Assembly: GCF_003065385.1 (NCBI RefSeq)
Contig: NZ_CP023277.1
Coordinates: 1,644,889-1,708,888 of the forward strand
Length of the DNA stretch: 64,000 bases
Direction of reading: 5' to 3'
DNA from: Polynucleobacter acidiphobus
GTDB lineage: Bacteria > Pseudomonadota > Gammaproteobacteria > Burkholderiales > Burkholderiaceae
Part shown: positions 1-64,000 of the stretch, in pieces
Layout of the letters: each line of letters begins with the position of its first letter
Position numbering within the stretch: position 1 is the stretch's first letter
Notes under the pieces: model-generated
The model's input: the letters and a program-made list of their open reading frames with translations, nothing else
Told to the model about the DNA's origin: nothing
The model's database searches: none
Position numbers and translations under genes: made by a program

Positions 1-5
1 ACAGG

Positions 6-30
6 TTAACCGTCCTCAGAGGTAGAATTT
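6..30 (+). repeat. Left terminal inverted repeat of the IS
   Basis: The sequence beginning TTAACCG at position 6 matches the reverse complement of 1141-1165 at 19 of 25 positions, including the outer 7 bases without a mismatch. It lies 22 bp before orfA and probably also holds the weak IS promoter. Confidence 0.8.
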
Positions 31-51
31 TCTCTAATAGAGGAGTTCTGC

Positions 52-318
52 ATGAAGCGTTCTAAATTTACCGATAGCCAAATCATGGATGCCCTTAAAC
101 GGGTTGATGCTGGCTTGGGTGTTCCTGATGTTTGCCGAGAGCTCGGCATTAGCTCTGCCACCTTTTACAAGTGGCGCGCCAAGTATGGCGGCATGGATAC
201 CTCGATGATGGCTCGCATGAAGGAGCTTGAAGCAGAGAACGCCCGCTTAAAGAAGATGTATATCGAAGAGAAGCTTAAGGCGGAGATCGTGACCGAAGCC
301 CTCGCAAAAAAGTGGTGA
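52..318 (+). CDS. IS3-family transposase OrfA (helix-turn-helix protein)
   Basis: This 88-residue protein has the usual OrfA layout: an N-terminal helix-turn-helix of the HTH_8/HTH_23 kind at about residues 5-45 (FTDSQI..., [20 protein letters not shown]), then a leucine-zipper-like helix at about 50-75 ([10 protein letters not shown]). OrfA binds the IS ends and, when joined to OrfB by frameshifting, forms the active OrfAB transposase. AGGAG stands just before the ATG. The last sense codons gca aaa aag contain an A-AAA-AAG slippery heptamer immediately before TGG TGA, so a share of ribosomes should slip by -1 into orfB. It looks full length and undamaged. Confidence 0.9.
306..312 (+). promoter_or_regulatory. 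Programmed -1 ribosomal frameshift site (A AAA AAG)
   Basis: The heptamer A-AAA-AAG lies in the zero frame of orfA two codons before its stop, and the downstream frame is exactly -1. This is the standard signal used by IS3-family elements to make the OrfAB fusion. I did not fold a downstream stimulatory structure, but the sequence after 318 (ccatctcaca gacgtgagatgg) forms an inverted repeat about 7 nt past the slip site that could serve as the stimulating hairpin. Confidence 0.82.
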
Positions 319-1139
319 GGCCATCTCACAGACGTGAGATGGCCCAGCGGGCAGTCAGAGATAAAGCAATCCCCATTCGTTTGGCTTGCGAAGCTTTTAG
401 GGTTAGCGAGTCTTGCTATCGCTATGAGGCCAAGAGTAATGCCGAGAACGAGCAGATTGCCAACTGGCTGATCCGATTGACGGATAACAACCGCAGCTGG
501 GGCTTTGGGCTGTGCTATTTGCACCTTCGCAATGTCAAGAACTTCAAATGGAACCACAAACGCATTTACCGGATTTACCGGGAGTTAGAACTGAACCTGC
601 GCATCAAACCCCGCAAGCGTTTGGTACGGGATAAGCCCGATGCCTTGGTGGTGCCGCTCGGTATCAACCAGGTGTGGTCGATGGATTTTATGCATGACCA
701 GTTACAAGATGGCAGATCCATCCGCCTCTTTAACGTGATTGACGACTTTAACCGGGAAGCTTTGGGCATTGAGGTGGACTTCTCGCTGCCATCCGAGCGC
801 GTAATCCGCGCTTTAGATCAGATCATTGCTTGGCGCGGTAAGCCTGCCGTTATACGAGCGGACAACGGGCCAGAACTGGTGAGCGGCAGACTGATGGAAT
901 GGGCAGCCAAACATCAGATCCATATTACCCATATCCAACCCGGTAAACCACAGCAAAATGCGTATGTCGAGCGCTTTAATCGCACCGTGAGGTATGAATG
1001 GCTATCGCAGCATTATTGGCAAAGCGTAGATGAAGTTCAAGAGTTTGCAACAGAGTGGATGTATAAATATAACCATCAACGTCCAAATATGGCATTGGGC
1101 GGTATTACCCCGAAACAGCGACTAGCCATGGTTGCTTAA
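312..1139 (+). CDS. IS3-family transposase OrfB (DD35E integrase core)
   Basis: This 275-residue protein has an HTH_21-like region at about 45-100 and an rve integrase core at about 112-215. The catalytic triad is visible: D125 (SMDF), D184 (RADNGPE) and E220 (NAYVERFNR), with exactly 35 residues between the second D and E. It catalyses strand transfer of the IS ends. The frame is open from GTG at 312, overlapping the orfA stop, and most active enzyme probably comes from -1 frameshifting rather than independent initiation. No stop codon or deletion is seen, so the element may still be active. Confidence 0.92.
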
Positions 1140-1140
1140 T

Positions 1141-1165
1141 GAATCCTACTTCTGGGTTCGGTTAA
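1141..1165 (-). repeat. Right terminal inverted repeat of the IS
   Basis: Read on the minus strand this begins TTAACCG and matches the left end at 19 of 25 positions. It starts just after the orfB stop and ends 2 bp before the ATG of the following gene. Confidence 0.8.
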
Positions 1166-1167
1166 AA

Positions 1168-1608
1168 ATGGGGGGATTACCATTAAAACTGTCTGCCGCT
1201 AAAAAACCCGCGCATTTAAGCGCAGTGGTCATTCGGCGCAATAAATTGATTGCTAAATTGTGGGAACAAATCCAACTCGCTAAAAGTCAAATTGAAGGCA
1301 CTGCATTTACGGTAAAGAAATTTCGCAGTATTAAAGATACGGAAACGGGACTGCGTAAGAGTGTGGAAGTGAATAAACGCATACGCGAGTGGTGGTTTAG
1401 AAATGAGGCGGGTAAGGTCTGTGTGAGTATTCGCTACGGCACTCAAGTGATTGAGTTAGCGAAGGGCAAACACAGTATTGAAGTGGAGAATGCACAAGCA
1501 CTGATTAAAGCATTAGAGACAGTAAAGCAAGCGGTGGAAGCGGGTGAATTGGATACGCAGATTGAGAATGCGGGTAATCATTTGCGCAGTGGCTTTCGTA
1601 AATCCTAA
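1168..1608 (+). CDS. DUF6641-like hypothetical protein, 5' end abutting the IS
   Basis: The ATG at 1168 gives 146 residues: a basic N-terminus with an RRNKLIAKLWEQ helix, then KRIREWWFRNEAGKVCVSIRYGT and a C-terminal helical part rich in K and E. I recognise this as resembling DUF6641, a family of about 140 residues with no known function; this is from memory, not a search. No Shine-Dalgarno is visible because the 20 bp upstream belong to the IS right end, and the frame stays open back to 1132 inside the IS. The native leader, and perhaps a few codons, were probably replaced by the insertion, so expression is doubtful. It is followed 3 bp later by another small ORF. Confidence 0.6.
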   Translation: MGGLPLKLSAAKKPAHLSAVVIRRNKLIAKLWEQIQLAKSQIEGTAFTVKKFRSIKDTETGLRKSVEVNKRIREWWFRNEAGKVCVSIRYGTQVIELAKGKHSIEVENAQALIKALETVKQAVEAGELDTQIENAGNHLRSGFRKS

Positions 1609-1611
1609 TAC

Positions 1612-1866
1612 GTGCGTCGTGTTAAAACGACACTGTGGATAGAGATAGACGCATACGGCTTAAATAGTTGTATGCGCTTTTTTGAGATTGCCAATCATCA
1701 TTCCGTCGCTCCAACGAAACCGCAGACGCCCGCACAAGCACGGATTCGGTCATTGCAACAGCAAAAAGACAGTGTCAATCGTGCGCTGCAAATAGAACGT
1801 AAGCGACAGCGCATCGCACGTGCGCAGCAGTCATTAGCACAAGCAAATAAACTGATGGCTACTTAA
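1612..1866 (+). CDS. Small basic hypothetical protein
   Basis: From GTG at 1612 the frame codes 84 residues; an ATG at 1672 would give 64. The C-terminal half (ARIRSLQQQKDSVNRALQIERKRQRIARAQQSLAQANK) is strongly basic, predicted helical and coiled-coil-like. I do not recognise a family. It sits 3 bp after the DUF6641-like gene and may be translationally coupled to it. Neither start has a good Shine-Dalgarno sequence. The absence of hydrophobic or enzyme motifs suggests a nucleic-acid-binding or scaffold role, but that is only inference. It could also be a decayed remnant. Confidence 0.4.
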   Translation: MRRVKTTLWIEIDAYGLNSCMRFFEIANHHSVAPTKPQTPAQARIRSLQQQKDSVNRALQIERKRQRIARAQQSLAQANKLMAT

Positions 1867-1890
1867 AAATTAATATGGAGCTAAAAAAAG

Positions 1891-2241
1891 TTAAGGTTTC
1901 AACGCCTTATTCATACATTCAGAGAGATATTGATAATGCGCTTCCGCTTTTTTTGTTATCTGCACCGACTTTTTGCGACCATCAACCCTATCCTCAACCA
2001 GCTCAATATATCCTTTGCCAACTAAATTCTTAAGACGAGCGTGTAAGGTAGCCTGTGAGCCAAATTGCTCTAAATGGATAACATCACCAACTAACAGTTG
2101 CTTTTGATTGACTGAAGCCCTATATACGTAATCTAAGATTTGTTGCTCGAGTGAGTCTAATTGACTGCCTGGCTTAATACGGTCCAGTGAATCTAAAGCG
2201 TTTAAAAAACGGGCGTAGGCTGTGGGTTTAATGGCTTTCAT
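1891..2241 (-). CDS. MarR-like winged-helix transcriptional regulator
   Basis: This 116-residue protein has a predicted winged helix-turn-helix at about 25-100: LEQQILDYVYRAS, then a recognition region FGSQATLHARLKNLVGKGYIELVEDRVDGRKKSVQITKKA with the DGRKK wing typical of MarR proteins. It is shorter than most MarR proteins (about 140), lacking much of the dimerisation helices, so it may belong to a short wHTH subfamily. It is divergent from a membrane-protein gene at 2311 and its start codon lies inside one arm of an 8-bp inverted repeat, suggesting autorepression and control of the neighbour. Confidence 0.72.
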   Translation of the reverse strand: MKAIKPTAYARFLNALDSLDRIKPGSQLDSLEQQILDYVYRASVNQKQLLVGDVIHLEQFGSQATLHARLKNLVGKGYIELVEDRVDGRKKSVQITKKAEAHYQYLSECMNKALKP

Positions 2242-2280
2242 ACAAAGATTTTATATCACAAAGCGGAAAAAATTTGTATG
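2239..2280. promoter_or_regulatory. Putative paired operator in the divergent MarR/membrane-protein intergenic region
   Basis: CATACAAA at 2239-2246 is repeated as its exact reverse complement TTTGTATG at 2273-2280. The half-sites extend as CTTT(N)CATACAAA on both sides, allowing one inserted base. One copy covers the regulator's start codon, the other overlaps the possible -35 of the gene at 2311. Two oppositely oriented sites in a 69-bp divergent spacer fit a regulator acting on both genes; binding itself is inferred. Confidence 0.5.
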
Positions 2281-2304
2281 CAAAGTGTTAATAAATTTTA
2301 TAAT
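2274..2304 (+). promoter_or_regulatory. Candidate promoter with -10 TATAAT close to the start codon
   Basis: A perfect TATAAT at 2299-2304 ends 6 bp before the ATG at 2311. A TTGTAT hexamer at 2274-2279 could serve as -35, though the 19-bp spacer is longer than ideal. If used, transcription would begin at about the A of the start codon and give a leaderless mRNA. The -35 overlaps the right operator half-site. Confidence 0.45.
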
Positions 2305-2310
2305 TAGCTA

Positions 2311-2883
2311 ATGCCGCGTTCTAAATTCCTTAATCATCTTTTTTTTGAAATACTACTAAGCGCAGCTTTATACATCGCGTTTTTTTATTTCAATCTATTT
2401 GTGTTGGCACCATTTGAGGTTGCGCAAGGAGTTAGTTGGATTTTTTTACCTGCGGGCTTGCGAATTTTTATAGCTCTGATTTTTGATTATTCGGGTGCAG
2501 TTGGACTTGCAGTGGCATCATTGATTATCAACTTCATAAGCTTTTCTGAATACGATCTCATTTCAATCTTAGGCATTGCTGCCATTTGTGGTGTAGCGCC
2601 GCTTTTAAGTCGCCACTTTGTGATACATAATTTGAGAGTGCATTCTGATCTCAGTAATATTTCACTATCACAGTTAGTCGCAATAATATTTGTATTCTCT
2701 TTACTCAGTTCAGGCTTACATCAACTATGGTTTGAAGTTAGAAATCTTGAATCCGGTAGTTTTGATCATTTTCTAATTATGCTGTTTGGGGACATCGTGG
2801 GTTCAGTATTGATCATTACTCTGATCAAATATGGAATCAATGTTGTAAAGAAAAAAATGGGTAGAGATAGTTTGATCGAGTAA
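2311..2883 (+). CDS. Polytopic membrane protein, MASE1-like
   Basis: This 190-residue protein shows five to six predicted membrane helices at roughly 8-33, 42-60, 62-80, 87-102, 118-135 and 152-172. The stretch GVSWIFLPAGLRIFIALIFD resembles the membrane-entry part of MASE1 sensor domains, but no kinase, GGDEF or other output domain follows, so it would be a stand-alone membrane domain. The gene is visibly AT-rich, with many TTT and ATT codons unlike the core genes to the right, which suggests recent acquisition. It is divergent from a MarR-like regulator. Function unknown; the MASE1 relation is a tentative reading. Confidence 0.6.
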   Translation: MPRSKFLNHLFFEILLSAALYIAFFYFNLFVLAPFEVAQGVSWIFLPAGLRIFIALIFDYSGAVGLAVASLIINFISFSEYDLISILGIAAICGVAPLLSRHFVIHNLRVHSDLSNISLSQLVAIIFVFSLLSSGLHQLWFEVRNLESGSFDHFLIMLFGDIVGSVLIITLIKYGINVVKKKMGRDSLIE

Positions 2884-2900
2884 TGTCGTTTTAAACGACA
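2884..2900. repeat. 17-bp palindrome after the membrane-protein gene
   Basis: TGTCGTTTTAAACGACA has perfect 8-bp arms around a single T and begins directly after the stop codon. As RNA it could form only a 5-bp stem with a 7-nt loop and has no U tract, so it is not a convincing terminator. It could be a protein-binding site or a weak 3' hairpin. Confidence 0.35.
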
Positions 2901-2968
2901 AATTCCATAACCTCACGGATGAGATATTCCCCAGTTTGAGCTTGGCTGGCTCTTGAAGCCTTTTACCT

Positions 2969-2974
2969 TATAAT
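2969..2974 (+). promoter_or_regulatory. Promoter -10 box of tRNA-Met
   Basis: A perfect TATAAT ends 9 bp before the mature tRNA 5' end. A weak -35 (CTGGCT) lies 17 bp upstream. The expected start at about 2981 would leave a leader of only a few nucleotides for RNase P to remove. Confidence 0.5.
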
Positions 2975-2983
2975 TCTCAGTTC

Positions 2984-3060
2984 GGCGAATTAGCTCAGCT
3001 GGTTAGAGCGACGGAATCATAATCCGCAGGTCCGGGGTTCAAATCCCTGATTCGCCACCA
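2984..3060 (+). tRNA. tRNA-Met (anticodon CAT, elongator type)
   Basis: The 77-nt sequence folds as a standard cloverleaf: acceptor stem GGCGAAT/ATTCGCC with encoded CCA, D arm GCTC-AGCTGGTTAGA-GCGA, anticodon loop ATCATAA giving CAT, and a T arm with GGTTCAAAT. The anticodon could also belong to a lysidine-modified tRNA-Ile, but the GGCGAA acceptor start and general layout resemble the elongator tRNA-Met of Burkholderiales. It does not have the unpaired first acceptor base expected of initiator tRNA. It separates the accessory block on the left from core genes on the right. Confidence 0.88.
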
Positions 3061-3066
3061 AATTCT

Positions 3067-3096
3067 GCCCTCAGCTTGTCTGGGGGCTTTGTTTTT
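3067..3096 (+). terminator. Intrinsic terminator of tRNA-Met
   Basis: An 8-bp stem (GCCCTCAG at 3067-3074 with CTGGGGGC at 3080-3087, one G-U pair, 5-nt loop) is followed by TTTGTTTTT. It starts 6 bp after the tRNA CCA end. Confidence 0.8.
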
Positions 3097-3122
3097 GGAT
3101 CGTTTATTGGTAAGGTATATCG

Positions 3123-3269
3123 ATGATTTCTAGAACGTGGTGGATGATCTTTGGGTTTATTGCTCTTGGTTTAGGCTTTTACATGTACATTCGGGATAAA
3201 GACCTCATTGGTATTGTGATTGCCGTCTTAATTTTATTTGGTTCTTTCTCAGCCAAACCAAAAAAATAG
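3123..3269 (+). CDS. Small hydrophobic protein, 48 residues
   Basis: ATG at 3123 to TAG at 3267-3269 codes 48 residues starting MISRTWWMIFGFIALGLGFYMY, followed by IRDKDLIGIVIAVLILFGSF and a lysine-rich SAKPKK tail. That is two short membrane helices in a hairpin with the charged RDKD loop between. It lies just downstream of the tRNA terminator. The Shine-Dalgarno is weak (TAAGG about 7 bp upstream). I do not recognise a family; it is too short for most gene callers. Confidence 0.5.
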   Translation: MISRTWWMIFGFIALGLGFYMYIRDKDLIGIVIAVLILFGSFSAKPKK

Positions 3270-3275
3270 CTTGTT

Positions 3276-3401
3276 ATGGATCCAAAAATACAACGAGAGC
3301 GCGATGAAGCGGTTAAGCGCAAATATATTTACAAACCCGTCTTCATTATTTTTGGCATCCTTAATCTTTTAATCATTGCTCTATTTGTTATTTCTCTTTA
3401 G
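3276..3401 (+). CDS. Small membrane protein, 41 residues
   Basis: ATG at 3276 to TAG at 3399-3401 codes 41 residues: a charged N-terminal half (MDPKIQRERDEAVKRKYIYKP) and one C-terminal membrane helix (VFIIFGILNLLIIALFVISL). It starts 6 bp after the previous small ORF, so the two may be one transcription unit. Its last 14 bp overlap the 3' end of the convergent Fe-S flavoprotein gene. The amphipathic-plus-single-TM layout is real-looking, but no family is recognised. Confidence 0.45.
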   Translation: MDPKIQRERDEAVKRKYIYKPVFIIFGILNLLIIALFVISL

Positions 3402-4665
3402 TTGTATTCTTCACTTCATCTTTGATTTCACTGGTATTTGCAACTAGCCCGTAAGGTTTGACCAGCTGCCAGACATGATTAGGCACCATGTTTTTCATCT
3501 TCTTTGGTAGCTCTCTGCGCAGGTGTAATACCGTTTCAATCGCTTTCATCTCAACCCGTGCTCTTGCAAACTCTAATCCCCTGGGACCAATCTTAGGCAT
3601 GAGCCACCCGACGATCGGTCTTAACCAATTAGGCATCTGACGCAGTGGTAAACCACCAGCAGCTAACTCAACGTTTTTCATAAACCCTCTGACAGGGCTT
3701 GCGCGATTACCAGCACTTTCTGGTTCAGTAAGTTTTATTTGATTACCCAACAGATTGAGTAACTCTTCTCCCTGCTGATTACGCACAATTAACCATTGCT
3801 CCCCGGAGCCACCCATGTAGCCAACCGTGATATCAGAAAGCGCATTGGTGTAATCCACGCAGGTTCTGCATGTTAGTGGGAAAAAATCGGGTCTGAGTTT
3901 AGATAATGGCAGCATCAGAAATGGAATTGTTTTATTTCGTCCATCTTGATATCGCAACTCCACATGGTAGTCGGCCCTGAACTCTAAATAGGTAATGTCT
4001 TCTGGGCTCTCATCAATCAGTTGTAAAAACTCATGGAAGTTCTCTGTACTGGTGTTGTCTGAACAGGGTGTACCAATCACATAAAGTTTTTTTAAATTGA
4101 GCTCTTTTTCTAAAGCACGCAATGCATAAACCTGGCAAGGAATACCAATCACTCCAAGCCGTTGGTAATTTCTCTCTTTTGCTATATCCAGAAGAGCCAG
4201 AAGCGGGGCGTAGCCCATCCGCATACCCCGTGCTTGATGAAGCTCTTGAGGATCGGTGATCAGGACAGGCATGGGTCGCCAACGATCATCTGGATCTGGT
4301 GCCATCGTTAATACGGCATCTACTAAATTGTTATTGAGAAGTTGGCTGGCAATCGAGGTGGTAATTCCGGTCCACTGAGCACCCTCGAGTGGCTCTCGCA
4401 TACTTGCCCGGTACATCTTGCGATAAACCCCAAAGAAGAGTTGATCGCCGCTGAATGCTCGAGATTTTCCATGTATCTCTTGCTCAAGGGATTCATATTG
4501 AGGATCAATAAACTGACAGGCACGGCCACAACGCTTGGGATCTGAAGATCTAGAAATGCCGCAATCGGTACAAAGCTCTCGTTCAGGCGCACCGCTTTCA
4601 GTTTTGAAGAAAATGGTTCGCTTTTGGAGCGTTGATTTCAGAGTTGTCATTACAGAGACAAGCAT
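3388..4665 (-). CDS. Coenzyme F420 hydrogenase/dehydrogenase beta-subunit family protein (BciB/HCAR-like)
   Basis: This 425-residue protein (420 from an internal ATG at 4650) has an N-terminal cysteine cluster C32-x2-C35-x10-C46-x3-C50, as in Fe-S proteins of this family, then FrhB N- and C-terminal domains. The segments GIPCQVYALRALEKELNLKKLYVIGTPCSDN and CRTCVDYTNALSDITVGYMGG resemble BciB (ferredoxin-dependent 8-vinyl reductase) and plant 7-hydroxymethyl chlorophyll a reductase. These are Fe-S flavoenzymes that reduce chlorophyll intermediates. No photosynthesis gene is present in the window, so the substrate here is unknown. It is divergent from the GST gene with 16 bp between. Confidence 0.75.
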   Translation of the reverse strand: MLVSVMTTLKSTLQKRTIFFKTESGAPERELCTDCGISRSSDPKRCGRACQFIDPQYESLEQEIHGKSRAFSGDQLFFGVYRKMYRASMREPLEGAQWTGITTSIASQLLNNNLVDAVLTMAPDPDDRWRPMPVLITDPQELHQARGMRMGYAPLLALLDIAKERNYQRLGVIGIPCQVYALRALEKELNLKKLYVIGTPCSDNTSTENFHEFLQLIDESPEDITYLEFRADYHVELRYQDGRNKTIPFLMLPLSKLRPDFFPLTCRTCVDYTNALSDITVGYMGGSGEQWLIVRNQQGEELLNLLGNQIKLTEPESAGNRASPVRGFMKNVELAAGGLPLRQMPNWLRPIVGWLMPKIGPRGLEFARARVEMKAIETVLHLRRELPKKMKNMVPNHVWQLVKPYGLVANTSEIKDEVKNTTKEK

Positions 4666-4693
4666 AGCAAATTAATCGTCTATGATTAAATTT

Positions 4694-5365
4694 ATGAAAC
4701 CAACTCTATATAGCTTCTGGCGTAGCTCTGCTGCCTTTCGAGTGCGAATTGCACTGAATTTGAAAGGGATTGAATACGAGGTGATTCCAGTCCACCTTCG
4801 TAAGGGCGGTGGTGAGCAGCTCCAGGAATCTTATCAATCCCTCAACCCGAATGGCTTGGTACCACTGTATATCGATGCGGGCATTGCCTTGCATCAATCG
4901 GCTGCCATCATTGAATTTCTCGAAGAAAAGTACCCCACTCCAACTTTGTTACCCACTAAGGTCGAAGATCGAGCCTGGGTGCGAGGTTTGGCGCAGGATA
5001 TCGCCGCTGATATTCACCCGCTGAATAATCTTCGGGTTCTGCGTTATCTGGTTGGAAAACTTGGGATTAGTAATGAAGCGCGTATTGGTTGGTACAACCA
5101 TTGGCTTGAAAAGGGACTCGTGAGTCTAGAAAAACGTCTCTCGAATGACGCGCGCGTTGGCCAATTCTGCTATGGCGATCAGCCAGGCATGGCCGATGCA
5201 TTTTTAGTTCCGCAAGTATTTAATGCATACGATGCCAAGATCAATTTTGCTAGCTATCCAACCTTAAATCGGATTACGCACAACTGCATGCAACTCCCTG
5301 CATTTGTGAATGCCTCTTGGGAACATCAAGTGGATGCGGAAGGAAAAAATCCAGAGCCTAGCTAG
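4694..5365 (+). CDS. maiA: Maleylacetoacetate isomerase (zeta-class glutathione S-transferase)
   Basis: The 223-residue protein has the zeta-GST signature SSAAFRVRIALNLKGI near the N-terminus, with the catalytic serine pair, and the NPNGLVPLYI and LHQSAAIIEFLEE glutathione-binding segments, then an all-helical C-terminal domain. The family converts maleylacetoacetate to fumarylacetoacetate in tyrosine degradation using glutathione. The start at 4694 gives the usual MKPTLYSFWRSSA; ATG at 4682 in the same frame is possible, and neither has a Shine-Dalgarno. No fumarylacetoacetase or homogentisate gene is adjacent, so the true substrate could differ. Confidence 0.85.
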   Translation: MKPTLYSFWRSSAAFRVRIALNLKGIEYEVIPVHLRKGGGEQLQESYQSLNPNGLVPLYIDAGIALHQSAAIIEFLEEKYPTPTLLPTKVEDRAWVRGLAQDIAADIHPLNNLRVLRYLVGKLGISNEARIGWYNHWLEKGLVSLEKRLSNDARVGQFCYGDQPGMADAFLVPQVFNAYDAKINFASYPTLNRITHNCMQLPAFVNASWEHQVDAEGKNPEPS

Positions 5366-6290
5366 GCGTCATCCACCATACGAGGATCGATAGCGTAAAT
5401 AAAGAACCTAGGGTGGTAATGAGTACGACTCGTGAGATCAGAGAGCCATCAGCTCGGTAATACTGAGCCAGCATGAATGGGCCTGTACCCGTTGGCAAAG
5501 CACTCACCAATACGGCGGCATAAACCCAGAACGTCGGTAATCCCAAGATCGGATCCGCTACCACCCAAACGACGAATGGTTGCAAAATCAGTTTTACAAA
5601 CACCAAGCTCCAAGTGGTCTTTGCGGGTGCGGCAGTTTTTTGGACTAAAAATAATCCAATCGATACTAAGGCACAAGGACTGGCTGCGGCCCCCAAAAAA
5701 CTGACAAACTGACGCAGTGGCGCGTAGAGTTCTAGACCGGTGGTCGCCCAAAGCGCCCCACAAAATGGCGCTACCAATAGAGGATTAGTGGCCAAGGATT
5801 TAGCAACCGTTTGAATAATTTCACCAAACGGCTTTTTGGCGTGTACCCCGAGCTCAATAAAGATGATCGCCACCGCAAAGAGTGCACACACCACAATCAA
5901 GGTCGCAATCACGGCAGGCCCAAGGCCACTTTCACCAAAAGCGAGCAGTAATAGCGGGATGCCCATATACCCAGTGTTCGCATACGAGCCACTCAAGCTT
6001 TGAAAACTAGCCACGGTCCAATCTTTGGTCTGAATCCGGTAATAAATTAAGAGGGCCAAATAGACCAAGATCGCACCCGAGCTAAATGCGATGATGAATC
6101 CTGGTTGCCAAAGTTCCTGCCAATTACTGTGCGCAGTGAAGTCAAACATTTGGGCTGGCAGCGCGAGCCACACCACAAAGCGATTAATTTCGGTCGATGC
6201 GTTGGGACTTAACTTACCTGTCTTCCCACAAATATATCCTGCCAAGATCAAGGCAAAGATCGGAATAATGACGTTAAGAACGTGCAGCAA
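5358..6290 (-). CDS. AEC-family (auxin efflux carrier) permease
   Basis: This 310-residue protein has about ten hydrophobic segments in two repeats, starting with LNVIIPIFALILAGYICGKTGKLS, the typical AEC N-terminus. The family exports or imports organic anions such as malate or malonate; the substrate cannot be read from sequence. It overlaps the 3' end of maiA by 8 bp tail to tail. On the other side the gamma-carbonic anhydrase gene ends 7 bp upstream of its start, so the two are probably cotranscribed. Confidence 0.85.
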   Translation of the reverse strand: MLHVLNVIIPIFALILAGYICGKTGKLSPNASTEINRFVVWLALPAQMFDFTAHSNWQELWQPGFIIAFSSGAILVYLALLIYYRIQTKDWTVASFQSLSGSYANTGYMGIPLLLLAFGESGLGPAVIATLIVVCALFAVAIIFIELGVHAKKPFGEIIQTVAKSLATNPLLVAPFCGALWATTGLELYAPLRQFVSFLGAAASPCALVSIGLFLVQKTAAPAKTTWSLVFVKLILQPFVVWVVADPILGLPTFWVYAAVLVSALPTGTGPFMLAQYYRADGSLISRVVLITTLGSLFTLSILVWWMTPS

Positions 6291-6297
6291 TGAAAGC

Positions 6298-6822
6298 CTA
6301 GGAAATTTTCTTGAGGGTTTTGCGGTAGCGGGCGGCGTTCTCGACGTAGTGCGAGGAGATGCGATTCATCTCAGCAATTTGCTCTGGACTTAGCGATTTG
6401 ACCGCTTTCGCTGGCGATCCAATGATTAAGGAACCGTCTGGAAATTCTTTTCCTTCTGTCACTAAAGCACCAGCACCGACTAAGCAATTTTTACCAATCT
6501 TGGCGCCATTAAGGACGATAGCATTAATTCCGATTAGACTGCCATCACCAATCGTGCACCCATGCACCATGGCCTGGTGACCAATCGATACGTTCTCACC
6601 CAAGGTGAGCGGCCAGCCATAGTCAGAGTGTAAAACTGCAGAATCTTGGATATTCGTGCCAGCTCCAATCCGAATCGGCTCGTTATCGCCCCGGATCACC
6701 ACGCGCGGCCAGACATTAGCGTTTTTTCCAAGATGAACTCGGCCAATGACTTCGGCAGAGTCCGCCACCCAAGCGCCATCACCTAATTCAGGGGAAATGC
6801 CATCCAATTCATATATCGCCAT
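6298..6822 (-). CDS. Gamma-class carbonic anhydrase-like hexapeptide protein
   Basis: The 174-residue protein is a left-handed beta-helix of hexapeptide repeats (IGRVHLGKNANVWPRVVIRGD...). Three histidines match the zinc ligands of gamma-carbonic anhydrases: H65 (LHSD), H82 and H87 (GHQAMVHGC). It resembles the YrdA/CaiE group; many members bind zinc but show weak carbonic anhydrase activity. It is a cytoplasmic trimer in known cases. Likely first gene of a two-gene unit with the AEC permease. Confidence 0.88.
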   Translation of the reverse strand: MAIYELDGISPELGDGAWVADSAEVIGRVHLGKNANVWPRVVIRGDNEPIRIGAGTNIQDSAVLHSDYGWPLTLGENVSIGHQAMVHGCTIGDGSLIGINAIVLNGAKIGKNCLVGAGALVTEGKEFPDGSLIIGSPAKAVKSLSPEQIAEMNRISSHYVENAARYRKTLKKIS

Positions 6823-6845
6823 GCTTTCATTATAGTGAGGCTAAA

Positions 6846-8048
6846 TTACCAGCTTGACTCCCGATCTGGAGTGGCGGAAATTTTATGAATACTAAGATCG
6901 GCCCCATCAAATTCATCCTCTTGAGACATTCGAATCCCAACCGATGCTTTAAGAATTCCATAAACTATAAAACCGCCGATTAGAGCAACCGCTACCCCTA
7001 ATAAGCTACCGATTAACTGAGCAATAACATTGACTCCGCCAAGTCCACCTAAGGCTGTGAGACCAAATATACCTGCAGCGATACCGCCCCACAAACCGCA
7101 TAAGCCGTGTAATGGCCAAACACCAAGCACGTCGTCGATCTTCCAACGATTCTGTACTTTGGTAAACATATAGACAAATAAAGCGCCCGCAACTAATCCC
7201 ACGATAAGTGCCCCTAGAGGATGCATCAAATCGGAGCCAGCACACACTGCCACTAAACCAGCTAAAGGCCCGTTATAAGAGAACCCTGGATCATTGCGCC
7301 CTACAAACCACGCTGCAATGGTTCCACCAACCATAGCCATTAGAGAATTAAGAGCAACTAAACCACTGACCTTATCAATCGTCTGTGCGCTCATGACGTT
7401 AAACCCAAACCATCCCACTGTCAAAATCCATGCCCCAAGAGCTAAAAATGGGATGCTTGAAGGTGGATGCGCTGCAATTTGACCTTCCTTAGAATATCGC
7501 CCACGTCGAGCACCCAGCAAAATGACTGCTGGTAAAGCGAGCCAACCACCAACTGCATGAACCACAATCGAGCCGGCAAAATCATGAAACTCATCACCTG
7601 TGAGATTTTTAATCCAACCTTGTATTCCATAATGTTGGTTCCAAACAATGCCCTCAAAGAAAGGATATATAAAACCAACAATCACAAAGGTAGCAATCAA
7701 TTGCGGATTAAACTTGGCACGCTCGGCAATGCCGCCAGAAATAATTGCTGGAATCGCTGCGGCAAAAGTTAATAAGAAGAAAAACTTTACAAGCTCAAAG
7801 CCATTTTTTTGAGAGAGTAACTCTGCACTTGAAAAAAAGTTGACTCCGTAAGCAATGCTGTAGCCAATAAAAAAATAAGCAATGGTGGAGATCGAAAAAT
7901 CAATAAGGATTTTGATCAGTGCATTGACTTGATTTTTCTTACGCACAGTTCCAAGTTCCAAAAAAGCAAACCCCGCATGCATTGCCAAAACCATAATTGC
8001 GCCCATCAAAATGAAAAGGACATCGGCCCCAGATTTCATCGCATCCAT
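6846..8048 (-). CDS. amtB: Ammonium transporter
   Basis: From ATG at 8048 the protein is 400 residues with eleven predicted membrane helices. D156 and H164 (DFAGSIVVHAVGG) and H314 (WPLHGLCGLWGG) line up with the conserved aspartate and twin-histidine pore residues of E. coli AmtB (D160, H168, H318). The frame is open to 8135, but that extension is polar, would cover the dyad at 8117-8135 and is not conserved in the family, so I use the inner start. It conducts NH4+/NH3 across the inner membrane. No glnK/glnB gene is adjacent. There is no signal peptide from the chosen start, unlike enterobacterial AmtB. Confidence 0.93.
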   Translation of the reverse strand: MDAMKSGADVLFILMGAIMVLAMHAGFAFLELGTVRKKNQVNALIKILIDFSISTIAYFFIGYSIAYGVNFFSSAELLSQKNGFELVKFFFLLTFAAAIPAIISGGIAERAKFNPQLIATFVIVGFIYPFFEGIVWNQHYGIQGWIKNLTGDEFHDFAGSIVVHAVGGWLALPAVILLGARRGRYSKEGQIAAHPPSSIPFLALGAWILTVGWFGFNVMSAQTIDKVSGLVALNSLMAMVGGTIAAWFVGRNDPGFSYNGPLAGLVAVCAGSDLMHPLGALIVGLVAGALFVYMFTKVQNRWKIDDVLGVWPLHGLCGLWGGIAAGIFGLTALGGLGGVNVIAQLIGSLLGVAVALIGGFIVYGILKASVGIRMSQEDEFDGADLSIHKISATPDRESSW

Positions 8049-8116
8049 TAATACCCCTATTTTTGTAAGTGAATTTTCGGTATTATGTTTTGAAGTGGGG
8101 CAATATGATCGCAATG

Positions 8117-8135
8117 TTGCACTATTACGGTGCAA
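8117..8135. promoter_or_regulatory. Candidate NtrC-type dyad upstream of amtB
   Basis: TTGCAC at 8117-8122 and GTGCAA at 8130-8135 are perfect arms with a 7-bp spacer, matching the general form TGCAC-N7-GTGCA of NtrC sites. The centre lies about 78 bp upstream of the amtB start, and about 34 bp upstream of the divergent gene. I could not find a matching sigma54 -24/-12 element on the amtB strand, so regulation by NtrC remains a guess. Confidence 0.4.
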
Positions 8136-8159
8136 ATTATGTTTTTTAAGGGACTAGCA

Positions 8160-8516
8160 ATGAAAAAACTGTTTCTATTGCTTGGATTAGGTGTATCTTT
8201 TTTAAGCACCCCAGCCATGGCTGAAAACAAAGCCTTAAGTACCCAAGAGCTCGTGAAGTACTGTCAGCTTCCTGCTAGCTCAGAATTTCGATCCTTTTGT
8301 GTTGGCTACTCAACTGCGATTTACGATACCTACCTCGTAACCCGCCATCCAACGAATGCCAAACCGTTTATCTGCCTAAAGCAACCGGCACCCCCGATTG
8401 ATGCAGTGATTGCCGATTACGTCAATTGGGCAAAGCAAAATCAGCAATATGCTAATACACCTGCAGCCGATAGCGCATTGCGTTACCTTGCTGGTCGCTT
8501 TCCTTGTGGCAAATAA
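8160..8516 (+). CDS. Secreted Rap1a/Tai-like protein
   Basis: From ATG at 8160 the protein has 118 residues: a signal peptide ending TPAMA at residue 21, then a small domain with four cysteines (C35, C47, C72, C116) probably forming two disulfides in the periplasm. The pattern (LVKYCQ... FCVGY... FICLKQ... DAVIADYVNWAKQNQ...) fits the Rap1a/Tai family, first described as immunity proteins of type VI effectors. No effector is next to it, so here it is likely a stand-alone periplasmic protein. It is divergent from amtB and 25 bp upstream of a lipoprotein gene. Confidence 0.75.
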   Translation: MKKLFLLLGLGVSFLSTPAMAENKALSTQELVKYCQLPASSEFRSFCVGYSTAIYDTYLVTRHPTNAKPFICLKQPAPPIDAVIADYVNWAKQNQQYANTPAADSALRYLAGRFPCGK

Positions 8517-8541
8517 TCATTTCATTTAGGAGAACTTGATC

Positions 8542-8847
8542 ATGAAAAAATCATTACCCATCATTCTCGGTTCCGCATTGTTGATTACAGGTTGCTCAAA
8601 TATGGACACTACCCAACAGCGCACCTTATCGGGTGGCGCAATTGGCGCAACTGCAGGTGCGGTTGGTGCGGCGATTTTCCATAGCAACCCAATCTGGGGT
8701 GCGGTTGGCGGTGCTGCAGTTGGTGCAGCTTCTGGCTATGTGTATGACCTGTATGAGAAAGACAAGCAAGCCCAATACAACAAAGGCTATCAGGCTGGTA
8801 AAGCAAGCTCTACCAACACCAATAGCTCATCATCAGGCTCAAAGTAA
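8542..8847 (+). CDS. Glycine-zipper lipoprotein
   Basis: The 101-residue protein has a lipoprotein signal with lipobox LITG-C18, then a glycine-zipper segment GGAIGATAGAVGAAIFHSNPIWGAVGGAAVGAASGYVYD predicted to insert as a helical hairpin, and a charged and then serine/asparagine-rich tail. Such proteins are outer-membrane-associated with poorly known roles. The Shine-Dalgarno AGGAGAA precedes an ATG at 8536; ATG at 8542 (MKKS) gives the more usual N-terminus and both are possible. Its 3' end overlaps the convergent OsmC gene by 9 bp. Confidence 0.8.
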   Translation: MKKSLPIILGSALLITGCSNMDTTQQRTLSGGAIGATAGAVGAAIFHSNPIWGAVGGAAVGAASGYVYDLYEKDKQAQYNKGYQAGKASSTNTNSSSSGSK

Positions 8848-9231
8848 CAGGGTATCGATTTCTATTTTGCCGGCAAGTGCCTTGTGAACCGGGCACTTGT
8901 CCGCGATTTCAAATAAACGATCGCGCTGTTCTGAATCAATTACGCCCACCAGTTTGATGGTGCGCTTAAATTTCTCGATGTCGTTCTCGCGCTCGATATC
9001 CACCGTCACAATCGCATCTTGTAGATCCCACGATTTTCTCTTGGCATACATTTTGAGAGTCATGCCTGTGCAGGCAGCTAGGGCAGCCCCTAAATATTCA
9101 TGCGGCGATGGGCCCGAGGCATTACCACCCTTGTCTTGATCAACATCCGAGACAAAATGATCATTGCCTACCTCTAAGGTCTGCTGAAAATTACCATTAC
9201 CAAATCGAGATACCACCGCTCTCATACCCAA
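8839..9231 (-). CDS. OsmC/Ohr-family protein
   Basis: The 130-residue protein has the two reactive cysteines of the family, in AALAACTGMTLKMYAKRK and DKCPVHKAL. Members reduce organic hydroperoxides with thiol cofactors or act in related thiol chemistry. The CPVHKAL form is nearer the general OsmC-like (YhfA-type) group than Ohr. It begins 4 bp after the htpG stop, so it probably sits behind htpG and shares its heat-inducible transcript. Confidence 0.87.
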   Translation of the reverse strand: MGMRAVVSRFGNGNFQQTLEVGNDHFVSDVDQDKGGNASGPSPHEYLGAALAACTGMTLKMYAKRKSWDLQDAIVTVDIERENDIEKFKRTIKLVGVIDSEQRDRLFEIADKCPVHKALAGKIEIDTLLL

Positions 9232-9235
9232 TCCT

Positions 9236-11134
9236 TTATGCCAATAGCATTTGATTAATGCGTTTTACAAATCCAGCAGGATCCTGTAACTGACCCCCTT
9301 CTGCAAGCAATGCTTGATCAAACAAAATGGTTGCCCAATCATCAAATTGCTTATCCTCATATTTTAGTTTGAGAACTAAGGGGTGCTGCGGATTAATTTC
9401 TAAAATCGGTTTGCTATCCGGGGCCTGCTGGCCTGCGGCCTTGAGCATCCGCAAGAGATTGGCGGAGAGCTCATGCTCATCAGCAACCAAGCACGCTGGC
9501 GAATCGGTCAAGCGCAATGTAACGCGTACGTCCTTCACTTTGCCATCAAGGGATTTTTTCATGCGCTCGATCAAATCCTTGTACTGCTCTTCAGTCTCTT
9601 TTTGCTCTTTTTTCTCGGCCTCATCGGCCAAGGCGCCTAGATCAAGGCCACCTTTTGCAACGGATACTAAGGCCTTACCGTCAAACTCATGGAAATAGGA
9701 CAACATCCACTCATCGACTCGATCGGATAACAGCAGAACCTCAACACCCTTTTTCTTAAAGATCTCTAAGTGAGGGCTGTTCTTGGCAGCGGTATAGGAT
9801 TCACCGGTGACGTAGTAAATCTTGTCTTGCCCTTCTTTCATCCGACTAAGGTAATCGGCAAGCGCAACCGTTTGCTCGGCAGAATCACTGTGGGTGCTAG
9901 CAAAGCGCGCTAATTTTGTAATTCGCTCTTGATTACCGACATCTTCTCCGATCCCCTCTTTGAGGACTTGACCAAATTCTTGCCAAAACTGGGCATACTG
10001 CTCTTTTTTGGCAGCGTCCTCACTATTTGCCAACTCCTCGAGCATCGTTAAAACTCGCTTGGTTGAGCTCTCACGGATGCTTTTGACATCGCGCGACTCT
10101 TGTAGGATCTCACGAGAGACATTGAGTGGTAAATCTGCAGAATCAATCACGCCCGTGACAAAACGAAGGTACATGGGCATTAACTGTTCGGCATCGTCCA
10201 TGATGAAGACGCGTTTGACATAGAGCTTGATGCCATTACGCTTGTTGCGATCCCATAGATCAAAATTGGCCTTCTTGGGAATAAACAAGAGCTGGGTGAA
10301 CTCACTGCGCCCCTCAACGCGATTATGCGAATACGTTAGCGGGTCTTCAAAGTCATGGGAAATATGTTTGTAGAACTCCTTGTATTGCTCGTCTGTAATT
10401 TCTGACTTAGGTCTAGCCCATAAAGCGGTCGCTTGATTGATGGTCTCAAACTCATCTTTTGTGACCTGCTCCTTCTTTTCTTCGTCCCACTCCTCCTTGT
10501 GCATCTGAATGGGTAAAGAAATGTGATCCGAATACTTGCGAATAATGGATTTCAATTTCCAAGAAGAGAGTAACTCATCTTCGCCCTCGCGCAAGTGCAA
10601 GGTGATCGAGGTACCGCGCTCAGGACGATTGATGGTTTCAATGGTGAACTCACCAGCACCCTGGGATTCCCAACGCACACCTTCGGATGCAGGCAAACCA
10701 GCACGTCGTGTTTCCACGATGATGTTGTCAGCCACAATAAATGCTGAATAGAAGCCAACACCAAACTGACCAATCAGAGCGGCGTCCTTTTGCTGATCAC
10801 CCGAGAGTTTTGTAAAGAACTCTTTCGTGCCTGAACGGGCAATGGTTCCGAGATTGGCGATTACCTCATCCCGGCTCATCCCAATTCCGTTATCACTGAT
10901 GGTGATGGTTCTGGCTTCTTTATTGAAGCTGATTTTGATCTTTAACTCTGGATCAGACTCATACCAGTCAGGATGGGTCATCGCCTCAAACCGCAACTTA
11001 TCAGCGGCATCCGAAGCGTTTGAAATGAGCTCTCGCAAAAAGATTTCCTTGTTGGAATACAAGGAATGGATCATTAGCTGCAAAAGTTGTTTTACTTCAG
11101 CCTGAAAGCCAAGGGTTTCTTTTACGGTACTCAT
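9236..11134 (-). CDS. htpG: Molecular chaperone HtpG (bacterial Hsp90)
   Basis: From ATG at 11134 ([18 protein letters not shown]) the protein has 632 residues, the normal length. The GHKL ATPase domain shows [18 protein letters not shown] and [11 protein letters not shown]; middle and C-terminal dimerisation domains follow. The frame is open to 11212, but that extension runs over a sigma32-like promoter, and AAGGA stands about 10 bp before 11134, so the inner start is right. It acts in the cytosol on client proteins under stress. Confidence 0.97.
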
Positions 11135-11173
11135 CGGTAAATGTCCTTTTTGTTCAATTTTTGATTGCTTTTC

Positions 11174-11201
11174 ATATTGGGGCACTTTGAGCGATTTCAA
11201 G
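11174..11201 (-). promoter_or_regulatory. Sigma32 (heat-shock) type promoter of htpG
   Basis: On the minus strand CTTGAA, a 13-bp spacer and CCCCAATAT match the heat-shock consensus CTTGAA-N13/14-CCCCATNT with one or two deviations in the -10. The expected transcription start is about 30 nt upstream of the htpG ATG, a normal leader. The -35 half also forms part of a TCAAGTG/CACTTGA dyad at 11197-11218. Confidence 0.75.
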
Positions 11202-11270
11202 TGCCCGAACACACTTGAGAATCGCCTACAATAGGAGCCTTGCCCCCAGTTATAAACCTGAGATCGGCGT

Positions 11271-12629
11271 ATGAAAAAGCTTTATATCAAGACATTTGGC
11301 TGCCAAATGAATGAGTATGATTCGGACAAAATGGCCGACGTCCTTCATTCAGCCCAAGGCATGGACCAAACGGATCAAATTGAAGATGCTGATGTCATCT
11401 TGCTCAATACCTGTTCCATCCGAGAAAAAGCCCAAGAGAAGGTGTTCTCAGACCTAGGGCGCCTACGGGAGCTAAAGCAGCTAAAGCCCGGTCTTTTAAT
11501 TGGTGTGGGCGGCTGTGTTGCCAGCCAAGAAGGCAAACAGATTATTAATCGAGCACCGCATGTGGATTTTGTCTTTGGCCCACAAACCCTGCACCGCTTA
11601 CCAAAACTGATTGACCAGCGACTCGCCACCGGTCAATCGCAAGTGGATATCTCGTTTCCTGAGATTGAGAAGTTTGATCATCTGCCCCGCTCACGTCAGA
11701 CCAAAGGCTCGGCCTTTGTCTCCATCATGGAAGGTTGCTCGAAGTACTGCAGCTACTGCGTGGTGCCGTATACACGCGGTGAAGAGGTGTCTCGTCCCTT
11801 TGAGGATGTACTCACTGAAATTGTGGGCCTAACCGAGCAGGGTGTGAAGGAGATCACTCTATTGGGGCAAAACGTCAATGCCTATCGCGGGCTCATGGGC
11901 CAAACATCAGAGATTGCTGATTTTGCACTGCTCCTTGAATACATGTCAGAGATACCGGGGTTAGAACGCATTCGGTTTACCACCAGCCACCCAAAAGAAT
12001 TTACCCAGCGCCTAATTGATGTGTATGACCGAGTCCCGCAGTTAGTCAGTCATTTACACCTTCCCGTGCAACACGCATCGGACAAAATTTTGTCGGCCAT
12101 GAAGCGTGGCTATACGAGCTTGGAGTTCAAAAGCATTATTCGTAAAATGCGTTTGGTTCGCCCCAAGCTCTCGCTCTCGAGTGATTTCATTGTTGGCTTT
12201 CCCGGGGAAACCGAGGCTGACTTTGAGAAGCTGATGGATATGGTGACCGAACTGCAGTTTGATAACAGCTACTCATTCATCTTTAGTCCTCGGCCTGGCA
12301 CTCCCGCAGCCAATCTAGAGGACGACACGCCCTATGAAATCAAGTTAAAGCGCTTGCAGCGTTTGATCGCTCAAATTGATTCTCAAGCGCTGAGGGTCAG
12401 CCAAGCAATGCTAGGTAACCATGAGCGGGTCTTGATTGAAGGCTTAACCCGTGATAACGCCCATCTGCTTGGGCGTACTGAGAATAATCGTGTAGTCAAC
12501 ATCATCATTCCAGAGGGTGATTCTGATCAAAGCACTATCGATCATTGGAATGGACAGATGCTTGACGTTAAAGTTAGTGAAGTTCTAAAGCACACCCTAC
12601 GCGGTGAAATTGTTCATTCTTCGGTCTAA
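11271..12629 (+). CDS. miaB: tRNA-2-methylthio-N6-dimethylallyladenosine synthase
   Basis: The 452-residue protein shows the three methylthiotransferase parts: N-terminal UPF0004 domain with cluster cysteines (TFGCQMN, NTCSIRE, VGGCVA), a radical SAM domain with C-x3-C-x2-C (GCSKYCSYC), and a C-terminal TRAM domain. It adds the 2-methylthio group to i6A37 of tRNAs using two [4Fe-4S] clusters. It heads a rightward block with ybeY, corC and lnt and is divergent from htpG. Confidence 0.97.
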
Positions 12630-12636
12630 TTGATTC

Positions 12637-13086
12637 ATGAGCCAAACCCTCAATCTTGATCTTCAGTTTGCTACCCAGGGCCTCCAAAGCCAAGTTTTGA
12701 GGATAGCGAGTTTGGCGCAAATTCGTAAATGGGCTGGAGCCTGTTTTCAAAGTAAAGCAATCCTCACGATTCGGTTTGTGAACAAAGCCGAGGCTCACGA
12801 TCTCAACCTATTTTTTCGCAGCTTTGATAAGCCTACCAATGTGCTCACTTTTTCCTATCCAACACAGGGAAAATCGATTGAAGCAGACATTGTTTTATGT
12901 TTACCAATTCTGCGCAAAGAAGCCAAAGAACAACAAAAGCCCCTCGTAGCTCACCTCGCCCATCTTTTAATTCATGGCTGCCTGCATGCCAAAGGCTATG
13001 ACCATTTAAAGCCAAAAGATGCTAAAAAAATGGAAGCCTTAGAGATCAAGATATTGCAATCGCTTGGCTTTGCAAACCCTTACTAA
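12637..13086 (+). CDS. ybeY: Endoribonuclease YbeY
   Basis: The 149-residue protein carries the UPF0054 zinc signature HLLIHGCLHAKGYDH (H-x3-H-x5-H). YbeY takes part in 16S rRNA 3' maturation and ribosome quality control. It starts 7 bp after the miaB stop. In most proteobacteria the PhoH-like ATPase gene ybeZ lies between these two genes; here it is absent from the locus. Confidence 0.94.
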   Translation: MSQTLNLDLQFATQGLQSQVLRIASLAQIRKWAGACFQSKAILTIRFVNKAEAHDLNLFFRSFDKPTNVLTFSYPTQGKSIEADIVLCLPILRKEAKEQQKPLVAHLAHLLIHGCLHAKGYDHLKPKDAKKMEALEIKILQSLGFANPY

Positions 13087-13139
13087 AAAGATTCGTTTGT
13101 CGGACTGTCATCAAAATGTTTTATGCTGTCTACTAATTT

Positions 13140-13985
13140 ATGTCAAATAGCCTGATTGATCGTCTAAGCGCGTTTTTTTCGGACCAGTCTTCCGATCCCA
13201 AAGCGCAGCGCAGAGAGTTGATTGAGACTCTTCGTGAAGCCCAAGCCGATGGGCTCATGGATGCCGATGCGCTTTCGATGATCGAGGGCGTTTTTCAGGT
13301 TGGCGAATTATCTGCTCGCGATATATTGCTGCCTCGCGCCCAAATTGACTGGATTGACATCAATGCTCCCTTGTCGCAAATCATTGCGGATGTGGTCAAA
13401 ACTGGCCACTCGCGCTTCCCAGTCTATGAAGGCAGTCGAGATCAAGTGATCGGTATTCTGCTAGCCAAAGATCTTTTGCGCCATTTCACCGAAAAAGATT
13501 TTCAGATTCGAGACTGGCTACGGCCGGCTGTTTTTATTCCAGAGTCAAAACGTTTAAGTGTTCTCCTCAAAGACTTTCGTAATAACCGCAATCATTTAGC
13601 CATTGTGGTTGACGAATACAGTGGCGTGGCTGGAATGATTACGATTGAAGATGTCATCGAACAAATTGTTGGTGACATTGAAGATGAGCATGACATCGAT
13701 GAGGATGCTGACAATATCACCGTCTTAAAAAATGGTGACTATCGTATTAAGGGCATGACTGAGCTTGAGCAGCTTAATGAAGAGCTAAAGACGGATTTTT
13801 CGGCAGAAGATGTGGAAACCGTTGCTGGGCTGGTCATTCAACATTTAGGTCGGGTGCCAAAATTTGGCGAGCGGGTTCGGATTGATGGTTTTGAATTCGA
13901 GGTCCAACGTGCCGATCCCCGTCAGGTCCATATTCTTCTAATGCGCCGCATTGCAAGCCCCAACGTCTCTGCCACCGATTCTTAA
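13140..13985 (+). CDS. corC: CorC/YbeX-type CBS-domain protein
   Basis: The 281-residue soluble protein has a pair of CBS domains at about 60-190 (ARDILLPRAQIDWIDIN..., GVAGMITIEDVIEQIVGDIEDEHD) and a C-terminal CorC_HlyC (transporter-associated) domain at about 200-275. The family is tied to magnesium/cobalt efflux and, in the ybeY-ybeX context, to ribosome homeostasis. It follows ybeY after 53 bp and runs directly into lnt. Confidence 0.9.
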   Translation: MSNSLIDRLSAFFSDQSSDPKAQRRELIETLREAQADGLMDADALSMIEGVFQVGELSARDILLPRAQIDWIDINAPLSQIIADVVKTGHSRFPVYEGSRDQVIGILLAKDLLRHFTEKDFQIRDWLRPAVFIPESKRLSVLLKDFRNNRNHLAIVVDEYSGVAGMITIEDVIEQIVGDIEDEHDIDEDADNITVLKNGDYRIKGMTELEQLNEELKTDFSAEDVETVAGLVIQHLGRVPKFGERVRIDGFEFEVQRADPRQVHILLMRRIASPNVSATDS

Positions 13986-15509
13986 TTGCAAAGTAGTCGT
14001 CTTCAGGCCAACCCCATTATTTATAGCGCCTTACTAGTTTTTTTAGGGGTTCTCTTAGCGGTCGCGAGTGAGCTTCCCTTTAGTGGCTATATTCAAATAG
14101 TCTTATTTGCTTACACTTTATACATACTTAACAGGGGCAGCGAGACCAAATCTAGTCAGGCATTTCGGGATGGATTCTTACTCGGTCTTGGTTATTTTGT
14201 AATCGCTCTTTGGTGGATTTTTATTAGTCTGCACGATGTCGGTGGCATGGCGATATGGTTATCAAGCCTTGCTGTTCTTGCCCTAGCCAGTCTAATGGCG
14301 GTCTACTTTGGATTGGCCAATCTGATTGCAAAGCAAGTCACTCATTCTGCGTGGCGATCCCTCGCGATCCCTGCAGCGTGGGTACTAACTGAATATTTAC
14401 GAGGTCAGATTTTTACTGGCTTTCCATGGATGGGGTTTGCCGAGTCGCAAGTGAATGGTCCATTTGCAAATATCGCACCCTACTTGGGTGGCCTAGCTTG
14501 TACCTTTTTATTTATCTGGGCCGCCTTGCAATTGAGTCAGCCCCGGCTCAAAAGTATCGCTGTTGTATTGGGGGTGGTTGCAATTGTCCAGGTTTTGGGA
14601 ATTTGGTCGTTCACTAGCCCCAAAGACTCACCCATTACGGTGCGACTGATTCAGGGCAACTTTGAACAAAGCCTCAAATTTAATCCCGCTGAAATCCTAA
14701 AACAAATCCATTTTTATCGGGATCAAATTATTAAAGCCCCAGCCGATTTGATCATTGTCCCTGAGACCGCGTTTCCTTGGCCCGAACCAGACATTCCCGA
14801 TCAATCGATGGAACGTATTCAAGCGTTTGTAAATGAAACCGATAGTCATGTATTGCTCGGCTTAATTGGCAAAATTGCCAAAGGCGACACTGCGGTTCAG
14901 TATTCCAATCGGGTCAGTGGCTTTTCTAAGCAACAGCCTATCTACCACTACGATAAACATCACTTGGTTCCGTTTGGCGAATTTATTCCTCCTGGTTTTC
15001 AGTGGTTTGTGGATGCATTTAAAGTACCGATGAGTGACTTTGCCAGAGGATCGATTGATCAAGCACCATTTTCAATTCGCCCCCGCTCCAATCCAGATCG
15101 TCCACTTTATGCGGCCATCTCAATTTGCTACGAAGATATTTTTGGCAACGAAATCGCCACCCGAATTCGTAATAGTAGAGAACCAGTTAATCTTTTAGTG
15201 AACGTTACAAACTTGGCTTGGTTTGGCCAATCGCAAGCCCCCATGCAGCAATTACGTCTCTCCCAATTGCGCTCTCTAGAAACTGGCTTACCCAGTTTAC
15301 GCGCCACGAATACCGGGATCACTGCGGTGATTGATGAGCGCGGACGAGTCATAGCAAGCCTTCCGCAATTTGTGCAGGGCGAACTTGATATTCGAGTGCA
15401 AGCCTTCGAAGGACGGACGCCTTATGTGATCTGGGGCAATTGGCCGATTTTGATCTGGGTACTTTTTGCCCTGGGGATTGGCTATTGGCGGAGAACGCGA
15501 CCGAACTGA
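13986..15509 (+). CDS. lnt: Apolipoprotein N-acyltransferase
   Basis: The 507-residue protein has N-terminal membrane helices (about 1-210) and a nitrilase-like domain. The catalytic triad is visible as E in VPETAFPW, K in YDKHHLVPFGEF and C in ISICYEDIFG. It adds the third acyl chain to lipoproteins in the inner membrane. The start is a TTG immediately after the corC stop; no in-frame ATG is near, so translation is probably coupled to corC. Confidence 0.94.
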   Translation: MQSSRLQANPIIYSALLVFLGVLLAVASELPFSGYIQIVLFAYTLYILNRGSETKSSQAFRDGFLLGLGYFVIALWWIFISLHDVGGMAIWLSSLAVLALASLMAVYFGLANLIAKQVTHSAWRSLAIPAAWVLTEYLRGQIFTGFPWMGFAESQVNGPFANIAPYLGGLACTFLFIWAALQLSQPRLKSIAVVLGVVAIVQVLGIWSFTSPKDSPITVRLIQGNFEQSLKFNPAEILKQIHFYRDQIIKAPADLIIVPETAFPWPEPDIPDQSMERIQAFVNETDSHVLLGLIGKIAKGDTAVQYSNRVSGFSKQQPIYHYDKHHLVPFGEFIPPGFQWFVDAFKVPMSDFARGSIDQAPFSIRPRSNPDRPLYAAISICYEDIFGNEIATRIRNSREPVNLLVNVTNLAWFGQSQAPMQQLRLSQLRSLETGLPSLRATNTGITAVIDERGRVIASLPQFVQGELDIRVQAFEGRTPYVIWGNWPILIWVLFALGIGYWRRTRPN

Positions 15510-15574
15510 TTTTTTAACAAGTCCTTGGTTTGCCGAGTAAAATCAAGGTCTTATCTAAAAAATCATTATGTCGC

Positions 15575-16456
15575 ATGCTAACGTTTCAACAAATTATTCT
15601 CAAACTTCAAGATTATTGGGACCAACAGGGTTGTGCGCTGTTGCAACCCATCGATCTCGAAGTGGGGGCCGGTACCTCGCATACAGCTACTTTTTTGCGA
15701 GCCATTGGTCCTGAACCATGGAAAGCAGCTTATGTTCAACCTTCACGCCGTCCCAAGGATGGTCGTTATGGTGAAAACCCAAATCGCTTGCAACACTACT
15801 ACCAATACCAAGTTGTTTTAAAACCAGCGCCTGCCAACATCTTGGATTTATATCTAGGCTCCTTAAAGGCTTTGGGGCTTGATCTGAAGCAAAACGATAT
15901 TCGTTTCGTAGAAGACGACTGGGAGAACCCAACCTTAGGGGCGTGGGGCCTTGGCTGGGAAGTTTGGCTCAATGGGATGGAAGTGACTCAATTTACCTAT
16001 TTTCAGCAAGTGGGTGGCTTAGATTGCAAACCCGTATTGGGTGAGATTACCTATGGAATTGAACGCTTAGCGATGTACTTGCAAAATTGCTCCAATGTGT
16101 TTGATCTCGTCTGGACAGACGGCGTGACCTATGGTGATGTGTATCACCAAAATGAAGTGGAACAGTCGCGCTATAACTTTGAGCACTCCAATACAGACTT
16201 CCTGTTTGCAAACTTTAATCAGTACGAAAGCGAAGCGAAGCGCTTAATGGAGCAATCGCTTGCATTACCTGCGTATGAGATGGTTTTAAAAGCAGCCCAT
16301 ACATTTAATCTGCTTGATGCGCGTGGGGCGATTTCAGTAACAGAGCGTGCTGCCTATATTGGACGTATTCGCAATCTGTCGCGCTTGGTCGCGCAAGCGT
16401 ATTACGAATCACGTGAACAACTAGGCTTTCCCATGTTGCAAACTAAAGCGCATTAA
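15575..16456 (+). CDS. glyQ: Glycyl-tRNA synthetase alpha subunit
   Basis: The 293-residue protein begins [20 protein letters not shown], matching the start of GlyQ after its short variable leader, and includes the aminoacylation core ([40 protein letters not shown]). It forms the alpha2beta2 enzyme with GlyS, charging tRNA-Gly. The frame is open to 15530, but the extension is not conserved. It is followed by glyS after 15 bp. Confidence 0.97.
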
Positions 16457-16471
16457 GGCATTAATTTCCAT

Positions 16472-18601
16472 ATGAACCGTCTCCCCTTACTGCTCGAGCT
16501 ATTCACCGAAGAGCTTCCCCCAAAATCACTCAAACGTTTAGGCGAATCCCTATCGCAATCGATCTACGAAAGTTTAAAGAAAGCGCAATTGCTAAGTTCC
16601 AGTAGCACCTGTCAGTCATTTGCCAGCCCAAGACGTTTAGCAGTCCTGATTAGTGATGTTTTGGATCAGGCTCCCGATTATCCGGTGCGAGAGAAACTCT
16701 TGCCACTCTCAATTGCCTATGATGCGCAAGGTAAACCCAGTCAAGCGCTTACCAAAAAGTTGGCAAGCTTGGGTCACCCCGATACTCCGCTCGATCAATT
16801 AGAACGTAGCGGTGAAGGTAAAAATGAGGCACTTTATTTAAATACAATTGCCACAGGCGCGCGTCTGGAATCAGCTTTGCAATCGGCCTTAGTAGACGCA
16901 ATCGAGCAATTACCAATCGCAAAGATGATGCATTACCAGATCGAAGCGCAATTAGGTGCCATTGAAGAAGTCCAATTTGCGAGACCCGTACACCGCATCA
17001 TTGCATTACACGGATCGAAGACTCTTGCAATCCATGCTTTGGGGATTGATGCAAATAATCAAACTGAAGGCCATCGTTTTTTATCACCTGGAATTATTAC
17101 CATTGGTGACGCGCAGCAATACGAACCCCAACTTGAGGCTGCAAAAGTAATCCCGTCATTTGCCAAACGCCGCGCTTATATTAAATCGGAGTTACAAAAG
17201 GCTGCCAATGGCCTGCGGGTTTTAATGCCAGACGCTCTTTTGGATGAGGTCACCGCCTTGGTGGAGTATCCGGCGATCTATACCTGCGAGTTTGATCCTG
17301 AGTTTTTGGAAGTTCCTCAGGAATGCTTGATTCTGACAATGCAAACCAATCAGAAATACTTTGCCTTAACTGATCAAAACGGCAAACTAAGCAATCGTTT
17401 CCTCATCGTCTCGAATATACAAACGGATCAACCAGAGTCAATTATTTCTGGGAATGAGCGCGTTATTCGCCCCCGTTTGGCCGACGCGCGCTTCTTTTAT
17501 CTGCAAGATCAGAAGCGCACTCTAGAATCGCGCATTCCTGATTTAGCCAAGGTGATTTATCACAACCAATTAGGAAATCAGCTGCAACGCTCAGAACGAG
17601 TCCGAGCATTAGCCAATGAAATTGCTAGTAGCCTCAATCAAGCTGGATTTGAGCTTAAGCTTCAAGAGGTTGACCGTGCCGCACAACTCGCCAAAGCTGA
17701 TCTATTAACGGATATGGTTGGCGAGTTCCCGGAACTACAAGGGGTTATGGGTCGCTACTACGCCTTGGCAAATGATGAAGCACCGGATATCGCTTCCGCG
17801 TGTTACGAGCACTATCTTCCTCGATTTGCGGGGGACTCTCTACCGGAAACCTTGGTGGGAACCGTATTGGCGATCGCCGATAAGTTAGAAACTATTGTTG
17901 GAATTTGGGGTGTCGGTCTTGCTCCCACAGGTGATAAGGACCCCTATGCATTGCGACGCCATGCCTTAGGGATTTGCCGACTGCTATTGGAAAAGAATTT
18001 GCCACTCAATCTCAAGCAACTCATTGGGCTTGCGAAGCAACAGTTTTCAAATCTAGTTTTGAAGGTTGAGGTTGATGAAGAAGTTATCTATCAGTTTATT
18101 CTGGATCGATTAAAAGCATATTTAAAAGATCAAGCCGTTGATGGCGCCACATTTAGCCCCTTAGAGATTGATGCGGTCCTGAGCACCCATCCGCAAAAAC
18201 TCAACGATCTAATTGCACGTTTACTAGCCATTCGAAGTTTTAATCAATTACCGCAAGCAGCCGCGCTTGCTGGAGCCAATAAGCGAATTAGTAACATCCT
18301 GAAGAAGGTTGATGGCAAAGTGAGTACGGAGATCAAACCAAGTCTACTCAGCATTGCAGCAGAAAAGAATTTATACACGGCTCTTACTCAACTGCAACCG
18401 CGCCTCGATCAGAAGCTCCAAGCCCAACAATTGATTGATCTATTGCAAGATCTGGTCTCACTCAGTGAGCCGGTGGATCAATTCTTTGCAGATGTCATGG
18501 TAATGGATGAGAACATCGAGCTTCGAAATAATCGTCTTGCCCTACTGCAACGCCTCCACCAACAAATGAATTTAGTCGCCGATATTGGCAAACTTGCATG
18601 A
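16472..18601 (+). CDS. glyS: Glycyl-tRNA synthetase beta subunit
   Basis: The 709-residue protein begins with the typical LLLELFTEELPPKSLKRLGESL and has the GlyS core and a C-terminal anticodon-binding DALR-like region. It partners GlyQ. Length is close to the usual 690-700. Its stop overlaps the gmhB start as ATGA. Confidence 0.97.
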   Translation: MNRLPLLLELFTEELPPKSLKRLGESLSQSIYESLKKAQLLSSSSTCQSFASPRRLAVLISDVLDQAPDYPVREKLLPLSIAYDAQGKPSQALTKKLASLGHPDTPLDQLERSGEGKNEALYLNTIATGARLESALQSALVDAIEQLPIAKMMHYQIEAQLGAIEEVQFARPVHRIIALHGSKTLAIHALGIDANNQTEGHRFLSPGIITIGDAQQYEPQLEAAKVIPSFAKRRAYIKSELQKAANGLRVLMPDALLDEVTALVEYPAIYTCEFDPEFLEVPQECLILTMQTNQKYFALTDQNGKLSNRFLIVSNIQTDQPESIISGNERVIRPRLADARFFYLQDQKRTLESRIPDLAKVIYHNQLGNQLQRSERVRALANEIASSLNQAGFELKLQEVDRAAQLAKADLLTDMVGEFPELQGVMGRYYALANDEAPDIASACYEHYLPRFAGDSLPETLVGTVLAIADKLETIVGIWGVGLAPTGDKDPYALRRHALGICRLLLEKNLPLNLKQLIGLAKQQFSNLVLKVEVDEEVIYQFILDRLKAYLKDQAVDGATFSPLEIDAVLSTHPQKLNDLIARLLAIRSFNQLPQAAALAGANKRISNILKKVDGKVSTEIKPSLLSIAAEKNLYTALTQLQPRLDQKLQAQQLIDLLQDLVSLSEPVDQFFADVMVMDENIELRNNRLALLQRLHQQMNLVADIGKLA

Positions 18602-19170
18602 CCCTTAAAGTCGATAAGCTCATTATTTTGGATCGTGATGGTGTGATTAATCAAGATCGCGATGATTATGTGAAGTCATGCGATGAGTGGATTCCGATTC
18701 CTAATAGCTTAGAAGCGATTGCCTTACTTTCTCAAGCAGGCTATACCCTCACGATTGCCACCAACCAATCGGGTATCGCACGCGGCTATTACACCTTAAG
18801 TGAATTGCATGCGATGCACCAAAAAATGATGGATTTGCTTAAACCATTGAGTGGCAAGATTGATAGTATTTTCTTTTGTCCCCATACCGATGCCGATCAA
18901 TGCGCTTGCCGTAAGCCTAAACCGGGCTTAATGCAGCAAATTGCAAATCGATATTTAAAAAGTCCTGCAAATCCTGCGTTGCCATTAAGCAGTGTTCCGA
19001 TCGTGGGCGACTCATTGCGCGATCTTTTGGCTGGAACGGCCCTTGGTGCGACTCCGCACTTGGTCCTAACGGGGAAAGGTCGTGGTATTAAGAGGGCTGA
19101 GTTACCAAGCAATACACAAATTCATGAGGATTTGATGGGTTTTGCACGATCAATTTTGGCGCAGTCATGA
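18598..19170 (+). CDS. gmhB: D-glycero-beta-D-manno-heptose-1,7-bisphosphate 7-phosphatase
   Basis: The 190-residue HAD-family protein has the nucleophile/acid motif LDRDGVIN (D12, D14), ATNQSGIARGYY, the zinc-binding CPHTDADQCACRKPKPG that marks GmhB, and the GDSLRD loop. It removes the 7-phosphate in ADP-heptose synthesis for the LPS inner core. It overlaps glyS and plsC by 4 bp each, a glyQS-gmhB-plsC unit common in betaproteobacteria. Confidence 0.95.
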   Translation: MTLKVDKLIILDRDGVINQDRDDYVKSCDEWIPIPNSLEAIALLSQAGYTLTIATNQSGIARGYYTLSELHAMHQKMMDLLKPLSGKIDSIFFCPHTDADQCACRKPKPGLMQQIANRYLKSPANPALPLSSVPIVGDSLRDLLAGTALGATPHLVLTGKGRGIKRAELPSNTQIHEDLMGFARSILAQS

Positions 19171-19907
19171 TTTGGCTTCGTTCACTCCTTTTTTTGATTA
19201 GTCTTGTAACGTACACGCCGTTCTATGCGGTTTTTTGCTTAATAACCTTTCCCTTTCTGAACGAACATACTCGTTATCGCATTATTCAGTTCTGGGGTCG
19301 AAGTATTATCTTTTTTCTGCAAGTCTTTTGTGGGGTTCGGTTTGAAGTTCTCGGAAAAGAGAACATTCAGGCAGTAATTGATCAACCCGTGGTGATTCTT
19401 AGCAAGCATCAATCGGCCTGGGAAACGATTGCATTTTTACAGATCTTTCCTAAAGATCTCTGCTATGTGTTTAAACGGGAACTACTTTGGATTCCTTTTT
19501 TTGGTTGGGTGATTGGCTTACTCAATATGATTCATATCAATCGCTCTGATGCGGGCGGCTCCGCAATATCGGTTGCCAATCAAGGAAAGGAGCGTTTAAA
19601 AGCAGGTAAGTGGATGATTTTGTTTCCAGAAGGTACCCGTACGCCCGTTGGATCCCATAAGCCCTATCGCAAAGGCGGAGCCCGCTTAGCTGGACTCACG
19701 GGAGCTACCGTATTACCGGTGGCCCATAATGCAGGCCGCTGCTGGCCACGAAATAGTTTTTTGAAGTACCCTGGGCTCATTACCGTCTCGATTGGACCGT
19801 CAATCCCCTCCCAGGGCAAATCCGGGGATCAATTGCATGAGGCTGTAGAAACCTGGATCGAGGGTGAAATGCGACGAATTGACCCAGCGGCTTATCAAGC
19901 CAAATAA
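19167..19907 (+). CDS. plsC: 1-acyl-sn-glycerol-3-phosphate acyltransferase
   Basis: The 246-residue protein has an N-terminal membrane segment and the LPLAT fold: block I KHQSAWET, block III FPEGTRTPVGSHKPYRKGGARLA, and block IV PVAHNAG. Block I reads H-x4-E rather than the textbook H-x4-D; this variant is, to my recollection, frequent in betaproteobacterial members. It makes phosphatidic acid at the inner membrane. It is last in the glyQ-glyS-gmhB-plsC unit and convergent with rsmA with no gap. Confidence 0.92.
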   Translation: MIWLRSLLFLISLVTYTPFYAVFCLITFPFLNEHTRYRIIQFWGRSIIFFLQVFCGVRFEVLGKENIQAVIDQPVVILSKHQSAWETIAFLQIFPKDLCYVFKRELLWIPFFGWVIGLLNMIHINRSDAGGSAISVANQGKERLKAGKWMILFPEGTRTPVGSHKPYRKGGARLAGLTGATVLPVAHNAGRCWPRNSFLKYPGLITVSIGPSIPSQGKSGDQLHEAVETWIEGEMRRIDPAAYQAK

Positions 19908-20699
19908 TTATTTTTCTGACAGCATCAACGCCCACTGAACATAACGCTCGACTGAAATATCTTGGGCACGTGCTTTTAGTTCCGTATCGGTCAGATTTAA
20001 TTGCTCAGCAATACTCTGCAAATTACTGCGTAGCATTTTGCGACGCTGAGCAAAGGCTAAGGCCACAATCTGACTGAGTGAGTCCCATTGGGCTGGTGTT
20101 AAAGAAAAATCGGCGCGTGGAATCATCCGAATCACTGCAGAATCTACTTTGGGCTGCGGCTCGAACGCAGTCGGTGGCACATCCATCAAGTAATCCACGT
20201 GATATCTTGCTTGCAGCATGACCGACAGGCGGCTGTACTCCGAATCGCCCGCTGGTGCAGTGATACGTTCCACTACTTCAGCTTGCAACATAAAGATTTG
20301 TTCATCGACCCAAGGGGCCGCTGCAATCAGATGAAATAGCAAAGGCGACGAAATGTTATATGGCAGGTTACCAATCAAGGTGCAGCGCTCATTCGTTAAC
20401 TTGGCTTGCTTAGCCCAGCTCGCAAAGTCGAATTGAAGAGCATCGCCTTCGTGAATAATTAGGCCGTCCAAGCACTCTCCCTGTTTTGCCGCTTGCCATG
20501 TCTGAACAATGTCTCGATCGATCTCAAGAACCTCGAGTTTTTCAAGGCGCTCAAGTAAAGGTCGGGTTAAAGCACCAAGCCCCGGGCCAATTTCAAGAAC
20601 GCGCATGCCGGGCGTCGGGTTTAAGGCATTCACAATCGCAGCAATGACTCCCTGATCCATCAGGAAGTTCTGTCCAAAGCGCTTACGTGCTCGATGCAT
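19908..20699 (-). CDS. rsmA: 16S rRNA (adenine1518/1519-N6) dimethyltransferase
   Basis: The 263-residue protein has the KsgA signature: GQNFLMD, SAM-binding EIGPGLGALTRPLLE, and catalytic NLPYNISSPLLFHL. It dimethylates two adjacent adenines in 16S helix 45. Its start overlaps pdxA by 17 bp, making it the last gene of lptD-surA-pdxA-rsmA. Confidence 0.97.
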   Translation of the reverse strand: MHRARKRFGQNFLMDQGVIAAIVNALNPTPGMRVLEIGPGLGALTRPLLERLEKLEVLEIDRDIVQTWQAAKQGECLDGLIIHEGDALQFDFASWAKQAKLTNERCTLIGNLPYNISSPLLFHLIAAAPWVDEQIFMLQAEVVERITAPAGDSEYSRLSVMLQARYHVDYLMDVPPTAFEPQPKVDSAVIRMIPRADFSLTPAQWDSLSQIVALAFAQRRKMLRSNLQSIAEQLNLTDTELKARAQDISVERYVQWALMLSEK

Positions 20700-21678
20700 C
20701 GTAATTTAATTTCGTGAGGGCCAACTCTCTGGCGAGGCGAAGAGCAGCAAACATACTACGCCAATCTGCCCTACCCTGCCCAGCGATATCGAGGGCTGTG
20801 CCATGGTCAACGGAAGTTCTGATGTATGAAAGACCCAAGGTAACATTCACTCCCTCCGTAAAACTTGCAAATTTAAAAGGGGCTAAGCCTTGATCATGGT
20901 ACATCGCTAAGACTGCATCAAATGAATGTAACCGATCCGCATGAAATAAGGTATCGGCTGGATACGGTCCAGAAGCCAGGATCCCTTCATGTTTAGCAGC
21001 TTCAATCACAGGAATAATCACCTCAAGCTCCTCGCGACCAAGATGGCCATCTTCTCCTGCATGGGGATTTAAACCAGTCACCGCAATGCGAGGCTTTGCT
21101 ATCCCAAAGCGCGCCTGTAAATCCGCTTGCATGATTCTTAGGGTATTGAATAGAGACTCAAACTGAATAGCACCAGCAACCTGACGAATAGGCAAATGGG
21201 TGGTGGCAAGAGCGACTCGCAAGGGGATTGCTTGCCCTTTACCACTGAGCGCTTGGGGGATTTCACCGCACAACATCATGACGACCTGGTGCTGGTGATC
21301 GAGGTCAGCCAAAAACTCGGTATGCCCAGTAAATGGCGACTGCGGAGTATCCAAAATACTTTTTTGGACCGGAGCAGTAACCAGTGCATGATGTTGACCA
21401 ACTCGACATGAATCGCTAGCCGTACGAATCAAAGAAAGTACGTACTGCGCATTCGCTGAATCAAGAACACCGGATTTTGGCGGATGGTTTAGGGGAATAT
21501 GCGCAATTTGGATTTGGGGCGGCAATGCCTCATTTGCAAATAACTGCCGATCGCCAAATAAACTAATCTCTACATCCGCATGGGCTGCTACGAAGGCTTT
21601 GGCAGCTGCTAATGAAACTTCAGGGCCAATGCCAGCCGGCTCCCCAGTGCTCACTGCGAGCTTAACGGACTTGCTCAT
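20683..21678 (-). CDS. pdxA: 4-hydroxythreonine-4-phosphate dehydrogenase
   Basis: The 331-residue protein has the PdxA pattern: GEPAGIGPEVSL at the N-terminus, TGLNPHAGEDGHLG and MYHDQGLAPFK with the metal-binding histidines, and the C-terminal YIRTSVDHGTALDIAG. It acts in pyridoxal phosphate synthesis. It overlaps surA by 17 bp and rsmA by 17 bp, so translation is likely coupled. Confidence 0.97.
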   Translation of the reverse strand: MSKSVKLAVSTGEPAGIGPEVSLAAAKAFVAAHADVEISLFGDRQLFANEALPPQIQIAHIPLNHPPKSGVLDSANAQYVLSLIRTASDSCRVGQHHALVTAPVQKSILDTPQSPFTGHTEFLADLDHQHQVVMMLCGEIPQALSGKGQAIPLRVALATTHLPIRQVAGAIQFESLFNTLRIMQADLQARFGIAKPRIAVTGLNPHAGEDGHLGREELEVIIPVIEAAKHEGILASGPYPADTLFHADRLHSFDAVLAMYHDQGLAPFKFASFTEGVNVTLGLSYIRTSVDHGTALDIAGQGRADWRSMFAALRLARELALTKLNYDASST

Positions 21679-23104
21679 CCAGATTCAAAATCTTGACAGT
21701 TGCTGTATCGCGCAATTGACGCAACCAGTCTTGGTAAGCTTGCTCGAACTTACGCTCTCGAATCGCGGCTCGAGCAAACTCACGTTGCTTTTCAACCGTT
21801 AGTTGCGCATCGCGCCGCTCTAGCACTTGAATTAAATGCCAACCAAATTCGGTCTTGACCGGATCACTCACTTCACCAATTTGCAAGCGATTCATCGCAA
21901 TCTCGAATGGGGGTACCAATTCACCGGGACCCATCCAGCCCAATATACCGCCATTCTGGGCTGAGCCATCTTCCGAGAATTTCTTTGCTAAAGACTCAAA
22001 ATCAGCGGTCTTGGCACGAATCTGATCACGATAGCCTTGTAAGCGTCGTTCAACATCGGCATCTTGTAATCCTTGACGATGACGAATCAGAATATGCCGC
22101 GCTAGTGTTTGCGTAACAATCATATTTTGTGGTGTTAGATCTGCCGGATTGGCATTACTGGTCGCTGCGCGTGCCCCTGTACCGCTGGAACGTCGATCCA
22201 TTACTTTTAGTACATGAAAGCCGGCTGGGCTTCGAACCACCGACGGTGCTACTTGACCAGGACCCAGATTTCTTACAGCCTCAACAAAAATTTGAGGTAA
22301 ACGATCTTGGGTTCGATAGCCAAGATCCTGAAACTTAATACGAGAGTTTTCTTTATTAGCTTGTGCGCCCAACTGCATAAAATCTGCGTCACCACGTGCT
22401 TCTTTTAATATGGCTTCTGCACGCTTTCTGGCTTCAGCTTGAGCGCTGGGACCCGCTCCCTCTTCCACCGGGATAAAAATTTGAGCAACCGCAATCTCTT
22501 CAGGACCTGAGCCTGCTGCGGCAGGCTCCGCCCCACGACGCTGCATCTGCTCAACAATAAAGTTATCGATTTCAGCATCGGAGATCTTAATTTGTGAGTC
22601 AACCTCCCGCTCTCGTAAGCGCGCTTTTAGAACATCCTCACGCAATAACTCACGATAACGCTGAAAACTAATACCTGATTTAGTGACCGTCTCCCGAAAT
22701 TCATTGAAGGTCAACTTATTCCGAGTTGCGATATCTTCAATAATTTTATTAAGCTCTTTATCGTTAACGGCCAAACCAGTTTGCTCCGCTTCCTGAATTT
22801 GAATTTTCTCTAAGATCAAGTTTTCAAGAACTTGCTTACGCAGCTCATCACCCTCTGGCAGCTTTTTCGCTCCAGCTGGTGCCTGCTTTTGGATTGAGGC
22901 AACCCGATCATCAATTTCTTTGCGCGTTACAACCCCGGTGTTCACAACCGCTACTACCCCATCAATATTGATGATCTTAGGCTCATTAGCAGAGGGATTA
23001 TTTTGTGCACCTAATGGCTGACTAAACAACACGCCCAAGAATCCAATTACCATCAAAAAACGAGGCACGCTGAACTTTAGGAATGAATTACGACACAAAA
23101 TCAT
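21662..23104 (-). CDS. surA: Periplasmic chaperone / peptidyl-prolyl isomerase SurA
   Basis: The 480-residue protein has a signal sequence (hydrophobic core at about 13-32 ending GAQ), a SurA_N domain at about 45-170, and two parvulin domains at about 195-300 and 325-430 (the second with LARHILIRHRQGLQDADVERRL). It escorts outer-membrane proteins, including LptD, to the BAM complex. Its start overlaps the lptD stop as TAATG. Confidence 0.95.
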   Translation of the reverse strand: MILCRNSFLKFSVPRFLMVIGFLGVLFSQPLGAQNNPSANEPKIINIDGVVAVVNTGVVTRKEIDDRVASIQKQAPAGAKKLPEGDELRKQVLENLILEKIQIQEAEQTGLAVNDKELNKIIEDIATRNKLTFNEFRETVTKSGISFQRYRELLREDVLKARLREREVDSQIKISDAEIDNFIVEQMQRRGAEPAAAGSGPEEIAVAQIFIPVEEGAGPSAQAEARKRAEAILKEARGDADFMQLGAQANKENSRIKFQDLGYRTQDRLPQIFVEAVRNLGPGQVAPSVVRSPAGFHVLKVMDRRSSGTGARAATSNANPADLTPQNMIVTQTLARHILIRHRQGLQDADVERRLQGYRDQIRAKTADFESLAKKFSEDGSAQNGGILGWMGPGELVPPFEIAMNRLQIGEVSDPVKTEFGWHLIQVLERRDAQLTVEKQREFARAAIRERKFEQAYQDWLRQLRDTATVKILNLDEQVR

Positions 23105-25701
23105 TATTGATAATTTTCGTAGGGTGAAGGTGGCAAAGGCTTAGCTACCGGCTGGTATCCAGGAACGTTCAGACGCATCACATCGACTGGGTTATTTCCA
23201 ACACTAGCAAAACCTCTAAATTCTAATTGAAAAAGGACTTGGGTAGTGGTGATCTGGGAAGTGTTACGGGCTTGAGAGTAAGCAAAACGAGCGGTCCAAC
23301 AATCTGCGTCGTACTGCAATCCCACTAAGGTATTTAAGGTCTTCGCTGTTAAGGCATCGTATCCCCAACGGCCCAATACACGGTATTTTTTTAATATTGG
23401 CCACTCGCCAAATGCATTGTATTGATCGGTCTGAGTGACCCCCGAGTTCGTTCCATCGGTTGGCGGATTCCAAACATTACGATAAGCAAAATTGAGACTG
23501 CGGCCTGGTGTTGGTCGCCATCCAGCACCCACACTGCTTTGTACAAAGCGGTTAAGTTGGGTGTTGTACTGCCCAAACAAATCGACGTTAAAGTTCCCTA
23601 GCAAACGGATCGTACTAGCGCCCAAGGTATCGGAATAACGTGTTGGGTTTTGGATCGTGCCATTTAAACCCACCCGTTGACCTGTGAAATCCTGGCGCTG
23701 CGCCAGGGTCACTGTGGCACGCTCTGCACCCGTATTTGTTTCTAAAACACGGCTTGTCAATCCCATGGTTAATTTATTGTTATCAGCTACGCGGTCATTA
23801 CCCACGAAAGTGTTCTCACTAAATATTTGGGTAATACCAAAACCCGCATCAGCAGTATCAAATAATGGGGTCTGCGCCTGACTCTGGAATGGGGTGTAGA
23901 CATAGAAGGCACGTGGCTCCATGGTCACAATCATGTCGCGCCCAAAGAAACCTTTCATTTCCGTTGCATCGCGCTCAAATGCCAAACCAGAATCCAAGCT
24001 AAAAGTTGGTAAAGCAAATCCTTGAATAGGTTGATTTAAGGATTGATTAATCGAAGTCGATGGGCTATTTGTAAGTACTCCAGAATATTGATTGGCTTGA
24101 AAACTAAGTTTTGGCTTTAAGTAATAGCCAGGGGTAATTTGTGGCATGGCAATGCTACCCCGGATCACGGTTCGATCGGCTTGACTAAATGATCCCCCCT
24201 GGGGCATTCCGGAGGCAGGCGCATACAAATTATTGGTGTTGTATGAAAAGCGAGTGAAATCCGCACCAAATGTAATGTCGGGAGTTCGATTAAATCCACC
24301 CGAGAATGACCCAGGGGCGCCCAAGGCACGCTGATTACGATAATTGGCGGTAACTTGCGGCAAGATGTTGTAGGGAGAAGTAACGGGTGATGTTGGATCT
24401 GGCTGCAAAGTCTGAAAGGTCAGTGCGCGCGCTGTGAAATTCCAGTTTTTAATTCCGCCATAATTGGTACCCACCTCTTGCCGGAACTGATTGGTCACCG
24501 CGCCGCCGATGCCGTACGAGAAATCAATCGGATACAAGTTATCCGACACCTTACTGACATTCGCGTAACCATTCCACGCTCGACCTAACATTTGTCGCTG
24601 TTGCCAGTCGTACTTCCAGCGATCGCGTCCTAAAATTTTGTCGTAGTTCATGAACTGACCACTTAACGTTCCTGAATACTTTGGATCAATGTAACGAAAA
24701 TCACCGCCTAACAATGTACCGCGGTGGTTCATGAACCGAGGGGTAACGGTGAGATCGCGATTCGGTGCAATATTGATGTAATACGGCTGTGCAATATCTA
24801 AACCATTATTCGAGTTATAGCCAATTACGGGCGCTAATAATCCAGAGCGACGTTGATTTGAGGTAGGCAAACTAAAGTAAGGTGCATACGCAATCGGCAC
24901 ATCAAAAAAACGCATCACACCATTGCGGCCCGTCATTTGTTTTTGTTCTTGATCAACTTCAATCTGACTGGCCGTGAAATACCAATCTAAATTATCTGGA
25001 CTGCAAGTGGTGTAGGTGGCTTTATCAAAGATAAAGATGTCAGCAGACTCGATGGTTAACTTATTCGCTTGACCGCGTCCGCGAACATCTCGAAGCTCAT
25101 ACTTTGGTTTATCCATCTCGCCTTCGCGTGCATCGACCTTAAAGCGTGCGCGTGGCCCCGAGAACTGAGTCGTTCCCTTAATTAACTCCACATTACCGAT
25201 CAAATTTGCAATATCAGTATCGGGGTCATAATTAATTTCATCGGCCTTAATGACGGTGTCATTCCGGCGAATTTGAGCACGTCCCTTCAAGTTCATTTGA
25301 CGATCAACCACGCCATCAATTTCATCGCTAAAGGAGAAGGTCAGGGCCTCACTATCTGGAATCGGTTTACCGACCCGCAATTGATCATCTAACTTTAAGA
25401 CCGTTACTTCAGCACGGCTAGGAACTAAAGTTGTGGTTGGGAGGGATCCAACCGGCAGTGGTCGAGGTGGCTCACCAATCGGAACCGGCGCTTGCTTTTG
25501 TAACTCTTGTTGAGTCTGGTTTTGTTGTGACGATGGTAGCAATGGTGAAATCGTATTAACAACTGGACCCAAGTTTTGGGCCATCAGCGGCATGGCTAGC
25601 ATTAAAGGGGAGAGCATTAACCCCCGGCCCAGGATCGCGTACGGGGTCTTTAAAGATGCGAGATAGGCGCTGATGCCGGCGCGAAGGCGATAATGACTCA
25701 T
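23104..25701 (-). CDS. lptD: LPS-assembly outer-membrane protein LptD
   Basis: The 865-residue protein has an N-terminal export signal (LMLSPLMLAMPLMAQ), a proline/glutamine-rich linker, a periplasmic OstA-like beta-jellyroll at about 110-240, and a long C-terminal beta-barrel with many aromatic strand ends. Cysteines occur at TTCSPDN and DADCWTARF, fitting an inter-domain disulfide. It inserts LPS into the outer leaflet with LptE. It heads the operon with surA, pdxA and rsmA and is divergent from amgK with 32 bp between. Confidence 0.95.
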   Translation of the reverse strand: MSHYRLRAGISAYLASLKTPYAILGRGLMLSPLMLAMPLMAQNLGPVVNTISPLLPSSQQNQTQQELQKQAPVPIGEPPRPLPVGSLPTTTLVPSRAEVTVLKLDDQLRVGKPIPDSEALTFSFSDEIDGVVDRQMNLKGRAQIRRNDTVIKADEINYDPDTDIANLIGNVELIKGTTQFSGPRARFKVDAREGEMDKPKYELRDVRGRGQANKLTIESADIFIFDKATYTTCSPDNLDWYFTASQIEVDQEQKQMTGRNGVMRFFDVPIAYAPYFSLPTSNQRRSGLLAPVIGYNSNNGLDIAQPYYINIAPNRDLTVTPRFMNHRGTLLGGDFRYIDPKYSGTLSGQFMNYDKILGRDRWKYDWQQRQMLGRAWNGYANVSKVSDNLYPIDFSYGIGGAVTNQFRQEVGTNYGGIKNWNFTARALTFQTLQPDPTSPVTSPYNILPQVTANYRNQRALGAPGSFSGGFNRTPDITFGADFTRFSYNTNNLYAPASGMPQGGSFSQADRTVIRGSIAMPQITPGYYLKPKLSFQANQYSGVLTNSPSTSINQSLNQPIQGFALPTFSLDSGLAFERDATEMKGFFGRDMIVTMEPRAFYVYTPFQSQAQTPLFDTADAGFGITQIFSENTFVGNDRVADNNKLTMGLTSRVLETNTGAERATVTLAQRQDFTGQRVGLNGTIQNPTRYSDTLGASTIRLLGNFNVDLFGQYNTQLNRFVQSSVGAGWRPTPGRSLNFAYRNVWNPPTDGTNSGVTQTDQYNAFGEWPILKKYRVLGRWGYDALTAKTLNTLVGLQYDADCWTARFAYSQARNTSQITTTQVLFQLEFRGFASVGNNPVDVMRLNVPGYQPVAKPLPPSPYENYQ

Positions 25702-25733
25702 GGATCCTGACAGCCTTATTATACGAACCGATC

Positions 25734-26735
25734 ATGCCTGACAATCGCTTAATTCAAATGAATCAATGGCTTGATAGCCAAGTAGGCCGCTGGGGGCTAG
25801 AGACTGCCAGCTTGGCCCCCGCTTCCTCAGATGCGAGCTTTCGGCGCTACTTCCGAATGACTAGCTCTCACCCCCAATATCCCAGCCTGATTGTGATGGA
25901 TGCCCCACCCGATAAAGAGACCGTTTTACCCTTTATTCAGGTTGCCAATCTTTTGAAGGATGCGGGGCTTCATGTACCCCTCATCCTCGAAGAGAATCAG
26001 GAAAAAGGATTTCTGCTACTCAGTGATCTAGGAAGCAAGACCTATCTAAACGTCTTATCTCCGAGTAATGCAAAAGCGCTTTATCGCGATGCCAGCCAAG
26101 CCTTGGTAAAAATGCAGCTTGCGACTCGTGAGGGTGTTTTACCGCCCTATGATGATGCAACTCTGCAGCGCGAACTCGATCTATTTGATGAGTGGTATTT
26201 AAAGCGCCACCATCAATACGCCTTGAGTGAAGATGAGAAAAATCAACTTCACACGATTTTTCAGTTGATTAAAGAAAATAATCTTGCTCAATCGCAGGTA
26301 TATGTTCACCGCGATTTTCATTCTCGCAATTTAATGCATTGCTCATCCAATAACCCCGGCATTTTGGATTTTCAAGATGCCTTATATGGTCCGATTACCT
26401 ATGACATCGTCTCTTTATTACGCGACGCTTATATTGAGTGGACCGAAGAAGAGGTGCTTGATTTCTTGATTGAGTATTGGGATATGGCGCGCGCTTCTGG
26501 CTTGAAAGTTCCGTCTGATTTTGCTGATTTTTATCGGGACTTTGAATGGATGGGCCTACAGCGTCACCTGAAAGTCCTGGGTATCTTTGCGCGCTTATAT
26601 CACCGTGATGGCAAAGCCAATTACTTAAACGATATACCCTTGGTTCTCAAATACACGCGTGCGGTTGCAAGTCGTTACAGCTGCTTTAAGCCCCTCTTGC
26701 GGATTTTGGATCAAGTCGCAAAGCAGTCGTGCTAA
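25734..26735 (+). CDS. amgK: N-acetylmuramate/N-acetylglucosamine kinase (AmgK-type phosphotransferase)
   Basis: The 333-residue protein has the aminoglycoside-phosphotransferase fold: VYVHRDFHSRNLMH (catalytic HxDxxxxN) and GILDFQDALYGPITYDIVSLLRD. Together with the next gene, a sugar-1-phosphate nucleotidyltransferase, it matches the amgK-murU pair of cell-wall recycling, which in Pseudomonas sits at the same place beside lptD. AmgK phosphorylates MurNAc at C1. Confidence 0.88.
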   Translation: MPDNRLIQMNQWLDSQVGRWGLETASLAPASSDASFRRYFRMTSSHPQYPSLIVMDAPPDKETVLPFIQVANLLKDAGLHVPLILEENQEKGFLLLSDLGSKTYLNVLSPSNAKALYRDASQALVKMQLATREGVLPPYDDATLQRELDLFDEWYLKRHHQYALSEDEKNQLHTIFQLIKENNLAQSQVYVHRDFHSRNLMHCSSNNPGILDFQDALYGPITYDIVSLLRDAYIEWTEEEVLDFLIEYWDMARASGLKVPSDFADFYRDFEWMGLQRHLKVLGIFARLYHRDGKANYLNDIPLVLKYTRAVASRYSCFKPLLRILDQVAKQSC

Positions 26736-26748
26736 CTGTTCACTACTG

Positions 26749-27459
26749 ATGACTCCACAATATCCACCTTGTCTTTTATTGGCCGCCGGTCGTGGGGAGC
26801 GCATGCGCCCATTAAGCGACCATACCCCGAAACCGCTTTTAAAGGTTAAAGGCAAGTCTTTGTTAAGCTGGCATCTGGAATCGCTACAGCGGGCTGGGAT
26901 TCAACATGTGGTGATCAACCATGCCTGGCTTGGTAAACAGATCGAGACAGCCTTAGGGAATGGCAATGAATATGGATTATCCATTCAGTACTCTCCGGAG
27001 GTAACTGCCTTAGAGACGGCCGGGGGAATCTGCCAAGCATTACCCATTCTCAACCCGACTGATTTCTTTTTAGTAATTAATGGCGATGTTTATAGTCCCA
27101 ATTTTCCGATTCAAGAATTGATCCAACGTACTGAACAACTCCGCAATCAAGCGCAGTTCTTAGCTCATCTTATTTTGGTTCCCAATCCACCCCATCACCC
27201 CACAGGCGACTTTTATCTTGATGGCGCTATCGTCCGTGGAGAAGAGTGTTCGAATGCTAACTGTCCAAAACTGACTTTTTCAGGGATTGGCATCTACCAT
27301 CGGAGCCTATTTGACGGCTTAAATCGGGGAGAAAGTGCTAAATTAGCCCCCATCTTACGCAGGGCAATGCTCCATAATCAAATCTCCGGTGAAAAATATT
27401 TAGGTTCGTGGCAGGATGTAGGTAGTCCCGAACGCTTAGCTGAACTGAATCGATCCTAA
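26749..27459 (+). CDS. murU: N-acetylmuramate alpha-1-phosphate uridylyltransferase
   Basis: From ATG at 26749 the protein is 236 residues: LLLAAGRGERMRPLSDHTPKPLL (nucleotidyltransferase signature), TAGGICQALPIL and LVINGDVYS. It turns MurNAc-1-P into UDP-MurNAc, bypassing de novo MurA/MurB synthesis. The frame is open to 26659 within amgK, but the family motif starts 12 residues after the inner ATG. It lies 13 bp after amgK. Confidence 0.88.
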   Translation: MTPQYPPCLLLAAGRGERMRPLSDHTPKPLLKVKGKSLLSWHLESLQRAGIQHVVINHAWLGKQIETALGNGNEYGLSIQYSPEVTALETAGGICQALPILNPTDFFLVINGDVYSPNFPIQELIQRTEQLRNQAQFLAHLILVPNPPHHPTGDFYLDGAIVRGEECSNANCPKLTFSGIGIYHRSLFDGLNRGESAKLAPILRRAMLHNQISGEKYLGSWQDVGSPERLAELNRS

Positions 27460-27469
27460 AACCATCAAG

Positions 27470-28846
27470 ATGAATCATCCTCACTCGCACAATCCGCTCA
27501 TGCATGCCTGCCAACAGCGCCGTGATCGCTTGGCATCGATCATTCAGGCTAAAACAGGTGGTGGGGTAGTCATTCTAGGAACGGCCCCTGAAAAAGCACG
27601 CAATCGAGATAGCGACTTTCCCTATCGGCATGACAGCGATTTCTTTTACCTCACCGGTTTTGAAGAGCCTGCGGCTACCTTGGTGATGCTAGTTACAAAA
27701 TCAAGCTATGAGACCCACCTCTTCTGTCGACCCAAAGATCTCGAACGCGAGATATGGGATGGATACCGCTTAGGCCCCCAAGAAGCGCCCGCCCATTTAC
27801 GAATAAACGCTGCATACCCAAATTCAGAGTTAGACCAAAAACTGCCGGATTTCTTAGCGGATCAAGACGCGGTATACGTCAAACTTGCTACAGCCTCACA
27901 AGAGGATACGTCTTTGCGCGGATGGATGAACACGGTACGCCAACGGGCTCGCATGGGCGTCAATGCCCCTGAGGTATTTCATGACATTGAAGTCATTTTG
28001 CATGAAATGCGTTTGTTTAAGGATCCTGAGGAAATCGCCATCATGCGGCAAGCCGCAGCCATCTCTGCCCAGGCTCACATTCGCGCCATGCGCTCTTGCA
28101 AGCCCGGAAAGCGTGAGTATCAATTAGAGGCTGAGTTACTCTATGAATTTCGTTATCACGGGGCCGAGAGTGTTGCCTATAACAGCATAGTGGCCGCTGG
28201 TGCGAATGCCTGCGTGTTGCATCACCGCGCAGGATCGGCCGAACTCTTGGATGGTGATCTATGTCTAATTGATGCTGGGTGTGAGCTTCATGGCTATGCC
28301 TCCGATATCACCCGAACCTTTCCAATTAATGGACGATTTAGTAGTGCTCAGCGCGCACTCTATGACATTACACTTGCCGCCCAACAAGCGGCGGTTGATG
28401 CGACACGCCCGGGCCATTCGTTTATCGATCCACACCAAGCTGCAGTAAAAGTTCTGACCCAAGGTTTGATCGATGAAAAATTAATTCGGATTAGCGAAGT
28501 TGGCTCTCTCGACAATGCCATTGAGACGGGAGCCTATAAGCGCTTTTATATGCACCGCACTAGCCATTGGCTGGGCATGGATGTCCATGACGTGGGATCC
28601 TATCGAGAACTCAATACTGTTGCTCAAGCTGATACCGAAAGACCCTGGCGCACACTTTCAGAAAATATGGTACTGACCATCGAGCCTGGTCTTTATATTC
28701 GTCCTGCAGAGGATATTCCGAAGGCCTATTGGAATATTGGAATTCGGATTGAGGATGATGCTCTAGTGACCGCCAATGGTTGCGATTTAATCTCCCGCGG
28801 GGTACCGGTTGATCCAGTTGAAATTGAGTCCATCATCCGTTCTTAA
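27470..28846 (+). CDS. pepP: Xaa-Pro aminopeptidase (aminopeptidase P)
   Basis: The 458-residue protein has the AMP_N domain at about 8-135 (FPYRHDSDFFYLTGFEEP) and a pita-bread M24 catalytic domain with metal ligands in LIDAGCELHGYASDITRTFP, MHRTSHWLGMDVHDVG, TIEPGLYI and GIRIEDD. It releases an N-terminal residue before proline. It follows murU by 10 bp and shares a TAATG junction with ubiH, an arrangement (pepP-ubiH) widely conserved. Confidence 0.95.
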   Translation: MNHPHSHNPLMHACQQRRDRLASIIQAKTGGGVVILGTAPEKARNRDSDFPYRHDSDFFYLTGFEEPAATLVMLVTKSSYETHLFCRPKDLEREIWDGYRLGPQEAPAHLRINAAYPNSELDQKLPDFLADQDAVYVKLATASQEDTSLRGWMNTVRQRARMGVNAPEVFHDIEVILHEMRLFKDPEEIAIMRQAAAISAQAHIRAMRSCKPGKREYQLEAELLYEFRYHGAESVAYNSIVAAGANACVLHHRAGSAELLDGDLCLIDAGCELHGYASDITRTFPINGRFSSAQRALYDITLAAQQAAVDATRPGHSFIDPHQAAVKVLTQGLIDEKLIRISEVGSLDNAIETGAYKRFYMHRTSHWLGMDVHDVGSYRELNTVAQADTERPWRTLSENMVLTIEPGLYIRPAEDIPKAYWNIGIRIEDDALVTANGCDLISRGVPVDPVEIESIIRS

Positions 28847-30006
28847 TGGATGAGCGTATGAACCCATCCCATACGGTTGTTATTCAAGGCGGGGGTCCTG
28901 TGGGTCTTGCTTGCGCAGCTTGGCTTTTACAAAAAAATCCACACATTAGTTTGACCTTGATTGATCGCAACCCAGCTGATGATCAGCAAATTCAGTCGGG
29001 TGATCAACGCGGTATTGCTCTATCGCATGGCAGTAAATTGTTACTGGATACGATCAATGCTTGGCCATCCAATTGCCCCGGGATTCATCGAATTCATGTC
29101 TCTCAGGTCGGTCGCTTTGGTCGGGCTCTAATGACGCGCGAAGAACTGGGGCAAGATGCCTTAGGTCATATTAGTCGCTATCGTGATATTCATCTGACCC
29201 TTAGAAAGGCACTGCGAGCCCTGGGGACCCATTCACCAAATTTTGTGTGGCATCACAATGCGGATGAAAGCTTCAATACACCACCAGCTGCCTGCATCGT
29301 ACATGCCGAGGGTGGGCTGTTTAAGCAACAGGATTGGGTCGAGTCTGGCCGCGATTACCGTCAAGCCGCCCTTGTGGGCACCGTGGATGTTGAGCATCCA
29401 ATTGCCCATCAAGCGTGGGAGCGTTTTACCAATGAAGGCCCGCTTGCACTGCTACCCTCGCATTTAGGACCTAATACGCATAATCTGGTCTGGTGCGCCT
29501 CCCCAGAGTCCAGTCAACGCCGACTGGCTCTCAGTGATGATGAGTTTCTCAAGGAACTAGAGCACAGCTTTGGTCAGCGTCTGGGCCGATTTACCAATAT
29601 CACCAATCGCCGTCTCTACGATCTGGGCCTCAACTATCGCAAAGACATTTGCGTGGGTCATGAAGTGTGGATTGGTAATGCCGCACAGACCTTGCATCCG
29701 GTGGCTGGCCAAGGCCTGAATCTTGGCTTACGAGACGCTTACTTACTCGCCGAGAAACTCGCTGATCTCTTTAAGCAAACACACGCGCTAACGCCTGACG
29801 CCGTGAACGCACAACTGCTTGACTATGCAAAAAGCCGTCAAATTGATCGGCGCGCAACGATTGGTATTACCGACTTCTTAGCACGCGTGTTCACCTCGCC
29901 CTTATTGCCTATTCAGGTCTCGCGTGGTCTTGCGCTCAGCGCACTCGCCTGGCTACCGCCTGTAAAAGTCACTCTCGCTAAGCAAATGATGTTTGGCCGG
30001 CGCTAG
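28846..30006 (+). CDS. ubiH: Ubiquinone biosynthesis FAD-dependent hydroxylase (UbiH family)
   Basis: The 386-residue flavoprotein has the Rossmann motif IQGGGPVGLACA, the middle DG-like segment, and the GD-type motif GNAAQTLHPVAGQGLNLGLRDAYLL. Placement behind pepP supports UbiH (C4 hydroxylation); UbiI/UbiF paralogues cannot be excluded by eye. The start at 28846 overlaps the pepP stop; an ATG at 28858 is an alternative. Acts with other Ubi proteins at the inner membrane, needing O2. Confidence 0.88.
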   Translation: MDERMNPSHTVVIQGGGPVGLACAAWLLQKNPHISLTLIDRNPADDQQIQSGDQRGIALSHGSKLLLDTINAWPSNCPGIHRIHVSQVGRFGRALMTREELGQDALGHISRYRDIHLTLRKALRALGTHSPNFVWHHNADESFNTPPAACIVHAEGGLFKQQDWVESGRDYRQAALVGTVDVEHPIAHQAWERFTNEGPLALLPSHLGPNTHNLVWCASPESSQRRLALSDDEFLKELEHSFGQRLGRFTNITNRRLYDLGLNYRKDICVGHEVWIGNAAQTLHPVAGQGLNLGLRDAYLLAEKLADLFKQTHALTPDAVNAQLLDYAKSRQIDRRATIGITDFLARVFTSPLLPIQVSRGLALSALAWLPPVKVTLAKQMMFGRR

Positions 30007-30081
30007 ATTGCCTAAAAATTAAGCAGTTGAGTAGCGGGTGTGGTACAGTGGTGCCTCCAGTCCAGATCCATTTCCCTCGGT

Positions 30082-31098
30082 ATGCAAATCGGTCCTTACT
30101 CACTAGCCAATGCTCTATTTGTTGCGCCCATGGCTGGTGTCACCGATCGCCCTTTTCGGCAATTATGTAAAAAATTAGGGGCGGGTTATGCGGTCTCGGA
30201 AATGATCGCCTCCAATGCCATGCTGTGGAATAGTGAAAAAACCTTAAGGCGCGCTAACCATGTTGGCGAGTTCAAACCCATTGCAGTCCAAATTGCAGGC
30301 GCTGACCCCAATATGATGGCGCAAGCCGCAAGGCTAAATGTCGATCGGGGTGCTCAAATCATCGATATCAATATGGGTTGCCCAGCTAAAAAAGTATGCA
30401 ATGTCGCCGCAGGTTCTGCCCTCCTAAAAGATCAACCTTTAGTGCAGCAAATTGTGGAGTCGGTGGTTCAAGCCGTTGGGACTGGGCCTGACGCTGTGCC
30501 AGTAACACTCAAAATTAGAACTGGCTGGGATCGTGATCATAAGAATGCGCAAGAGATTGCAAAAATTGCGCAGGACGCTGGAATTTCGATGCTCACAATT
30601 CATGGGCGTACCAGAGCGGATTTGTATCATGGCGACGCTGAATATGAAACGATTGCGGCTGTGAAGAGCCGTGTCGGCATTCCGGTGGTTGCCAATGGCG
30701 ATATCAACAGCCCCGAGAAAGCCAAGCAGGTTCTGTGCATTACTGGGGCCGATGCGCTCATGATTGGACGAGCAGCACAAGGTAGACCGTGGATTTTTCG
30801 GGAAATTGATCACTATCTAAAAACAGGTGAACTTTTACCTGCTCCACAGGTTCATGAAATTCAGGCGATCCTCAATGAGCATTTACTCGATCACTACGCA
30901 TTCTATGGTGAGTACACGGGTCTGCGAACCGCACGCAAGCATATCGCTTGGTATTGCAAGGGCTTACGCAACTCGCATGCGTTTCGTCACCAAATGAATA
31001 GTGCCGAGGATTGCAAAACCCAACTCCAACTCGTCAATGATTATTTTGATGAGATGAAGCTTCACTCGGACCATCTTTTATTTTTAGAAGCAGCCTAA
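30082..31098 (+). CDS. dusB: tRNA-dihydrouridine synthase B
   Basis: From ATG at 30082 (MQIGPYSLANALFVAPMAGVTDRPFR) the protein is 338 residues, a TIM-barrel FMN enzyme with the catalytic cysteine in INMGCPAKKVCNV and FMN-binding LTIHGRTR and NGDI segments. It reduces specific uridines in tRNA D loops. The open frame to 30040 is not conserved. Directly followed by fis, the classic dusB-fis pair. Confidence 0.95.
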   Translation: MQIGPYSLANALFVAPMAGVTDRPFRQLCKKLGAGYAVSEMIASNAMLWNSEKTLRRANHVGEFKPIAVQIAGADPNMMAQAARLNVDRGAQIIDINMGCPAKKVCNVAAGSALLKDQPLVQQIVESVVQAVGTGPDAVPVTLKIRTGWDRDHKNAQEIAKIAQDAGISMLTIHGRTRADLYHGDAEYETIAAVKSRVGIPVVANGDINSPEKAKQVLCITGADALMIGRAAQGRPWIFREIDHYLKTGELLPAPQVHEIQAILNEHLLDHYAFYGEYTGLRTARKHIAWYCKGLRNSHAFRHQMNSAEDCKTQLQLVNDYFDEMKLHSDHLLFLEAA

Positions 31099-31108
31099 TT
31101 AACCTATC

Positions 31109-31348
31109 ATGAAAAGCAATAAACATCCCGTTACGGAGTGCATTGAGATCAATCTGCAGCGCTACCTCGATGACCTAAAAGGCACCCCGCCCAATGATAT
31201 TTATCAAATGGTTTTGAGTGTGGTTGAAAAGCCGATGTTAGAGCTGGTCATGGCGCATGCCAAACAAAACCAATCCTTAGCAGCATCGTATTTAGGGATT
31301 AACCGCAACACCTTACGCAAAAAACTTTTAGAGCATCGCTTAATCTAA
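31109..31348 (+). CDS. fis: Nucleoid protein Fis
   Basis: The 79-residue protein is slightly shorter than E. coli Fis (98) but keeps the helical dimerisation part and the C-terminal helix-turn-helix [23 protein letters not shown]. Fis bends DNA and controls rRNA and other growth-linked promoters. It lies 10 bp after dusB and 2 bp before purH. Confidence 0.95.
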
Positions 31349-31350
31349 TC

Positions 31351-32934
31351 ATGATTCGTACAGCCCTCCTCTCCGTATCCGATAAAAGCGGCATTGTTCA
31401 GTTTGCCCAAGCACTGCATGGCCTAGGCGTAAAACTGATCTCAACTGGCGGCACTGCCAAACTGTTGGCCCAAGAAGGCTTACCGGTTACCGAAGTAGCA
31501 AGCCTGACCGAGTTCCCTGAAATGTTAGATGGTCGGGTCAAAACCTTGCACCCAAAGGTTCATGGTGGCTTATTGGCCCGACGCGACTCTAAAGAACATA
31601 TGGCCGCCATTGCCGAGCATGGGATTGAGCCCATTGATCTATTGGTGATTAATCTCTACCCCTTTACGCAAACGGTTAGTCAAGAGAACTGCAGCTTTGA
31701 GGAGGCGGTTGAAAATATTGATATTGGCGGACCAGCCATGTTACGAGCTGCTGCAAAGAATCATCAAGATGTCACCGTACTCATCTCCCCAGCCGATTAC
31801 GAGCGGGTTTTGGATGAGATGCGTCGCAATCAGAATACAGTTTCGTTTGCAACCAACTTGGCGCTTGCTAAAAAAGTGTTTGCCCATACCGCTCAATACG
31901 ATGGAGCAATTGCGAACTACTTAAGTTCTTTAGACGATATGCAAGATCATCAGAAGCGTCATCCCTATCCAGAGACCTTGCATTTGGCATTTGAGCGCGT
32001 TCAAGAAATGCGCTATGGCGAGAACCCTCACCAATCGGCTGCATTCTACAAAGACCTCATGTCACCCCTTGGTAGCCTCGCTCATTACCAACAGCTTCAA
32101 GGCAAAGAGCTATCCTTTAACAATATTGCCGACTCCGATGCCGCCTGGGAATGCGTCAAATCGATTAGTCGCGATCAAGCGGCGTGTGTCATTATTAAAC
32201 ATGCCAACCCTTGCGGCGTGGCGATAGCGGATACCGCAGAAAAAGCCTATCTAAAAGCATTGCAAACCGATCCAACCTCTGCTTTTGGCGGAATCATTGC
32301 ACTCAATCGTCCCTGTGATGAAGCCTGTGCTCAAGCAATTGCAAAGCAATTTGTTGAAGTACTCATCGCCCCCTCCTTTACCGAGTCTGCTAAGGCGATC
32401 TTTGCTTCCAAACAAAATGTACGCCTACTTGAAATTCCGCTTCCCAAGGAAGGGGATAATCCTCTTAATCAATTTGACTTCAAACGCGTTGGGGGCGGTC
32501 TCTTAGTGCAATCGAGTGATTCAAAAAATGTACTTCCCCAAGAGTTGCAGGTGGTGACTAAGCGTCAGCCGACCCCCACCGAATTAGCAGACCTGATGTT
32601 TGCCTGGCGAGTTGCCAAATTTGTGAAGTCGAATGCAATTGTGTATTGCGCCAATGGTATGACCTTGGGGATTGGTGCTGGGCAAATGAGTCGGATTGAC
32701 TCCGCCCGAATCGCAAGCATTAAAGCTGAGCATGCTGGCCTAAGTTTGAAAGGTTCTGCGGTCGCAAGCGACGCCTTCTTCCCGTTTCGTGATGGACTGG
32801 ATGTAGTTGTAGCTGCCGGTGCGACTAGCGTCATTCAACCCGGGGGCAGTATGCGAGATCCCGAAGTGATTGAGGCGGCTAATGAGCATGGTATTGCGAT
32901 GGTGTTCACAAGTACACGGCACTTTAGACACTAA
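31351..32934 (+). CDS. purH: Bifunctional AICAR formyltransferase / IMP cyclohydrolase
   Basis: The 527-residue protein combines an N-terminal MGS-like cyclohydrolase domain ([38 protein letters not shown]) with the AICARFT domain ([36 protein letters not shown]). It carries out the last two steps of IMP synthesis. Embedded between fis and ruvC. Confidence 0.98.
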
Positions 32935-32936
32935 TC

Positions 32937-33431
32937 ATGCGCTGGTTAGGTATCGATCCTGGCTTACGAACCACTGGCTTTGGAGTGATTGAGCTTGAAG
33001 GTCAACAATTACGCTACATTAGTTCGGGGACGATTGAGAGTGGCGAAGTTACCTTAGGTTTGCCTCATCGTCTCGGAACACTGTATCAGGGTGTCCAAGA
33101 GGTGCTACTTTCCTATCAGCCCGATGCGGCTGCCATTGAAGAAATCTTTTTAAATGTCAATCCACGCTCCACGCTAATGCTGGGTCAAGCACGAGGCGCT
33201 GTGATTGCCGCCCTTGTATCGACCGGTCTTTCAGTCTCTGATTACAGTGCGCGCAGCGTCAAGCAGGCAATCGTCGGTACCGGTCGGGCTAACAAAACAC
33301 AAATGCAAGAAATGGTAAAGCGCTTACTCAAGCTCAAAAAAAGTCCATCGCCTGATGCAGCCGATGCACTTGGGGTCGCCATTTGTGCGGCTCACCATCA
33401 TCAAGTTCAAATGACTAAAGCAAAGCGTTAA
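32937..33431 (+). CDS. ruvC: Holliday junction endonuclease RuvC
   Basis: The 164-residue RNase H-fold protein has catalytic acids in [27 protein letters not shown] and [15 protein letters not shown]. It cuts Holliday junctions with RuvAB. It starts 2 bp after purH and is followed by ruvA after 9 bp. No LexA-type CTGT-N8-ACAG box is visible at its start, so SOS control is not evident. Confidence 0.96.
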
Positions 33432-33440
33432 GATAGAGTC

Positions 33441-34022
33441 ATGATTGGACGCATTCATGGCACGCTTATTACGATTTCAGCTCCTAAATTGCTGATTGAT
33501 TGCCATGGGGTCGGTTACGAGGTCGACGTTCCGATGAGCACCCTCTATCAACTACCAGCTGTTGGTCAAGTGATTACCCTTCTCACGCATTTTCATGTGC
33601 GCGAGGATCAACAACAATTATTTGGTTTTGCCACCGAAGCTGAACGCAATGCCTTTCGATCACTCATTAAGATCAGCGGAGTTGGGGCACGCACTGCTCT
33701 AGCGGTGCTATCGGGCATGAGTGTGAGTGAATTAATTCAAGCAATTGCAAGCCAAGACCCAGGCGCCCTTGTTCGGGTTCCTGGTATTGGCAAAAAGACG
33801 GCTGAACGTCTTTTGTTAGAACTCAAGGGCAAGTTAGCCCCTGATTTAGGAATTTCCCAGAACGCATCCGGTAAGCCCGATACCACCTCCGAGGTGATTC
33901 AAGCCTTGGTTTCTTTGGGATACTCGGATAAAGAAGCGCATCTGGCAGTTCGTCAAATCCCTGCTGATACGAGCGTCTCCGATGGGATTAAGATCGCTCT
34001 CAAAGCCCTTTCAAAAGGTTAA
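33441..34022 (+). CDS. ruvA: Holliday junction DNA helicase subunit RuvA
   Basis: The 193-residue protein has the three RuvA domains: OB fold ([10 protein letters not shown]...), helix-hairpin-helix pair ([35 protein letters not shown]), and the C-terminal UBA-like RuvB-binding domain ([15 protein letters not shown]). It binds the four-way junction as a tetramer. ruvB starts 3 bp after its stop. Confidence 0.97.
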
Positions 34023-34025
34023 GTC

Positions 34026-35087
34026 GTGGCAATTCATACTGATAACTTAGATGCCGATGATGGTGATGAGCGGATTGTCAGCCCCGGGGCTGGGCAAGCC
34101 GAAGCCGTATTTGAGCGGGCCCTTCGGCCAAAGCAACTCGATGAATACGTTGGTCAAAGCAAAGCACGCTCCCAGCTAGAAATCTTCATCAATGCGACCC
34201 GTAAACGCAAAGAAGCCTTGGATCATGTTTTGTTATTCGGCCCGCCCGGTTTAGGCAAAACTACCCTAGCGCACATCATTGCCCGAGAGCTTGGGGTTAA
34301 TCTTCGACAAACTAGTGGTCCGGTATTGGATCGCCCTGGCGATCTTGCCGCACTTCTCACCAACCTCGAAGAAAACGATGTCCTATTTATTGACGAGATT
34401 CATCGGCTCTCACCAGTCGTTGAAGAGATTCTTTATCCTGCTCTTGAGGATTATTCGCTCGATATCATGATTGGTGAAGGTCCTGCAGCCCGCAGCGTAA
34501 AGTTAGATCTCAAGCCCTTTACTTTGATTGGGGCAACGACGCGCGCTGGCATGTTGACCAATCCCTTGCGCGATCGTTTTGGGATTGTGACAAGACTTGA
34601 GTTTTATTCTTCGGACGAACTCACAAAGATCATTGAACGATCGGCTACTTTACTCAATGCACAAATTGATCCCCAGGGCGCAAGCGAGATCGCGCGTCGC
34701 GCCCGCGGCACGCCTCGAATTGCGAACCGCTTACTTCGTAGGGTTCGAGACTATGCAGAGGTAAAGGGCAGCGGAGTAATAACAAAGTCAATGGCTGACG
34801 CTGCCCTAGCCATGCTAGATGTTGATCCAATGGGCTTTGATGTCATGGATCGCAAGCTTCTCGAAGCAATCTTGCATAAATTTAATGGCGGTCCAGTCGG
34901 TATTGATAATTTAGCTGCAGCCATTGGCGAAGAACGCGACACCATCGAAGACGTGTTGGAACCGTTTCTGATTCAGCAAGGATATTTACAACGCACCTCG
35001 CGTGGTCGTATTGCCACCCGTCAGTGTTATGAACATTTTGGCCTCAAGGCGCCAAGTAGCTCTGCAAATCTTGATTTACTCGATTAG
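34026..35087 (+). CDS. ruvB: Holliday junction DNA helicase subunit RuvB
   Basis: The 353-residue AAA+ ATPase shows Walker [12 protein letters not shown], Walker [10 protein letters not shown], sensor TRAGML and a C-terminal winged helix ([18 protein letters not shown]). It drives branch migration. The start is GTG at 34026, closely coupled to ruvA. It ends the long rightward run from amgK, convergent with tyrS. Confidence 0.97.
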
Positions 35088-35093
35088 ATAACG

Positions 35094-36320
35094 TTATCTT
35101 AAGAGCGTCACTTTGGCAAAACGGCGCTTACCAACCTGAATCACATAAGTGCCTGGCTCTAATTTCAGGGTCTTGTCGCTCACGACTGTTCCATCAATAC
35201 GTACACCATGTTGGTCAATATTGCGATTGGCCTCCGAGGTCGATGGCACCAAATTGGCGGCTTTCAAAAGAGCAGCAATGCCCAGTGGAGCCCCGGTTAA
35301 CTCAAGCGCAGGAATATCGTCGGGTATTCCACCTTTGGCACGATGATTAAAGTCTTCCAGCGCTTTCTCTGCAGCGGCCTGCGAATGAAAACGAGCCACA
35401 ATCTCTTGACCCAATAACACTTTGCAATCCCGCGGATTTTGGCCCGCAGCGACCTCTTGCTTCATCAGATCGATTTCGGCCATCGGTCTAAATGACAATA
35501 ATGTGAAGTAGCTCCACATGAGCTCATCCGAAATACTCATCACCTTTCCAAACATTTCATTGGCAGGCTCGTTAATACCGATGTAATTGCCCTTGGACTT
35601 ACTCATCTTCTCAACCCCATCAAGACCCACCAAAAGAGGCATCGTCAAGATGCATTGCGGCTCTTGGTCATACTCTTTTTGTAGTTCACGACCGACGAGA
35701 AGATTAAATTTTTGATCGGTGCCCCCGAGCTCTAAATCACTTTGTAAAGCCACCGAGTCATAACCCTGCATCAAGGGATACAGAAACTCATGCACCGAAA
35801 TCGGTACACCGCCCCGATAGCGCTTGGTAAAGTCATCGCGCTCCAGCATCCGAGCCACTGTGTATTTAGCCGCCAACGTAATCATGCCGCGCGCACCCAA
35901 GGCATCACACCACTCACTGTTGTAACGCACTTCCGTTTTACTAGGGTCTAAGATAATGCTGGCTTGCTGATAATACGTTTTTGCATTGACTGCAATCTCT
36001 TCCGGAGTTAATGGTGGACGAGTACTATTGCGACCCGATGGATCACCAATCATGCTGGTAAAGTCGCCAATCAAGAAAATGACGGTATGACCCAGATCTT
36101 GTAGCTGACGTAGCTTGTTTAGAACAACGGTATGCCCCAAATGAATATCTGGCGCAGTTGGATCCAAACCCAGTTTAATTCGCAAGGGTTTGTGGGTTGC
36201 TTCGCTGCGCGCTAATTTTTGAAGCCAATCTGCCTCGACCAATAACTCCTCACAGCCACGCTTGGTAACTTCCATAGCCTCAAGTACGCGCGGGGTCACT
36301 GGATAGGGTTTTGTGCTCAT
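35094..36320 (-). CDS. tyrS: Tyrosyl-tRNA synthetase
   Basis: The 408-residue class I synthetase has HLGHT (HIGH motif), KMSKSKGN (KMSKS motif) and a C-terminal S4-like RNA-binding domain. The two-residue difference and length of about 400 place it with the TyrZ-like bacterial type. It is divergent from anmK. Confidence 0.97.
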
Positions 36321-36400
36321 GCCTATTTTTTTCAGTTAAATTAAGGTTTTAATATCGTTAACGTGATATTGTCGCATTCTCAAGAAAGTTCGCCACACCC

Positions 36401-37546
36401 TTGAATTCTAATCAAGCAAACGCCTCGAGCTCTCTATGGATTGGGCTCATGTCGGGAACCAGCCTCGATGGTATTGATGCAGTCTTAGCCGAAATCGACG
36501 CTACGGGCAAAGCCCGGCTGATTCAGTCGCATAGTGTCGGGTTTGATGCGCAGCTGAGGTCGGAGCTTACTGAATTGCAATTTGCTACCAATCATGAGCT
36601 TCACCGCGAGCACCTTGCGGCCAATGCGCTTGCCAATGCCTACGCACAGGTATGCCAAGAACTATTGCGGATTCAGAATATTCAGCCAAGCGCAATAAGT
36701 GCAATTGGTGCCCATGGACAAACACTACGTCATCAACCCGCATCCGATCATCTCAAAAGCTATACCCATCAGAGCCTAAATTCAGCCTTATTAGCTGAGC
36801 TCACTGGTATCAACGTCGTTGCTAATTTTCGTGCGCGCGATATGGCCGCCGGTGGCCAAGGCGCGCCTCTGGTACCTGCCTTTCATTATGAGCAGTTTTA
36901 TGATCCCCTTGAAAATCGTGCCATTTTGAACATAGGTGGGATTGCTAATTTAACGATTCTTCCAGCATCTGGCGAAGTGACTGGTTTTGATTGTGGGCCA
37001 GGTAATTTGTTACTCGATGCCTGGGTACATCACCACCTTGGAAAAGCGTTTGACGATGACGGACGGTGGGCAAGTTCAGGCATGCCCAATTCAGAACTCG
37101 TAGCGCGAATGCTACAAGACCCTTACTTTGCAAAGCTTCCTCCCAAGAGTACGGGGCGGGATCACTTTAATTTGCACTGGCTAAATCATTTGATGACAGG
37201 GCTCTCGCTTGCCCCTGAAGATGTTCAAGCTACCCTCTTGCAACTCACGATTGACAGCATCCTTAATGCATTACGCTCGTTTGCGAGCAATACTCAGACT
37301 CTGATTGTGTGTGGAGGCGGAGTTAAGAATATTGCTCTACTTGAGCTTCTTAAAATTCAGGCTCGTCATCAGCTGCCGAATCTAACGATTGCCTCATCAG
37401 CGCGATTTGGAATTGATCCCCAGCTAGTGGAAAGTCTGGCGTTTGCTTGGTTGGCCTGGGCCTTCATGCAAAAACGGCCAGCAAATGTGCCGGCCGTTAC
37501 TGGAGCAAAAGGTTCACGAATCCTTGGGGCGCTCTACCCTGCCTGA
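36401..37546 (+). CDS. anmK: Anhydro-N-acetylmuramic acid kinase
   Basis: The 381-residue ASKHA-fold protein has the hallmark GLMSGTSLDGIDAVL, IGAHGQTLRHQP, NIGGIANLTIL and CGGGVKN. It opens and phosphorylates 1,6-anhydro-MurNAc to MurNAc-6-P in peptidoglycan recycling. The start is TTG at 36401; no in-frame ATG lies upstream of the conserved motif. With amgK and murU it suggests the Pseudomonas-type recycling route. Confidence 0.94.
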   Translation: MNSNQANASSSLWIGLMSGTSLDGIDAVLAEIDATGKARLIQSHSVGFDAQLRSELTELQFATNHELHREHLAANALANAYAQVCQELLRIQNIQPSAISAIGAHGQTLRHQPASDHLKSYTHQSLNSALLAELTGINVVANFRARDMAAGGQGAPLVPAFHYEQFYDPLENRAILNIGGIANLTILPASGEVTGFDCGPGNLLLDAWVHHHLGKAFDDDGRWASSGMPNSELVARMLQDPYFAKLPPKSTGRDHFNLHWLNHLMTGLSLAPEDVQATLLQLTIDSILNALRSFASNTQTLIVCGGGVKNIALLELLKIQARHQLPNLTIASSARFGIDPQLVESLAFAWLAWAFMQKRPANVPAVTGAKGSRILGALYPA

Positions 37547-37552
37547 AATGAA

Positions 37553-37933
37553 TTAGGCTGAAAAAGATGAGCCACAACCACAGGTGGTGGTTGCATTCGG
37601 ATTTTTGATCACAAACTGTGAACCGTTGATATCTTCTTTATAGTCAATCTCCGCGCCCACAAGATACTGAAAACTCATTGAATCGACCAACAAGGTCACG
37701 CCGTTTTTTTCAAAACTGGTGTCATCCTCGTTAACGGCGTCATCAAAAGTAAATCCATACTGAAATCCAGAACATCCACCGCCTTGAACAAAGACACGAA
37801 GTTTTAGCTCAGGATTTCCCTCTTCGGCAATTAAGTCAGCAACCTTAGCGGCTGCACTATCCGTAAAAATCAATGGGACTGGTGGCTCAGCCATGGCTGA
37901 GACTTGATCAACAGCGGTATTCGTAGCGGTCAT
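37553..37933 (-). CDS. erpA: Iron-sulfur cluster insertion protein ErpA
   Basis: From ATG at 37933, preceded by AGGAG, the protein is 126 residues. The A-type carrier cysteines are present: [11 protein letters not shown] and C-terminal TTCGCGSSF. It passes Fe-S clusters to apoproteins such as IspG/IspH. It lies 66 bp after argC on the same strand, an order common in Burkholderiales, and is convergent with anmK. Confidence 0.95.
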
Positions 37934-37999
37934 GATTACTCCTTTTGGCATCTATACGATTGATTGTAGGCTCTAATTCCCCTATTTGCACAGGGTGAA

Positions 38000-39058
38000 T
38001 CATGGCATTAGAGCGATCTGCTCTAGGCCCATGGATTCAGGAAAGCCAAACATTAAATTTAGACACTGGACACCTTGGCCCGAGGCACCTTTCACCAAAT
38101 TATCTTCAACCACCAAAATGACGAGGGTATCCCCACCGCCAGGCCGATGAACCGCAATCTTCATCCCATTACTGCCCCGCACTGAGCGGGTTTCTGGGTG
38201 GCTTCCCGCTGGCATGACATCCACGAAGGGCTCATTGGCATAAAAACTTTCATACAGCGCCTGAAAGTCGACCGATCTGCCATCCGGTGTTAATTGAACG
38301 TATAGAGTTGAGTGAATCCCCCGAATCATCGGGGTTAGATGAGGTACAAAGGTTAGGGCTACCTGATCATGCCCCGCAATGGCCTTCAAGCCTTGCGTAA
38401 TCTCGGGTAAATGACGGTGACCCTTAACGGCATAGGCTTTGAAGTTATCGCTCGCCTCAGATAACAAAGTAGCAATTTCGGCTTTACGGCCCGCGCCTGA
38501 AGTGCCAGATTTACAGTCGGCAATGATTCGTTGGGCATCAATAAGGGGCTTTGAGAAGCCATTCTGTGGGGATAACAATGGAGCAAGCCCTAACTGCACA
38601 GATGTTGGATAGCAACCTGCCAAACCAACGATCCGAGCCTGCTTGATTTTCTCTCGATTGATTTCAGGCAAACCATAAACAGCCTCCTTCAAGATATCCG
38701 GGCAAGCGTGTGGCATCCCATACCATTGCTCAAAGACCTTGATATCTTGAAGACGAAAGTCTGCAGCAAGATCCAATATCTTCACATTCGCTGCGAGTAG
38801 CTCTTTGGCCTGTGCCATTGCCACACCGTGAGGGGTCGCAAAAAATACAGCATCGCACTCGGTAAGCTTGGCATTTTCTGGAGTAGTAAATTTCAAATCC
38901 ACCCGATTGCGTAAGGATGGAAACATTTCTGCAACCGCCATGCCGGCTTCAGATCGAGAGGTGATCGAGTGCAATTGGACCTGAGGATGTTGGGCCAAAA
39001 GGCGAAGCAATTCGACGCCCGTATACCCCGTGCCACCCACAATACCGACTTTAATCAT
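38000..39058 (-). CDS. argC: N-acetyl-gamma-glutamyl-phosphate reductase
   Basis: From ATG at 39058 ([21 protein letters not shown]), with GGAGAAG ahead of it, the protein is 352 residues. It has an N-terminal NADP fold and the catalytic cysteine in [15 protein letters not shown]. It performs the third step of arginine synthesis. It lies downstream of the rplM-rpsI terminator. Confidence 0.97.
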
Positions 39059-39097
39059 GCTCTTCTCCATTGCTACTGATCAATAGACAAATTGTAT

Positions 39098-39124
39098 AAA
39101 AATAAAGGGCCGCATTAGCGGCCC
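39098..39124 (-). terminator. Intrinsic terminator of rplM-rpsI
   Basis: GGGCCGC at 39107-39113 pairs with GCGGCCC at 39118-39124 around a 4-nt loop; on the minus strand it is followed by a U-rich run (TTTATTTTT). It lies 22 bp beyond the rpsI stop. Confidence 0.85.
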
Positions 39125-39146
39125 CTTCCAGACATTTCGGTGTCGC

Positions 39147-39539
39147 TTAACGCTTACTAAATTGCTTACGACGTCGAGCGCCGTGTAAACCAACTTTCTT
39201 ACGCTCAACCTCACGAGCATCGCGAGTGACCAATCCAGCTTTTGACAGAGTTGGCTTGAGAGCCGCATCATAATCAATCAGCGCACGGGTTACACCATGA
39301 CGCACAGCACCAGCTTGACCGGTCTCACCACCACCGCTAACGTTCACTTGAATATCAAACGTGGTCAGATTGCTAGTCAGCGCTAAAGGCTGACGAGCGA
39401 TCATGCGTGAAGTTTCACGAGCAAAATAAGCGTCAATGGGTTTGCCATTCACGGTAATCTCGCCCTTACCTGATTTAATGAAGACGCGAGCCACTGAGCT
39501 CTTGCGACGTCCTGTTCCGTAGTTCCAATTTCCGTACAT
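39147..39539 (-). CDS. rpsI: 30S ribosomal protein S9
   Basis: The 130-residue protein begins [20 protein letters not shown] and ends with the universal basic tail [11 protein letters not shown] that reaches the P-site tRNA. It follows rplM by 9 bp. Confidence 0.98.
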
Positions 39540-39548
39540 ATCGCTTCC

Positions 39549-39977
39549 TTAAATCTCTAAAGGTTTAGGCTGTTGAGCCGTGTGGGGATGCGTAGCATCG
39601 CCATAGACTTTGAGCTTCTTGATCATGGCATAGCCAAGGGGGCCTTTGGGCAGCATGCCTTTTACGGCCTTCTCAAGAGCGCGCGCTGGAAAGCGAGCTT
39701 GCATCTTGTCAAAGTTGGTCGAGCTAATACCACCAGGATAGCCACTATGACGGTAATAAATCTTGTTAAGTCCCTTACTTCCAGTGACACGAAGTTTGGA
39801 CGAATTGATAACGACAATGAAATCGCCAGTATCAACGTGAGGGGTAAATTCGGGTTTGTGCTTGCCGCGTAGACGGAGTGCCACTTCACTGGCGACACGA
39901 CCGAGGACTTTGTCCGTAGCGTCAATCACGAACCACTCGCGCTTTACCTCATGCGGTTTTGCGGAAAAGGTTTTCAT
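39549..39977 (-). CDS. rplM: 50S ribosomal protein L13
   Basis: From ATG at 39977 ([30 protein letters not shown]) the protein is 142 residues, the standard length. An ATG at 39989 is possible but not conserved. It begins the two-gene ribosomal operon with rpsI. Confidence 0.98.
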
Positions 39978-40132
39978 GATTACTTTCAAATTGTTTGGTC
40001 AACACACTCCAACTCAGAAATCGCACTTTGGCTCCGCTTATGTTTGCAGGCTCGCAGATCAGATCCCTCAATTGGTCCAACAAATTACCGCTGACCGAAT
40101 CGGTAATTCAGTAAAGCATTGAATTGTATATC
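39978..40132 (-). promoter_or_regulatory. rplM leader region with a stem-loop
   Basis: No ORF fits here. AATTACCG at 40083-40090 and CGGTAATT at 40101-40108 form a perfect 8-bp stem with a 10-nt loop in the likely 5' leader of rplM-rpsI. A TATACAAT-like -10 on the minus strand sits at about 40124-40131, next to the upstream terminator. Ribosomal protein leaders are often autoregulatory, but I cannot assign a known class to this one. Confidence 0.35.
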
Positions 40133-40161
40133 AAAAAAAACCCGGGAATCAATCCCGGGTT
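40133..40161 (-). terminator. Intrinsic terminator upstream of rplM
   Basis: AACCCGGGA (40139-40147) pairs with TCCCGGGTT (40153-40161) around a 5-nt loop; on the minus strand it is followed by a run of Ts (complement of 40133-40140). It terminates leftward transcripts before the rplM promoter. Confidence 0.85.
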
Positions 40162-40204
40162 GAAATCCACCAATGTTTGGGTGGAGGAGACATCAGTAGA
40201 ATGC
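40133..40204 (-). ncRNA. Candidate small RNA with anti-Shine-Dalgarno motif and intrinsic terminator
   Basis: On the minus strand a possible promoter (TTGATT at 40236-40241; TATATC at 40211-40216 or TGTATA at 40213-40218) is followed by about 72 nt that hold, in order, an unpaired TCTCCTCC stretch, a hairpin (TCCACC/GGTGGA, 8-nt loop) and a 9-bp GC-rich terminator hairpin with eight Us. No protein-coding gene on this strand ends here: upstream lies only antisense of the OsmC gene and, 600 bp away, rnpB. A short C-rich anti-SD region next to a Rho-independent terminator is the usual layout of trans-acting sRNAs. It could instead simply be a terminator shielding rplM from rnpB readthrough. Confidence 0.45.
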
Positions 40205-40393
40205 AAACTTGATATACAAAGAACGGCTTTAAGTAAATCAAGGTTGACATCAATGGAGAAATTTTAGGACTAAATCTTGTGCATTGCAAGAAAAAATTTG
40301 GGTTTACCCTATCTTTTATATAAGACTTATAGGCCCATTTTTTGGTTTAACGTATTGATTTAAATAGAAATATTATTATTTGAGGATTTTTAT
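40205..40393. other. AT-rich intergenic region before the OsmC gene
   Basis: No reading frame of note on either strand. It holds the putative leftward promoter described for the candidate sRNA, a rightward TTGACA at 40244 without a good -10, and a TATATAAG box at about 40319-40326 that could serve the OsmC gene with a TTGGGT -35. TTGATATACAA at 40209-40219 is the exact inverse of TTGTATATCAA at 40124-40134. Confidence 0.4.
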
Positions 40394-40819
40394 ATGATGG
40401 AATGCAAAATAAACTGGTTGCCTGATGCTGGGATGGCGTTTATGGCTCAGACGGGTACAGGCCATATCCTCAATATGGATGGTGCCCCCGAGGCTGGCGG
40501 AAATAACTTAGCGCCTCGCCCCATGGAACTCTTACTGGCAGGCGCCGGGGGTTGTACAGCCTTTGATGTGGTTTTAATCCTACAACGCTCCCGTCAAGCC
40601 GTGAGCGGCTGTGAAGTGTCTGTAAAAGCCGAGCGCGCAGAATCCGATCCTAAGGTATTTACCAAAATGAATCTGCATTTTTTGGTGAAGGGCTCTAACT
40701 TAGATCCTAGTAAGGTGGAACGGGCGATTGCACTATCTCACGACAAGTATTGCTCAGCCACTGCAATGCTTGGCAAAACAGCAGAAATTACCTATAGCTT
40801 TGAAGTAGTGCAGAGTTAA
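40394..40819 (+). CDS. OsmC-family protein (YhfA-like)
   Basis: The 141-residue protein has the OsmC fold with reactive cysteines in GAGGCTAFDVVLIL and HDKYCSATAML, the pattern of the YhfA branch (thiol/peroxide-related, physiological substrate unclear). A second ATG at 40397 is equally possible. A GAGG Shine-Dalgarno lies about 10 bp upstream. Its last codons and stop overlap the 3' strand of the P1 helix of rnpB, encoded on the other strand. Confidence 0.88.
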   Translation: MMECKINWLPDAGMAFMAQTGTGHILNMDGAPEAGGNNLAPRPMELLLAGAGGCTAFDVVLILQRSRQAVSGCEVSVKAERAESDPKVFTKMNLHFLVKGSNLDPSKVERAIALSHDKYCSATAMLGKTAEITYSFEVVQS

Positions 40820-41119
40820 CCGATAAGCCGGATTCTGTCGCCCTAATTTGCATTAAGGGGCAATCATTCCTCTAGGCCTGCAGTTACCTACAGGCTCAAG
40901 CTCCCTACCCGCAAACTCGACGGGCCATGTCAACATTTGCTTACTTGGGATTGCTCCGAGTGGAGGTTGCCGCGTTTCACCGTAACTCAATACGCTCGTC
41001 TCTGTGGCCCTATTCCGCACGTCACCGTGGATGGCTGTTAGCCAACACCCTGCCCTATGGAGTCCGGACTTTCCTCTCCTTTCTTACGAAAGCAGCGATT
41101 GCCTGGTTAACTCTGCGAT
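40807..41119 (-). ncRNA. rnpB: RNase P RNA (bacterial type A)
   Basis: On the minus strand the conserved elements appear in order: AGGAAAGTCCGGACTCC and ATAGGGCAGGGTG (CR I region), the GGTGAAACG segment, GGTAGGGAGCTTGAGCC, CTAGAGGAATGATTG and ACAGAATCCGGCTTATCGG at the 3' end. The ends are set by a perfect 12-bp P1 helix: 41105-41116 pairs with 40810-40821 (exact ends are approximate). It processes tRNA 5' leaders. It begins about 40 bp after the pyrC stop; I found no strong separate promoter, so some transcription may come from pyrC. Confidence 0.95.
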
Positions 41120-41156
41120 GACAGTCTAAACGAGGAAACGAATTTGTACTGCTCAA

Positions 41157-42209
41157 TTATTGGGCGATAGACCAGCCGATGGTTTCACCTGCACGCAAAG
41201 GCACCAGGATCGAGGCGCCCATAGAGTACTCAAATGGTACAGTCTGCGGTTGATTAATCAGAGTAATTGTTTCTGTATGTCGAGGTAAGCCGTAATAGTC
41301 AGCACCATAATGACTTGCAAACCCCTCGAGTCGATCCAGTTTTCCAACACTATCAAAAGCCTCTGCATAGAGACCCAGCGCATTGTGCGCGGTATAGCAT
41401 CCCGCACACCCACAACTACTCTCCTTTTCACCCTTTGGATGAGGAGCGCTATCCGTTCCTAAGAAGAAGCGTGGGTTACCGCTGGTTGCCATTTCCACTA
41501 ATGCCACTCGATGCTCCTCGCGCTTTAGAACAGGCAAGCAATAGTGGTGGGGACGAATACCGCCGGTAAACAAACTATTTCGGTTCATGAGTAAATGGTG
41601 AGCCGTAATCGTTGCAGCCAAAGTGTTCTTGCCATCGGTATTCGCATCACGCACATAGTGGGCTGCTTGCTTAGTCGTAATGTGCTCAAACACGATACGG
41701 AGTTCTGGGAAATGCTTGCGAATGGGGTCCAAGATGCGGTCAATAAATACCGCTTCACGATCAAAGATATCAATCGCCTGCTCAGTGACCTCACCATGAA
41801 TCAATAAGGGGACTGAATAACGCTGCATCGCTTCGAGAGCAGGGTATGCCTTTTTAATATCCGTGACACCGCCATCACTATTCGTTGTCGCGCCTGCGGG
41901 ATATAACTTAAATCCAATAATACCGTTCTCGCTCGCTTTTTTGACCTCGTTCGCTGACGTATTGTCTGTGAGATATAAGGTCATGATGGGAGTGAAGTGG
42001 GTAATTCCTAGCCGCTTTAACGCCGCCTGAATCCGAGCCTCATAGGCTTTGGCTAGATCAACCGTGGTAACCGGTGGCTTCAGATTAGGCATGATGATTG
42101 CGCGCCCAAATTGAGCTGCGGTATGCGCCAAAACATCATTGAGGACCGCACCATCTCGAACATGCAAATGCCAATCGTCAGGGCGCGTGATGGTAAGGGT
42201 TCTGTTCAT
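41157..42209 (-). CDS. pyrC: Dihydroorotase (type II)
   Basis: The 350-residue amidohydrolase has the metal-binding H14-x-H16 in DWHLHVRDG, the carboxylated lysine K101 in GFKLYPAGAT, further histidines in LIHGEV and FEHIT, and the catalytic D in GTDSAPH. It closes the pyrimidine ring. It follows the glycerate-kinase gene by 2 bp. Confidence 0.97.
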   Translation of the reverse strand: MNRTLTITRPDDWHLHVRDGAVLNDVLAHTAAQFGRAIIMPNLKPPVTTVDLAKAYEARIQAALKRLGITHFTPIMTLYLTDNTSANEVKKASENGIIGFKLYPAGATTNSDGGVTDIKKAYPALEAMQRYSVPLLIHGEVTEQAIDIFDREAVFIDRILDPIRKHFPELRIVFEHITTKQAAHYVRDANTDGKNTLAATITAHHLLMNRNSLFTGGIRPHHYCLPVLKREEHRVALVEMATSGNPRFFLGTDSAPHPKGEKESSCGCAGCYTAHNALGLYAEAFDSVGKLDRLEGFASHYGADYYGLPRHTETITLINQPQTVPFEYSMGASILVPLRAGETIGWSIAQ

Positions 42210-42211
42210 AG

Positions 42212-43561
42212 TCAGTCGATCAAAATCATCCGAAAATCATTCACATTGGTTAAGGTTGGACCTGTATGAACTAGAGCATTCAGTTCAGCAAAGAAGCCGT
42301 AACAATCATGCAATTGTTGAAAGCGACTGGCGCGCAAGTCTTTCTCTTGGGCATGCAACCGCACTTCAGGAGTAAACCAAGCACCTGCATTTTTTTCACT
42401 GCCATCAATGCCATCAGTATCGGCAGCGATAGCGGATAGCGTTTTTAGATCAGCGGTTGCAGCAAACAAGGAAAGTAGAAACTCTGAGCAGCGACCGCCG
42501 CGCCCTTGAGTTCCAGGAGGTAAAGTGACTGTGCACTCGCCACCAGAAATCAGCGCCACGGGGAGCTTCCCCCAACTAGCATGGTGGGCTAACTCACGAG
42601 CAATCCCTGCGTGTACAAGACCAACGTCTTTGGCTTCACCGGTAATCGTATCTCCCAAAATAATTGCAGTGTATCCAAGTCCTTTGCAATATTGCGCAGC
42701 AGCCTCAAGACTGCGATGTGCCGTTGCAATCACATGGTTGCGCAGGGGATAGCGATGTTGATCAATGTCCGATTGCTTTAAGGTTTCTGGGATCTCACCC
42801 GCCAATCCCTTTTGCAAGTGGGTTAATACGGAACTCGGAATGCTGCGCTCATCCAAATGGTATTTCGCGAAAATCTGTAATGCATCCCCATAACTTGAGT
42901 AATCAGCTGCACATGGTCCACTCGCGATATCCGCTGGATGATCGCCAGTGACATCTGAAATAAGTAAAGCCTCGACTTGAGCGCCGCGCGAAAGAGCAGC
43001 GCGCGCCAAATTACCACCCAATATGGCCGATAAATGTTTGCGGACGATATTCATTTCCTCAATCGGCGCACCGCTATTGAGTAAAGCTTCGGTGGTCTTG
43101 CGCATGTCGTCGATCGTAATTCCTGGCTGCGGCAAAGTTAATAAACTCGAACCGCCACCAGAAACAAGCGCAATCAAAGTATCCCCGGCTTGTAAGGTAC
43201 TGACCAAGCGCAATACTTCTGCAGCACCATCCATTCCAGCCTGATCAGGTACCGGATGACCGGCCTCAACGATCTTAATTTGTTGCGTAGGTGATGCATG
43301 GCCATAACGAGTGACCACCAAACCATCGATTAATGTATTTGGCCAATGGGTTTTAGCATAGTTCTCTAGAGCACTTGCCATCGCAGCACTTGCTTTACCT
43401 GCACCAACGACGAGACAGCGACCTTGCGGAGCCTTACCCTCCGGAAAAATTTTGGCAAGATACTCTGGAACGATTTTTTTAGGATCGGCAACGGCTAGTG
43501 CCGCCGCAAAAGCACCCTCTAAATGCAGCTGACGACTTGAGGAGGGCTGAGTTGTTTGCAT
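42212..43561 (-). CDS. Glycerate 2-kinase (MOFRL family)
   Basis: The 449-residue protein has an N-terminal DUF4147 domain (GAGKASAAMA, VSGGGSSLLTLP) and a C-terminal MOFRL domain (LISGGECTVTLPPGTQGRGGRCSEFLLSL). The family phosphorylates D-glycerate to 2-phosphoglycerate; older databases call it hydroxypyruvate reductase TtuD. It is placed between the ABC transporter and pyrC on the same strand. Confidence 0.9.
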   Translation of the reverse strand: MQTTQPSSSRQLHLEGAFAAALAVADPKKIVPEYLAKIFPEGKAPQGRCLVVGAGKASAAMASALENYAKTHWPNTLIDGLVVTRYGHASPTQQIKIVEAGHPVPDQAGMDGAAEVLRLVSTLQAGDTLIALVSGGGSSLLTLPQPGITIDDMRKTTEALLNSGAPIEEMNIVRKHLSAILGGNLARAALSRGAQVEALLISDVTGDHPADIASGPCAADYSSYGDALQIFAKYHLDERSIPSSVLTHLQKGLAGEIPETLKQSDIDQHRYPLRNHVIATAHRSLEAAAQYCKGLGYTAIILGDTITGEAKDVGLVHAGIARELAHHASWGKLPVALISGGECTVTLPPGTQGRGGRCSEFLLSLFAATADLKTLSAIAADTDGIDGSEKNAGAWFTPEVRLHAQEKDLRASRFQQLHDCYGFFAELNALVHTGPTLTNVNDFRMILID

Positions 43562-43576
43562 TTGCCCATTTTAAGC

Positions 43577-45427
43577 CTAATTATCAATGGCTTGATCAGG
43601 GTCAATCGGTGCGTTTTCTTGTAACTGCCACATGGAAGCATAGCGACCATTGGATTCTAAAAGCTCATAATGGGTGCCGCGTTCAATGATTTGCCCGTGC
43701 TCCATCACTAAGATTTGGTCGGCATGGACTACCGTTGATAGTCGATGAGCAATGATTAATGTGGTCCGATTTTTTGCCAAATTGAACAATTCTTCCTGAA
43801 AGGCGCGCTCGGTCTTTGAATCGAGCGCCGAAGTCGCTTCATCAAAAATCAATAAGGCGGGCTTCTTTAAGAGTGTGCGAGCGATCGCAACCCGTTGCTT
43901 CTCACCACCGGAGAGCTTGAGACCGCGCTCACCCACAGGGGTGTCGTACCCCTCTGGCAGGTGTTCAATAAACTGGCTCATCTGTGCGGCACGTGCCGCT
44001 TCCACAATTGCCTCACGACTTGCTTGTGGACTTCCATAGGCAATGTTGTAGGCAATTGTGTCATTGAACAAGACGGTGTCTTGAGGAACAATGCCAATCA
44101 CTTTTCGCAGGCTGGCTTGCTCCACATCTTGAATATTTTGGCCATCCAATAGGATCGCGCCTGACTGCACATCGTAGAAGCGAAAGAGCAGTCTTGCTAA
44201 AGTACTTTTACCAGCCCCACTTTGCCCAACCACCGCAGTAATCGTCCCGGCTGGAATCGTAAAACTCAGATCCTTCAAAATCTCACGCTTCTCGTTATAC
44301 GAAAAGTAGACATGCTCAAACCGAACCTCGGGACCCTTAGCAAAATCCCGGATAAGTAAAGGCTTGGCATCTTTAGAGTCTTTAATTTCTTGGTCTTCAT
44401 TCAAAAGCATGAACATATGATCCATATCGGTGATCGACTGCTTCATTTCACGATAAATCACCCCCAAGAAATTTAAGGGGATATATAACTGAATCATCAG
44501 CGTATTCACTAGGACTAAGTCACCCAAGGTCATCGATCCATCGACTACACCCTGAGTGGCTCGCCATAGGATTAAAACTAAGCCAATCGCAATAATCGCC
44601 TGCTGACCTAGATTGAGAATAGCTAAGGATTGTTGAGAGAGGATCGCAGCAGACTGATAATGCTTGAGATTTTCATCGTAGCGACGTGATTCAAAATGTT
44701 CATTTCCAAAATACTTCACGGTTTCAAAATTAATTAAGGAGTCAATCGCTCTTTGATTGGCTTTTGAGTCCATTTCATTCATCGTTCGCCGATAATAGGT
44801 ACGCCATTCAGTTACCTTGATCGTATAAAAAATATAGATGACTAATGCAACAAAGGTAATGATCGCAAACCAAATATCGTAGTTGTAGGCGAAATATGCC
44901 AACACCAAGGCGAATTCAATCATGGTTGGCAAAATACTGTAGAGCGAGAATGAAACCAGAGTTTGAATGCCGCGTGTGCCACGTTCAATATCGCGACTCA
45001 CTCCGCCAGTCTGGCGGCCCAAATGAAACTGCAAACTCAAGGCATGCAAATGCTCAAATACTTGTAACGCAATCTTGCGCACAGCACTTTGAGTCACTTT
45101 TGCAAAAAGTAATTCGCGTAACTCTGAAAACAACGAAGCAAGTAAGCGTAAGGCACCGTATCCCACAATCAGGCCAGCAGGAACGATTAAATAACTTTGC
45201 AAAGAACCGGGTTTGATGTTCATGGCATCAATCAGGTCCTTTAAAACAATCGGGACGCCCAAGTTAGCAAATTTGGCTGCCACTAAGCACAACATGGCAA
45301 AGAGAACTCGAAAGCGATGCTCAAATAGATACGGCAAAAGATCTTTAATGACTTGCCAATCCGAACGATTTGCGGCTCGCTTGATTGGCAACATACCACC
45401 CGATGGCCGGTTCTGAGCGCCTCTCAT
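43577..45427 (-). CDS. Atm1-type ABC exporter (ABCB7/HMT1 group)
   Basis: The 616-residue half-transporter has a six-helix membrane domain at about 35-330 and an ATPase domain with Walker A GQSGAGKST, signature LSGGEKQR and Walker B ALLIFDEATSALD. The segment INFETVKYFGNE is the mark of the Atm1 group, whose bacterial members export glutathione-bound heavy metals or polysulfide. Its start overlaps the nudB stop by 4 bp (ATGA). Confidence 0.88.
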   Translation of the reverse strand: MRGAQNRPSGGMLPIKRAANRSDWQVIKDLLPYLFEHRFRVLFAMLCLVAAKFANLGVPIVLKDLIDAMNIKPGSLQSYLIVPAGLIVGYGALRLLASLFSELRELLFAKVTQSAVRKIALQVFEHLHALSLQFHLGRQTGGVSRDIERGTRGIQTLVSFSLYSILPTMIEFALVLAYFAYNYDIWFAIITFVALVIYIFYTIKVTEWRTYYRRTMNEMDSKANQRAIDSLINFETVKYFGNEHFESRRYDENLKHYQSAAILSQQSLAILNLGQQAIIAIGLVLILWRATQGVVDGSMTLGDLVLVNTLMIQLYIPLNFLGVIYREMKQSITDMDHMFMLLNEDQEIKDSKDAKPLLIRDFAKGPEVRFEHVYFSYNEKREILKDLSFTIPAGTITAVVGQSGAGKSTLARLLFRFYDVQSGAILLDGQNIQDVEQASLRKVIGIVPQDTVLFNDTIAYNIAYGSPQASREAIVEAARAAQMSQFIEHLPEGYDTPVGERGLKLSGGEKQRVAIARTLLKKPALLIFDEATSALDSKTERAFQEELFNLAKNRTTLIIAHRLSTVVHADQILVMEHGQIIERGTHYELLESNGRYASMWQLQENAPIDPDQAIDN

Positions 45428-45882
45428 GATGCCAGCTTAGAGGGATCGCTATAGAACTGCAAAATGGCATCCCGATTGGTATGAGAAAAACACTTTTGTG
45501 CAGCCTCTTGATACGGCAACCAAACATACTGTAGATGCTCCCGAGGCGCTAACCGAATCGCAGTATTTGTGGGAACCTCCAGAGCAAACCAGTACTCGGT
45601 ATTGCGCTCTACCCCCGGGGGGTAGCGATGACGCCACCCTGGATAAATCTCATACTGCACAGCGCGATGAAGATTTTGTAGGGAGCCTAAAGGCAAGGCT
45701 TGGACGTCGATACCTGTCTCTTCGGCCACCTCTCGAATTGCAGTGCTTTCGAGTGGCTCATCGATAAAATTAAGACTACCAGTGACCGATTGCCAAAATC
45801 CTGGCCGATCTGCTCGCTCGAGTAAGAGAACTTCCCGATTTCTGTTATGAATAAGGACTAAAACTGAAATCGGGATTTTCAA
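45424..45882 (-). CDS. nudB: Dihydroneopterin triphosphate pyrophosphatase (Nudix)
   Basis: Starting at TTG 45882 the protein is 152 residues, KIPISVLVLIHN... aligning with the start of NudB. The Nudix box is GSLNFIDEPLESTAIREVAEETGID (GX5EX7REVXEEXG), preceded by FWQSVTG, a NudB mark. It makes dihydroneopterin monophosphate in folate synthesis. The longer frame to 45942 would lie within aspS and is not conserved; the TTG lies 1 bp after the aspS stop. Confidence 0.88.
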   Translation of the reverse strand: MKIPISVLVLIHNRNREVLLLERADRPGFWQSVTGSLNFIDEPLESTAIREVAEETGIDVQALPLGSLQNLHRAVQYEIYPGWRHRYPPGVERNTEYWFALEVPTNTAIRLAPREHLQYVWLPYQEAAQKCFSHTNRDAILQFYSDPSKLAS

Positions 45883-45883
45883 A

Positions 45884-47683
45884 TCAACCCACCGGATTGG
45901 TATTGCGTAAGCGGATATGCAGTTCACGCAATTGACGCTCATCGACAGGACTTGGGGCTTGCGTTAACAAGCATTGTGCGCGCTGAGTCTTGGGGAAGGC
46001 AATCACATCGCGGATTGATTCCGCCCCCGTCATCATGGTCACAATACGATCCAATCCAAATGCAATTCCTCCGTGGGGAGGAGCGCCGTATTGCAAAGCA
46101 TCCAATAAGAAACCAAATTTTGCTTTTGCTTCGTCCGGACCAATCTTCAGGGCACGAAACACCTGACTTTGGACAGCCTCTTGATGAATACGTACCGATC
46201 CCCCACCGATCTCGCTACCATTCAATACCATGTCATAGGCTTTTGCCAGGCATTTGCCGGGATCGGTTTCCAACAGCTTCAGATGTTCATCTTTGGGGCT
46301 GGTGAAGGGATGATGACAGGCAACCCAACGGGCATCATCTTCATCGTAATCAAACATGGGGAAATCAACCACCCATAATGGCTTCCAGCCTTCCGTAAAG
46401 AGACCGTGTTTCTTACCCCAATCCGAATGACCGATCCGCAGGCGGAGATTTCCAATCGCATCATTCACGACCTTGGTTTTATCCGCACCAAAGAAAATCA
46501 GGTCGCCATCTTTTGCTTTGGTTCTCTCTAATATTCCGGCAATTGCAGCATCGTGTAGATTTTTTACAATCGGCGACTGCAATCCATTGCGTCCCTCTGC
46601 AACTGAATTGACCTTAATCCATGCCAAGCCCTTAGCGCCATAGATGGCTACAAATTGCGTGTAATCATCGATTTCGCTACGGCTGATTTCCGCTCCACCA
46701 GGAACACATAAGGCCACAACCCGACCACCTTCTTGATTGGCGGGTCCCGAAAATACTTTGAAATCCACATCACGCATCAGGTCGGTTAACTCGGTAAATT
46801 CCATCGCAACCCGTAAATCGGGTTTATCGGAACCATAGCGCGCCATCCCTTCTGAATACGGCATGATTGGGAATGGATTGGGCAGCTCCACCTTCATCAC
46901 GGTTTTGAAAATATGTCGCATCATATTTTCAAAGAGAGAGCGGATCTCAAGCTCATCTAAGAATGCGGTTTCACAATCAATTTGCGTAAATTCAGGTTGG
47001 CGATCAGCGCGCAAATCTTCATCACGAAAGCATTTTGTAATTTGGTAATAGCGATCAAAGCCAGCCACCATTAATAATTGCTTAAATAATTGGGGCGATT
47101 GGGGCAAAGCAAAGAATTGACCGTCGTGGACGCGTGACGGCACCAGATAATCGCGCGCTCCCTCTGGAGTACTTTTGGTGAGCATTGGCGTTTCAATGTC
47201 AATAAATCCGGCTGCATCTAAATAACGTCTTGTTTCCATAGCAACCTGATAACGCAAACGCAAATTCTTTTGCATTTGCGGACGACGTAAATCCAAGACC
47301 CGATGGGTCAAGCGCGTCGTTTCAGAGAGGTTGTCATCATCAAGCTGAAATGGTGGGGTTACCGATGCATTTAATACATGCAGGTCGTGGCACAGAACCT
47401 CAACCTTACCGCTCACTAAGTCTGGGTTCTCGGTTCCAGCGGGTCTTGCGCGAACCAAGCCTTTAATTTGAATACAGTATTCGTTACGAACCTCTTCGGC
47501 CTGTTTAAACATATCGGGGCGGTCTGGGTCACAAACCACTTGCACAAAACCCTCTCGATCACGTAGGTCAATAAAAATGACACCGCCATGATCGCGCCGG
47601 CGATTGACCCAGCCAGCGAGAGTAATTTCTTGACCAATTAAAGAATCAGTAACCTGACCACAGGTATGACTGCGCATCGACAT
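45884..47683 (-). CDS. aspS: Aspartyl-tRNA synthetase
   Basis: The 599-residue class II enzyme has an N-terminal OB-fold anticodon domain, motif 2 [18 protein letters not shown], the bacterial insertion (GAD) domain, and motif 3 [13 protein letters not shown]. Whether it is discriminating or also charges tRNA-Asn cannot be told by eye. It lies between the DUF502 gene and nudB. Confidence 0.97.
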
Positions 47684-47691
47684 ATGTATTC

Positions 47692-48336
47692 CTAATGAGG
47701 TTGATTGGGGGTCTTGGGTTGAGCGATTCGAGGTGCCACCGAACCCATCGACACAATATGCTTAAGCGCTTCTTGAACGCTCATATCCAGCTCGATCACA
47801 TTGGCGCGCGGCACAATCATAAAAAAACCAGAGGTTGGATTCGGTGTGGTGGGCAAAAATACATTGACATATTCACCGCCCAACTTATTGTTCACTTCAG
47901 GCGCTGCAGTGCCCGTTTGAAAAGCAATTACCCATGACTCAAGATGCGGATAACGAATCAACAGGGCTTTGCGAAATGCTTGGTTGTTTCCAGAAAATAA
48001 TGTGGAGGAAACCTGTTTCACACTCGAATAAATGGAGCGCACGATTGGGATGCGGGTCACGGTTCGGTCCCAAAGCTTGAGCCACCACTGGCCTGCAAAA
48101 TTAATAGCGAGAAAGCCCGTAAATCCAATCACCGCCAACACGATCAGAATCCCAAGTCCTGGGATTTCACGGAAATGCCGCAGCTCCCCAGAGAACTGAC
48201 CAGGCGAAACCGTAATGATGGCCGACATTACCCAGCCGAAAATTTGATCGATGACACCCAGCCCCCAGGTGATCACCCAAATCGTGACCGCCATCGGTAT
48301 CCAAACCAAAATGCCAGCAATAAAGTATTTTTTCAT
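47692..48336 (-). CDS. DUF502-family membrane protein
   Basis: The 214-residue protein starts [22 protein letters not shown], has a second membrane helix at about 60-82 and the conserved [15 protein letters not shown] and [27 protein letters not shown] of DUF502. Function unknown. Upstream of aspS, as in many betaproteobacteria, though the FmdB-type zinc ribbon gene often found before it is missing. Confidence 0.88.
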
Positions 48337-48395
48337 GAGAATTTGTGCCTAACCCGCTATTTTAGCGAGTTAAGGCCAATTCAGGCGAATTAGAC

Positions 48396-49979
48396 CTAAA
48401 TCGAATGGATTCGGACCAAAACCAAAAGAGCGCCCACCAAGAATCCACTGAGGAATAAAGCGACTCCAAGCCATTGGCGCCGTTTGCGTCGCTCATCGAT
48501 TAACAGCTGTTTTAGCAAATCAAACTCCGGCCGCTGCTCTTTACGATGAACCTGTTCTAGGTTTTCAGCAATGAGACGTGGCAGGGTCGGCAATATCTTT
48601 GCCCAGTTGGGCGCCTCTTTCTTTAGTCCATCAATCAGACCTCTCAAACCAAGCTGCTGACTAACCCAACGCTCCAAAATAGGTTTAGCTGTTTTCCAAA
48701 GATCGAGGTCAGGATCCAATTGACGACCTAAGCCCTCCACATTCAAGAGGGTCTTTTGCAATAAAGTGAGTTGCGGCTGAATTTCAACCTTAAAGCGACG
48801 TGATGTTTGAAAGAGTCGCATCAACACAATACCCAAGGAAATATCTTTGAGCGGTCGATCAAAATAGGGTTCGCAAACGGTGCGAACCGCCCCCTCCAAC
48901 TCTTCTAAACGGGTATTGGCGGGAACCCAACCGGATTCAATGTGTAACTCGGCAACGCGCCGGTAATCACGATTAAAGAATGCCAAGAAATTCTGAGCCA
49001 AATAATTCTTATCAAACTCGCTCAAATTTCCAACAATCCCAAAGTCGAGAGAAATATATCGGCCGAAGGTGTTGGAGTCCAAACTGACTAAGATATTTCC
49101 TGGGTGCATGTCCGCATGGAAGAAGCCATACTCAAATACTTGAGTAAAAAAGATCTCAACGCCATCAATAGCAAGTTTCTTAAAATCAACTCCTGCGGCG
49201 CGCAGCTCATGCGTTTTCCCAATCGAAACACCATACATCCGCTCCATCACAATCACATTGGTGTGGCATAGATCCCAAATCATTTCAGGAATCATGAGTT
49301 TGTCGGAGTCTGCAAAATTGCGGCGCAATTGGCTCGCATTCGCCGCTTCGCGCATCAGATCAAGTTCATCGTGCAAATAAGTATCAAATTCAGCAACCAC
49401 CTCTCGTGGCTTGAGTCGTCGACCATCTTCAGAGACTTTCTCGACAATACGTGCCAAGTCATGCATTAAAGCCAAGTCGCTCTCAATCACCGGCAAAATG
49501 CCAGGGCGTAATACTTTGATGGCGATCTCTTTATTGGCCCACTCGGGATGTGTCTCGTTGCCCCGCAAGACTCCAAAATGAACCTGTGCCACCGATGCGC
49601 TCGCCACGGGTGTTGCATCAAACGATGAAAAAATCACCTCGATCGGGTGCCCCAACGCTTTTTCAATAATTGCTTTGGATTGCTCATTAGAAAAAGGTGG
49701 GACGCGATCTTGCAGCTTTGCAAGTTCATTAGACACATCATCGGGCAATAAATCCCTGCGGGTCGATAGGACCTGACCAAATTTGACAAAAATTGGGCCA
49801 AGCGCCTCAAGCGCTAAGCGAATCCGCTCGCCACGAGGTAGCTGACTTGGGGAGGTTGATGCAATCAGTTCAAGAAAGAACCGGCGCACACCGGGTCTCA
49901 AATTATCGCGAATCAGCCCAAATAAATTAAAGCGCCAAGCCGTATAGAAAATGATGCTTAGGCGAACAATACGACTCAC
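48396..49979 (-). CDS. ubiB: Ubiquinone biosynthesis kinase-like protein UbiB
   Basis: The 527-residue ADCK/ABC1 protein has the KxGQ motif ([11 protein letters not shown]), AQVHFG, the Mg-binding MHPGNILVS and SLDFGIVG, and two C-terminal membrane helices ending near [23 protein letters not shown]. It is an ATPase needed for coenzyme Q synthesis. It starts 2 bp after ubiJ. Confidence 0.95.
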
Positions 49980-49981
49980 AA

Positions 49982-50593
49982 TTAATCCCGACTTTTTTGT
50001 AAAAAGGAAATTCGTTTTTCAAGGCGCTCAACCGCATCACGAACTGCCTGAATCTGCATTTTATGAGAAACAAAATCGCGTTGATGTAATAAGACTTTTT
50101 TTTCCTCACTTAGGTACTCGACCATATTTCCTTGCAAATCAAGAATTGCTTTCTCTGTCGCTTGAGCAAAACGCTTGGCTTGTTTACAAATAAAATGCGC
50201 AGGTGCATCACCAATCATTTTGGCTAAATCCTCTTCATACTCCCAACGCAATTGGTTTGATAGCTTAGCGATCAATTGAGCCAATTGGGCATCACCCGTT
50301 ATTTTGACGGCTCTCATCGCCCGGTCTTTGATGGTCCCTTGAGGGGCACTAAGCGCTAAAAAGCTATTAGCATCGACTTCTAAAACCAAATCAGGATGCG
50401 GATGCACCTCAGACAAAAGAGCAATGAAGGAATTATCTTGAATTTGCCATTGCATCGAGCCAATTGGCAAAATCAACTCGATCACCCGCCCTTGATGATT
50501 ACTCAAATCACGCAAAGCCCATTCCTCACGCTCAAGGACATGATTTATGGCGCGCACCAAGGCCGTTTTTGGCAAATCAAAACGCAGGTTCAT
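49982..50593 (-). CDS. ubiJ: Ubiquinone biosynthesis accessory factor UbiJ (SCP2 domain)
   Basis: From ATG at 50593 ([18 protein letters not shown]) the protein is 203 residues: an N-terminal SCP2-type lipid-binding domain and a C-terminal coiled coil ([17 protein letters not shown]). It helps assemble the soluble Ubi complex with UbiK. The ATG stands 5 nt after the U tract of an intrinsic terminator; the extension to 50611 would lie inside that hairpin. Followed by ubiB. Confidence 0.88.
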
Positions 50594-50598
50594 AGTGT

Positions 50599-50623
50599 AA
50601 AAAACCCGCACAAGGCGGGTTTT
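50599..50623 (-). terminator. Intrinsic terminator between the Tim44-like gene and ubiJ
   Basis: AAAACCCGC (50601-50609) and GCGGGTTTT (50615-50623) form a 9-bp stem with a 5-nt loop; on the minus strand the U tract has six Us. It lies 22 bp after the Tim44-like stop and ends 5 bp before the ubiJ ATG, so ubiJ-ubiB would need readthrough or another promoter. Confidence 0.8.
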
Positions 50624-50645
50624 CCGGTGGGGGAAAGGTTTAAGC

Positions 50646-51575
50646 TTAAACCAATTGCTGAATACCAGCTAGAACCCAGCCTCCGGGGCCGTTGACAGGC
50701 TTGGATAGATTCCAAACTTCCCTAAATGGTTCAGCGGGTCCATCTGCCTGCTCCCGAATCATGCCTGTGAACTCAACGCTACACAGGTAGGTATTCGCAT
50801 CGGTCTCAACGCCCAAGAGTTCAGCGTTTAGCGTAACCACATCGGTATGATTTGTACCTTCAGCGCGGCCCTGCAGATCGCGTTGCAAGCTGGCAAACAT
50901 TTCGGGGGTTGTAAATTCACGCAATGCCTCAAGGTCGCCAGCATCCCAAGCCTTTTGCAAACGCGTGAAGTAGTGTTTTGCATTAGCCAAAAATGCAATT
51001 TGATCAAAGCCTTCAGGCAGTTGATAAGCAGGAGCCTCATCAAGCATTGGAATTGGTGATCCAAATCCAGTATTCACTGGATGACTAGGCGTAAATGCGG
51101 GTTCTTGCCTTGCGCTTCTTTGCATTCCATTAGAGGCAGGCACTGGGCTTGGCATATTTTTGGCACTGGCTGGCATGAAGCGACGCAATACGAATAGCAA
51201 TGCAAAACCAACTAAGACGGCCAATAAGAGTCCTGTCAAAAATGAAGCAGCAGCTTCACCTAAACCAAAATGCGAAAGTAGGTAAGCAATTCCAAGACCT
51301 GCCGCAAGACCGCCCAACATCCCACCTAAGCCAGAACGCTTCGCTGCAGCGGCTGGGGCAGCAGCTTGAGCAGGTGCCGCAGCAGGTTGTTGAGCTTGCT
51401 GTGCTGGTTTTTGCTGGGCCGGAGGTTGTGCTTGTTTTTGCTTAGGTGCGTTGGCTGAGCGGCCGATACTCGATCCACCACCCAAACGCTTTGCATCAAC
51501 AACAGCAACATGCCCAACCGATAGGAATGCAAAGGACAGTGCAAAAACACTGGCTTTTAAATAAGTACTTTTCAT
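50646..51575 (-). CDS. Tim44-like domain membrane protein
   Basis: From ATG at 51575, with AGGAG upstream, the protein is 309 residues: a signal/anchor segment ending VVDAKRLGGGSSIG, an alanine/glutamine/proline-rich low-complexity stretch, a glycine-rich segment and membrane helix at about 88-130, then a Tim44-like domain at about 185-309 (AFLANAKHYFTRLQKAWDAGDLEALREFTTPEMF). Bacterial members are cell-envelope proteins of unknown function. Between ubiE and ubiJ on the same strand. Confidence 0.85.
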   Translation of the reverse strand: MKSTYLKASVFALSFAFLSVGHVAVVDAKRLGGGSSIGRSANAPKQKQAQPPAQQKPAQQAQQPAAAPAQAAAPAAAAKRSGLGGMLGGLAAGLGIAYLLSHFGLGEAAASFLTGLLLAVLVGFALLFVLRRFMPASAKNMPSPVPASNGMQRSARQEPAFTPSHPVNTGFGSPIPMLDEAPAYQLPEGFDQIAFLANAKHYFTRLQKAWDAGDLEALREFTTPEMFASLQRDLQGRAEGTNHTDVVTLNAELLGVETDANTYLCSVEFTGMIREQADGPAEPFREVWNLSKPVNGPGGWVLAGIQQLV

Positions 51576-51625
51576 TGAATCAGTCTCCTGTCTGCGATCT
51601 GTAAGCACTACTTTACAGTGAATAA

Positions 51626-52369
51626 CTAATATTTAATACCAAGATGCAAAGCAACGATACCCCCAGTCATCCTATGGGTATGGACCTCATCAAATCCGGC
51701 CGCCTCCATCATGACTTTGAGGGTTTGTGCGTCTGGATGCATCCGAATCGATTCTGCTAAGTATTGGTAGCTAGCGGCATCTTTGGCCACCTTATCACCG
51801 AGCCATGGCAATACCTTAAAGGAATACAGGTCATACATTGGGGCTATTAGTGGGTCTGGCTTGGAAAACTCCAAAATCAGAACCTTACCCCCAGGTCGAA
51901 TCACCCTCGCCATTTCTGCCAAGGCGAGTTCTTTATGCGTCATATTCCGCAGACCAAATGCAACGCTCACCACATCAAAATAGTGATTTGGGAAGGGGAT
52001 CTGTTCAGCATCAAACTGAATGCATGGGATTGCAAGACCGCGATCCAAAAGTCGATCTCGACCTACCGATAGCATGGATGCGTTGATATCGCTTAACCAG
52101 ACCTCAGCCTCGGGATGAATGCCCCACTGCGCGGACTGCGCAAAGGCGTAAGCGAGGTCACCAGTTCCACCGGCAATATCAAGCACCCGGTCGCCGGGCT
52201 TAACGTTCGCTTGGGCTAAGGTAAATTTTTTCCAGAGCCGATGCAAACCGGCTGACATCAGATCATTCATGATGTCGTACTTCGCCGCTACTGAATGAAA
52301 GACCTCGGCAACTTTCTCGGCCTTTTGAGATTCATCAACGCTTTGATATCCAAAATGGGTTTTTGACAT
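51626..52369 (-). CDS. ubiE: Demethylmenaquinol/2-polyprenyl-6-methoxy-benzoquinol methyltransferase
   Basis: From ATG at 52369 ([24 protein letters not shown]) the protein is 247 residues with class I SAM-binding [16 protein letters not shown] and the UbiE signatures [19 protein letters not shown] and [13 protein letters not shown]. It makes the C2 methylation in ubiquinone synthesis. It starts 2 bp after the DUF971 gene. Confidence 0.96.
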
Positions 52370-52371
52370 AT

Positions 52372-52755
52372 CTAGTGCCCACAACCATGGGATTTATTTA
52401 CCATGGCAGCATCACGATCAACACCGGCGAGTTTGCAGCGTTCAAGATACTCATTCCACAAAGACTCTTGGTTTTCACATAACTCATACAAATAGTCCCA
52501 TGAATAAAGACCTGAGTCATGACCATCTGAAAAGGTTGGCTTAATTGCGTAATGACCAACTGGCTCAATGTTTACGATAGCAACGTCTCGCTTGCCGGTT
52601 TGCAAGACCTCTTGCCCCGGTCCATGACCACGCACTTCAGCTGAGGGTGAGTAGACACGTAAAAACTCAAAAGGCAAACGATAGCTCTTGCCTTGCTCGT
52701 ATTGAAGCTCGAGAACCTTTGAGTTCTCATGCACGATTAAATTGCTTGGAATCAT
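52372..52755 (-). CDS. DUF971 (gamma-butyrobetaine hydroxylase-like N-terminal domain) protein
   Basis: The 127-residue protein matches DUF971/GBBH-like_N proteins: [40 protein letters not shown]... and [17 protein letters not shown]. Function unknown; a cysteine-histidine rich end (HGCGH) could bind metal. It shares a TAATG junction with the oxidoreductase gene before it and precedes ubiE, an order seen in many betaproteobacteria. Confidence 0.88.
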
Positions 52756-55700
52756 TACACCAATACCCTTTCAATTCCGCCTTGGTTGGCCTTGCTTACG
52801 TAGCTTTCAAGCCAATTGTCACCCAACAAATGCTTGGCCATTTCAACCACAATGTAATCTGCTTTGGTATCGCTATCGCTATCAAAACGCGATAAACCTT
52901 GTAAACAGGATGGGCAACTAGTTAATACTTTAACCTCACCCGTAAAGTCTTTTCTTAAATCGGTCGCACCCTTTTCCATTTCAATTTGCTTGCGATAACG
53001 CACTTGAGTTGAAATATCTGGTCGAGTAATCGCCAGCGTACCGGACTCACCACAGCAACGCTCGTTCTTCACAATCGCTGTGCCATCCTCAAGTCCAATG
53101 AGCTCATTGACTGTCTTCAACGGATCCTGAAGCTTCATAGGGGTGTGGCATGGATCGTGGTACATGTATCGAACTCCCTCAACACCCTCAAGTTTGAGCC
53201 CTTTCTCGAGCAAGTACTCATGAATATCAATGATTCGACAACCTGGGAAGATTTGATCAAACTGATAGCCCGCTAGTTGATCGTAACAAGTGCCACAGGA
53301 AACCACGACCGTTTTGATATCGAGATAGTTCAAGGTATTGGCAACCCGATGAAACAACACCCGGTTATCCGTAATCATCTTCTCAGCTTTATCAAAGTCG
53401 CCATTTCCCTTTTGCGGATAACCGCAGCATAAATATCCGGGGGGTAGTACCGTTTGCACACCAGCATGCCAAAGCATTGCCTGGGTCGCCAGTCCCACTT
53501 GTGAAAATAGTCGTTCCGAGCCGCATCCTGGGAAATAGAAAACAGCTTCCGAATCAACGCTCGTCTCTAAAGGATTACGAATGATCGGCACGTAGTCTGC
53601 ATTCTCAATATCCAAAAGTGCGCGGGCGGTCTTTTTGGGTAAGTTGCCGGGCATCTTCTTATTCACAAAATAAATGACCTGCTCTTTCAAAGCAGGCTTA
53701 CCAACCGTCGCGGGTGGGGATTGCGTCTGTTTAACAGCCCATTTTTTGAGTAACTGATGGGCAAATCGCTGTAAGCCATAACCCCACTCAATCATCACTT
53801 TGCGACTCATCCGGATAGTTTCTGGATTGGTTGCATTGAGAAACAGCATCGAGGCACTAGTACCCGGGTTAAAGCGGCGCTGCCCCATCTTGCGCAATAG
53901 ATTGCGCATGTTCATGGTGACATCACCAAAATCGATTTTGACGGGGCAGGGCGTATGGCACTTATGACAAACCGTACAGTGCGCAGCAACATCATCAAAC
54001 ATTTCCCAATGCCGAATCGATACCCCGCGGCGGGTTTGCTCTTCATATAAAAATGCTTCGATTAGCAATGAGGTGGCAAGAATTTTGTCTCTGGGGCTAT
54101 ATAACAAATTTGCCCGAGGAACATGAGTTGCACAGACTGGCTTGCACTTTCCGCACCGCAAACAATCTTTTACGCTATCGGCAATTGCTCCGATATCGCT
54201 TTGTTGCATGATGATCGATTCGTGACCCATGAGTCCAAAGCTTGGGGTGTATGCCATTTGCAAATTGGCATTAGGCATCAGCTTGCCCTTATTAAAGTGA
54301 CCGTTTGGATCCACTCGATTTTTATAGGAACGAAATTCCCTTAGCTCCTCATCGGTGAGGTACTCTAATTTTGTAATACCAATGCCATGCTCACCCGAAA
54401 TCACACCATCTAAGGAGCGCGCTAAAACCATAATGCGATCAACCGCACGATGCGCATCTTGCAACATCTCATAATCGTCCGAATTCACTGGAATATTGGT
54501 GTGAACATTGCCATCCCCGGCGTGCATATGTAAGGCAACGAATACGCGTTTACGCAATATCTTCTGATGAATTGATTTAATTTCTTTCAGTACCAAATCA
54601 AACGTGGAACCGCCAAAGATGACTTGCAGCGGAGCTAGCAACTCCCTCTTCCAAGAGGCGCGCAGGGTTCCATCTTGTAACTGTGGGAAAAACTGATCAA
54701 TTTTCTCCAACCACTCCGTCCAAAGGATCCTTACTTCACTCAGGAGTGCCTGGGCCTGAATGACGCGATCGCCCACCATTTCCGCTCGTGAAATATCCTC
54801 AATTTCCTCATTCGCACGAATCGGGAGCGTCGCTTGATTGATATATTGCTCGAGGGCATCGAGTAACTGAATTTTATTTTTAAGCGATAGCTCGATGTTG
54901 ATTTGATCAATTCCGTCGGTGTACTCGCCCATTCGCTCGAGCGGAATCACCACATCCTCGTTAATCTTGAACGCATTGGTATGCTTTGCAATCGCAGCAG
55001 TTCTTGCTCGATCTAACCAAAACTTCTTACGCGCCTCAGCGCTCACTGCCACAAAGCCTTCGCCCACACGCCGATTAGCCATACGCACTACTTCGCTAGT
55101 CGCGGCAGCAACCGCCTCCTCATCCTCACCAGCGATATCACCGATGAGCACCATCTTGGGCAAACCGTTGCGTTTGGATTTTGTGGAATACCCCACCGCT
55201 TTTAAATAGCGGTCATCGAGGTGCTCTAGTCCAGCTAAAAGGGGTCCACCCTTTTTACTTAAATCATCCAAATACGCTTTGATCTCAACAATACTGGGAA
55301 TGGCTTCACGTGCTTGGCCGAAAAACTCCAAACAAACAGTGCGCATATGTTTTGGCATGCGATGCAAAATCCAGGTGGCACTCGTAATCAGACCATCGCA
55401 ACCTTCTTTTTGAATTCCCGGTAAGCCGGATAAAAATTTATCTGTTACATCCTTACCTAAACCTGCTTTCCTAAATTTAGCGCCCTCGATTTCTAAAACC
55501 TCAGAACGTAAAACCTTGGCTTGAGGTGCCGCCTTACCATCCGACCAGATCAAACGAAACCGGGCAATACCTTGATCATGAATCTTGCCAAGATTGTGGT
55601 CAAGCCGCTCAATGTCTAACCAATTTCCATCAGGATCGACCATGCGCCAACTGGCCAGGTTATCCAGTGCGGTTCCCCACAAAACGGCTTTCTTGCCGCC

Positions 55701-56591
55701 TGCGTTCATGGCAATGTTTCCGCCAATGCAACTAGCATCGGCCGAAGTTGGATCGACAGCAAAAACGAGTCCTTGTTTTTCTGCAGCATCCGCTACACGA
55801 CGGGTCACAACACCCGCCCCAGAGAAAATCGTGGGCACCGGAGCACTTAGGCCAGGCAATACAGAATGTACGACCGCTCCAAGATCAATTAACTTCTCCG
55901 TATTAATCACTGCCGACATTGCCACCATTGGAATTGCGCCACCGGTATAACCCGTGCCGCCGCCGCGCGGAACAATGGTGAGTCCCAACTCAATGCAAGC
56001 TCTGACCAAGTTCGGGATTTCTGCTTCGGTGTCTGGCTTGAGAACAACAAATGGATACTCAATTCGCCAATCGGTTGCATCGGTCACGTGCGCAACGCGC
56101 GACATTCCGTCAAATGCGATATTGTCGACATGCGTAAATTTGCTAAATACTCTCTTGGCCTGCTTGCGCAATTGCGAAACGGTTTGAAAGTTATTCGCAA
56201 AGGATTTCACTGCAATGCGAGCGGCTGATAGTAAATCGTTGACCTGCTCAGCAAAATCTCCCGAGATCCTTTTTTCAACTTCACCCAAACGATGCCACAA
56301 GGCTTGAATGAGTGCTTCGCGACGTTTGGGGTTATCTAGTAAATCATCTTGCAAGTAAGGATTGCGCTCGACAACCCAAATATCGCCAAGCACCTCAAAT
56401 AGCATCCTGGCAGAGCGGCCTGTGCGTCGCACACTCCGTAACTGCTCCAAAATTTCCCAAGCCTTGACCCCCAAAAGACGAATAACGATCTCCCGATCGG
56501 AAAATGAGGTGTAGTTATACGGAATCTCACGAAGACGATGGGATTGCGTATCGATCTCAGACAAGCTATCTAAGGAGATAGGTGCGTTCAT
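52755..56591 (-). CDS. Large FAD/Fe-S oxidoreductase with DUF3683 (GlcD-GlcF-like fusion)
   Basis: The 1278-residue protein has, in order, a DUF3683 N-terminus (about 15-160), an FAD_binding_4 domain (about 170-340, [13 protein letters not shown]), a FAD-oxidase C domain (to about 790, with [14 protein letters not shown] and [10 protein letters not shown]), two Fe-S motifs ([11 protein letters not shown] and [12 protein letters not shown]), and two CCG domains ([10 protein letters not shown]...CCGYP and HDPCHTP...CCGESG). The layout is a fusion of glycolate/lactate oxidase-type subunits; it probably oxidises a 2-hydroxy acid and passes electrons to a quinone or carrier. Substrate unknown. Divergent from ilvA. 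Confidence 0.88.
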
Positions 56592-56641
56592 GGTGGCCAG
56601 TCGATTAAAGCTCTATTTTAGATGAGCTTGATCATTCCCGT

Positions 56642-56658
56642 TGCCAATCAATTTGGCA
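56642..56658. promoter_or_regulatory. Dyad TGCCAA-N5-TTGGCA upstream of ilvA
   Basis: Perfect 6-bp arms with a 5-bp spacer stand in the 92-bp divergent region between ilvA and the DUF3683 gene, 25 bp before the ilvA start. It resembles a regulator-binding site, but no regulator gene is near and no clear -10 follows. Confidence 0.3.
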
Positions 56659-56683
56659 CAATACTGAATTAATTTAAGGACTT

Positions 56684-58231
56684 ATGTACCAAGCATGGTA
56701 CGCTTTCGTGATGAAAAATGATTATTTAAACCGAATTAACAACGCTAAGGTCTACGACCTTGCACGAATAACAGAGTTAGAAAAGGCCCGGGAGCTAAGC
56801 ACCCGCTTCCAAAACACGATTCTTTTAAAGCGGGAAGACAGTCAACCGGTCTTCTCATTTAAGTTGCGTGGTGCATATAACAAAATGGCCGGATTGAGCC
56901 CGGCGGCTCTTAAAAAGGGAGTGATTGCAGCCTCTGCTGGCAATCATGCGCAAGGGGTTGCACTATCCGCTGCCAAACTCAAATGCAAGGCGGTGATTGT
57001 GATGCCAATCACCACCCCTCAGGTCAAAATTGATGCAGTGAAGGCTCATGGTGGCAAGTGGGTGGAGCTGGTCTTAACCGGCGATTCTTACAGCGATGCC
57101 TATCAAGAAGCTCAACTGCTTCAAAAAAAGAAGGGGTATACCTTTATCCACCCTTTTGATGATCCAGACGTGATTGCTGGTCAAGGCACGATTGCTAAAG
57201 AAATCCTCGATCAACACCCTGATCCAATTGATGCCATTTTTGTGGCAATTGGCGGAGGGGGACTGATCTCTGGAATCGGCGCCTATATCAAATCAGTGAG
57301 ACCCAAGATCAAAGTGATTGGCGTGCAAACGGTCGACTCAGATGCCATGAAACAGTCTTTGCAACTGGGTAAGCGCATTGAACTGAAGGAAGTTGGTTTG
57401 TTCTCAGATGGCACCGCGGTCAAGCAGGTGGGCAAGGAAACCTTTAAGGTCTGCCAACAGGTGGTTGACGACATTGTCTTAGTCGATACCGATGAAATCT
57501 GTGCTGCGATCAATGATGTTTTTACCGACACGCGCAGTATTTTGGAGCCCGCAGGCGCACTCGCCATTGCAGGTTTAAAGAAATACGTTGAGAAGCATCA
57601 CCTCAAAAAGAAAACCCTGGTGGCCATTGCGTGTGGTGCCAATATGAATTTCAGTCGTCTACGATTTGTGGCTGAGCGTGCCGATGTGGGTGAATTTCGT
57701 GAGGCGATCTTTGCGGTCACCATTCCCGAAGAGCGAGGCTCATTCAGAGCCTTTTGCAAAATGCTTGGTAAACGCAACGTTACTGAATTTAACTATCGCA
57801 TCGCTCATGCCGATCAAGCGCATATTTTTGTTGGCATCGGAACCCAACGTGCAGGTGATAACAAAACCATTGCCAGCGCCTTTCGTAAAGCCGGCTTTGC
57901 AACTATTGATCTAAGCCATGATGAGTTGGCCAAAACCCATCTACGGCACATGGTTGGGGGTAGTTCTGCTTTGGCCAAAGACGAACTACTCTATCGTTTT
58001 GAGTTTCCAGAACGCCCAGGTGCGCTGATGCGCTTTCTGGATAGCCTAGCCCCGAATTGGAATATCAGTTTGTTTCACTACCGCAATCACGGGGCTGATT
58101 ATGGACAAATCTTATTGGGTATTCAGGTACCGAAGAACGAACAGCCAGCCTTTAAACAATTTTTGACGACTTTAGGCTATCCTCATTGGGATGAAAGCAA
58201 GAATCCTGCGTACCGCCTATTCCTAAAATAA
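56684..58231 (+). CDS. ilvA: Threonine ammonia-lyase, biosynthetic
   Basis: The 515-residue protein has the PLP lysine K60 in FSFKLRGAYNKM, the AIGGGGLISG phosphate loop, and two C-terminal ACT-like regulatory domains at about 330-515, the allosteric biosynthetic form. It makes 2-oxobutanoate for isoleucine. AAGGA precedes the ATG at 56684 closely; ATG at 56711 (MKNDYLNRI) lacks one but fits the family start, so the start is uncertain. Followed by the nucleotidase gene after 1 bp. Confidence 0.95.
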   Translation: MYQAWYAFVMKNDYLNRINNAKVYDLARITELEKARELSTRFQNTILLKREDSQPVFSFKLRGAYNKMAGLSPAALKKGVIAASAGNHAQGVALSAAKLKCKAVIVMPITTPQVKIDAVKAHGGKWVELVLTGDSYSDAYQEAQLLQKKKGYTFIHPFDDPDVIAGQGTIAKEILDQHPDPIDAIFVAIGGGGLISGIGAYIKSVRPKIKVIGVQTVDSDAMKQSLQLGKRIELKEVGLFSDGTAVKQVGKETFKVCQQVVDDIVLVDTDEICAAINDVFTDTRSILEPAGALAIAGLKKYVEKHHLKKKTLVAIACGANMNFSRLRFVAERADVGEFREAIFAVTIPEERGSFRAFCKMLGKRNVTEFNYRIAHADQAHIFVGIGTQRAGDNKTIASAFRKAGFATIDLSHDELAKTHLRHMVGGSSALAKDELLYRFEFPERPGALMRFLDSLAPNWNISLFHYRNHGADYGQILLGIQVPKNEQPAFKQFLTTLGYPHWDESKNPAYRLFLK

Positions 58232-58232
58232 G

Positions 58233-59147
58233 ATGTCCTATACCCTCGCTGGAAAACTAGTCGTTGCCATTTCATCGAGAGCGCTCTTTGATTTTGAAGA
58301 GGAAAACCGCCTGTTTGAAGAGAGTGATGACAGTGCCTATATGAAATTGCAGCTAGAACGCCTAGCGATTCCAGCCCAAGTGGGTGTTGCTTTTCCTCTC
58401 GTTAAAAAATTACTGCGCTTTAATCAAGATCAGCCACGCGTCGAAGTTGTGATTCTGTCACGTAATGATCCGGTCAGTGGTTTGCGCGTATTTCGTTCTG
58501 CCAAACACCATGGTCTTAGCATTGAACGCGGTGTCTTTACCCGCGGTAGGCCGCCGTATCACTACTTAAAATCGCTACAAGCCAACCTTTTCTTATCAGC
58601 AAACGAAGAAGATGTACGCGCCACGCTTGACGCCGGTTTTCCGGCTGCGCGCGTCTACCCAGAATCAACCAAAATGGCTGAAAATAATCCCAATGAAATC
58701 CGCATTGCCTTTGACGGAGATGCTGTTTTATTTTCAGATGAGGCCGAACAAGTTTTTCAGGATCAAGGCCTAAAGGCGTTTGTTGATCATGAGAGTCAAC
58801 GTGCTGCCATTCCATTGCCGCCAGGCCCCTTTAAGCCCTTGCTTGCAGCCCTTCACCAACTGCAAACCGATGCTGAACCTAAAAATGAAATGCGCATCCG
58901 CACTGCTTTAGTAACAGCTCGCTCGGCACCAGCTCATGAGCGTGCCATTCGCACTTTGATGAACTGGGGAATTGATGTGGATGAGGCGATGTTTCTTGGA
59001 GGCTTATCCAAGCGCGAGTTTCTAAAGGAGTTCGAGCCCGACTTTTTCTTTGATGATCAAACGGGTCATTGCAATGCCGCCTCCAGTGTCGCCCCAACAG
59101 GGCATGTAATCTCTGGAGTTAGCAATACCAACCGGTCCAAAACCTAA
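58233..59147 (+). CDS. 5'-nucleotidase, cytosolic type 1 family
   Basis: The 304-residue protein matches the 5-nucleotidase (NT5C1-like) family: KLVVAISSRALFDFEEENRLFEE at the N-terminus, VVILSRNDPVSGLRVF, IAFDGDAVLFSDEAEQVF, and the end FLKEFEPDFFFDDQTGHC. These are HAD-fold enzymes releasing phosphate from nucleoside monophosphates. First acid in the motif is replaced by the SSRALFD arrangement, as usual for this family. Sits between ilvA and queF. Confidence 0.88.
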   Translation: MSYTLAGKLVVAISSRALFDFEEENRLFEESDDSAYMKLQLERLAIPAQVGVAFPLVKKLLRFNQDQPRVEVVILSRNDPVSGLRVFRSAKHHGLSIERGVFTRGRPPYHYLKSLQANLFLSANEEDVRATLDAGFPAARVYPESTKMAENNPNEIRIAFDGDAVLFSDEAEQVFQDQGLKAFVDHESQRAAIPLPPGPFKPLLAALHQLQTDAEPKNEMRIRTALVTARSAPAHERAIRTLMNWGIDVDEAMFLGGLSKREFLKEFEPDFFFDDQTGHCNAASSVAPTGHVISGVSNTNRSKT

Positions 59148-59155
59148 ATTTTTCC

Positions 59156-59995
59156 ATGTCTGAATTTGTTCTCGGTCAGCAAAGCGCTTACCCCAATCAA
59201 TATGACCCAGGTTTGCTCTTTCCCATCCCTCGTGCTGAGAATCGCAAAAAACTGGGTATTGAAGATGGCTCACCTCTACCGTTTTTAGGAATTGACCTTT
59301 GGAATGCATTTGAGTTGAGCTGGCTAAACCCCAAAGGTAAACCACAAATTGCGTTAGCTGAATTTGTAATTCCTGCAGAGTCGCCATGCATGATTGAGTC
59401 AAAGTCATTCAAGCTCTATCTCAATAGCCTTAATCAACATCGCTTTGAAAATAGTGATGCAGTGCGCGAGTGCTTAAGCCGTGATTTAGCTTCAGCCCTC
59501 GGTAGTGCATTGCAAATCAAGTTGCTTGATCCATCCGCAATACAAGATCAAAAAAAATATCCGGTAATACAAGAACTAGCTGGTCAACTTCTCGATCGCC
59601 TTGATATTGAAGTCAATCAAACACAGATTGCTGATCCGCTGCTTCTAAGTGCAGATCAAAACTCAGCTCCTATCACACAAACTCTGGTCTCGCATTTACT
59701 CAAATCCAATTGCCCGGTTACCGGTCAACCCGATTGGGCCAGTGTGCAAATTTATTACCAGGGTCGGCCTATCGATGAGGAAGGGCTATTACGCTACCTG
59801 ATTGGCTTTCGTCAGCTTGGTGAATTTCACGAACACTGCGTTGAAAAAATATTTTGCGATATTAAGAGACGCTGCCAACCAGAAAAACTCTCCGTTTATG
59901 CGCGCTACACCCGGCGGGGTGGTTTAGACATTAATCCGTTTCGGGCGGATTTCAATGCTGCCTGGCCCAACAATATTCGTCACGCCAGGCAGTAA
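59156..59995 (+). CDS. queF: NADPH-dependent 7-cyano-7-deazaguanine reductase
   Basis: The 279-residue long-form QueF has the duplicated T-fold, with ESKSFKLYLNSLNQHRF (QueF motif) in the first half and the catalytic cysteine and aspartate in SNCPVTGQPDWASVQI in the second. It reduces preQ0 to preQ1 in queuosine synthesis. No preQ1 riboswitch is seen; the start is 8 bp after the nucleotidase. Convergent with ssb. Confidence 0.96.
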   Translation: MSEFVLGQQSAYPNQYDPGLLFPIPRAENRKKLGIEDGSPLPFLGIDLWNAFELSWLNPKGKPQIALAEFVIPAESPCMIESKSFKLYLNSLNQHRFENSDAVRECLSRDLASALGSALQIKLLDPSAIQDQKKYPVIQELAGQLLDRLDIEVNQTQIADPLLLSADQNSAPITQTLVSHLLKSNCPVTGQPDWASVQIYYQGRPIDEEGLLRYLIGFRQLGEFHEHCVEKIFCDIKRRCQPEKLSVYARYTRRGGLDINPFRADFNAAWPNNIRHARQ

Positions 59996-59997
59996 TA

Positions 59998-60441
59998 CTA
60001 GAACGGAATATCGTCATCCATTGCATCGAGTGCATTGGCGCTTGGACTCGATGAGCTCTCCGCAGGCTTAGAACGACCGCCTGACGATTCCTCTCCGGAA
60101 CCAGCCATTCGTGCACCCAGCATTTGCATGCTGTCAGCAATGATCTCGGTGGAATACTTTTCTTGTCCACTTTGATCCGTCCACTTTCGAGTCCGCAAAC
60201 GGCCCTCGACATACACCTGTGAACCTTTTTTGAGATATTGACCAGCAATTTCAGCTAACTTACCGAAAAAGGCAATACGATGCCATTCGGTGTTTTCTTT
60301 CATCTCACCTGTTTGCTTATCTTTATAGCGATCTGAGGTGGCTACTGAAATATTGGTGACAGCGTCACCGCTGGGCATATACCGTGTTTCTGGGTCACGC
60401 CCAACATTACCAACGATGATGACTTTATTGACTGAAGCCAT
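59998..60441 (-). CDS. ssb: Single-stranded DNA-binding protein
   Basis: The 147-residue protein has the OB fold ([30 protein letters not shown]...), a serine/proline-rich linker and the acidic tail ending MDDDIPF that binds partner proteins. Replication, recombination and repair. It follows the MFS gene by 41 bp on the minus strand. Confidence 0.97.
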
Positions 60442-60482
60442 TTTGTCTCCCGAAGAAAATTAAATAAAAAGTGTGGCTAAAG

Positions 60483-61646
60483 CTACTTTGCGGTTTGCGA
60501 CGATGGAATATCACGCATTGGCCAGGCAATTATAAGCCAGGCAATAATTAAAACGGCGCCGCCAATAAATACCGAAAGGTTTCCAAAAAGCTGCATCATG
60601 AGTCCACCGAGTGCTGCGCCGGTAAATAATCCGACAGACTGAGTCGTGTTATAGATGCCCAATGCCGCTCCTTTTTCATCCTTGGCCCAACGCGATACCA
60701 TCGAGGGTTGCAAGGCTTCGAGTAAATTAAATCCGACAAAGTAAATCAATAGAGCACTGACAATGGCTGTTATGGAATGGGCTTGCAAGAAGATGATTTG
60801 TGCAATCAATAGGATGACAACAGCTGTTAGCAATACAAGCCGTAATTTCTTTTTCTTTTCTCCATAAATAATCCCTGGCAACATCAAAAAGAATGAAACA
60901 ACAACCACTGGAAAGTAAATTTTCCAATGGTCATCTAATGGCATGCCTACATCCACGAGCAATCGCGGCACAACCAAGAACATAGCTACTTGAGTAGCAT
61001 TGAGAACAAACACTCCCACATTCAGTCGGAATAATTCAGGTCTTAGAAAAATTTGCATCAGCGGCTGATGCTCTCCACGAATTTGCTTTGGAGGACTTGG
61101 TACCAAGAGCCAGGCAACCAAAAAGCCAATCAAGCCCAACAGCGCTAATAATAAAAACATACCATCGAGACCAATGGCTCGATAAATCGGGGTGGCAATT
61201 ACTAAAGAAAGGGCGAAGGAGATGCCAATGCTCCCTCCCACAATCGCCATTGCCGCGGTTCTCACTTGCTCGCGCGTTAAATCCGCCACCCAAGCGGACA
61301 CAGCAGCAGAGATTGCTCCTGCTCCCATGAGCCCTCGCCCAATGGCTATCCACAACAAATCATCACGACTGGCGGCAATCAATGCGCCAGCAATGAATAA
61401 GCTCAATCCCCATAAAACGACCGGCTTACGACCGACCCGATCCGAAAGAATCCCCAAGGGAATATGGAAAAAGGCCTGAACAATATTAAAAATTCCGAGG
61501 GCCAAACCGACCCATAAGGCATTTTCTCCCCCCGGTAAATCCTTGGCATGCAAAGAGAAAACGGGTAACAGCAAGAAAAGTCCCAGCATCCGCAAGCCAA
61601 AGATACCGGCAAGGGCAAGGGTTGAGCGTAGTTCGGAAGAGTTCAT
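60483..61646 (-). CDS. Major facilitator superfamily transporter
   Basis: The 387-residue protein has twelve predicted membrane helices and the MFS motif A between helices 2 and 3 (GILSDRVGRKPVVLWG). It resembles drug/sugar-efflux MFS permeases placed between ssb and uvrA in Burkholderiales. Substrate cannot be told. Divergent from uvrA with 37 bp between. Confidence 0.88.
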   Translation of the reverse strand: MNSSELRSTLALAGIFGLRMLGLFLLLPVFSLHAKDLPGGENALWVGLALGIFNIVQAFFHIPLGILSDRVGRKPVVLWGLSLFIAGALIAASRDDLLWIAIGRGLMGAGAISAAVSAWVADLTREQVRTAAMAIVGGSIGISFALSLVIATPIYRAIGLDGMFLLLALLGLIGFLVAWLLVPSPPKQIRGEHQPLMQIFLRPELFRLNVGVFVLNATQVAMFLVVPRLLVDVGMPLDDHWKIYFPVVVVSFFLMLPGIIYGEKKKKLRLVLLTAVVILLIAQIIFLQAHSITAIVSALLIYFVGFNLLEALQPSMVSRWAKDEKGAALGIYNTTQSVGLFTGAALGGLMMQLFGNLSVFIGGAVLIIAWLIIAWPMRDIPSSQTAK

Positions 61647-61683
61647 GGGAAAAGGCTATATTAACAAGTTACGCTGAAAAATC

Positions 61684-64000
61684 ATGAATAACGAAATCAA
61701 AATCCGTGGGGCCCGAACCCATAACCTTAAAAATATCAATCTGGATATCCCCCGCGAAAAGCTGGTGGTGTTGACCGGCTTATCCGGTTCTGGAAAAAGC
61801 TCTTTAGCCTTTGATACGCTCTATGCCGAAGGACAGCGGCGCTATGTTGAATCGCTCTCGGCCTATGCGCGCCAATTTCTGCAGTTGATGGAAAAACCCG
61901 ACGTGGATGTGATTGAGGGTTTATCGCCCGCAATCTCGATTGAACAGAAGGCGACCAGTCATAACCCGCGCTCAACGGTTGGTACTGTCACTGAGATCCA
62001 TGATTATTTGCGCCTCCTCTTCGCGCGGGCGGGCACCCCCTACTGCCCAGATCATGCCTTACCCCTTGAAGCACAGAGCGTCTCGCAAATGGTTGATACG
62101 GTCATGGCAATGCCGGCCGATGCCAAACTGATGATCTTGGCTCCTGTGGTGAGTGAACGCAAAGGGGAGTTCGTTGATTTATTCGAAAATCTCCAAGCTC
62201 AGGGCTTTGTGCGTTTTCGCATTCGCTCCGGTGGTGGTACGAGTAATGCCGCCAAAGCCGAGATCGTTGAAGCTGATCGTCTACCGCAACTCAAGAAAAA
62301 TGATAAGCATTCGATCGAAGTGGTGGTGGATCGAATTCGCGTCAAAGAGGATATTCAACAACGGCTGGCTGAGTCGTTTGAAACCGCCCTGCGACTCGCC
62401 GATGGCAAAGCCATGGTGGTCAATATGGATACGGGCGAAGAAACCATCTTCTCTAGCAAATTTGCTTGCCCCATTTGCTCCTACTCATTGCAAGAACTTG
62501 AGCCCCGTCTGTTTTCCTTTAATAATCCGATGGGCGCCTGCCCCAGCTGCGATGGACTCGGTCATATTTCCTTCTTTGACCCCAAACGGGTTGTGGCGCA
62601 TCCTGACTTATCACTAGCAGCAGGAGCCATCAAGGGCTGGGATCGTCGCAACCAGTTTTACTTCAAGCTCCTACAAACCTTAGCGAAGTTTGGCGGTTTT
62701 GATCTTGAAAAGCCTTTTGAGAAATTACCCAAAAAAGCGCAGGACCTGATCCTCTATGGGTCCGGGGACACAACCATTCCATTTGAGTATCTCAATGAAA
62801 AGGGTCGCTCAGTCGTGCGCGAACATGCCTTTGAGGGAATCTTGGCTAATTTTGAGCGGCGCTATCGAGAAACCGACTCAGCAGCGGTGCGTGAGGAATT
62901 GGCCCGTTATCAAAATATTCGGGCTTGCCCAGAATGCGGCGGTACCCGTTTACGCAAGGAGGCACGCTTTGTCAAAGTGGGCGATGGTCAGCAAGCGCGC
63001 GCTATTTATGAAATCAGCGCCCTGCCCTTACGCGAAGCGCAAGACTATTTCAATACGATCCGATTAAAGGGTGCTAAACGCGAAATTGCTGACAAAATCA
63101 TCAAAGAGATCGCCTCCCGTTTGCGCTTCTTAAATGATGTGGGTCTCGATTACCTATCCTTAGAACGTAGCGCAGATACCCTCTCGGGTGGTGAAGCACA
63201 ACGAATCCGACTTGCCTCGCAAATTGGTTCTGGACTAACCGGTGTGATGTATGTTCTCGATGAGCCGTCGATTGGTTTGCATCAGCGCGATAACGATCGT
63301 TTAATCGCAACCCTCAAACACCTGCGCGATCTTGGCAACAGCGTATTGGTCGTAGAGCACGACGAAGACATGATTCGGGCCTCAGACTATGTGATTGATA
63401 TCGGACCAGGTGCAGGTGTGCATGGAGGAAAAATTGTTGCAACTGGAACACCAAGCCAAGTCGAACTCAATCCTGATTCATTAACGGGCGCCTACCTATC
63501 TGGCCAAGAAAATATTGCGGTTCCCCAAAAGCGTACTGAACATGATGGGCGCTTTTTAAGCATCATTGGTGCGAGTGGTAACAACTTACAAAAAGTGGAT
63601 GCGCACATCCCTGTTGGTTTGTTGACTTGTGTCACTGGTGTATCTGGGTCTGGTAAGTCAACCTTGATCAACGACACCTTGCATCATGCGGTTGCCCAAC
63701 ATCTTTATGGCTCGAGTGCTGAACCAGCTGAACATGATCATATCGACGGTATTGAACACTTTGACAAAGTGATTAATGTGGATCAATCACCGATTGGCCG
63801 CACACCGCGCTCGAATCCTGCAACCTATACCGGTCTATTCACACCGATCCGAGAACTCTTTGCAGGGGTGCCGGCTGCGCGTGAACGGGGTTATGAAGCG
63901 GGTCGATTCTCATTTAATGTCAAAGGTGGCCGCTGCGAAACCTGTGAAGGCGACGGCGTCCTCAAGGTCGAGATGCATTTCTTGCCTGATGTCTATGTGC
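61684..64000 (+). CDS. uvrA: Excinuclease ABC subunit A (5' part, continues beyond the window)
   Basis: From ATG at 61684 about 772 codons are present, ending within [13 protein letters not shown]. Seen are the first Walker [12 protein letters not shown], zinc-binding CPIC...CPSC, the insertion domain, signature [12 protein letters not shown], Walker [13 protein letters not shown], the second Walker [11 protein letters not shown] and the start of the second zinc finger CETCEGDG. Roughly 170-190 C-terminal residues are missing only because the window ends. It locates damage in nucleotide excision repair. No LexA box of the CTGT-N8-ACAG form is seen in the short upstream gap. Confidence 0.97.

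Follow-up and report, generated by a model that had tools for sequence, protein, structure and literature searches.

The 64,000-nucleotide stretch of Polynucleobacter acidiphobus DNA analysed here (the window) carries a small RNA (sRNA) gene next to rplM that, judged by its sequence, extends a known kind of sRNA to a new genus, the freshwater Polynucleobacter. The explanation that best fits the whole of our results, and in which we have good confidence, is that this RNA corresponds in Polynucleobacter to the double-hairpin sRNAs ncS27 of Burkholderia and S17 of Bordetella, which belong to Rfam family RF02278.

Family and structure of the sRNA

A cmscan search against Rfam places RF02278, "Betaproteobacteria toxic small RNA", at 40132-40192 on the minus strand (53.3 bits, gathering threshold 50), with the model aligned to the sRNA over its full length (1-64). 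The initial annotation, which had recognized no named family at this site, was wrong in that respect; its description of an sRNA that would act in trans through an anti-Shine-Dalgarno (anti-SD) seed draws support from both the family and the structure. Specifically, the sRNA has two hairpins, the second being an intrinsic terminator, and its likely short form opens with a CU-rich anti-SD sequence. Other Rfam families were ruled out, as ar14 (RF02344; 27.2 bits vs. a threshold of 58.8), anti-hemB (RF02837; 26.8 vs. 49.5), SorX (RF02784; 20.8), ylbH, NsiR1, and SSRC8_2 all score far under their cut-offs. With the alphaproteobacterial ar14, anti-hemB, and SorX, the CU-rich motif and/or the terminator is the source of the weak matches.

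The RF02278 match is the sRNA core and likely the stable short form. It begins with Site 1, the seed UGUCUCCUCC (40183..40192, minus strand), which is conserved in the genus and runs into hairpin 1 (40166..40185, minus strand), where fold and alignment pair UCCACC with GGUGGA over 6 bp (40185-40180 with 40171-40166). The terminator (40133..40161, minus strand) consists of a 9-bp stem (40161-40139) and eight U (40140-40133). The minus-strand hairpins, U tract, and C-rich motif first noted from the letters alone are thus borne out in their coordinates, and also by folding: the segment 40132-40205 (minus strand) folds at -26.9 kcal/mol (z -4.1), and 0 of 200 shuffles fold as well. In this 74-nt fold, the UGU of the seed is also in weak pairing with upstream bases. 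When the predicted 122-nt transcript is folded (z -5.03), UGUCUCC is unpaired and UCC opens hairpin 1.

Among 125 distinct sequences from the order, pairing is kept in 95.4% of paired cells, and both sides of a pair have changed in 238 cells, compared with 72.5 in shuffles. These changes affect 8 of 9 pairs in the terminator and 2 of 6 in hairpin 1, meaning that the covariation support comes almost wholly from the terminator, while hairpin 1 is nearly invariant. Seed columns 1-11 are invariant in 47 distinct genus sequences, although the collecting word TGTCTCCTCCA fixed these bases.

This pattern bears on the insulator proposed initially, a terminator that stops readthrough from rnpB into rplM, taken here as an insulator only, with the C-rich motif incidental. 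The RNase P RNA gene rnpB (RF00010, 241.9 bits; 40808..41114, minus strand) does lie upstream on the same strand. However, the motif and hairpin 1 stay nearly invariant while the terminator drifts by paired substitutions, and a genus-consensus promoter is found between rnpB and the sRNA. We rejected the insulator on this conservation pattern, and regard it as extremely improbable. The initial annotation had also named a conserved terminator accompanied by an unconserved motif and first hairpin as the pattern that would count against an sRNA, and the alignment has the opposite: motif and hairpin 1 are kept and the terminator sequence is what varies.

Conservation and gene order in Polynucleobacter

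In the genus Polynucleobacter, which the NCBI taxonomy places in the Burkholderiales, Betaproteobacteria, 155 of 186 genomes and 137 of the 144 good ones have RF02278 matches, a few of these being decayed or divergent copies. We entered 148 genus loci, 3 of which were dropped for want of the exact word TGTCTCCTCCA, while in the other 145 this word is followed by a U-tract. Downstream of the sRNA, rplM is present in 144 of the 145 (tblastn start 203-236 nt from the seed start), and the complete order rnpB-osmC-sRNA-rplM-rpsI is found in 131. The remaining 14 include loci truncated by contig ends and five without an osmC match. Contigs named Polynucleobacter share the neighbourhood of the window, with rplM identity of up to 97.9%; in the window it consists of an OsmC-family gene upstream on the opposite strand (PF02566; 40394..40819, plus strand), and, downstream on the minus strand, rplM (L13, PF00572; 39552..39977) and rpsI (S9, PF00380; 39147..39539).

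Fifteen genus genomes with no hit, a weak match, or a missing motif were rescanned. Two of them (G065 and G069) carry rplM-linked sRNA copies that the collecting motif had missed, and a third (G174) has a copy at a contig end. In the one-contig genomes G066 and G084, the rplM-linked sRNA has a changed seed and adjoins an osmC whose match is split in two, which suggests decay of both sRNA and osmC. No rplM-linked copy was found in G098 (complete, one contig), G059, G139, G143, or G146, where there is a divergent element away from rplM or weak matches only. The rescan returned weak matches only in G167, and nothing in G056, G089, G161, and G179 (90-180 contigs).

Several Polynucleobacter genomes harbor a second, divergent sRNA-like element (loci L351-L353, L355, and L357-L359) with UGUCUCCUCGGUACC or a sequence near it, a hairpin, and a GC-rich terminator. 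No rplM is present in the stretch fetched around it.

Predicted promoters of the sRNA and of rplM

The promoter listed by our scan upstream of the sRNA (40261..40289, minus strand; 9/12) has a -35 TTGCAA (40289-40284), a 17-nt spacer, and a -10 TAAAAT (40266-40261). The consensus of 144 aligned genus loci upstream of the seed reads TTCTTGCATTGCAC..TA.AAT, with 70-90% agreement per column and some small clades that differ. The proximal sigma70 promoter initially placed about 10 nt upstream of the sRNA appears neither in the scan listing nor in the genus consensus, and this distal element is there instead. Because the conserved promoter sits further upstream than the proximal one, transcription probably yields a primary RNA of about 120 nt (about 122 nt, 40133..40254, minus strand, with the start set by the distal promoter).

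A -10-like TANAAT follows the U-tract within 16 nt in 144/144 genus loci, and therefore rplM probably has its own promoter in Polynucleobacter. In the window, the probable rplM -10 is TACAAT (40123..40128, minus strand), immediately 3' of the U-tract. It is so near the U-tract that the DNA of the sRNA terminator would overlap the rplM -35 region (40123-40152, minus strand). The rplM leader also contains a hairpin, TTACCG-N10-CGGTAA (40085-40106, minus strand), whose arms are exact in 92 of 144 genus loci and which is a possible L13 leader element; a second CGGT nearby could pair alternatively in the window.

The probable separate rplM promoter matters for a rival reading, according to which the RNA is the terminated leader of rplM-rpsI. 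The conserved upstream promoter would then also drive the operon by readthrough, and the sRNA would be a product of premature termination, with or without a role in trans. Besides the TANAAT element, the strength of the terminator argues against such a leader; evidence from outside the order, on both sides, is given below.

An sRNA with a single anti-SD site

As reported in the S17 preprint, the first loop of S17 contains another anti-SD site (Site 2), which belongs to its described mechanism. Site 2 was not found in the hairpin-1 loop of the window sRNA (CAAACAUU; 40172-40179, minus strand, from the alignment). Of the 145 genus loci, most (136) have a loop of the AAACA type; CUCC is retained in 4, and the remaining 5 have a different, CU-containing loop. 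By contrast, CUCC or UCCU is present in the loop of 66 of 78 distinct non-Polynucleobacter sequences. The other 12 are without it and, as far as these loop sequences tell, the loss of Site 2 is not confined to Polynucleobacter. In the named-locus set (at least 118 loci, 80 with names), only the loop is informative, because the search pattern fixed Site 1 and the stem. One anti-SD site would thus be in use across most of the genus, with the loop site lost. A small-genome freshwater genus with mostly a single, one-site copy would be a clean system for the effect of an anti-SD seed alone.

Predicted targets in the same genome

For transcript ends, processing, repression, and targets we infer the following. 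Transcription from the sigma70 promoter at 40289-40261 would continue to the terminator and give an RNA of about 122 nt, and cleavage just 5' of UGUCUCC, by analogy with S17, would probably leave about 60 nt as a stable form. With Hfq, whose gene is present in the genome, the single-stranded seed would pair with the extended Shine-Dalgarno (SD) sequence GGUGGAGGAGACA of selected mRNAs and block their translation, chiefly in genes for uptake and catabolism of organic substrates.

The seed-based target prediction proposed in the initial annotation was run on the sRNA's own genome. We used three patterns, each joining part of the Site-1 complement to a downstream ATG, with backward patterns as controls, and obtained 6, 8, and 8 matches vs. 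1, 4, and 0. Apart from the sRNA itself, the matches to the three patterns fall at 15 distinct places. Nine of these places start a frame of 100 aa or more, and six start no long frame. In all nine candidate frames, 8 nt or more complementary to Site 1 precede the ATG. Three of the nine are TctC receptors, out of a genome total of seven (hypergeometric 2.8e-6, assuming 1850 genes, and calculated post hoc on few sites). Five others are L23, a dienelactone hydrolase (DLH), a carboxymuconolactone decarboxylase (CMD), PhoU, and P-II, and one, recognized by eye, is presumably DsbD.

Predicted pairing at the three TctC sites is -22.0, -16.2, and -15.8 kcal/mol. Of the other four TctC genes, one reaches -16.0 kcal/mol and three are weak (-7.2 to -10.9 kcal/mol). 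The strongest gene site, GUGGAGGAGAC-CUAAU-AUG, pairs at -22.0 kcal/mol. Two places that start no gene (L309 and L311) nevertheless pair as well as this best gene, at -22.6 and -22.5 kcal/mol. The CMD, DLH, P-II, and PhoU sites (-12.8 to -13.3 kcal/mol) are no stronger than the best of 60 window genes (-13.0 kcal/mol), whose start codons were picked by our own rule. The TctC signal agrees with the roles in transport described for ncS27 and S17.

An alternative, which we consider quite unlikely, is that the RNA mimics the 16S anti-SD sequence and acts as a general brake on ribosomes, slowing many mRNAs with no defined target set. Members of RF02278 are toxic on overexpression, just 1 of 8 homologues retains the best target site, and several predicted sites are, as noted, no stronger than ordinary genes, all of which would fit a brake. 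Yet the stretch kept within the order exceeds the SD complement, with UGU before and ACC after it (the collecting motifs fixed part of this stretch), and 0 of the 60 window genes reach -14 kcal/mol. In addition, according to the S17 preprint, deletion of S17 altered a limited gene set, with 91 or 92 genes upregulated (the text and the abstract differ), 70 of them with complementarity near the ribosome-binding site, and S17 is not similarly toxic in Escherichia coli BL21.

rplM-linked relatives outside the order

We take the GTDB arrangement to be one in which the Betaproteobacteria form a single order inside the Gammaproteobacteria, so our "same class" loci are gammaproteobacteria outside the beta group. 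RF02278 matches at E up to 1e-3 occur in 103 of 369 class genomes; 100 of these lie outside the order, and their matches are all below the cut-off. None of 14 named control genomes has a match at E up to 1e-3, and six have weak ones in a laxer search (E up to 0.1).

We examined 103 places outside the order, leaving out 8 that were second copies or at contig ends. Of the 103, 67 lie immediately 5' of rplM-rpsI in the same orientation, with the tblastn rplM start 90-691 nt downstream; they represent 41 families, and 66 of them have the anti-SD word. The chance of such adjacency for one place is about 2.5e-4 under a 3-Mb assumption. Another 28 places have the anti-SD word and no rplM downstream (3 of them at the end of a contig), and the remaining 8, lacking both, are probably false. 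Within the fetched stretch, coq7 is found upstream in 20 of the 67 rplM-linked places. No Rfam family called the class-level sRNAs in the 30 loci scanned. A covariance model was built from 62 sequences, 41 of them from class-level rplM loci (R2; a previous model, R1, was dropped, as hairpin 1 did not appear in its automatic structure), and it matches in 163 of 369 genomes. As a held-out test, we took the 20 best-scoring R2 places that the RF02278 search had not listed: 13 are upstream of rplM and 7 are without it. The core common to class-level relatives is CUCCUCCAUCCUCCUUUGGUGG plus a covarying terminator.

Adjacent double or triple RF02278-like matches were also seen, at G464:C3:217943-218301 (weak-looking), G485:C3:141779-142057, G378:C27:1129-1336, and G346:C83:5201-5393.

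That these RNAs so often adjoin rplM far outside the order, in the main set as in the held-out places, is what the terminated leader of rplM-rpsI would lead one to expect. So is the distribution of promoter scores: in the 140 nt upstream of the sRNA, the mean best score is high (9.8/12 vs. 7.9 in shuffles; 66 class-level loci), and in the gap between sRNA and rplM it is low (8.3 vs. 7.7; 67 class-level loci). A class-wide promoter regular expression, for which the spacer was ill chosen, matched 8 loci only. Against a leader, rplM is not downstream in 36 of the 103 class-level places, the Burkholderia paralogues ncS03, ncS05, and ncS62 adjoin other genes, and S17 is placed by the preprint between a glycosyltransferase gene and coq7, not at rplM. 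Overall, we hold the leader to be unlikely, and continue to favor a counterpart of ncS27 and S17.

Literature on RF02278 in Gammaproteobacteria and on sRNAs near rplM, coq7, and rplM-rpsI contained, among the matches listed, no report of an RF02278-type sRNA at rplM outside the order. As far as the literature was searched, this apparent deep, rplM-linked conservation, read from sequence, is the new part of our results, and a family named and published as betaproteobacterial becomes a candidate for a regulator of deep conservation, left uncalled by Rfam in the loci scanned outside the order. A broader idea, to which we give low credence, is that of an ancient gammaproteobacterial RNA tied to rplM-rpsI, in which one strong promoter would yield either, on termination, an anti-SD sRNA that shuts down uptake and catabolism or, on readthrough, L13 and S9. 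If true, ribosome synthesis would be coupled to substrate uptake, and a link of the sRNA to ribosomal-protein synthesis is now within reach of test.

Comparison with known anti-SD sRNAs

The gene order osmC, (coq7), sRNA, rplM, rpsI makes the window sRNA the positional counterpart of ncS27 and S17, and its own neighbourhood is that of these two RNAs: osmC, (coq7), sRNA, (rplM). In an order-level set, 87 of 127 loci have the sRNA, a few of them from Polynucleobacter; the other 40 failed a motif-plus-U-tract test and, by look, are mostly chance matches. Of the 87, 69 have osmC upstream, and 24 have rplM at most 1 kb downstream. For example, the order is osmC, sRNA, small gene, rplM at a B. aenigmatica locus, and osmC, coq7, sRNA in a Bordetella locus, which agrees with the published position of S17 beside coq7. 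The ncS27 interval is BCAL3348a to BCAL3349, and BCAL3348 is listed with ribosomal-protein genes. The main text of the S17 preprint makes no mention of Polynucleobacter, osmC, synteny, or rplM.

The sibling sRNAs NmsRA and NmsRB of Neisseria resemble the window sRNA in having anti-SD motifs and, as their authors describe, in down-regulating metabolism genes. They differ in being a tandem pair, and their paper does not mention rplM.

Likeness is closer with the double-hairpin RNAs of B. cenocepacia. ncS03, ncS05, ncS27, and ncS62 share the seed, the two-hairpin layout, and the terminator with the window sRNA, and ncS27 also sits in the osmC-rplM interval. Their loop is an anti-SD loop, however, where the window sRNA has CAAACAUU, and B. 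cenocepacia J2315 has four copies, whereas the window genome and most listed genus genomes have one match. ncS27 is reported as a processed RNA of 92 nt, whose overexpression slows growth and whose silencing speeds it up. Both ncS27 and S17 have been studied as repressors of transport and catabolism genes.

S17 has Site 1, the hairpin 1 stem, and the osmC side of the locus in common with the window sRNA, and differs from it by the Site 2 loop, which is missing here. The likeness extends to the promoter: the Bordetella locus has a -35 context, CTTGCAT.GCAC, like that of Polynucleobacter, CTTGCATCGCAC is common to it and the Polynucleobacter genus promoter, and the -35 published for S17 is TTGCAT. 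By analogy with S17, the window sRNA would have a long form that is probably processed. S17 is synthesized as a 190-nt RNA, S17L, that RNase E cuts to 67 nt according to the preprint, compared with a predicted precursor of about 122 nt for the window sRNA.
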